This document shows positions 1 to 33,064 of a stretch of 33,064 bases of DNA, one piece after another. Each line of letters begins with the position of its first letter. Position 1 is the stretch's first letter. The notes below the pieces were generated by a model. The model searched no databases, was not told where the DNA came from, and was given only the letters and a program-made list of their open reading frames with translations. The DNA lies in NCBI GenBank assembly GCA_029864465.1, contig JAOTTJ010000004.1, forward strand, positions 1 to 33,064, read 5' to 3'. Source of the stretch: Gammaproteobacteria bacterium (GTDB lineage: Bacteria > Pseudomonadota > Gammaproteobacteria > Steroidobacterales > Rariloculaceae). Position numbers and translations under genes: made by a program.

Positions 1-1
1 A

Positions 2-1462
2 GAGCTGCTGGCGGTCGGTCGGGGCATCGTGCTTCCGAGCAACGCGCTCGGCGGCGCAATGGCGGCCGTTTATGCCTCCGGTGCATACGCGCGCATCCGA
101 CGCCAGTTCAAGCTGCCGATCGGCAAGTTTCACGGTGTCGGCGAAGCGCTCGCGCGCATGGCGGGTCTAACGTACGTCATGAAGGCGGCATCGCGCGTCA
201 CGTGCGCGGCCTTGAATGCGGGCGAAAAGCCTGCCGTACCGACGGCGATTCTCAAATACCACAACACGGAGATGAGTCGCCAAGTTGCCAATGACGCGAT
301 GGACGTTCAGGGTGGCAAGGCCATCATGCTCGGGCCGTTGAACTATCTCGCCAGAGGTTATGAGTCTGTGCCGATCGCCATCACGGTCGAGGGCGCGAAT
401 ATTCTCACGCGCAATCTCATCATTTTTGGCCAGGGCGCGATTCGCTGTCATCCGTTCGTGTTGGCCGAGCTCAACGCAGCTGCAGACGAGGACCGCAACA
501 GAGGCCTCGTCGATTTCGACCGGCTCCTGTTCCGACACATAGGCTACGCCATATCCAACGCCATGCGCTCGTTGGTCATGGGGCTCACGCTATCTCGATT
601 TACCAAGGTTCCCGCAACCGGGTTCACCCGACGCTATTACCAGCGTTTGAACCGATACAGCGCCTCGTTCGCGCTGGCAGCGGACATCGCAATGCTCACG
701 CTCGGCGGTTCGCTCAAGCGCAGAGAACTGCTGTCCGCGAGGCTCGGCGACGTCCTGAGTTACCTGTACCTCACCTCAATGGTGCTAAAGAATTTCGAAG
801 ACCAGGGCTCACCGGCAGCCGACCGCCCGCTCGTCGAATGGGCCTGCCGGACATTGCTTTACCGCACCCAGGAGCAACTCCACAGCTTCCTGCGCAATTT
901 TCCAAACCGTTGGGTGGCAGCTGGACTGCGCATGCTGATATTCCCTCGCGGGCGGACGTTCTCCTCTCCGTCGGACGAGCTCGGCCAGGAGATCGTCGAG
1001 CTCATCATCAACCCGACTACGACGCGCGAGCGGCTTTGCGACCATATCTATAAAACCGTCGAGCCTGGCAATCCCATCGGCCTGCTGCAAGAGGCCCTCG
1101 AGGCAGCGGATGAAGTTCGGCGGTTCGAGCGCAAAGTTTTCGACGCCGTGCGCAACAGTACGATCAAGCGCGAGGACACGCCCGGGCAGATCGACGAAGC
1201 CGAGACGCTCGGGGTCATCACGTCCGAGGAGGCCGACCAGATCCGCGCGTTCGATGCCAAAACCATGGCCCTGCTCGCAGTCAACGATTTCGCCCCGGAA
1301 GAGCTCACGCGTCGCGGCCCGCAGCCGCAGACGAACAAGCCAGCAAAGAAAAAAGCGGCGGCAAGGAAGCCGACGAAGAGGGCCGCCGCGAAACCTCGCA
1401 AGAAGAGCGCTCGCCGCGTGGCAGCGCAGCCCGAGCAGGCCGAAGCAGAACCGGGTGAGTAG
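2..1462 (+). CDS. fadE: Acyl-CoA dehydrogenase, FadE-like (5' truncated by window edge), with K/A/R-rich C-terminal tail
   Basis: Frame is open from base 2 (ELLAVGRGIVLPSNALGGAMAAVYASGAYARIRRQFKLPIGKFHGVGEALARMAG...); FadE/DUF1974-type C-terminal region; stop at 1462. Confidence 0.85.
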   Translation, partial: ELLAVGRGIVLPSNALGGAMAAVYASGAYARIRRQFKLPIGKFHGVGEALARMAGLTYVMKAASRVTCAALNAGEKPAVPTAILKYHNTEMSRQVANDAMDVQGGKAIMLGPLNYLARGYESVPIAITVEGANILTRNLIIFGQGAIRCHPFVLAELNAAADEDRNRGLVDFDRLLFRHIGYAISNAMRSLVMGLTLSRFTKVPATGFTRRYYQRLNRYSASFALAADIAMLTLGGSLKRRELLSARLGDVLSYLYLTSMVLKNFEDQGSPAADRPLVEWACRTLLYRTQEQLHSFLRNFPNRWVAAGLRMLIFPRGRTFSSPSDELGQEIVELIINPTTTRERLCDHIYKTVEPGNPIGLLQEALEAADEVRRFERKVFDAVRNSTIKREDTPGQIDEAETLGVITSEEADQIRAFDAKTMALLAVNDFAPEELTRRGPQPQTNKPAKKKAAARKPTKRAAAKPRKKSARRVAAQPEQAEAEPGE

Positions 1463-1552
1463 CCCGCCGAGCCGGTTGCCGACCGGGCGTGCACCGGGCC
1501 GAGCGTGTGCTACATTTGCGAGTTCCGACGGAACAAAACCAAGGGGAGCACG

Positions 1553-2032
1553 ATGCCGGCCCGACTGAACTTTGCTTTGATCACCGCCACGCTCATGATC
1601 GCCGGCTGCGCACAGGAAAGCGCGCCCGAGGCGCCGGCTGAAATGGCCGCCCCCGCCGCCGCACCGGCAGTGATGCGCAGCGCAGCACCGGCCGGCGCCG
1701 AGGCGTATATCATCGCGCCGGCTGACGGGGCGACCGTGACGAGCCCGGTAGCCGTCGCGTTCGGGCTCAGAGGGATTGGCGTCGCGCCCGCGGGCATAGA
1801 CTTACCGAATACCGGCCACCATCACCTGCTCATCGACACGGAGCTCGCGAACTTCGATTCGCCGATTCCGGCCAACGCTCAACACGTTCATTTCGGTCTC
1901 GGCCAGACCGAAACTACCGTAGAGCTCGCGCCCGGACGCCACGAGTTGCGACTCGTGCTCGGCGATCACCTGCACACTCCGCACGATCCTCCAGTGACAT
2001 CCGATGTTGTTACGATCACCGTGTCGCCTTAG
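1553..2032 (+). CDS. DUF4399-like putative lipoprotein
   Basis: ATG at 1553 after AAGGGGAGCACG; lipobox-like LMIAGC; C-terminal GHHHLLIDTEL...HVHFGLGQTETTVELAPGRHELRLVLGDHLHTPH resembles DUF4399. Confidence 0.7.
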   Translation: MPARLNFALITATLMIAGCAQESAPEAPAEMAAPAAAPAVMRSAAPAGAEAYIIAPADGATVTSPVAVAFGLRGIGVAPAGIDLPNTGHHHLLIDTELANFDSPIPANAQHVHFGLGQTETTVELAPGRHELRLVLGDHLHTPHDPPVTSDVVTITVSP

Positions 2033-2081
2033 AGCAAGGCAGCGCTTGCCAGGTCTCGGCGGAGACCGCGGAACCTAGACC

Positions 2082-3716
2082 ATGTACACGCAGTTCTTTG
2101 GCCTGCGAGAGAAACCGTTCGCGATCACGCCGGATCCGCGCTACCTCTATCTGAGCCAACGCCATGCCGATGCGCTGGCGCACCTGATTTACGGTATCTC
2201 GCATAGCGGCGGCTTCATCCAGCTGACGGGCGAGGTCGGCACGGGCAAAACGACGCTCGTGCGAACGCTGTTCGAGCAGTTGCCCGACGAAGCCGACGTC
2301 GCGCTGATTCTGAACCCCGAGCTCTCAGCGACGGAATTCCTCACTGCAATACTCGAGGAACTCAAAGTCGAGCTGCCTGGCGACCGGTCCAACAAAGGCC
2401 TGATCGATCACCTCAACAAATTTCTACTCGAGGCGCATGCGCGCGGCCGGCGCACGGTGCTCATCGTCGACGAAGCTCAGAACCTCGCACCAAGGATCCT
2501 CGAGCAAGTCCGCCTCCTCACGAATCTCGAGACGCCGAAGCAGAAGCTGCTGCAGATCATATTGATCGGTCAACCCGAGCTCAGAACGTTGCTTGCACAG
2601 CCGAACATGCGTCAGCTCGCACAGCGCGTCACGGGCCGTTATCACCTCGAACCGCTGCTTCTCGACGATTCGATCAAATACATCGAGCACCGCCTCAAGG
2701 TCGCCGGCGCGAGCGGCGGTATCTTCACACCAAGCGCGCTTCGCGAAATCTATCGTCAGTCGAAGGGGGTGCCGCGGCTCATCAACGTCGTCGCCGACCG
2801 CGCACTGCTCGCAGCCTATACCCAGGACACGCGCAATATCGATCGACGCCTCGTCCGCCGGGCCGCAGCCGAGGTGTACGGCCAGCCGCGCGGCGCGGAC
2901 TGGAAAGCGCATCTCGCTGCAACGACGACCGTGGTTGCACTTGCCGCACTCGCGTTCGCAAGCTGGCATTACGCGACGCTCGATGCACCCGGCGTCATCA
3001 GTCCGGTCATCGAGCAAGCCACTGTCGAGCTCGTCGACGTGCCACCGGTAACTGTCGAGCCCGCCGAAGGGTTGCCACCCGAGCCGACGCCACCGTCGCT
3101 CGCCGGACTGCTCGCCGAGTCCGCCGTACCGAAGGACACCGATTCAGCGTTCGCGACGCTGTTCGCGCTCTGGGGCGCGCAATACGTGCCGGGTGATGGG
3201 CCAGCGTGCGAACAAGCGCAGCGCCAGCGGCTTCGTTGCTGGTACGAGCGGGGCACACTAAGCCACTTACGGCGCCTGAATCGCCCGGCAATATTGAGCC
3301 TCATCGATGGGCATGGCGACGAGTTTCAGGTTGTGCTCGGCCGGCTCGATGAGTCCACCGCGACATTGTTCGCCGGCGAGGACGCATTCGTGCTCGATCT
3401 CGAGGAGCTCGCCGAATATTGGTACGGCGATCACCTGATTCTCTGGCAGCCCGGCAGTGGCTCCGGCTCTGAGATAGCGCCGGGTAGCCAGGGCGAAAGC
3501 GTCATTTGGCTGCGTCGGAGCCTTGCAAAAATTTACGGAGAGCCGAGTCCGACCGTGCCGTCGAGTTTCTTCGACAGCGCGCTCGAGGAACGCGTGCGTG
3601 CTTACCAACGTGAGCGCCGCCTCGCCGTCGACGGCATCGTCGGCGCACAGACCCAGGTCGCCATCAACACGGAGCTCGGTGTGCCCGGCACACCATTGCT
3701 CACAGAGGCTGACTGA
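2082..3716 (+). CDS. gspA: GspA/ExeA-like AAA ATPase with C-terminal peptidoglycan-binding domain
   Basis: MYTQFFGLREKPFAITPDPRYLYLS start typical of ExeA; Walker A GEVGTGKTT; Walker B VLIVDEAQ; C-terminal GESVIWLRRSLAK...VRAYQRERRLAVDGIVGAQT (PG_binding_1-like). Confidence 0.88.
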   Translation: MYTQFFGLREKPFAITPDPRYLYLSQRHADALAHLIYGISHSGGFIQLTGEVGTGKTTLVRTLFEQLPDEADVALILNPELSATEFLTAILEELKVELPGDRSNKGLIDHLNKFLLEAHARGRRTVLIVDEAQNLAPRILEQVRLLTNLETPKQKLLQIILIGQPELRTLLAQPNMRQLAQRVTGRYHLEPLLLDDSIKYIEHRLKVAGASGGIFTPSALREIYRQSKGVPRLINVVADRALLAAYTQDTRNIDRRLVRRAAAEVYGQPRGADWKAHLAATTTVVALAALAFASWHYATLDAPGVISPVIEQATVELVDVPPVTVEPAEGLPPEPTPPSLAGLLAESAVPKDTDSAFATLFALWGAQYVPGDGPACEQAQRQRLRCWYERGTLSHLRRLNRPAILSLIDGHGDEFQVVLGRLDESTATLFAGEDAFVLDLEELAEYWYGDHLILWQPGSGSGSEIAPGSQGESVIWLRRSLAKIYGEPSPTVPSSFFDSALEERVRAYQRERRLAVDGIVGAQTQVAINTELGVPGTPLLTEAD

Positions 3717-3717
3717 G

Positions 3718-4356
3718 ATGTCGTTCATTCTCGACGCATTGAAGAAATCCGAGAAGGAACGGCAGCGCGAGGCCGTGCCGGGCATAGGCGATCTGCCGAT
3801 CGTCATTCATCAGACACGCACATCCACGTGGGTGTTCGCTGTTGTCGCCGCGCTCGGCCTCGGTGTCATCGCTGTCGTATGGGCCTGGTGGCGGACATCG
3901 GAGACCGGCCCGATCATCGCCAGCCCGGCGCCCGCAACGCCCGCGGCCGTCGTACCGGTCGCCCCACCGCCCGTGTCAGCGGTCGTCGAGCCCCAACCGG
4001 CCCGCACTACGACACGAAGCCTCGCGAACGAGGCCGATCGCATGGCAGCTGCGACAAACCGCCCGCCCGTGGCCTCTGGCGCCGCAGAGCCTCTCGTCGT
4101 CCAGGCGACACCGGCGGTCATCACGCCATCCGCGATGTCGATCCTCGAGGCGCGCGCCGCGGGCATGGCCGTGCCCGACCTCACGCTCGAGCTGCTCGTC
4201 TATAGCCCCGAACCGGCCCAGCGGTTCGTGTACATCAACGGCGGCAAATACGTCGAAGGCGAGACGCTGACCGACGGGCCGCGCCTCGTCGAGATCTCGA
4301 CCGAGGGCGCGATCCTGAGCTACCGCGGTCAGAACTTCCTGCTACCGCAGGAATAG
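3718..4356 (+). CDS. gspB: General secretion pathway protein B-like
   Basis: MSFILDALKKSEKERQREAVPGI N-terminus and single TM; C-terminal LELLVYSPEPAQRFVYINGGKYVEGETL; starts 1 bp after the gspA stop. Confidence 0.82.
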   Translation: MSFILDALKKSEKERQREAVPGIGDLPIVIHQTRTSTWVFAVVAALGLGVIAVVWAWWRTSETGPIIASPAPATPAAVVPVAPPPVSAVVEPQPARTTTRSLANEADRMAAATNRPPVASGAAEPLVVQATPAVITPSAMSILEARAAGMAVPDLTLELLVYSPEPAQRFVYINGGKYVEGETLTDGPRLVEISTEGAILSYRGQNFLLPQE

Positions 4357-4604
4357 AAGCCGGCAACTGTCAGCGGACGGGCTCGGCGGGCCTCGATCCA
4401 CCGTGTGTGGTCGTCTTCGTTGCGCCGTTTAACACCGCAACATTCGAACTGCCGCAAGCTTTATGGCGAGGGCCTGTGCACGATGCCTCGATGGAGCGTC
4501 TCTTCAATCCGCGAAGGAGAGGGTTCGTGCGCGGGACCTCGCCCTGCGCCGACGGCCACCTCTTGTCTTCGAGTGTGCAGCGGCCGCTTGGCGACAGTTG
4601 CAGG

Positions 4605-5282
4605 CTACGCCGAAGGAATCTCCACGGGTTCGACGAGCGCAGCGACGTCGTTGCGCGGATTGTTCACGGCCTTGCTGACGGCCCGCACCTCGAGCGCCGC
4701 ATCGGGGAGCGGGGCGAGCAGCTTCAGACATGTCTCGCTCGATGTTTCGGGATCGAGCCAATCGGCGTAGCCCGACTCTGCGAGGCAGACAGGCATTCGC
4801 TGGTGGATGCGAGCGAGCGACGCATTCGCCGCGATCGTGATGATCGTGCACGACTCGAGCGCCTCTCCTTCCGGCGTGCGCCAGTGTTCCCAGAGACCCG
4901 CAAAGCTCAGTAGCGTGTCATCGGCCGGGCTGATGTAATAGGGCCACTTGCCGGCGCGGCTCGGGCCCCATTCGTAAAATCCACTCGCCGGGATGACGCA
5001 GCGTCGCCGCTTGAACGCCTGGCGAAAGGACGGCTTATCTGCCACGGTCTCGCCACGTGCATTGATCATGCGATTGCCGATTGTCGGATCTTTGGCCCAG
5101 TGCGGCACGAGCCCCCATTTGAGCGACGTGGCCTCACGCTCGCCTGTCTGCGCCTGGCGAATCGCAAGAACATACTGGCTCGGCGCGATGTTGTAACGCT
5201 CCGTCTGCGGTGCAGCGGATGCGAGACCGTAGTGCTGCGTTAATTGCTCCGCTGGAACGAAATAGGCGAACCGTCCGCACAC
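4605..5282 (-). CDS. SOS-response-associated / abasic-site crosslinking protein (YedK/HMCES family)
   Basis: GTG start giving MCGRFAYFVPAEQL with catalytic Cys2; KWGLVPHWAKD, NARGETVADKPSFRQAFKRRRCVIPASGFYEW. Confidence 0.92.
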   Translation of the reverse strand: MCGRFAYFVPAEQLTQHYGLASAAPQTERYNIAPSQYVLAIRQAQTGEREATSLKWGLVPHWAKDPTIGNRMINARGETVADKPSFRQAFKRRRCVIPASGFYEWGPSRAGKWPYYISPADDTLLSFAGLWEHWRTPEGEALESCTIITIAANASLARIHQRMPVCLAESGYADWLDPETSSETCLKLLAPLPDAALEVRAVSKAVNNPRNDVAALVEPVEIPSA

Positions 5283-5283
5283 G

Positions 5284-6114
5284 TCAGGAACGAATCCCCG
5301 TGCCCCGCCTCAACAACTGAAACACGGTGGCGTAGAGCGCGACGACGGCAGCGATAATGATCACATAGGCCATGCCGATGGAGATGTCGGATGCCCCGAG
5401 CATGCCGTAACGAAACGCGTTGACCATATAGAGGATCGGGTTGATCTTTGCGATCGCCTGCCAGGCCGGCGACAACAACGAGATGGAGAAGAACACGCCG
5501 CCCAAGTAGGTCAGCGGCGTCAACACGAACGTCGGGATGATCGATATCTGATCGAAGTTCTTCGCGAATATCGCGTTCAGAAGCCCCGCCAAGGAGAACG
5601 TCATTGCCGTAAGCACAACGACTGACAGCGTGATGAGCGGATGCTCCACGCGCAGCTCTGTAAAGAACATTGCCACCACCGTGACCAGCGCGGCAACGGC
5701 CAGACCTCTTACGACACCGCCGACGACGTACCCCGCAATAATCGTCGCCACCGATAGTGGCGAAACAAGCATCTCCTCGAGGTGATTCTGCAGCTTCCCG
5801 GAAAAGAACGACGAGACGACATTGCCGAACGAGTTCGTGATCACGGCCATCATGATGAGGCCGGGCGCGATGAACATCGTATAGGGCACACCGTCCATGA
5901 CGCCGATACGTCGCCCGATGAGGCTACCGAAAATGATGAAATAGAGCGTCATCGTGATCGCCGGCGGCACGATGGTCTGTACCCAGATTCGCAGGACGCG
6001 ATTGACCTCTTTGCGCACGATCGTGCCGAAGCCGACGAGATTGACCTTGAGGAGATTGATCGTAGGCGGCCCCTCGGACGCCTGTCCTGCGGTCGTGGAG
6101 CCCAGCGCGGACAT
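5284..6114 (-). CDS. ABC-2 type transporter permease (YadH-like)
   Basis: Multiple TM helices; VRKEVNRVLRIWVQTIVPPAITMTLYFIIFGSLIG; start ATG overlaps the stop of the upstream ATPase (TGATG). Confidence 0.87.
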   Translation of the reverse strand: MSALGSTTAGQASEGPPTINLLKVNLVGFGTIVRKEVNRVLRIWVQTIVPPAITMTLYFIIFGSLIGRRIGVMDGVPYTMFIAPGLIMMAVITNSFGNVVSSFFSGKLQNHLEEMLVSPLSVATIIAGYVVGGVVRGLAVAALVTVVAMFFTELRVEHPLITLSVVVLTAMTFSLAGLLNAIFAKNFDQISIIPTFVLTPLTYLGGVFFSISLLSPAWQAIAKINPILYMVNAFRYGMLGASDISIGMAYVIIIAAVVALYATVFQLLRRGTGIRS

Positions 6115-7043
6115 CAGCTGCCGCCTACCGTGCTCTTGCTCTCGACGAGTCGCATGAAAAGCTCTTCCAGGCGATTCGCGCGCGTACGCATGCTCGTCAC
6201 ATGCAAACCTTTAGCCGACAGCTCCGTGAACAGATCGTTCAAGCTGTGCTCCTTCGTGACCTCGACCTCGATCTCGTGCTCGTTGCGCAGCTGGCAATCG
6301 TAACCGTTCAGCGTCGGCGCCTGATCGACGGCTTCGGCGAGCGTCAGCACGAAAACCTCGCGCTGCAGCTTGCTGACGACGTTCACCATCGAGTCGTTCT
6401 CTATGATGCGCCCGTCATCGATGATCGCGATGTGGCGGCACAGGCTCTCGGCCTCCTCGAGATAATGCGTCGTCAATATGATCGTCATGCCGCTGTCGTT
6501 GAGCCGGCGCATGAGATCCCACATCGACCGGCGAATCTCGATATCCACACCGGCCGTCGGCTCGTCGAGAATCAGCAGCCTGGGCTCGTGCACGAGCGCG
6601 CGAGCTATCATGAGGCGGCGTTTCATACCGCCCGACAAATTGCGTGCAATGTCGTGGCGCCGATCCCATAGATGGAGTGCCTTGAGGTATTTCTCGGCAC
6701 GGCGACGCGCCTCGGCGCGCGGTACACCGTAATAGCCGGCTTGGTTGATCAGGATATTTTCGTTCTTCTCGAAGACGTTGACGTTGACTTCCTGCGGAAC
6801 GACGCCGATGCAGGATCTAGCCGCCTCGGGCTGCGTATCGACGTCGAGCCCGAACACATTGATCTTGCCGCTGGTCTTGTTGACGAGCGATGTGATGATG
6901 CCGATGGCTGTCGTCTTGCCAGCGCCGTTCGGCCCGAGCAACGCGAAGAAGTCGCCCTCCTCGACGACGAGATCGATGCCTTTTAGAGCCTCGATACCGT
7001 TCTTGTAGACCTTGCGCAGGTCGTTGATGACTAATGCGTGCAG
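6114..7043 (-). CDS. ABC transporter ATP-binding protein (YadG-like), probable CTG start
   Basis: Walker A LLGPNGAGKTT, signature LSGGMKRR, Walker B LLILDEPTAGVD. Frame extends upstream of the listed ORF start; the YadG-like N-terminus (HALVINDLRKVYKNGIEALKG) needs a start near 7043, where CTG follows GGAG with a 6-nt spacer. Confidence 0.82.
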   Translation of the reverse strand: MHALVINDLRKVYKNGIEALKGIDLVVEEGDFFALLGPNGAGKTTAIGIITSLVNKTSGKINVFGLDVDTQPEAARSCIGVVPQEVNVNVFEKNENILINQAGYYGVPRAEARRRAEKYLKALHLWDRRHDIARNLSGGMKRRLMIARALVHEPRLLILDEPTAGVDIEIRRSMWDLMRRLNDSGMTIILTTHYLEEAESLCRHIAIIDDGRIIENDSMVNVVSKLQREVFVLTLAEAVDQAPTLNGYDCQLRNEHEIEVEVTKEHSLNDLFTELSAKGLHVTSMRTRANRLEELFMRLVESKSTVGGS

Positions 7044-7133
7044 CGGTGACTCCTGAGAAGCCGAAAACCTGGGAGCGACCGGCCATTTTAACCGGCTCCG
7101 CTGGACTTGCGCAGGCGCTTAGGGGTGATGGCG

Positions 7134-7760
7134 TCAGCGATACGAGCGCAGACTCGCGCGGGCCGGGCGATGGGCCGCACTATCGACGAGCGCGGCGTTC
7201 GGCTGCAGGGCGATCAACGTCAGCATCCGCGCCGCCTCGGGCTCGTCTCTCCGGAACAGCGCCGGCCACGTGAGCTGACATTCGGCAAAAGCGCAACTCA
7301 GAAGGTCCGGCGCGTACGCGAGGTCCGGAATACTCGACAGCGGCGTCGCGCGGAGCCGCCGCAACGTTGTCTTCGATAGACGCAGGAACATGCGCGCCTC
7401 GAAGCCGCGCTCGCGGGCCATGTGCCAGGCGCTGTTCAATATCGTCAGTGCCAACGATAGACGCATGCGGTCCATGTGCCGCTCCGGCGCAGCGCGATCT
7501 CGAGTGCCGTGCGCGCGCTCGAGATCCAGCCGAAACAGTGCTGCCGGTAGCTCGGCGAGACGTTCGAGGGTCGCCGGCTGCGCGTCGACGAGCCGTCGTG
7601 CGGCGCGCTGCGGCAACCCCATGCACGGGCGGCCCTGACGGGCACAGGCTTGAGCGTAGGCCAGAAACAGCCGATTGAGCTCGTGTATCTCCTCGAGCCG
7701 GTCAGCCCGGCGGCCTTCAGATGCCATCTCGACGCGTCCTTTTTTCGGGTAAGTTGCCAT
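7134..7760 (-). CDS. FlhD-like protein with C-terminal extension (start may be Met at 7727)
   Basis: DRLEEIHELNRLFLAYAQACARQG...LERLAELPAALFRLDLE resembles FlhD ([20 protein letters not shown]...MVKLAETNQLVCHFRFD); then DRMRLSLALTILNSAWH and about 75 extra residues. Confidence 0.55.
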   Translation of the reverse strand: MATYPKKGRVEMASEGRRADRLEEIHELNRLFLAYAQACARQGRPCMGLPQRAARRLVDAQPATLERLAELPAALFRLDLERAHGTRDRAAPERHMDRMRLSLALTILNSAWHMARERGFEARMFLRLSKTTLRRLRATPLSSIPDLAYAPDLLSCAFAECQLTWPALFRRDEPEAARMLTLIALQPNAALVDSAAHRPARASLRSYR

Positions 7761-7848
7761 ATATGGTCCTAAATTACCATTTATGGTTAATCTAGGCTAA
7801 GACCGAGAAACTGTCCGGTTTGATCCGAAAGCTATTGAAGGGGGCAAC

Positions 7849-8436
7849 ATGCGAACGACGGACGATCGCTATCGCGGCGAACGAGAGAGATTCGAATTGG
7901 CGATGCGCATGATTCGCCACGAGGCGCGAACAGGCACGATCCGCTACTTGACGGGCTTGAGCGACGACCGAATTCGCAAACTCTACACGAGCTATTTCAA
8001 GTTCGACGCACAAGGCGAGGTCAAGCGTCGGCGCGGCAAGACGCCGACCCAGATCACGCCGTTGATACGCACGCCCGCGCGTACGCTGGAGTCCGGTGTT
8101 TTCGTCAACCTATTGCTCGCCAACGGCCTGATCTCGATCGAGGATCCACCGGGACCCGCGCTTCGCGGTAGTATCGAGCTCGGAAACCGCTTCTGCGAGT
8201 GCTATGAAACACACGTTCGCGTCGTGCCAAAGCCAACGCTCAGCTTCGAGTGGGCCTGGAACCTGATGTCGGCGATCAGGCGCGGGGACGAGATCGGTAT
8301 CAGCCGTTGCGACCGCTGCGCGACAGCGTTCCTCTATGATCAGTTGGCTTTACCGCGCAGCCCCTGCCCGGCGTGCCCGACGCTGCGCGCGTGCACGTCG
8401 AAACCAAGTGCAGAGGCAGCCGCACCAGCCGGCTGA
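7849..8436 (+). CDS. FlhC-like transcriptional regulator
   Basis: [32 protein letters not shown] aligns with FlhC [57 protein letters not shown]...CPACP matches the FlhC C-terminal CX2C...CX2C zinc region. Good SD (GAAGGGGG). Confidence 0.75.
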   Translation: [195 protein letters not shown]

Positions 8437-8441
8437 GCACG

Positions 8442-9179
8442 ATGTGTATCGCGACGTTTGCGCTCGGTAGTAGCGCTGACCATCCGCTCGTGTTCGCCGC
8501 AAACCGCGATGAGCTGCACACGCGTCCGACAGAGGCGGCCGACTGGTGGTCCGATTCAGCCTCGATCCTTGGCGGACGCGATCTTCTCGCCGGCGGCAGC
8601 TGGCTGGCCGTCGACCGTCGCGGGCGGCTCGCGGCCGTGACGAACATCCCGTCCGACGTTGCGCATGCAAATGCGCGCACGCGCGGCGCACTCGTCAGTG
8701 ATTTTCTGTCTGGCGATCGTCCCGCTAGCGACTTCGTCGCGAGCGTCGGTGCCAGGATCGGCGCGTACAGACCATTCAACTTTCTCGCTTTCGATGGCCG
8801 GGAACTTCACTACGTCGGCACCGGCAGCGACGCGCAGCGATTCGAGCTCGGCGTCCACGCATTGAGCAATGCGGCGCTCGGCGCCGATTGGCCCAAGATT
8901 CACGCGGCCCGCGAAGGCCTGGCCACAAACCTCGAGACCGAGGACCTGGAAACGGCGTTGTTCGAGCTCCTTGCGAGCGGTGCGAACGGCGAGGCGGGGC
9001 CGAAAGACCGACTCAGCCGTCGCAAGTCGATCTTCATCAAGGATCCACGTTACGGGACGCGCTCCTCCACGGTCGTCCTCGTATCCTCGGCCGGGCGCGT
9101 ACGCTTTGCCGAGCGCAGCTTTTCGGCCACCGGCGAACGCAATGGCGAGAGCGTACACGAGTTCACTATCGACGCCTGA
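8442..9179 (+). CDS. NRDE family (TANGO2-like) protein
   Basis: MCIATFALGSSADHPLVFAANRDELHTRPTEAADWW contains NRDE; GGRDLLAGGSWLAVDRRGRLAAVTN. Confidence 0.9.
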   Translation: MCIATFALGSSADHPLVFAANRDELHTRPTEAADWWSDSASILGGRDLLAGGSWLAVDRRGRLAAVTNIPSDVAHANARTRGALVSDFLSGDRPASDFVASVGARIGAYRPFNFLAFDGRELHYVGTGSDAQRFELGVHALSNAALGADWPKIHAAREGLATNLETEDLETALFELLASGANGEAGPKDRLSRRKSIFIKDPRYGTRSSTVVLVSSAGRVRFAERSFSATGERNGESVHEFTIDA

Positions 9180-9182
9180 CGC

Positions 9183-9914
9183 TCAGCTCGCCGCGGCAGC
9201 GCTGACACAACGAGCGATCCAGCGCGAGATATCGCCGATTTCCTCCGCGCAGACCATGTGCTCCATCGGATAGCTGTGCCACTCGACGGCGTAGCCGTGC
9301 GCCTCGAGAGAGCGCGTCGAATCGACTGCGAGCGCCTCTGGAATGACGGCATCGTAGCTACCGTGCGCCATGAAGATCGACGTATCGGCGTTCGCCGCAG
9401 CTCGCTCGGCCTCGAGGCTGCCCCGCAATGGCAGATAGGCCGATAGGACCATGATGCCGCCAAGCGTTTGCGCGTAACGCAGCCCCGTGTGCAGCGCGAT
9501 CGCGCCACCCTGTGAGAAACCGGCCAGAATGATGTGCCGTGCCACGACGCCGCGAGCAAGTTCCGCCTCGATCAACGTCGTTACATCCGCCTCGCTTGCA
9601 CGGATTCCTGCCTCGTCTTCTACACGGAAGCGATCCAAAGAGAGAATGTCGTACCAGGCGCGCATCGTCATACCCTGGTTGATCGTCACGGGGCGCACAG
9701 GCGCGTGCGGAAAGATGAACCGCGTCGCTACCGGCAGCGTCAACGCCGGCACGATGGGCTCGAAGTCGTGGCCGTCGGCGCCGAGCCCGTGTAACCAAAT
9801 GACGCTGAATTCAGGCGCCTCGCCGGTCGAAACCTCGACTGCGTCGAGCCGGCCCGTCATCGGGCTAGCGCCAACGGAGCCCATCCCGGCAGGATGCACT
9901 TGCATTTCTTGCAC
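9183..9914 (-). CDS. Alpha/beta hydrolase, phospholipase/carboxylesterase family
   Basis: VIWLHGLGADGHDFEPIVPAL, RFIFPHAPVRPVTINQGMTMRAWYDI, nucleophile elbow GFSQGG, C-terminal HMVCAEE. N-terminal start uncertain. Confidence 0.9.
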   Translation of the reverse strand: MQEMQVHPAGMGSVGASPMTGRLDAVEVSTGEAPEFSVIWLHGLGADGHDFEPIVPALTLPVATRFIFPHAPVRPVTINQGMTMRAWYDILSLDRFRVEDEAGIRASEADVTTLIEAELARGVVARHIILAGFSQGGAIALHTGLRYAQTLGGIMVLSAYLPLRGSLEAERAAANADTSIFMAHGSYDAVIPEALAVDSTRSLEAHGYAVEWHSYPMEHMVCAEEIGDISRWIARCVSAAAAS

Positions 9915-9930
9915 ATAAAATGTACCGTAT

Positions 9931-9948
9931 GCGCAATTTTATTCATAT
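9931..9948. promoter_or_regulatory. Possible ArgR-type box (one good half-site)
   Basis: GCGCAATTTTATTCATAT in the short AT-rich gap before argR; TTATTCA matches the right half of the ARG consensus, the left half is poor. Confidence 0.3.
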
Positions 9949-9960
9949 GACCCACTCCCC

Positions 9961-10431
9961 ATGCCGACTGCCGCCGCCCAACAACAGGCACGCCGCCGCG
10001 CCATTGCAGAGCTCCTCGAGCGCAAGAAGATCATGCGCCAGGTCGAGCTCGTGCGCTTGCTGCGCGACGCAGGCTTCGACGCGACGCAGTCTAGCGTAAG
10101 CCGCGACCTCAAGGACCTCGGTGTTGCCAAGCTCACGACGGGCTACGAGCTGCCGGCGGGCGATCAGGGACCTGGTGACGATGCGCAGGCTCTGCAACTC
10201 ATCGCGGAGTTCGTGCGCGAGCTCAAAGCCGCAGGCCCACATCTGCTCGTCGTCGCGACAGCCATTGGTGCAGCGCAGCGCGTTGCCGTGACGCTCGACC
10301 GCGTCGCCTGGCCCGAGATCGTCGGCACGTTGTCAGGGGATGACACGATCTTCATCGCCACGGCGGGTGCCGCGCAGCAGCGGCGCCTGGTCACGCGGTT
10401 GCGCGAACATTTAGGAAAGGCTACATCATGA
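9961..10431 (+). CDS. argR: Arginine repressor
   Basis: HTH region ATQSSVSRDLKDLGVAKL; C-terminal VGTLSGDDTIFIAT; first gene of the arginine cluster. Confidence 0.9.
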   Translation: MPTAAAQQQARRRAIAELLERKKIMRQVELVRLLRDAGFDATQSSVSRDLKDLGVAKLTTGYELPAGDQGPGDDAQALQLIAEFVRELKAAGPHLLVVATAIGAAQRVAVTLDRVAWPEIVGTLSGDDTIFIATAGAAQQRRLVTRLREHLGKATS

Positions 10432-11636
10432 GCTCCAATGCTTCACCGATCATTCTGGCTTTCTCAGGCGGTTTGGATACGTCGTTCTGTGTGCCCTGGC
10501 TCAAGGAGACCTACGACCGCCCGATCGTCACGGCAACGGTCGACACGGGCGGCCTCGATATCGCGGCCGCCGAGGCGCTCGCTGAGCGGTCCCGCGAGCT
10601 CGGTGCCATCGAGCACGTACTCATCGAGGCGCGCGAGGCCTTCTTCGACGAGGTCCTGAAGCATCTGATCATGGGCAACGTCCGCCGCGGCCAGCTCTAT
10701 CCGCTGTGCGTCGGCGCCGAGCGCGGCATTCAGGCGCGCTTCCTCGCCGAGATCGCCAGCGAGCGCGGTGCCGCAACGGTTGCGCACGGCTGCACGGCAG
10801 CGGGCAACGATCAGGTTCGCTTCGAGGTGATCTTGAAAACCCTCGCACCCGAGCTCGAGGTGCTCGCACCCGTGCGCGATCATGCCTGGGCCCGCGACGA
10901 TCAGGTTGCCTACCTCGCCGAGCGTGGCTTGTCAGCGCCGGCCAAGGGCTCGGCCTACTCGATCAACCGCGGGCTCTGGGGCGTGACGATCGGCGGCGCC
11001 GAGACGCTGACTTCGACGCAGAGCATCCCCGAGTCGGCTTGGGTGCTCAGCGCCGATGCATACAGCGATCCGCAACCACCCGAAACGCTGTCGCTGAGCT
11101 TCACGCGCGGCGTGCCGACAGCCGTCAACGGTGAGGCTGGGAGTCCGGTCGAGCTCATCGAGCGTCTCGAGCGGATCGGCAGTCGGTTCGGCATCGGGCG
11201 CGGTATCCATCTCGGCGACACGATCATCGGCACGAAAGGCCGCGTCGCGTTCGAGGCGCCGGCCGCGGACATTCTGCTGACCGCACACCGCGAACTCGAA
11301 AAGCTCACGCTCAGCGCAATCCAGCAACGCGTCAAGGAACCACTCGGTCTGATCTATGGCGATCTCATTCACGAGGGCAAGCAGCTCGATCCGGCCTGCC
11401 GGGACATCGAGGCGCTGCTCATGTCCTCGCAGCAACGCGTGACAGGCTCGGTCGAGTGCGAGCTGCGGCCCGGCAGCCTGTTCGTCAGCGGCGTCGACTC
11501 GCCGCATTCACTCATGGCAGCAAGCCGCGGCAAGTATGGCGAGGCAGCCGGCGAATGGACGCCGGCGGACGCGCTCGGCTTCTCGACGATCCTGTCGCTG
11601 CCGGGCATGCTCTACACACGAGCGCAGGGGCACTGA
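10428..11636 (+). CDS. argG: Argininosuccinate synthase
   Basis: AFSGGLDTSFCVPWL PP-loop; KGSAYSINRGLWG; ATGA overlap with argR. Confidence 0.93.
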   Translation: MSSNASPIILAFSGGLDTSFCVPWLKETYDRPIVTATVDTGGLDIAAAEALAERSRELGAIEHVLIEAREAFFDEVLKHLIMGNVRRGQLYPLCVGAERGIQARFLAEIASERGAATVAHGCTAAGNDQVRFEVILKTLAPELEVLAPVRDHAWARDDQVAYLAERGLSAPAKGSAYSINRGLWGVTIGGAETLTSTQSIPESAWVLSADAYSDPQPPETLSLSFTRGVPTAVNGEAGSPVELIERLERIGSRFGIGRGIHLGDTIIGTKGRVAFEAPAADILLTAHRELEKLTLSAIQQRVKEPLGLIYGDLIHEGKQLDPACRDIEALLMSSQQRVTGSVECELRPGSLFVSGVDSPHSLMAASRGKYGEAAGEWTPADALGFSTILSLPGMLYTRAQGH

Positions 11637-11637
11637 G

Positions 11638-12708
11638 ATGCGTTCAGTCGTCGTCGATAAAATCGCCTCGGTCGCGATCGCCAACGATCTCAGCCGCGAG
11701 GTTCGCATCAGCCCGACGATACCGTGCGAGGAAGGTATCCTCGTCGCCGTCGAGGTGCTGAACAACAAGTCGCGCTACAACTCCCTCGAGCTCACGAGTG
11801 GGCGAATGGCGCAGGTCAAACGCGGCGACGTCATCGTCGGCGCGCTCGGCCACCGTAAGGCCCTGTTCGGCTATTCCGGCCACCTGCCGGAGAAGCTCGC
11901 GCCTGGCGACACGGTGCAGATCTTGAACCTCGGCGGTGTCTTGGGTATCTGCGACTCGATCAATCCGACGCATGGCCAACCGTTCGACTGTCGCGTCCTC
12001 GGTGTCGTTCTCGAGTTCCCCTATCTCGGCGAGCGCATCGGCGTGCCGGCGCGTGTCGGCACGCAGCCTCTGGATCCATCCGCCCTCGTCAACGTCAAGG
12101 GCGTGCCCATCATCGCGATCGCGGGCACGTGCATGGATGCAGGGAAGACCGTCGCGGCCTGCGCGGCAATCAGCCGATTCCGGCACAACGGCCTCACGGT
12201 CAACGCCTTCAAGGCGACGGGTGTCGCGCTGCGGCGAGACATTCTCGCAATGGAGGATGCGGGCGCGTATGAGACGGGAATCTTCTCCGATCACGGCATA
12301 CTCGCAACCACGGCGGACAACGCCCCTGCGCTCACGCGCATGCTCATGACTACGCTCGCCGAGGGTAAGCCCGATCTCATCGTGTTCGAGCTCGGTGACG
12401 GCTTACTCGGCGCCTACGGCGTCGAAGCGATACTCAAGGATTCGGCCGTGCGCAATGCGCTGAGCGCCGTCGTGCTCTGCGCGAACGATCCCGTCGGTGC
12501 CTGGGGTGGCATCCAACTCCTGCGCAATACGTTCGACATCGAACCCGCCGTCGTCACTGGACCTGCAACCGACAATCAGGTCGGCATCGACATCATCGAG
12601 CAGCGTACGAACGTGCGCGCAGTCAACGCGCTGACGAACGGCGCCGAGCTCGGCGACCTCCTGCAGGAAATACTCGGCTTGACCGGTAAGACGGCCGCAC
12701 AGGCATGA
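11638..12708 (+). CDS. Uncharacterised P-loop protein X (BioD/DUF1611-C-like core) inside the arginine operon
   Basis: ATG 1 bp after argG stop, ATGA overlap with argC. P-loop IAIAGTCMDAGKTVAACAAISRFRHNGLTVNAFKATG resembles the dethiobiotin-synthetase-like / DUF1611 C-domain; distinct N-terminal region of about 150 aa. Confidence 0.7.
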   Translation: MRSVVVDKIASVAIANDLSREVRISPTIPCEEGILVAVEVLNNKSRYNSLELTSGRMAQVKRGDVIVGALGHRKALFGYSGHLPEKLAPGDTVQILNLGGVLGICDSINPTHGQPFDCRVLGVVLEFPYLGERIGVPARVGTQPLDPSALVNVKGVPIIAIAGTCMDAGKTVAACAAISRFRHNGLTVNAFKATGVALRRDILAMEDAGAYETGIFSDHGILATTADNAPALTRMLMTTLAEGKPDLIVFELGDGLLGAYGVEAILKDSAVRNALSAVVLCANDPVGAWGGIQLLRNTFDIEPAVVTGPATDNQVGIDIIEQRTNVRAVNALTNGAELGDLLQEILGLTGKTAAQA

Positions 12709-13769
12709 ACGCGACATCGATACCCGTCATTGTCCTCGGTGGCTCGGGCTACGTGGCCGGAGAGTTCCTACGCCTCATCGCCCAGCACCCGCGATTGCAC
12801 CTCGGCGCAGCGGTTTCGACGAGCGCGGCTGGCGAGCAGATCGGCACGGCGTTCGCCCATCTCGTACCGAGCTACGCGGAGCAGTGCTTCGTCTCGATCG
12901 ACACAGCTATTGCGCAGTTGTCCGACGCGCAACGATGGGTCGCCGTCTCGGCCGCACCCCATGGCGCATCCGCAGCGCTGATCGAGCGCATTCTATCGAG
13001 CGCCGAGTCCGCAGCGGTCGACGTTACCGCCGTCGATGCATCGGCCGATTTCCGGTTCCGCTCCGCGGCCGAGTACGAAGCCATCTACTCGACACCGCAC
13101 GGCGCACCGGCGCGGCTCGAATCGTTCCGCTGCGCCGTACCGGAGCATCTGGCAGAGATCGACACGCCGCACATGGCACAGCCCGGCTGCTTTGCCTCAG
13201 CCATGCTGCTCGCCGCCGTGCCGCTCGTCGCGAAAGGTCTGACCGAGCCGGACTTCTGCGTGAGTGCGATCACGGGTAGCACAGGAGCCGGGGGCACGCC
13301 GCGCGAGACCACGCATCATCCAGTGCGCCAGAGCAATCTCTTCGCTTACCAGCCGCTCGTGCACCGTCATGTGCCGGAAGTCCGCACGCTGACTGAAGCT
13401 GCCACGGGCCAGTCGATCGGCCTGCATTTCGTGCCGCATTCGGGGCCCTTCGCACGAGGTATCCACGCGACCGTATTCGCACCGCGGGCAACGAGCGCCT
13501 CGGCAGACGAGATTCGCGCCGCCGTCGCTGATTACTATCGCGACTCGCGCTTCGTGCACGTGCTGGATGCACCGCCGCGCCTGAAGGACATCGTCGGCAC
13601 GAATTACGCGAATCTGAGCGTATCCGCAGACGACGGCACGGTCAGCGTTTGCTGCGTTATCGACAACCTCGTCAAGGGCGCGGCTGGCGGTGCGATGCAG
13701 TGGGTCAACCGGCTTCTCGGCTGGCCCGACACCGAAGGCCTAGAGGCGACCTCGCCGGGGTGGATCTGA
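12705..13769 (+). CDS. argC: N-acetyl(acyl)-gamma-glutamyl-phosphate reductase
   Basis: VIVLGGSGYVAGEFLRLI nucleotide-binding start; catalytic AQPGCFASAM; SAITGSTGAGGTPRETTHH; C-terminal NLVKGAAGGAMQ. Confidence 0.93.
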   Translation: MNATSIPVIVLGGSGYVAGEFLRLIAQHPRLHLGAAVSTSAAGEQIGTAFAHLVPSYAEQCFVSIDTAIAQLSDAQRWVAVSAAPHGASAALIERILSSAESAAVDVTAVDASADFRFRSAAEYEAIYSTPHGAPARLESFRCAVPEHLAEIDTPHMAQPGCFASAMLLAAVPLVAKGLTEPDFCVSAITGSTGAGGTPRETTHHPVRQSNLFAYQPLVHRHVPEVRTLTEAATGQSIGLHFVPHSGPFARGIHATVFAPRATSASADEIRAAVADYYRDSRFVHVLDAPPRLKDIVGTNYANLSVSADDGTVSVCCVIDNLVKGAAGGAMQWVNRLLGWPDTEGLEATSPGWI

Positions 13770-14926
13770 TGAGCACGCCGCGCGCGCAACTGACCGAGGT
13801 TTATCCGATGCTGCCGTTCGAGCCGGTCTCCGGTACGGGCTTGTACCTGCGTGACGATGCGGGTCGCGAGGTTCTCGATCTCTATGCCGGTCATGCCGTC
13901 GCGGCATTGGGATACGGCCACCCGCGGCTCGTTCACGCTTTGGCGCAGCAGGCCGAGCAGCTCTATTTCCAGAGTAATGCCGTCAATCTACGAATTCGCG
14001 ACGCTGCGGCAGACCGCCTCGCCGCGTTCGCACCTGAAGGGCTCGACCGGGTGTTCTTCGTCAACAGCGGCGCCGAAGCGAACGAGAACGCGCTACGCAT
14101 TGCGCTGCGAGCCACCGGCCGGAAAAAAATCGTTGCGATCGAGCGCAGCTTCCACGGCCGCAGCGCCGCTGCGGCGGCGGTGACTTGGGGTGCAAAGGAT
14201 CGCTGGTACGGTTTCCCACGAACACCGATGGACGTCGACTTCGCGCCCCGCAACGACGTCGCCGCCCTCGAGGCGGCTATCGACGCCGACACGGCCGCGC
14301 TCATTATCGAGCCCGTACAAGGCCTCGCGGGCGCATTCGATTTCTCGCACGAGTTCATGACGGCGGCGCGCGAGGCTTGCACGCGCGCCGGGGCACTGCT
14401 GATTCTCGACGAGGTCCAGACGGGTGTCGGGCGGCTCGGCGAGCCGTTCGGCGCCGATCTCTACGATGTGCGACCCGATCTGCTCACGACTGCGAAAGGA
14501 CTAGGCGGCGGCTTCCCGTGCGGCGCCGTGGTCATGACTCAAGACCTCGCCGTCGATCTCAAGCCCGGCGATCTCGGCACGACGTTCGGCGGAGGCCCGC
14601 TCGCTTGCGCCGTTATCGAGGCAGTCATCGACACGATCGAATCCGACAACGTGCTAGACAACGTACGCGCAATGTCCGCGCTCGTACGTGAGACCTGTAC
14701 GCACGGCCCGATAACGGCTATCCAAGGCGCCGGACTGTTGCTCGGTCTCAAGACCGAGGTCAAGGCTAGCGCCGTTCGCAACGCGCTGCTCGAGCGCGAC
14801 ATACTCGTCGGCACGAGCGCCGATCCACACATCATGCGCCTGCTGCCGCCGCTGATTCTCAACGAGAATCACGTGGCGCGGCTTTCTTCCGCCCTCAAGG
14901 AGCTCAACGATGAATCGCTTCAATGA
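13769..14926 (+). CDS. argD: Acetyl/succinylornithine aminotransferase
   Basis: LYLRDDAGREVLDLYAGHAVAALGYGHP; FVNSGAEANENALRIA; LLILDEVQTGVGR; PLP-Lys TTAKGLGGGFP; ATGA overlap with argC. Confidence 0.92.
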   Translation: MSTPRAQLTEVYPMLPFEPVSGTGLYLRDDAGREVLDLYAGHAVAALGYGHPRLVHALAQQAEQLYFQSNAVNLRIRDAAADRLAAFAPEGLDRVFFVNSGAEANENALRIALRATGRKKIVAIERSFHGRSAAAAAVTWGAKDRWYGFPRTPMDVDFAPRNDVAALEAAIDADTAALIIEPVQGLAGAFDFSHEFMTAAREACTRAGALLILDEVQTGVGRLGEPFGADLYDVRPDLLTTAKGLGGGFPCGAVVMTQDLAVDLKPGDLGTTFGGGPLACAVIEAVIDTIESDNVLDNVRAMSALVRETCTHGPITAIQGAGLLLGLKTEVKASAVRNALLERDILVGTSADPHIMRLLPPLILNENHVARLSSALKELNDESLQ

Positions 14927-15911
14927 TCTCGCCGATTTTTCCGTCGCGGAAATCGACAGCCTGTTGGAACTCGCGCAACGCCTCGAGCGTGAGCCCGAGC
15001 CACGTGCGCTCGAGGGCAAGGTCATGTCGCTGCTATTTTTGAGCCCGTCGCTGCGCACGCTCGCATCGTTTCAGGCCGCAATGCAGCGTCTCGGCGGCGG
15101 CTCATTCGTGATCTCCCCGGACATGTCGATTCACGGCATCGAGACACGACCTGGAATCGTCATGGATGGCGTCGCCGCGGAGCACATTCGCGAGGCTGTG
15201 CCCGTTATCGCTTCCTACGGCGACGTCATGGGCATTCGCGCGTTCGCGGAACGGCGCAGCCTCGAGACGGAAATAGCTGACAAGGAGTTCGAGGAGCTCG
15301 CTGATCTCGTGGACACGCCGCTCATCAACATGGAATCGGCGATACAGCATCCCTGCCAGAGCCTGGCGGATTGGAAGACGATGGACGAGCTCGAAATTCC
15401 GCGGACGGGCGGGCGCTTCGTGCTGTCGTGGGCCTACCATCCGCGACCCCTGCCGCTCGCAGTACCCGCCGCGACGGTGAAGATGGCCGCGATGCGCGGC
15501 ATGGACGTCGTCGTGCTGCGCCCGGAGGGATTCGAGCTACCCGAGCCGATCATGGCGCAGGCGCGCACGCTCGCCCAGACGTCCGGCGGCAGCGTCTCGG
15601 AAACGGCCGAGCGCAGCGAAGCACTTCAGGGCGCACACGTGATCTACGCCAAGTCCTGGACCTCGACACAGCATTACGGCAACCGGGCCGGGGACCAGGC
15701 CCTGCGTGAAGAGCTCGTCGACTGGTGCGTCGATGAGCCCTGGTTCGAGACCGCGCAGGCCGATTGCCGCTTCATGCACTGCCTGCCTGTGCGTCGCGGT
15801 GTCGTTGTCGCCGACCGTGTTCTCGACGGACCGCGCAGCGTCGTGCTGGCCGAAGCGCGCAACCGAATGTATGCGCAGATGGCTGTGCTCCATCGAATGT
15901 TGAAAGGATAG
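14910..15911 (+). CDS. argF': N-acylornithine carbamoyltransferase (AOTCase/SOTCase family)
   Basis: SPSLRT carbamoyl-phosphate motif, MESAIQHPCQSLADW, WAYHPRPLPLAVP, FMHCLPVRR. Closer by eye to Bacteroides SOTCase than to ordinary OTCase. Confidence 0.87.
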   Translation: MNRFNDLADFSVAEIDSLLELAQRLEREPEPRALEGKVMSLLFLSPSLRTLASFQAAMQRLGGGSFVISPDMSIHGIETRPGIVMDGVAAEHIREAVPVIASYGDVMGIRAFAERRSLETEIADKEFEELADLVDTPLINMESAIQHPCQSLADWKTMDELEIPRTGGRFVLSWAYHPRPLPLAVPAATVKMAAMRGMDVVVLRPEGFELPEPIMAQARTLAQTSGGSVSETAERSEALQGAHVIYAKSWTSTQHYGNRAGDQALREELVDWCVDEPWFETAQADCRFMHCLPVRRGVVVADRVLDGPRSVVLAEARNRMYAQMAVLHRMLKG

Positions 15912-15916
15912 CGACG

Positions 15917-16858
15917 ATGTCACGACTGAGCGGCAGCGAACGCGCGATCGTAGTGAAGGCACTCAAGCATGCCGCGCCCTATATCCGCATGTACAAACAC
16001 AAGACCTTCGTGCTCAAAGCCGGCGGCGAGGCCTTTGTCTCGCCCGAAGCCACGCGCGCGCTTGTAGAGCAGATCGCGATTCTGCACGGCGTCGGTATCC
16101 GCATCGTGCTCGTGCATGGCGGCGGGCCACAGTCCACAGCGCTCGAAAAAGCATTGGGGATCAAGACCGAGTTCGTCGACGGGCGGCGCGTGACGAATGA
16201 GAACTCGCTCGCCGTCACGACGATGGTCCTTAACGGTCAGATCAACACGATGATCCTGGCCGCATGCCGGCAGGTGGGCTTAGCGGCCGTCGGCATCAGC
16301 GGCGTCGACGCCGGCCTTATCCGGGCACACAAACGCCCGCCGGTTCACCGCGAGGATGGAGAAACCATCGATTACGGCTTCGTCGGCGACATCGACGGCG
16401 TCGATGCGAGCGTTATTCTCAAGCAGCTCGACAGCGATCTCGTGCCGGTGATCAGCCCGCTGTCCGCGGACGAGAACGGCACGTTGCTGAATATCAACGC
16501 CGACACGATCGCCGCCGTCGTTGCCGCAGAGATCGGCGCCGAGAAGCTCATTCTCGCCACGGGCGCGCCCGGCATACTCGAGTCGCGCGACGATCCGCGC
16601 TCGGTGATCTCTTACATCGACATCGCGGGTCTGGATAAGCTGCGGGTTGCGGGCCGCATCGCCGACGGTATGTTGCCGAAGGCCGCGGCCATCGAACGAG
16701 CGCTGCGCGATGGCGTGCCGCGCGTGCACGTGATCTCCTACGAGCTGCCGGACAGCCTGCTGCTCGAAGTGTTCACCAACGAAGGCACGGGCACACTCGT
16801 TGTCACCGATGTCGAGGACCTGAGCCCAGCCGAGCAGACCGGTTCGGACGATGGCTAA
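15917..16858 (+). CDS. argB: N-acetyl(acyl)glutamate kinase, no fused GNAT domain
   Basis: FVLKAGGEAF, VLVHGGGPQ, LLNINADTIAAVVAAEIGAEKLILAT, ADGMLPKAAAIERAL; ends about 30 aa after the kinase fold. Confidence 0.92.
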   Translation: MSRLSGSERAIVVKALKHAAPYIRMYKHKTFVLKAGGEAFVSPEATRALVEQIAILHGVGIRIVLVHGGGPQSTALEKALGIKTEFVDGRRVTNENSLAVTTMVLNGQINTMILAACRQVGLAAVGISGVDAGLIRAHKRPPVHREDGETIDYGFVGDIDGVDASVILKQLDSDLVPVISPLSADENGTLLNINADTIAAVVAAEIGAEKLILATGAPGILESRDDPRSVISYIDIAGLDKLRVAGRIADGMLPKAAAIERALRDGVPRVHVISYELPDSLLLEVFTNEGTGTLVVTDVEDLSPAEQTGSDDG

Positions 16859-18059
16859 ACAACGGCTCTGGGATAAAGGCGGCGCGCTCGACGAGCAGAT
16901 ATTGAAGTTCACGGCGGGCGAAGATCACCAGCTCGACGCACGACTCGTCGCCTATGACGTGCTTGCCTCGACCGCACACGCGCGCATGCTCGCCGAGCGG
17001 AATCTTCTCAGCAGCGAGGACTGCGAAGCGATTTGCACCGGGCTTGCCGAGCTTGGCGAGGCGCACGCACGTGGCGAGTGGTCAATAGAAATCGAGGAGG
17101 AGGACGCTCATAGCGCGCTCGAGCGACGACTCATCGAGCGCATCGGCGAGGCAGGCGGACGCGTGCATCTCGGTCGATCGCGCAATGACCAGGTGCTGGC
17201 CGCATTGCGCTTGTATATGAAAGACGCTGCAGCAACCCTCGGTGCCGGCGCCTGTCGCGTCGCCAATGCGCTCGATGAAATTGCGCGCGAGCAGGGCACG
17301 ATTGCGCTGCCAGGCTACACGCACATGCAGCGGGCGATGCCGAGCACCGTCGCGCTCTGGGCGCAGGGCTTCGCCGCAGAGCTACGTGACGATGCCGCCG
17401 GCTTCGCACGCGCCTCAATCCGGGCCGATGCGAATCCGCTCGGCTCGGCAGCCGGCTACGGCACGCCCGGTGTCGATGTCGACCGTGAGGCGACGCGTGC
17501 GGCTTTGGGATTTGCCGCCACGCAGGAGCCCGTTACGGCCGTGCAGCTCAGCCGGGGCAAAGCCGAAGCCGCGTTGATTTTCGAGATCGCGCTGCTCCTG
17601 GGTGACCTCGGTCGGCTTGCAGCCGACCTGCTGCTCTACTACACGCAGGAGTTCGCCTTCATTTCGCTACCCGAGGACATGACGACGGGCTCCTCGATCA
17701 TGCCGCAGAAGCGCAACCCCGACGTGTTCGAGCTCATTCGCGGCGCAGCATCCGGCCCGGTCGCCGCGCTCGTGGAAAGCTTGAGCCTCACGACGAAACT
17801 CACCTCGGGTTACCACCGCGACTTACAGCGCCTCAAGGCGCCCCTGTTTCGAAGTATCGATATCGCCGAGGATGTTACGAGCATCATGGCCCATGCGCTT
17901 GTCGGCGTACGTTTTCGAGCCGATCGAATCGAGCTCGACGATACGCTTTACGCCGCCGAGCGCGCCAATGAGCTCGTGGTCCGCGAAGGTATTCCGTTTC
18001 GCGAAGCCTATCGCCGTGTAGCCGCAAAGCTCGCAGCCCGGACAGGGGGCAACGATTAG
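16851..18059 (+). CDS. argH: Argininosuccinate lyase
   Basis: VHLGRSRNDQV, LPGYTHMQRAMPST, fumarase/lyase signature TGSSIMPQKRNPD; 8-nt overlap with argB. Confidence 0.94.
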   Translation: MAKQRLWDKGGALDEQILKFTAGEDHQLDARLVAYDVLASTAHARMLAERNLLSSEDCEAICTGLAELGEAHARGEWSIEIEEEDAHSALERRLIERIGEAGGRVHLGRSRNDQVLAALRLYMKDAAATLGAGACRVANALDEIAREQGTIALPGYTHMQRAMPSTVALWAQGFAAELRDDAAGFARASIRADANPLGSAAGYGTPGVDVDREATRAALGFAATQEPVTAVQLSRGKAEAALIFEIALLLGDLGRLAADLLLYYTQEFAFISLPEDMTTGSSIMPQKRNPDVFELIRGAASGPVAALVESLSLTTKLTSGYHRDLQRLKAPLFRSIDIAEDVTSIMAHALVGVRFRADRIELDDTLYAAERANELVVREGIPFREAYRRVAAKLAARTGGND

Positions 18060-18060
18060 G

Positions 18061-18234
18061 ATGAGCGCATGCGTTCACGTGCGCGTACTTGCCGTCGGCA
18101 TCGTCGCATGCGTGCTGCTCACGGGCTGCGGCCAGAGTGGCCCGCTGACCCTGCCCGAGGAGACGAGCGAGACCGAAGTGCAGAGCGACGAGAATCCACA
18201 GAACGATGAGCAAGAAGAAGACGAGCAAGAATAA
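18061..18234 (+). CDS. lptM: Small LptM (YifL)-like lipoprotein, 57 aa, absent from the ORF track (too short)
   Basis: ATG 1 bp after argH stop: MSACVHVRVLAVGIVACVLLTGCGQSGPLTLPEETSETEVQSDENPQNDEQEEDEQE*. Lipobox LLTGC followed by GQSGPLTLP, typical of LptM. Confidence 0.8.
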   Translation: MSACVHVRVLAVGIVACVLLTGCGQSGPLTLPEETSETEVQSDENPQNDEQEEDEQE

Positions 18235-20911
18235 GCCCCTCGTTCTCGTCGACGGCAGTTCGTATCTGTTCAGGGCGTTTCACGCCACGCAGCGAGCCGA
18301 TCTGAGAACCAGCTCCGGCGAGCCGACAGGCGCAATCATGGTCGTCCTGAACATGCTGTACAAGCTGCTCGATGACTACGCGCCGGAGCATGTCGCCGTG
18401 GTCTTCGACGCGCCCGGAAAAACCTTCCGCGACGATCTCTATGCGGATTACAAGGGCAACCGCCCGCCCATGCCGGACGATCTGCGTCCGCAGATCGAGC
18501 CGCTTCTCGAGGCCATTGAAGCCAATGGTATTCCTCTGATTCGAATCGAGGGCGTCGAGGCCGATGACGTCATCGGCACACTTGCACGCGAAGCCTCTAA
18601 GCAGGGGCTCGAGACTGTGATTTCGACTTCCGATAAGGACATGGCACAGCTCGTCGACGACGACGTTACGCTCCTCGACACGATGAGCGATACAAAGCTC
18701 GACGCCGATGGCGTCAAGGCGAAGTTCGGCGTCACGCCTGAGCAGATCATCGATTTTCTCGCGCTCACGGGCGATACGTCGGACAACATTCCCGGCGTGC
18801 CCGGCGTTGGCCCAAAGACCGCTGCAAAATGGCTCGCCGAATACGGAACGCTCGAGGCGATCATCGAGAACGCGGACGCCATACCCGGCAAGGCCGGTGA
18901 GAATCTGCGCGCGACGCTCGAGCAGCTGCCGCTCTACCGTCAGCTCACGACGATCGTCTGCGATCTCGAGTTGGACGTCGAGCCGAACGGACTCAGGATC
19001 GGCGAGCCTGATGAGCAACGCCTGCTCGAGCTTTACAAGCGCCTCGAGCTCAGCAGCCTGCTGCGCCGCGTTGATCGCAAGCCCGAGGACGACACGCCAA
19101 GGCCAGACGTCAGCTACGAAACCGTGCTCACCGAAACGGCTCTGCGACCGTGGCTCGAGCGCGTCGAGAAAGCGAAGCTCGTCGCGCTCGACACGGAGAC
19201 GACGAGCCTCGACTACATGGAAGCCGAGATCGTCGGCATATCCCTGTGCGTCGAGCCCGGGACGGCAGCCTACATCCCACTCGCCCACAGCTATCCGGGC
19301 GCGCCGGAGCAACTCGACCGCGAGAGCGTACTCGAGCGCATGCGGCCATGGCTCGAGAGCGATGCGCCTAAGCTCGGCCACCACCTCAAATACGATGCCC
19401 ATATCTTCGCGAATCACGGTATCAAGCTCGGTGGCATGGCATACGACTCGATGCTCGAATCGTTCGTGCTGAACTCCACGGCGACGCGCCACGATCTCGA
19501 CTCTGTTGCAGCGAAATACCTCGAGATCAAGACGACGAAGTACGAGGAGGTCGCCGGCAAAGGCGTCAAACAGCTGCGCTTCGACGAGGTCGACATCGAC
19601 ACGGCCGCGCCTTACGCGGCCGAGGACGCAGACGTGAGCCTGAGACTGCACGAGATGCTGTGGGCACGGCTCGAGCAAGCACCCGAGCTGCGCCGCATCT
19701 ACGAGGACGTTGAGCAACCACTCGTTCCCGTGCTGCAAAAGATGGAGTACCTCGGCGTGCTCGTCGATGCGCAGATGCTCCGGGAGCAGAGTCAGGAACT
19801 CGCGGCGAAGATGCTCGAAACCGAGACCGAGGCACACAAGGAGGCCGGCGGACCGTTCAATCTCGCCTCGCCTAAACAGCTGCAAGAAATTCTTTACGAA
19901 CGACTCGGACTTCCCGTGCTCGGCAAAACACCGAAGGGACAGCCGTCGACGGCCGAGAGCGTGCTTCAAGAGCTCGCTGCCGACTACGAGCTTCCGCGAC
20001 TCGTTCTGGAGCACCGCGCGCTCGCAAAGCTCAAATCGACGTATACCGACAAGTTGCCCGCCGAGATCAATCCGCGGACAGGGCGCATTCATACGTCGTA
20101 CCACCAGGCCGTTGCAGCCACTGGCCGCTTGTCGTCATCAGACCCGAACCTGCAGAACATCCCGATTCGAACGCCAGAGGGCCGGCGCATTCGCCAAGCG
20201 TTCGTCGCGCCCGAGGGTTACCGTCTGCTCGCCGCCGACTACTCGCAGATAGAGCTCAGGATCATGGCGCACCTGTCACAGGACGAGGGCCTGCTCGCCG
20301 CCTTCGCAGCAGATCAGGACATCCACACGGCAACGGCAGCCGAAGTCTTCGGCCGCGATCTCGACAGCGTGACCGCGAACGAGCGACGTTCGGCCAAAGC
20401 GATCAATTTCGGCCTAATGTACGGCATGTCTGCATTCGGGCTCGCGAGGCAGCTCGGCATCGAACGCGGCGAAGCGCAAAGTTACGTCGATCTCTACTTC
20501 AGCCGCTATCCCGGCGTGAAGCGCTATATGGACGAGACGCGCAAGCAAGCACGAGAGCAGGGCTATGTGTCGACGGTCCTAGGCCGACGCCTGTACCTGC
20601 CGGAGATCGACTCACGCAATCACCAGCGCCGCCAATACGCCGAACGCAGCGCCATCAATGCGCCAATGCAGGGAACGGCTGCCGACATCATCAAGCGCGC
20701 GATGATCGACGTCGACCGATGGCTCACAGAATCTGGTGCCGACGCGCGGCTCATCATGCAGGTGCACGACGAGCTCGTGCTCGAGGTCGAGGCCGGCACC
20801 GCCGCGAAGCTCGCCGAGGAAATCAGTGCACGCATGGAATCCGCTGCCAGCCTGCGCGTGCCGCTCAAGGTCGATTTCGGCCTCGGCAGCAACTGGGACG
20901 AAGCGCACTGA
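18206..20911 (+). CDS. polA: DNA polymerase I (5' nuclease, 3'-5' exonuclease and polymerase domains)
   Basis: VDGSSYLFRAFHA; ALDTETTSLD (ExoI), LKYDAHIF (ExoII), YAAEDADVSLRL (ExoIII); ADYSQIELRIMAHLS, RRSAKAINFGLMYGMSAFGLA, MQVHDELVLEV. Confidence 0.97.
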   Translation: MSKKKTSKNKPLVLVDGSSYLFRAFHATQRADLRTSSGEPTGAIMVVLNMLYKLLDDYAPEHVAVVFDAPGKTFRDDLYADYKGNRPPMPDDLRPQIEPLLEAIEANGIPLIRIEGVEADDVIGTLAREASKQGLETVISTSDKDMAQLVDDDVTLLDTMSDTKLDADGVKAKFGVTPEQIIDFLALTGDTSDNIPGVPGVGPKTAAKWLAEYGTLEAIIENADAIPGKAGENLRATLEQLPLYRQLTTIVCDLELDVEPNGLRIGEPDEQRLLELYKRLELSSLLRRVDRKPEDDTPRPDVSYETVLTETALRPWLERVEKAKLVALDTETTSLDYMEAEIVGISLCVEPGTAAYIPLAHSYPGAPEQLDRESVLERMRPWLESDAPKLGHHLKYDAHIFANHGIKLGGMAYDSMLESFVLNSTATRHDLDSVAAKYLEIKTTKYEEVAGKGVKQLRFDEVDIDTAAPYAAEDADVSLRLHEMLWARLEQAPELRRIYEDVEQPLVPVLQKMEYLGVLVDAQMLREQSQELAAKMLETETEAHKEAGGPFNLASPKQLQEILYERLGLPVLGKTPKGQPSTAESVLQELAADYELPRLVLEHRALAKLKSTYTDKLPAEINPRTGRIHTSYHQAVAATGRLSSSDPNLQNIPIRTPEGRRIRQAFVAPEGYRLLAADYSQIELRIMAHLSQDEGLLAAFAADQDIHTATAAEVFGRDLDSVTANERRSAKAINFGLMYGMSAFGLARQLGIERGEAQSYVDLYFSRYPGVKRYMDETRKQAREQGYVSTVLGRRLYLPEIDSRNHQRRQYAERSAINAPMQGTAADIIKRAMIDVDRWLTESGADARLIMQVHDELVLEVEAGTAAKLAEEISARMESAASLRVPLKVDFGLGSNWDEAH

Positions 20912-21051
20912 CAGGCAACATACGCCGATATCTCATCGGGCGATCGTAGCGCACTCAACCATAAGAGCCGGCCGTCGGCGCAGGATGGGGGATCGCGGCA
21001 GCGGGTGCGTTAGACCCCGATCGAGCGTCTCTTCGGTCCGGAAAAAAGAAA

Positions 21052-21085
21052 CCCCGGGCGCGGGATTCAGGGGACGCGCCCGGGG
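21052..21085 (-). terminator. Strong intrinsic terminator read on the minus strand
   Basis: Perfect 11-bp inverted repeat CCCCGGGCGCG (21052-21062) / CGCGCCCGGGG (21075-21085), 12-nt loop; on the minus strand it is followed by TTTCTTTTTTC (from 21051 downward). Confidence 0.85.
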
Positions 21086-21259
21086 TAGAGGTTCCCGGTA
21101 TGGGGGCACCGGGTAGCTATCCCGCTTAGGGAGGTCAGCGGGGGGCGCGAAAACCGCCCGTAAAGTTAGTCCGGATCTTGCCGGCAAAAGTTCCCCGGGC
21201 CCGGCGCGAGGCGCTGGGGGCCCCGGGGCCTAAGGCCGGTATCACCGGCGAACGGTCAC
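21086..21259 (-). ncRNA. Candidate structured engB 3' UTR or sRNA
   Basis: Several inverted repeats: CCCGGT(21094-21099)/ACCGGG(21108-21113); CCCCGGGCCC...GGGCCCCGGGG around 21193-21228 enclosing GCGC-GAG-GCGC; GCCGGT-ATC-ACCGGC (21235-21249). No coding signal; ends in the minus-strand terminator. Confidence 0.45.
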
Positions 21260-21865
21260 TCAGGCCAGTTCGAGCCAGGCGCGCAGCTGTGTGCGGGCCT
21301 CGTCCACGCCCAGGCGCCGCGGTGCGGAGAACAGCAGCAGCGGCGCGCCCTCGGGCGCCGTCGCAGCAATCTCATCTCGGCGCCTGAAGCCCGCGCTGCG
21401 GCTCAACTTATCGGCTTTTGTCAGCAACGCGGCGGCGGGCACGCCAGCATCAGCCGCCCAGCTCAGCATGACGCGATCGAGATCGCCGATTCCGCGGCGA
21501 ATGTCCACGGTCACGAACAGTCCGCGCAGCGAACGGCGGCGGCGGAAATACTGCTCGAGCAGCTCGCGCCACTCGTCCCGAATGGCTGTCGAAACCTTCG
21601 CGTAACCATAGCCGGGGAGATCGACGAGGCGCCGGTCCTCGGCGACTGCGAAGAAATTGATCTCGCGCGTGCGCCCGGGCGTCTTGCTCGTTCTCGCGAG
21701 ACTCTTGCGGCCGGTAATCGCGTTGATCGCGCTGGATTTTCCCGAGTTCGACCTACCGGCAAACGCGACCTCCAGACCCGAATCGGCTGGAAACTGCTTG
21801 GCGCTGCGTGCGCCCGTCAGGAAACTCGGGTCGAGAGCAGTGGTCATAATTAGTTGGGCGCTCAT
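21260..21865 (-). CDS. engB: Ribosome biogenesis GTP-binding protein EngB (YsxC/YihA)
   Basis: EVAFAGRSNSGKSSAINAITGRKSLARTSKTPGRTREINFF; DLPGYGYAKV; LTKADKLS. Confidence 0.95.
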   Translation of the reverse strand: MSAQLIMTTALDPSFLTGARSAKQFPADSGLEVAFAGRSNSGKSSAINAITGRKSLARTSKTPGRTREINFFAVAEDRRLVDLPGYGYAKVSTAIRDEWRELLEQYFRRRRSLRGLFVTVDIRRGIGDLDRVMLSWAADAGVPAAALLTKADKLSRSAGFRRRDEIAATAPEGAPLLLFSAPRRLGVDEARTQLRAWLELA

Positions 21866-21987
21866 TCCCGGTTATGCTGGGTTCAGGTTGATTAGTGTAC
21901 AATCTGCGGCCGTTTGAAGGGTTAAGAACTCGAGGATCTAACGCCGTGGCGTATAAGGATATTCTGCCGTTCCAGCTCAGCAACAGG

Positions 21988-22608
21988 ATGGGATTCAGGG
22001 CGCTGTGTATGCTCGTGCTGGTGATGGCCGCTGACCAGAGCCTGGCGCAAGGATCGGTTGCTGCGGGACAAACGAAATCGGCCATTTGCGCGGCCTGCCA
22101 CGGCGCAGACGGCAACAGCCCGAATGCGATCTGGCCGAGCCTGGCCGGACAACATGCGGACTACTTGGCGCGACAGATCGAGGCGTTTCAGGCGGGCCAG
22201 CGCGAGGATCCGTTGATGACGAGCTTCGCCGGGCCATTGTCAGCTGAGGACATCGCAGATCTCAGCGCTTATTTCGAGGCGCAGACCCTGATGCCGAAGA
22301 CCGCCGACCCCTCACTCGTCGAGCTGGGCGAGCAGCTCTATCGCGGCGGCGTTGCCGATCGGGACATTCCCGCCTGCATCGCCTGCCACGGGCCAGCCGG
22401 AAAGGGTAATCCGCTCGCAGGCTATCCGTCGGTCGCCGGACAGCATGCGACGTATATCGCGAACACGCTCGCGGCCTATGCCTCAGGCACGCGCCGCTCT
22501 GACGCCTCGTCGAATCTGATGATGCGCGACATCGCAGCCTTGCTCAGCGAAGCCGAGATCCAGGCTGTCGCAAGCTACATGCAGGGCCTGCGTGGAGCCA
22601 CCAACTAG
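21988..22608 (+). CDS. Cytochrome c4-type di-heme cytochrome (start uncertain)
   Basis: Signal-like MGFRALCMLVLVMAADQSLAQ; two CXXCH motifs (CAACHGADGNSPN, CIACHGPAGKGNPLAGYP) with GQHADYLARQ / GQHATYIANTL. Confidence 0.9.
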   Translation: MGFRALCMLVLVMAADQSLAQGSVAAGQTKSAICAACHGADGNSPNAIWPSLAGQHADYLARQIEAFQAGQREDPLMTSFAGPLSAEDIADLSAYFEAQTLMPKTADPSLVELGEQLYRGGVADRDIPACIACHGPAGKGNPLAGYPSVAGQHATYIANTLAAYASGTRRSDASSNLMMRDIAALLSEAEIQAVASYMQGLRGATN

Positions 22609-22619
22609 GAGACGCTCAA

Positions 22620-23387
22620 GTGTTGACCAAGAAAATATTCCGAATCGCGCTGGTTCCGGTGGCCGTGCTCACAGCCGTCGTAATCATTTGGCAAGTTCGC
22701 GGGCAGCAGCAAGCAGCCCCCGTTGCGGCCGAGGTCGGCGTTGTGTCCGAGAACACAGCTACGCAGGCGGCTGCGCCACAACGCATCGTGCTCGCCCAGG
22801 CGAATACGGCCGGTGCTGGCCGACAGTTCGAGCTCGGCGAGGATTACGAGCGCCTGACTCCGGCACAGCCAACGAGCTCGGGCCCCGAGCAGATCGAGGT
22901 CGCCGAGGTCTTCTGGTACGCCTGTCCGCACTGCTACACGTTCGATCCGTATCTGGAGAGCTGGAAGGAAAATCTTCCGGGCGACGTTAGCTTCGTTCGT
23001 ATCCCCGTGCTCTGGGCCGGCATTCACCAAATGCACGCGCGCATCTATTACACGGCCGAGACACTGAACAAGCTCGACGAGATGCACGCGGACGTCTTCC
23101 GCGAGATTCACGTCAACCGCAACGGCCTCGACAATGCGGCCGCGATCGGGAGTTTCTTCGAGAACTATGGCGTCGACGCAGCAACGTTCGACAGCACGTT
23201 CGAATCGTTTGCGGTCTACACGAAACTCCAGCGCGCCGATGAGCTCGCACGCCGCTACCGGATCTCGAGCGTGCCGACCATCATCGTCAACGGCAAGTAC
23301 ACGACGAGCGCAACGATGGCCGGCTCCTACCCACGACTGCTCGAAGTCATCGACGAGCTCATCGACATGGAGCGCGCCGGCGAGTAA
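22620..23387 (+). CDS. dsbA: Thiol:disulfide interchange protein DsbA-like, with long N-terminal linker
   Basis: GTG start; N-terminal hydrophobic segment; active site EVFWYACPHCYTFDPYLESW; SVPTIIVNGKY cis-Pro loop. Confidence 0.9.
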   Translation: MLTKKIFRIALVPVAVLTAVVIIWQVRGQQQAAPVAAEVGVVSENTATQAAAPQRIVLAQANTAGAGRQFELGEDYERLTPAQPTSSGPEQIEVAEVFWYACPHCYTFDPYLESWKENLPGDVSFVRIPVLWAGIHQMHARIYYTAETLNKLDEMHADVFREIHVNRNGLDNAAAIGSFFENYGVDAATFDSTFESFAVYTKLQRADELARRYRISSVPTIIVNGKYTTSATMAGSYPRLLEVIDELIDMERAGE

Positions 23388-23413
23388 CCCGCGGGCCCGT
23401 CACCACGCGGGCC
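23388..23413. terminator. Possible hairpin between convergent dsbA and CDF genes
   Basis: CCCGCG(23388-23393)/CGCGGG(23406-23411), or GGCCCG(23394-23399)/CGGGCC(23408-23413); no clear U-tract. Confidence 0.3.
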
Positions 23414-24339
23414 TAAAACGGATCCCTGTTCTCGGGTAGACCGTACGGATCGGCGTGGATCAGCACTTCGGCGGCTGGGTATATCTGCCGTACTTCCCGC
23501 TCGACGGCGTCACAGATCGTATGCGCATCGCCCAGGCTGAGCTTCGGATCGAGCTCGAGGTGAAACTGCACAAACTTCGTCGCACCGGCCGAACGCGTGC
23601 GCATGTCATGCAGGCCGAAGACCTCCGGATGCGCGCGCGCGATCTCCCCAATTCGCAGCCGGTCCTCGGCGGGCAGCTCCCGATCCAACAGCACGTCGAG
23701 CGCCTCGCGAACAATTATTGCGACGCTCCAGAGAATCAAGGCCACGACTAGGAGGCCGAGCAACGGATCGAAGATATGCAGGCCCCAGCTCGACGAGAGT
23801 AGGATCGCTGCCAGGACGGCGATATTCGTCAGGATGTCGGCGCGGTAATGCACGGCATCGGCCGCGATCGCGAGCGAACCCGTGCGCCGCACGACGAACC
23901 GCTGAAACGTCACGAGGCCGATCGTCAAGACGAGCGAGATCAGCATGACACCGACACCGACACTCGGACTCTCGACGGGGCTAGGCGCGAGCAGGCGCTC
24001 GATCGCTCGAAAGCACACGTAACCTGCCGAGCCCGTAATGATCACGGCCTGGACGAGGCCGGCAATACCCTCGGACTTACCGTGGCCGAAGCGATGCTCG
24101 CGATCCGCCGGCGAGATGGCGATCTTGACAGCGAACAGCGTGATACCTGAGGCGAGAAGATCCAGCAGCGAGTCCGCTAGCGAGCTCAGCATCGCGACCG
24201 AGTCCGTCGCCAACCATGCCCAGAGCTTCAGGCCGATGAGCGTTGACGCGACGCTGACAGACGCGTAGCCGGCCGCGGTCATGAGCCGTGCTTGCCGCGG
24301 CTCTGTTGCCGCTAATTGTTTGGTAGGGTTTGGATCCAC
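23413..24339 (-). CDS. Cation diffusion facilitator transporter (FieF-like)
   Basis: SLADSLLDLLASGITLFAVKIAISPADREHRFGHGKSEGIAGL; HYRADILTNIAVL; GTG at 24339 is a likelier start than the ORF-track start, which overlaps the upstream gene. Confidence 0.9.
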   Translation of the reverse strand: MDPNPTKQLAATEPRQARLMTAAGYASVSVASTLIGLKLWAWLATDSVAMLSSLADSLLDLLASGITLFAVKIAISPADREHRFGHGKSEGIAGLVQAVIITGSAGYVCFRAIERLLAPSPVESPSVGVGVMLISLVLTIGLVTFQRFVVRRTGSLAIAADAVHYRADILTNIAVLAAILLSSSWGLHIFDPLLGLLVVALILWSVAIIVREALDVLLDRELPAEDRLRIGEIARAHPEVFGLHDMRTRSAGATKFVQFHLELDPKLSLGDAHTICDAVEREVRQIYPAAEVLIHADPYGLPENRDPF

Positions 24340-24394
24340 AATTCGTGGAGCTGAGACGCAAGGTCGGTATGTTAGCAGGCTGAGAGGAACGGCC

Positions 24395-25543
24395 TCAAAG
24401 CGCACGGAGCCGTTGCGCGGCCTCTTCCAGCGTTTCGAGCTCCTTGGCGAAACAGAAACGCACGATCCGTCTGTCGGGCGGCTCATCATAGAAGGCCGAG
24501 ACTGGAATGACCGCGACCTTGTGAGCCTCGGTCAACCAGCGGGCGAACTTCTCGTCGGGCAGATCCGAGATCTCGCTGTAATCGGCAAGCTGGAAATAAG
24601 TCCCGCGGGACGGCTTCATGACAAAACGCGTGTCCCGCATCGCCTCGAGGAAGTAGTCACGCTTGCGTTGATAGAAATCCGATAGACCGAGATGGTGCTC
24701 CGGACAGCGCTGCAGATAATCAGCCAAAGCGAACTGCAGCGGTGTAACGGTCGTGAACGTATTGAACTGATGCACGCGCCGAAATTCCGCAGTCAACGGT
24801 CCGGGCGCCACGCAATAACCAACCTTCCAGCCCGTCGCATGGTAGGTCTTGCCGAACGAGAATACAGCGAAGCTGCGTTCGGCGAGCTCCGGATGCGCCA
24901 GCACGCTCGTATGACCGAGGTCATCGAAAACGATGTGCTCGTAGACTTCGTCGCTGAGCACATAGCAGTCGTATGTGCTTAACGTCGAAGCCAGGCGATC
25001 GAGATCTTCACGCAACAAAACTGATCCAGTCGGATTGTGCGGCGTATTGATAATCACGAGGCGGGTACGCTCGTTGAGTGCGGCGGTCAATCGACCCCAG
25101 TCGATGCCGAATGACGGTGAACGTAGAGGAATGTGGATCGTCTTGGCGCCGGCGAGCGTTACGGCAGGCTCGTAGGAGTCGTAGGCGGGGTCGAACACGA
25201 CGACCTCATCGCCAGCACGAACGATCGAGTGTATCGCGCAAAATAACGCCTCCGTCGCACCGCTCGTCACCGTGATGTCAGTTACCGGATCGGCGTCCGC
25301 ACCGTACAACGCCGCGACCTTCGCGGCGATTTGCTCCCGGAGCGCCTCGACCCCGGCCATAGGCGGATACTGGTTGTGGCCGCGATGCATGTGCTCGGTC
25401 ACGAGATCGAGCAACTGGGCAGGCGGTTGGAAATCCGGAAATCCCTGCGATAAATTGATCGCACCGAACTCTTCCGCCAGGTGCGACATGGTTGTGAAGA
25501 TCGTCGTACCGACGCCGGGCAGCTTACTCGTTAGCGGCTGCAT
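24395..25543 (-). CDS. PLP aminotransferase class I/II (methionine/kynurenine aminotransferase, YbdL-like)
   Basis: MQPLTSKLPGVGTTIFTTMSHLAEEFGAINLSQGFPDF; NTPHNPTGSVL; SDEVYEHIVFD; SFGKTYHATGWKVGY. Confidence 0.92.
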   Translation of the reverse strand: MQPLTSKLPGVGTTIFTTMSHLAEEFGAINLSQGFPDFQPPAQLLDLVTEHMHRGHNQYPPMAGVEALREQIAAKVAALYGADADPVTDITVTSGATEALFCAIHSIVRAGDEVVVFDPAYDSYEPAVTLAGAKTIHIPLRSPSFGIDWGRLTAALNERTRLVIINTPHNPTGSVLLREDLDRLASTLSTYDCYVLSDEVYEHIVFDDLGHTSVLAHPELAERSFAVFSFGKTYHATGWKVGYCVAPGPLTAEFRRVHQFNTFTTVTPLQFALADYLQRCPEHHLGLSDFYQRKRDYFLEAMRDTRFVMKPSRGTYFQLADYSEISDLPDEKFARWLTEAHKVAVIPVSAFYDEPPDRRIVRFCFAKELETLEEAAQRLRAL

Positions 25544-25573
25544 CGGCGTCTCCGAGAACGCGACTGTAATTCC

Positions 25574-25786
25574 ATGCTGGCAAGACTCTTCATCATTGGT
25601 GGCATCACGCTGTTGCTCATAGGGCTCGCGCTGCTGTACGCGCCGGGGCTCATCAACTGGTTCGGCCGGTTGCCCGGCGACCTCCATTTCGAGCGCGGCG
25701 GCACACGTATTTTCATACCGATCACGTCGATGATCATCGTGAGCCTCGTGCTGACGGTGATCGTCAATCTATTCTTGCGGCGGTAA
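25574..25786 (+). CDS. DUF2905 family small membrane protein
   Basis: MLARLFIIGGITLLLIGLALLYAPGLINWFGRLPGDLHFERGGTRIFIPITSMIIVSLVLTVIVNLFLRR. Confidence 0.85.
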   Translation: MLARLFIIGGITLLLIGLALLYAPGLINWFGRLPGDLHFERGGTRIFIPITSMIIVSLVLTVIVNLFLRR

Positions 25787-25790
25787 GCAA

Positions 25791-25807
25791 CGCAGCGAAA
25801 CGCTGCG
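25791..25807. terminator. Short hairpin in the gap between convergent DUF2905 and OPT genes
   Basis: CGCAGCG-AAA-CGCTGCG, 7-bp perfect stem, filling the 22-bp gap; weak U-tract on either strand. Confidence 0.35.
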
Positions 25808-25808
25808 C

Positions 25809-27725
25809 CTATGTGCTCTTCGTGCCGACTCGATAGAGCCATCCGGCCAGACCGGCGATGACCAGAAGCCCGACAAAGCTGGGCACACCGGCATCGATGG
25901 CGATGACGTTGGGATTGCCTGTCAGCACGATCGGAACCGCCATCGCGATCCCAATCAAAGCCTCACCCGTAATCAAGCCTGACGCAAAGAGCAGGCCGTT
26001 ACGCTTCGCCAACGCTGAGTCGCCAGCGCCGGCCTCGGTCCGCCGACTCGCGGCGTAGGCGATGAGCCCACCCAGCAGGATTGCCGTCGAAAGCTCGAGC
26101 GGCAGGTAAATCCCGACCGCGACCGCGAGCACGGGCGCGCGCCATGCCGCACCGCTGAGCTTGAGGTACTCGTCGAGCGCAACGATAACAGCGCCGACAC
26201 CCGCGCCCGCGGCGATCATGTTCCATGGCAAGCCGGCACCGAAAACGCCCTCGGCGACGGAGGCCATGAGCGTCGCCTGCGGCGCCAGCAGCGCATCGGG
26301 CTGCTCCGGCGTCGGCACGCCGATACCATAAGCCTGCAGCAGCAGATTCAGGATCGGCGCCATGACGAGCACGGCGCTCAGCACGCCGATGCCCTGCATG
26401 AGCTGCTGCTTCCACGGCGTTGCGCCGACGATGTAGCCGGCCTTGAGGTCCTGCAAATTGTCTCCGGCTATCGCCGCGGCACAGCAGACGACGGCGCCGA
26501 CCATGATCGCCGCTGCCGGGCCGTTGAGCGCCTCGGCCCCCATGAGCCAGAACAGCAGCAGCGACGTGAACAAGATCGTCGCGATCGTAATGCCGGAGAT
26601 CGGGTTGTTGGAGGAACCGACGAGTCCAGCCATGTACGCAGCAACCGATGAGAATAGGAAGCCCGCGATGACCATCACGATCGTCATCGCGAACGCGATA
26701 CCGACGTTCGCGACGATGGTTTGATAGACGACAAAAATCGGCACGATGAATACCGCGATGCCGATAAACACGAGCCGCATCGGCGTATCGTGCTGCGTAT
26801 GGTCGTAGGCCGCACCCGCGTTACGGACTTTCGTCTTGAGCCCGCTGACGACGCCCGACACGAGCGAGCCGCGCATCGAGATCAACGCCCAGACGCCGCC
26901 GACGAGCATCGCGCCGACACCGAGATAGCGGATCTGTGACGTCCAGATCGCATAGGCGAGATCGCCCGCGGCCATGCCGCCGGTGAATTGCGCGGCGAGC
27001 CCCGGGTCACCGTCGAGCAACCAGGTCGAGTAGATCGGGATCGCCACATACCATGAGATCGCACCGCCGAGGAAAACCAGCACGGCGATGTTGAGGCCGA
27101 CGATATAGCCGACGCTCACGAGCGCAGGTGAGAGGTTCATGCCGATGTAAGCAATCGTGCTCGAGCCGACGTAGGTCGCCGCCTGGGCTGTGCCGGCCCA
27201 GAGTCTGAAACCCGTTTCGACGAGCTTTGTGGCTGCGCCGAGCACCCCGGCCAGTCCGAGAATCTTCGCGCCCTGTCCCGGCGCTGCGCCGACCTTGAGC
27301 ACCTCGGCCGTCGCTGTGCCCTCGGGGTACGCGAGCTGCTCCTCGACGATGAGCGAGCGCCGCAACGGGATCGTGAACAGGACACCGAGCAGCCCGCCGA
27401 GCCCGGCGATTACCGTGACCCACATGTAGTCGAAGACGTTCCAGTAGCCGAGAATGATCAGCGCGGGAATCGTGAAGATTACGCCCGCCGCAATCGACTC
27501 TCCCGCTGACGCTGCCGTCTGTACGATGTTGTTCTCGAGGATGTTCGAGTTCTTGAACAATTTCAGCACGGCCATCGAAATTACAGCCGCAGGAATCGAC
27601 GCTGAAACGGTCATGCCCGCGAACAAGCCGAGATAAGCATTCGCACCGGCGAGCACCATCGACAGAACGAGGCCGAGGAAGATCGCCTTGACCGTCAGTT
27701 GCGGTAGCGGTTGAGCAGCAGCCAT
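25809..27725 (-). CDS. OPT family oligopeptide transporter
   Basis: MAAAQPLPQLTVKAIFLGLVLSMVLAGANAYLGLFAGMTVSASIPAAVISM; many TM helices. Confidence 0.9.
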   Translation of the reverse strand: MAAAQPLPQLTVKAIFLGLVLSMVLAGANAYLGLFAGMTVSASIPAAVISMAVLKLFKNSNILENNIVQTAASAGESIAAGVIFTIPALIILGYWNVFDYMWVTVIAGLGGLLGVLFTIPLRRSLIVEEQLAYPEGTATAEVLKVGAAPGQGAKILGLAGVLGAATKLVETGFRLWAGTAQAATYVGSSTIAYIGMNLSPALVSVGYIVGLNIAVLVFLGGAISWYVAIPIYSTWLLDGDPGLAAQFTGGMAAGDLAYAIWTSQIRYLGVGAMLVGGVWALISMRGSLVSGVVSGLKTKVRNAGAAYDHTQHDTPMRLVFIGIAVFIVPIFVVYQTIVANVGIAFAMTIVMVIAGFLFSSVAAYMAGLVGSSNNPISGITIATILFTSLLLFWLMGAEALNGPAAAIMVGAVVCCAAAIAGDNLQDLKAGYIVGATPWKQQLMQGIGVLSAVLVMAPILNLLLQAYGIGVPTPEQPDALLAPQATLMASVAEGVFGAGLPWNMIAAGAGVGAVIVALDEYLKLSGAAWRAPVLAVAVGIYLPLELSTAILLGGLIAYAASRRTEAGAGDSALAKRNGLLFASGLITGEALIGIAMAVPIVLTGNPNVIAIDAGVPSFVGLLVIAGLAGWLYRVGTKST

Positions 27726-27921
27726 GTGGGACTCCCGTCTTTGTTGTTTGATGCCTGCCGACGCCGGCTGGCCGTCTTTGCGGCTGCACTCCATCATACG
27801 CTACGGCCAAAACCTTTGGCATCGATCCGCCGCTGTCGTATCCGGTCAGGGCTGCTATCCTTGAATGGCACCGCGGGACTGCAACGACCTCGGTGACGCG
27901 AAACCAGGCGGGGGGATTTTT

Positions 27922-29823
27922 ATGTTTCACGCACTCGAACGTTTGCGCTTGTCGCTCTGTTTCACAATGGCGGCGAGCCTGTTGGGCGAGGCCGCTGCGC
28001 AAGTGCCTGTCCAGGACCAACAGCCGATCGGATCGGCATTACGTCCTGCCGTTATCGGTCCGGCGGCCGGCGTCTCGACCGGGCACCCGCTGACGACCTC
28101 CGCCGCGCTCAAGATTCTCCTGCAAGGCGGCAATGCATTCGATGCCGGAGCGGCGGCGCTGCTCGCCGGCGGCGTGCTCGAGCAGGACCTCTATAGCCTC
28201 GGCGGCGAGGCGCTCGTGCTCGTCTATCCGCAGAATGAACGCGAGGTCATCTCGATCGTCGGTCAGGGCTGGGCCCCGCAGGCCGCAGATATCGAATGGT
28301 ATCGGTCACGCGACAGGACACTCGAAGGAGCCGGTCTCGACCCTGCTGTCGTACCTGGTGCTGTCCACGCCGCGCTGACGGTCCTAGAGCGATGGGGAAC
28401 CATGAGCTTTGAAACCGTGAGCGCCTCTGCAATCGAGTACGCCGAGAACGGGTTTCCGTTGCGCCCGAGCACGGCGGCCGCTATTCGGCGCGAGGCTGAA
28501 TTCATCGAGCAGTGGCCCGATAACCAGCGGTACTGGCTAAAGGCGAACGGCTCTTTTTACGAAGCCGGCGAAACCCTCAAGCTACCGACGCTGGCGGCAA
28601 CGCTTCGACGTATGGTAGAGGCCGAGCGCTCAGCCGCTGCCCGTGGCAGGGAGGCCGGCATTGTCGCCGCGCGCGAACGATTCTATGCCGGTGACATCGC
28701 CCGCGATATGGTTGCTTTCCTCGACGAGCACGGCACGCCGTTCGCTCTTGCTGACTTTGCAGAGTTCTTCGCCCGTATCGAGGCGCCGGCGCAGACGACC
28801 TATCGAGACTACACGGTCTACAAGCACGGCTTCGTGAGTCAGGGCCCTGCACTGCTGCAAATGCTGAACATACTCGAGAACTTCGATCTGCGCGCAATGG
28901 GTTATGGCAGCGCAGACTACTTCCATACGATCACCGAGGCGATGAAGCTCGCGTTCGCCGACCGAGATAGCTATTACGCCGACACGGCCTTCGTCGACGT
29001 GCCCGGCCGGGGCTTGTTGTCGAAAGCCTACGCTGCGCAACGCGCCGCGCTGATCGATCCGGGGCGATCCTCAACCGCTTACACCGCGGGTGACCCCCTG
29101 CCATTCGATCCGGATGTCAAACGATGGGACTTCTGGCGTGCCGATCTATCTGACGTTGCGGCTCTGAGCGTGCCGTCATCCGATCGGCTGATGGCCTCGC
29201 TTGGCCGCGACTCGGCCGGGACGAGCAAAGACACGACCCATGTCGCGATTATCGATCGCGAAGGCAATATCTTCGACGCAACACCGAGCGGCGGCTGGAT
29301 CGGCGGCGCCGTTATTCTCGGCGATACGGGTATCGGCCTGAGCGTTCGCGGCGAGCAATTCTGGCTCGACGAGACGCGCGCGAATCAACTGCGCCCGCGG
29401 GCTCGACCACGCTACAGCCTCACGCCGAGCATCGTATTCAAGGACGGCGAACCGTTTATGGCTATCGGTACGCCCGGCGGCGACAATCAGGAGCAGACCA
29501 TCCTCCAGGCATTCCTCAGCATTGTCGAGTTCTGGGATGACTGGTATCCGAACGTGCATGCCGCGATCGAGCGCCCGCGCGTGCAGACGTCGCATTTCTT
29601 CGGCTCTTTCTGGCCGCACAGTGCCGGATTCAATCGCCTGGGTGTCGAGGCCAACGTATCCGAGTCTGTCTACGCGGAACTTCGTGCGCGCGGCCATGAG
29701 GTCGAGCGCCTGCGCACGTTCGGTATGTCGGGTTGCGCGACGACCGTGCTTATCGACCCGGCGACTGGTAATCGCATTGCGGGTGCTGATCCGCGGCGCG
29801 ACTGCTACGCGATCGCGTATTAA
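27922..29823 (+). CDS. ggt: Gamma-glutamyltransferase family protein
   Basis: GHPLTTSAALKILLQGGNAFDAGAAALLAGGVLEQ; catalytic-Thr context GTSKDTTHVAIIDREGNIFDATPSGG; signal-like N-terminus. Confidence 0.87.
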   Translation: MFHALERLRLSLCFTMAASLLGEAAAQVPVQDQQPIGSALRPAVIGPAAGVSTGHPLTTSAALKILLQGGNAFDAGAAALLAGGVLEQDLYSLGGEALVLVYPQNEREVISIVGQGWAPQAADIEWYRSRDRTLEGAGLDPAVVPGAVHAALTVLERWGTMSFETVSASAIEYAENGFPLRPSTAAAIRREAEFIEQWPDNQRYWLKANGSFYEAGETLKLPTLAATLRRMVEAERSAAARGREAGIVAARERFYAGDIARDMVAFLDEHGTPFALADFAEFFARIEAPAQTTYRDYTVYKHGFVSQGPALLQMLNILENFDLRAMGYGSADYFHTITEAMKLAFADRDSYYADTAFVDVPGRGLLSKAYAAQRAALIDPGRSSTAYTAGDPLPFDPDVKRWDFWRADLSDVAALSVPSSDRLMASLGRDSAGTSKDTTHVAIIDREGNIFDATPSGGWIGGAVILGDTGIGLSVRGEQFWLDETRANQLRPRARPRYSLTPSIVFKDGEPFMAIGTPGGDNQEQTILQAFLSIVEFWDDWYPNVHAAIERPRVQTSHFFGSFWPHSAGFNRLGVEANVSESVYAELRARGHEVERLRTFGMSGCATTVLIDPATGNRIAGADPRRDCYAIAY

Positions 29824-29884
29824 TCGAACATGAGAGGAGCGCTACGCTGCTCATCGCCGCGCCAGCAGTAGTTCGAGGTGGGGG

Positions 29885-31387
29885 TCAGCGCGCGTCGCCC
29901 ATCATCCGCTTCAGAGGCTTCGCACAAAGCGCAAGTAGCACGCCGGATCCGACCGTCGTCAAGACGATCTGTAGATACAAGCCGGGCATCTCCTCGACAG
30001 CGTCGGCGCGAAACTCCCCAGCGATCAAGCCCGCGATGATGTTGCCGAGTGAGGCTGCAAGAAACCAGACACCCATCATCTGGCCGACGAAACGGCGCGG
30101 CGCGAGCCTGCTGACTGAGCTCAAGCCTACCGGGCTCAAGGCGAGCTCACCCATCGTATGTAAGAGATAGGTGAAGAACAGCCATGTCGGTAGCACTTGA
30201 TCACCGGCTGCGACGAGCCGCGCGGCGCCGATCATGACGGCGAAACCCGCGCCGAGAATCATCAGCCCAGCGGCGAACTTGAGCGGCGCCGCAGGATTCA
30301 GGTGACGGCGCGCGAGCGACACCCACAACATCGAATACAGCGGCGCGAGCACGATGATGAAGATCGGGTTCAGCGACTGAAACCAAGCGGCCGGGATCTC
30401 GAACGCGCCGAACTCCCGGATCGTGTAGCGTTCGGCGAACAGATTCAGTGATGAACCCGCCTGCTCGAACCCCGCCCAAAACATGGCTGCCGCGAGAAAT
30501 AACGCCAGAATTACGACGACACGCCCTCGCTCCTCAGGCGTGAGGCCGCCGAGCAGAAAGAGGTAGGCGAAATAGAGCAACCCGACTGCAGCAATTACGT
30601 AGGTCGTGCCGCGAGCGAGCAGCACCGCATCGAATCGAACCACGCCCGTCAGCCCGGCCAGGAGCAAACCACCAATGACCGACAAAGAGAGCGCTATCCC
30701 GACCCAAGCGTTGCGCCGCATGCCGCCCTCGGATGCGGCGTGCTCAGGCTCGAGCCCGGCAGAACCGAGATACGCGCGGCTGGCGCGGAACTGGATGAGC
30801 CCGACGAGCATTCCGACGCCCGCGGCAGCGAACCCATAATGCCAGTTGTCTCGCGCGAGTAATCCGCAGACCAACGGCCCAAGTGCGGCGCCGATGTTGA
30901 TGCCCATATAGAAAATCGTGAAGCCCGCATCGCGGCGCTCGTCCCCGCGCCCATAGAGCTCGCCGACGATCGCGCTGATGTTTGGTTTCAGCAGACCGGT
31001 ACCGAGCACGACGAGAACGAGGCCGAGAAAGAAAGTGCCCAAGCCCGGTATCGCGAGCACGAAGTGCCCCGACATGATCACGATTCCGCCAAGCCACACG
31101 GCGCGTTGCGCACCCGTCAGCCGATCGGCGATCCAACCGCCCGGCAGCGCGACGAGATAGACCGCCGCCGTGTAGAGCCCGTAAATCGCAGTCGCTGTTT
31201 GATCTGAGAAAGCCAGACCGCCTTGCTCGATCTGATCGACCATGAACAGCACGAGCAGCGCGCGCATGCCGTAGTAGCTGAAACGCTCCCACATCTCCGT
31301 AAAGAACAACGTGCTCAGGCCGCGCGGGTGGCCGAGAAACTGAGCCTGGGATTGTGCGCCAACGCTACCGGCTACGCTGCTCATCAA
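29885..31387 (-). CDS. POT/PTR2 family proton-dependent oligopeptide transporter
   Basis: GLSTLFFTEMWERFSYYGMRALLVLFM; GLLKPNISAIVGELY; GFTIFYMGINIGA. Confidence 0.93.
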   Translation of the reverse strand: MMSSVAGSVGAQSQAQFLGHPRGLSTLFFTEMWERFSYYGMRALLVLFMVDQIEQGGLAFSDQTATAIYGLYTAAVYLVALPGGWIADRLTGAQRAVWLGGIVIMSGHFVLAIPGLGTFFLGLVLVVLGTGLLKPNISAIVGELYGRGDERRDAGFTIFYMGINIGAALGPLVCGLLARDNWHYGFAAAGVGMLVGLIQFRASRAYLGSAGLEPEHAASEGGMRRNAWVGIALSLSVIGGLLLAGLTGVVRFDAVLLARGTTYVIAAVGLLYFAYLFLLGGLTPEERGRVVVILALFLAAAMFWAGFEQAGSSLNLFAERYTIREFGAFEIPAAWFQSLNPIFIIVLAPLYSMLWVSLARRHLNPAAPLKFAAGLMILGAGFAVMIGAARLVAAGDQVLPTWLFFTYLLHTMGELALSPVGLSSVSRLAPRRFVGQMMGVWFLAASLGNIIAGLIAGEFRADAVEEMPGLYLQIVLTTVGSGVLLALCAKPLKRMMGDAR

Positions 31388-31429
31388 TAAGGGGTCCTGC
31401 TAGGTAGTACCGCGGCACGAGGTCGCGAG

Positions 31430-32239
31430 TCAGCTTGCGCCGCTTTCTTCTTCCTGCGCCTCCGTGCGCTCTGCGCCCAGAATGCGGCAAAGTACGAGTC
31501 CGCTCTCGTAGAGTAAATAGACCGGCACGGCAAGCAGCGTTTGGGAAATCGCATCGGGCGGCGTCAGGAACATGCCTGCCACGAACGCACCGAGAAAAAC
31601 ATACGGGCGAGCCTGGCCCAGCGTCTTGAGCGGGACGAGGCCACTCGAGACGAGCATGACCGTCGCGATCGGCACCTCGAAGGCGATGCCGAAGGCAAAG
31701 AACAACGTCAGAATAAAATCGAGATACGCGCTGATGTCCGTCATCATCGTAACGCCTTCGGGCGCGGCCGCCGCAAAAAAACTGAACATCAGCGGAAACA
31801 CGACGTAGTAGGCAAATGACACACCCGCGTAAAAGAGCACGATGCTCGACAGCAGCAAAGGAACCGCGAAGCGCTTCTCGTTCCGATACAGGCCCGGCGC
31901 AATGAACTGCCAGAGCTGGTAGAGGATCACGGGCATCGCGAGAAACAGCGCAACGAACAGCGTCATCTTGAACGGGGTAAGGAACGGTGAGGCGACCTGT
32001 GTTGCGATCATCGTCGCGCCCTCCGGAAGCTGTTCCATGAGCGGCGTCGCAACTAACGTGAAAATCGTCTCTGCAAACGGAACGAGACCGATGAACAATA
32101 CGAGTATCGCCGCAGCGGCTTTCAACAGCCGCGAGCGCAGCTCGATGAGATGCGAGATCAGTGTGCCTTCGGCGAGCTTCTCCGCATCGGGTTCCGGTGG
32201 CGGCGCGCCGACCTCAGGTTCCGGGCTGTCTGCACTCAT
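31430..32239 (-). CDS. tatC: Sec-independent protein translocase TatC
   Basis: LISHLIELRSRLLKAAAAILVLF; SPFLTPFKMTLFVALFLAMPVILYQLWQFIAPGLYRNEKRF. Confidence 0.96.
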   Translation of the reverse strand: MSADSPEPEVGAPPPEPDAEKLAEGTLISHLIELRSRLLKAAAAILVLFIGLVPFAETIFTLVATPLMEQLPEGATMIATQVASPFLTPFKMTLFVALFLAMPVILYQLWQFIAPGLYRNEKRFAVPLLLSSIVLFYAGVSFAYYVVFPLMFSFFAAAAPEGVTMMTDISAYLDFILTLFFAFGIAFEVPIATVMLVSSGLVPLKTLGQARPYVFLGAFVAGMFLTPPDAISQTLLAVPVYLLYESGLVLCRILGAERTEAQEEESGAS

Positions 32240-32592
32240 TTGCCGCTATCGGATTCTTGCGTGCTCTCGGTCGACGCCGCGTCGGTAGAATCAGGCGCCG
32301 CGCCCGCGGGTGCGGCCTCGCCGGCGGTCTCATCACCCTCGGTGCGATCCGGTTGTTTTCCGGGTGGGGGCACGATGTGCGAGGCCTTCGGTGGCGGCGT
32401 ATAACGTGAACGGGGCTTGTCGCCTAGATCGATCTCCCGTTCGAGCTGATAGCGCAACTGACTTGCCGTTCGCCGCGCGCGCCCAACCCATCGGCCGAGC
32501 TTGGCCGCGACACGCGGAAGCTTCTCCGGGCCGAGGATCATCAGACCCAGCCCGAAGATCAAGACGATCTCCCAGAAACCGACGTCGAACAT
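32236..32592 (-). CDS. tatB: Sec-independent protein translocase TatB
   Basis: MFDVGFWEIVLIFGLGLMILGPEKLPRVAAKLGRWVGRARR; overlaps tatC by 4 nt. Confidence 0.93.
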   Translation of the reverse strand: MFDVGFWEIVLIFGLGLMILGPEKLPRVAAKLGRWVGRARRTASQLRYQLEREIDLGDKPRSRYTPPPKASHIVPPPGKQPDRTEGDETAGEAAPAGAAPDSTDAASTESTQESDSGK

Positions 32593-32595
32593 CGA

Positions 32596-32838
32596 TTAGT
32601 TGCTCTTGCTCGTGTCCTTCTGCTCAGCGAATTCGGCGTCCGGTTGGCCGTCTTCGATACGTTTGGGGTCGGCCTCCTCAGCATCGTCCTGGTCATCGCT
32701 GTCCATGGCTTTGCGGAAACTCTTGAGCGCCCCGCCCAGGTCCCCTCCGATCGTCCTGATCCGCTTCGTGCCAAAGATCAATACGACGATCAGCAAGATG
32801 ATGAGCAGCTGCCACATGCTGATCCCTCCTAAACCCAT
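32596..32838 (-). CDS. tatA: Sec-independent protein translocase TatA
   Basis: [38 protein letters not shown]; start may be the internal Met at 32817. Confidence 0.93.
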
Positions 32839-32907
32839 TGCAGTTCTCCGTTGCGGGTACGAAACATCAATGATACGCCAAACCTGGCTCGGCGCACCGG
32901 CCCTACC

Positions 32908-33063
32908 TCACGCCTTGGGCGTCGCCTGCAGCCAGAAAGTCGCCGGCCCCTCATTGCAGAGCCTGACTCGCATCGTGGCGCCGAACACGCCGGACGCTGC
33001 GCGGACACCCGCTACACGTACGGCCTCGACGAGCTCGCCGAATAGGGCCTCACCCTGAGCCGG
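32908..33063 (-). CDS. dtd: D-aminoacyl-tRNA deacylase (Dtd)-like, C-terminal fragment, runs off window
   Basis: Minus-strand translation PAQGEALFGELVEAVRVAGVRAASGVFGATMRVRLCNEGPATFWLQATPKA* resembles the Dtd C-terminus (FGADMQVxLVNDGPVT). Confidence 0.6.
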   Translation of the reverse strand, partial: PAQGEALFGELVEAVRVAGVRAASGVFGATMRVRLCNEGPATFWLQATPKA

Positions 33064-33064
33064 C

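Follow-up and report, generated by a model that had tools for sequence, protein, structure and literature searches.

What is the function of the gene lodged between argG and argC in this arginine operon, and could it supply the first step of the pathway, for which the operon seems to hold no enzyme? The window, that is, the whole stretch of 33,064 nucleotides analysed here, carries on its + strand argR, argG, X, argC, argD, argF', argB and argH in this order, identified from curated models or from the best-matching family. Apart from X, they encode the arginine repressor (argR, 9961..10431; PF01316 4.3e-16, PF02863 1.5e-15), argininosuccinate synthase (argG, 10428..11636; TIGR00032, 293.8 bits), N-acyl-gamma-glutamyl-phosphate reductase (argC, 12705..13769; TIGR01850, 267.8 bits), N-acylornithine aminotransferase (argD, 13769..14926), a knotted-type transcarbamylase with a succinylornithine signature (argF', 14910..15911; NF003384, 322.5 bits), N-acylglutamate kinase (argB, 15914..16858; TIGR00761, 212.5 bits) and argininosuccinate lyase (argH, 16851..18059; TIGR00838, 292.6 bits). 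The scores of argG, argC, argF', argB and argH were over cut-off; for argD, TIGR00707 was the best family (2.1e-101), its 339.5 bits lying below the cut-off of 410. An ARG-box-like site, TGCGCAATTTTATTCATA (9930..9947), occupies the short gap that precedes argR. It is a consensus match only, with 3 mismatches, and the sole one in the whole window, where 0.29 were expected by chance. Diverging from argR is an alpha/beta hydrolase gene of the phospholipase/carboxylesterase type (9183-9914, - strand), which holds the same place in many gammaproteobacterial X loci.

X (11638..12708, + strand) encodes a protein of 356 aa, our candidate N-succinyl-L-glutamate synthase. A single base separates the argG stop TGA (11634-11636) from the X ATG at 11638, and the X stop (12706-12708) overlaps the argC ATG at 12705 as ATGA, exactly the arrangement described in the first-pass annotation of this DNA. 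The same annotation had seen no argA, argJ or GNAT gene and no GNAT fusion in argB or argH. As a matter of fact, none of argA, argJ, GNAT and argE was found from argR to argH in the window, PF00696 was the sole Pfam domain in argB, and the Pfam search showed no GNAT in argH.

Comparison of X with Pfam, NCBIfam and PHROGs models gave nothing above cut-off. Among curated family models, the best sub-cut-off scores were those of MobB (E 0.0047) and cobyric acid synthase (E 0.0045), and sequence matches to the GNAT, ArgA and ArgJ families were absent. Judged by its sequence, X is a member of an unnamed protein family. Amino-acid changes were few relative to synonymous ones (pN/pS 0.15 against locus L001, compared with 0.155 for argB and 0.218 for argC by the same measure), which indicates that X is under purifying selection, as a working gene.

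Gene neighbourhood and first-step enzymes

Bacterial and archaeal genomes were scanned; most of the X genomes surveyed were MAGs, and genomes were related to one another. This yielded 80 loci with relatives at 44-84% identity. argC lay directly downstream of X in 76 of the 77 testable loci, from many phyla, and argG upstream in 70 of them. X clusters carry the later arginine enzymes, and the first-step enzyme alone is missing. Outside Gammaproteobacteria, argB and argH are in most clusters separated by a single additional gene, an ArgE/DapE-like M20 hydrolase in the clusters inspected, and in most non-gammaproteobacterial clusters this M20 argE is the sole extra besides X from argR to argH. 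With the M20 hydrolase included, all later steps are accounted for, so that X alone among the arginine-operon genes has no role assigned and is the only one left for step 1. Gammaproteobacterial X clusters (L001-L023) differ from most others in having no argE at this position. In the window, too, nothing separates argB from argH (junction at 16851-16858), and a DapE encoded on another contig of the same genome (C455, locus L108) may be a candidate desuccinylase. Incidentally, in L080 (genome G324, 12.3 Mb), X adjoins argB, argC being absent; another contig of G324 carries ArgJ close to a second argB-like match.

We then considered the known first-step enzymes. Genome-wide searches of the assembly that holds the window (3.52 Mb, 92% complete) found neither ArgA nor ArgJ over cut-off, and no ArgA2-type GNAT at E 1e-6, so that the absence noted in the operon holds, by the thresholds used, for the whole assembly. 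This genome encodes nine GNATs that pass the Pfam cut-off, as well as M20 amidohydrolases, with roles unassigned, among which an unrecognised synthase could conceivably be found. We screened 275 Gammaproteobacteria, 8 with true X and 267 others. ArgA over cut-off was present in 0/8 of the former and 182/267 of the latter, a split with a chance of ~1.4e-4 in a naive calculation that treats genomes as independent and ignores kinship. All 13 genomes having only a distant X paralogue possess ArgA; the ArgA-absence pattern is therefore specific to true X. Among 58 X genomes (that of the window and 57 others), ArgA and ArgJ were each over cut-off in a single one (G307 and G324, respectively), and ArgA2, the short GNAT, gave 2 weak matches (G320, G321). 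Other known first-step enzymes, as covered by searches for ArgA, ArgJ and ArgA2, were thus almost always absent.

A Bacteroidota-centred sample, drawn around a Rhodothermales genome, showed what occurs in similar clusters. In six of them (L148-L153), X, at 36-40% identity, occupies the place between argG and argC. In five others (L155, L157-L160), a GNAT of ~200 aa, ArgA2-like, lies beside argG, and X was not seen in the stretch fetched; a profile of these GNATs found one more beside argG in G367. In L162 and L163, ArgJ sits between argC and argB. One X genome of this sample, G354, has ArgA2 elsewhere in the genome. The ~200 aa GNAT beside argG was matched to ArgA2 by its published description, which it fits. 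ArgA2 of Bacteroidetes has been proposed to be an N-succinylglutamate synthase, alongside genetic data for BT3761 (PMC9026213, PMC7311316). Collectively, X, ArgJ and ArgA2 take turns in similar clusters of this one sample. Because of synteny, elimination of the known enzymes and replacement by ArgJ or ArgA2, X is probably the missing N-acylglutamate-forming enzyme of arginine synthesis, the candidacy first put forward on the window alone.

ArgF' signature and the acyl group

Glu92, Asn185 and Lys302 mark N-acetylornithine transcarbamylase; in N-succinylornithine transcarbamylase, the same sites hold A/S/P/V/Q, P and V/I/E, respectively (PMC4581275). Alignment of the window ArgF' placed Ala90 (15177..15179), Pro182 (15453..15455) and Val299 (15804..15806), all on the + strand, at these sites. 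For Ala90 the alignment was made to 3kzc, which has Glu at this position, and to the variant chain 3l02, which has Ala. All three residues agree with the succinyl signature, and we predict that this ArgF' is probably an N-succinylornithine transcarbamylase. The same trend was observed across X loci. At the Glu92 site, 71 loci had A (53), V (9), S (3), Q (3), P (2) or T (1), and Glu in none; the Asn185 site was P in 69/70, and the Lys302 site was V/I/E in 64/70 and Lys in 4/70.

This signature suggests that the pathway of X clusters probably runs on succinylated intermediates and that X would be the succinylating enzyme. The acyl group, which the first-pass annotation had left general, can in this way be narrowed: read from the neighbouring ArgF', it is probably succinyl, not acetyl. 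ArgA2 clusters carry an ArgF' signature nearly identical to that of X clusters. This ruled out X as a mere companion of succinyl-type ArgF', as ArgA2 clusters have such an ArgF' without X.

Fold of X and its distant relatives

The AlphaFold2 model of X had a mean pLDDT of 95.5 (93.5 for the N-terminal 151 residues alone). For the beta-rich N-terminal domain (residues 1-151; 11638..12090, + strand), a Foldseek search of the PDB gave no solved structure below E 1.6. With the whole model, FtsY/Ffh- and BioD-kind P-loop proteins came top by E-value; the dethiobiotin synthetases 3of5 and 1dts matched at E ~5e-6, and the DUF1611 protein 2obn and DgcN (7xrj) at E ~7e-5. The TMq of 2obn, 0.41-0.42, was the highest among the matches listed and that of 7xrj was 0.38, over ~240 columns. 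The model thus points to two domains, a P-loop domain of known type and an apparently new N-terminal domain. The P-loop GTCMDAGKT (residues 163-171; 12124..12150, + strand) opens the segment GTCMDAGKTVAACA (residues 163-176), itself followed by NAFKATG. In 52 orthologues, G163, M166, G169, K170 and T171 were invariant, and T164 and C165 nearly so. Further on lie the motif K-x-TGVxLRRD (residues 192-201; 12211..12240, + strand), the TG of which corresponds in the alignment to the initial TG of the DUF1611 motif TGQTG, and ELGDGLLGAYGV (residues 251-262; 12388..12423, + strand), found near the DUF1611 EGQG motif in the alignments.

A likeness to dethiobiotin synthetase and to DUF1611 had been proposed from the letters of the P-loop, and HMM and structure searches sorted out how far it goes: structures of both kinds came up in the fold search, and no family came over cut-off. 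With BioD, X shares the P-loop spacing and the fold of the C-terminal domain; in sequence the likeness was weak. A direct search of the PDB with X gave no match, and the X profile reached 1dts at E 0.74, chance level, with 33 P-loop residues aligned. X was rejected as a BioD member, there being no full-length family match; full-length homology is undetectable and the genomic context is different.

With DUF1611, X shares at most the P-loop domain. PF07755 did not match X, gave weak matches under the curated cut-off in 30/52 orthologues (best E 1.7e-4) and found nothing over cut-off in the genome of the window. Alignment of the X family with eight DUF1611 proteins by hhalign (E 2.7e-4, probability 41%) covered the C-terminal 173 columns only. 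In L127, L128, L130 and L134, an enolase-superfamily DgcA-like gene lies beside a gammaproteobacterial DUF1611 gene, and X clusters have no DgcA-type gene. On Pfam cut-off and gene context, DUF1611 membership was rejected, and X is at most a distant relative of DUF1611/DgcN. By eye, the gammaproteobacterial DUF1611 genes in L131 and L132 pair with an alanine-racemase-like gene; a literature search for DUF1611 together with arginine found nothing.

What X appears to have in common with DgcN/DUF1611 (PF07755; 7xrj, 2obn, 2g0t) is a BioD-like P-loop domain, spaced in the GT-x5-GK manner, together with a TG motif and one resembling E-x-G. DgcN acylates glutamate, as proposed for X, its substrate being D-glutamate; to our knowledge, it is the sole glutamate-acylating relative of X. 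It differs in that the N-domain of X has no match among solved structures and in that X lies with arg genes, not with DgcA. The first-pass annotation had allowed for L- or D-glutamate. Acylation of D-glutamate by X found no support and was set aside, as a DgcA-type gene is absent from X clusters.

Proposed reaction, rival explanations and paralogues

In our view, X is likely to act as an N-succinyl-L-glutamate synthase that stands in for ArgA/ArgA2 as a non-orthologous replacement. X would add an acyl group, most likely succinyl, to the alpha-amino group of L-glutamate, the first committed step. ArgB, ArgC and ArgD would convert N-succinylglutamate into N-succinylornithine, ArgF' would carbamylate the latter and an M20 hydrolase would strip the succinyl, namely ArgE in most non-gammaproteobacterial clusters and perhaps DapE in the genome of the window, before ArgG and ArgH complete arginine. 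The likeliest donor would be succinyl-CoA, and the P-loop (G163-T171, with K170) may hold the CoA phosphates. Both ideas are favoured because DgcN uses acetyl-CoA. The conserved basic residues K44, R56, R73, R133, K192 and R199/R200 are candidates for carboxylate binding. The reaction of X, its succinyl group and the donor are all inferred from analogy and context.

Other explanations were weighed against this one. The G-x5-GKT spacing that X shares with BioD/CobQ, along with the fold match to dethiobiotin synthetase, would also suit an ATP-dependent ligase, in which succinate or acetate would be turned into an acyl phosphate and passed to glutamate, much like carbamate activation in BioD. Yet DgcN, which its PDB entry (7xrj) titles an N-acetyltransferase, has a similar P-loop domain, so a P-loop need not mean ATP use, and we hold such a ligase to be unlikely. 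That DgcN is an N-acetyltransferase could in turn mean that X makes N-acetyl-L-glutamate from acetyl-CoA and that the ArgF' signature misreports the true substrate; the acyl group favoured by the ArgF' signature does differ from the one that DgcN would suggest, and the NCBIfam name of the ArgF' family NF003384 is N-acetylornithine carbamoyltransferase. All three diagnostic residues of the window ArgF' are nevertheless of the succinyl type, with Glu at the key site in no X locus, which makes an acetyl-forming X improbable.

A different possibility is that X plays an accessory or regulatory part in the arginine operon as a nucleotide-binding protein, step 1 being left to an unrecognised enzyme. 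Homology says nothing direct on catalysis by X with L-glutamate, and several GNATs of the genome are without assigned role. However, X and ArgA2 swap in clusters that both have succinyl-type ArgF', showing that X is not needed for ArgF', and X is hardly ever accompanied by a known first-step enzyme. We consider an accessory role improbable and retain N-succinyl-L-glutamate synthase as the best reading.

ArgA, ArgJ and bifunctional NAGS/K also start arginine synthesis from glutamate, but they have no homology with X, and ArgA and ArgJ are nearly absent from X genomes. ArgA2 resembles X in predicted reaction, in pathway and in the kind of cluster, with succinyl-type ArgF', and is an unrelated protein, a ~200 aa GNAT with no P-loop domain. 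ArgA3 of Veillonella and Dialister, an M20-type candidate NAGS (PMC9026213), is likewise a proposed non-orthologous ArgA replacement, from a family unrelated to X. There is about an even chance that X is the founder of a new amino-acid N-succinyltransferase family, in which a P-loop domain for acyl-CoA chemistry is joined to an N-terminal domain of new fold, and that it stands at the start of a succinyl-based arginine route across many phyla besides Bacteroidota. If so, arginine step 1 would gain one more unrelated protein family, and DgcN a companion as a P-loop protein acylating glutamate. The succinylated pathway would extend well beyond Bacteroidota, and an annotation gap would be filled: the genomes of Planctomycetota, Woeseia-like Gammaproteobacteria and further groups, most of them uncultured, would no longer be read as lacking the first arginine step.

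Finally, we noticed paralogues of X. A distant one, at 31% identity, lies on contig C1 of the same genome (L107:1838-2860, - strand) and overlaps an M20 glutamate-carboxypeptidase-like gene (2853-4031, - strand), a pair that recurs in G157 (L170). The L172_paralog row of the tree is an ORF on the wrong strand and was disregarded. A second X-like subfamily, with a MobB-like P-loop (L169, L171, L173, L174, L175, L177), is found directly upstream of a gene of ~560-580 aa. In L173 and L175, this gene encodes an ABC transporter whose membrane and ATPase domains are fused, and in L174 the next gene after it encodes a porin O/P.
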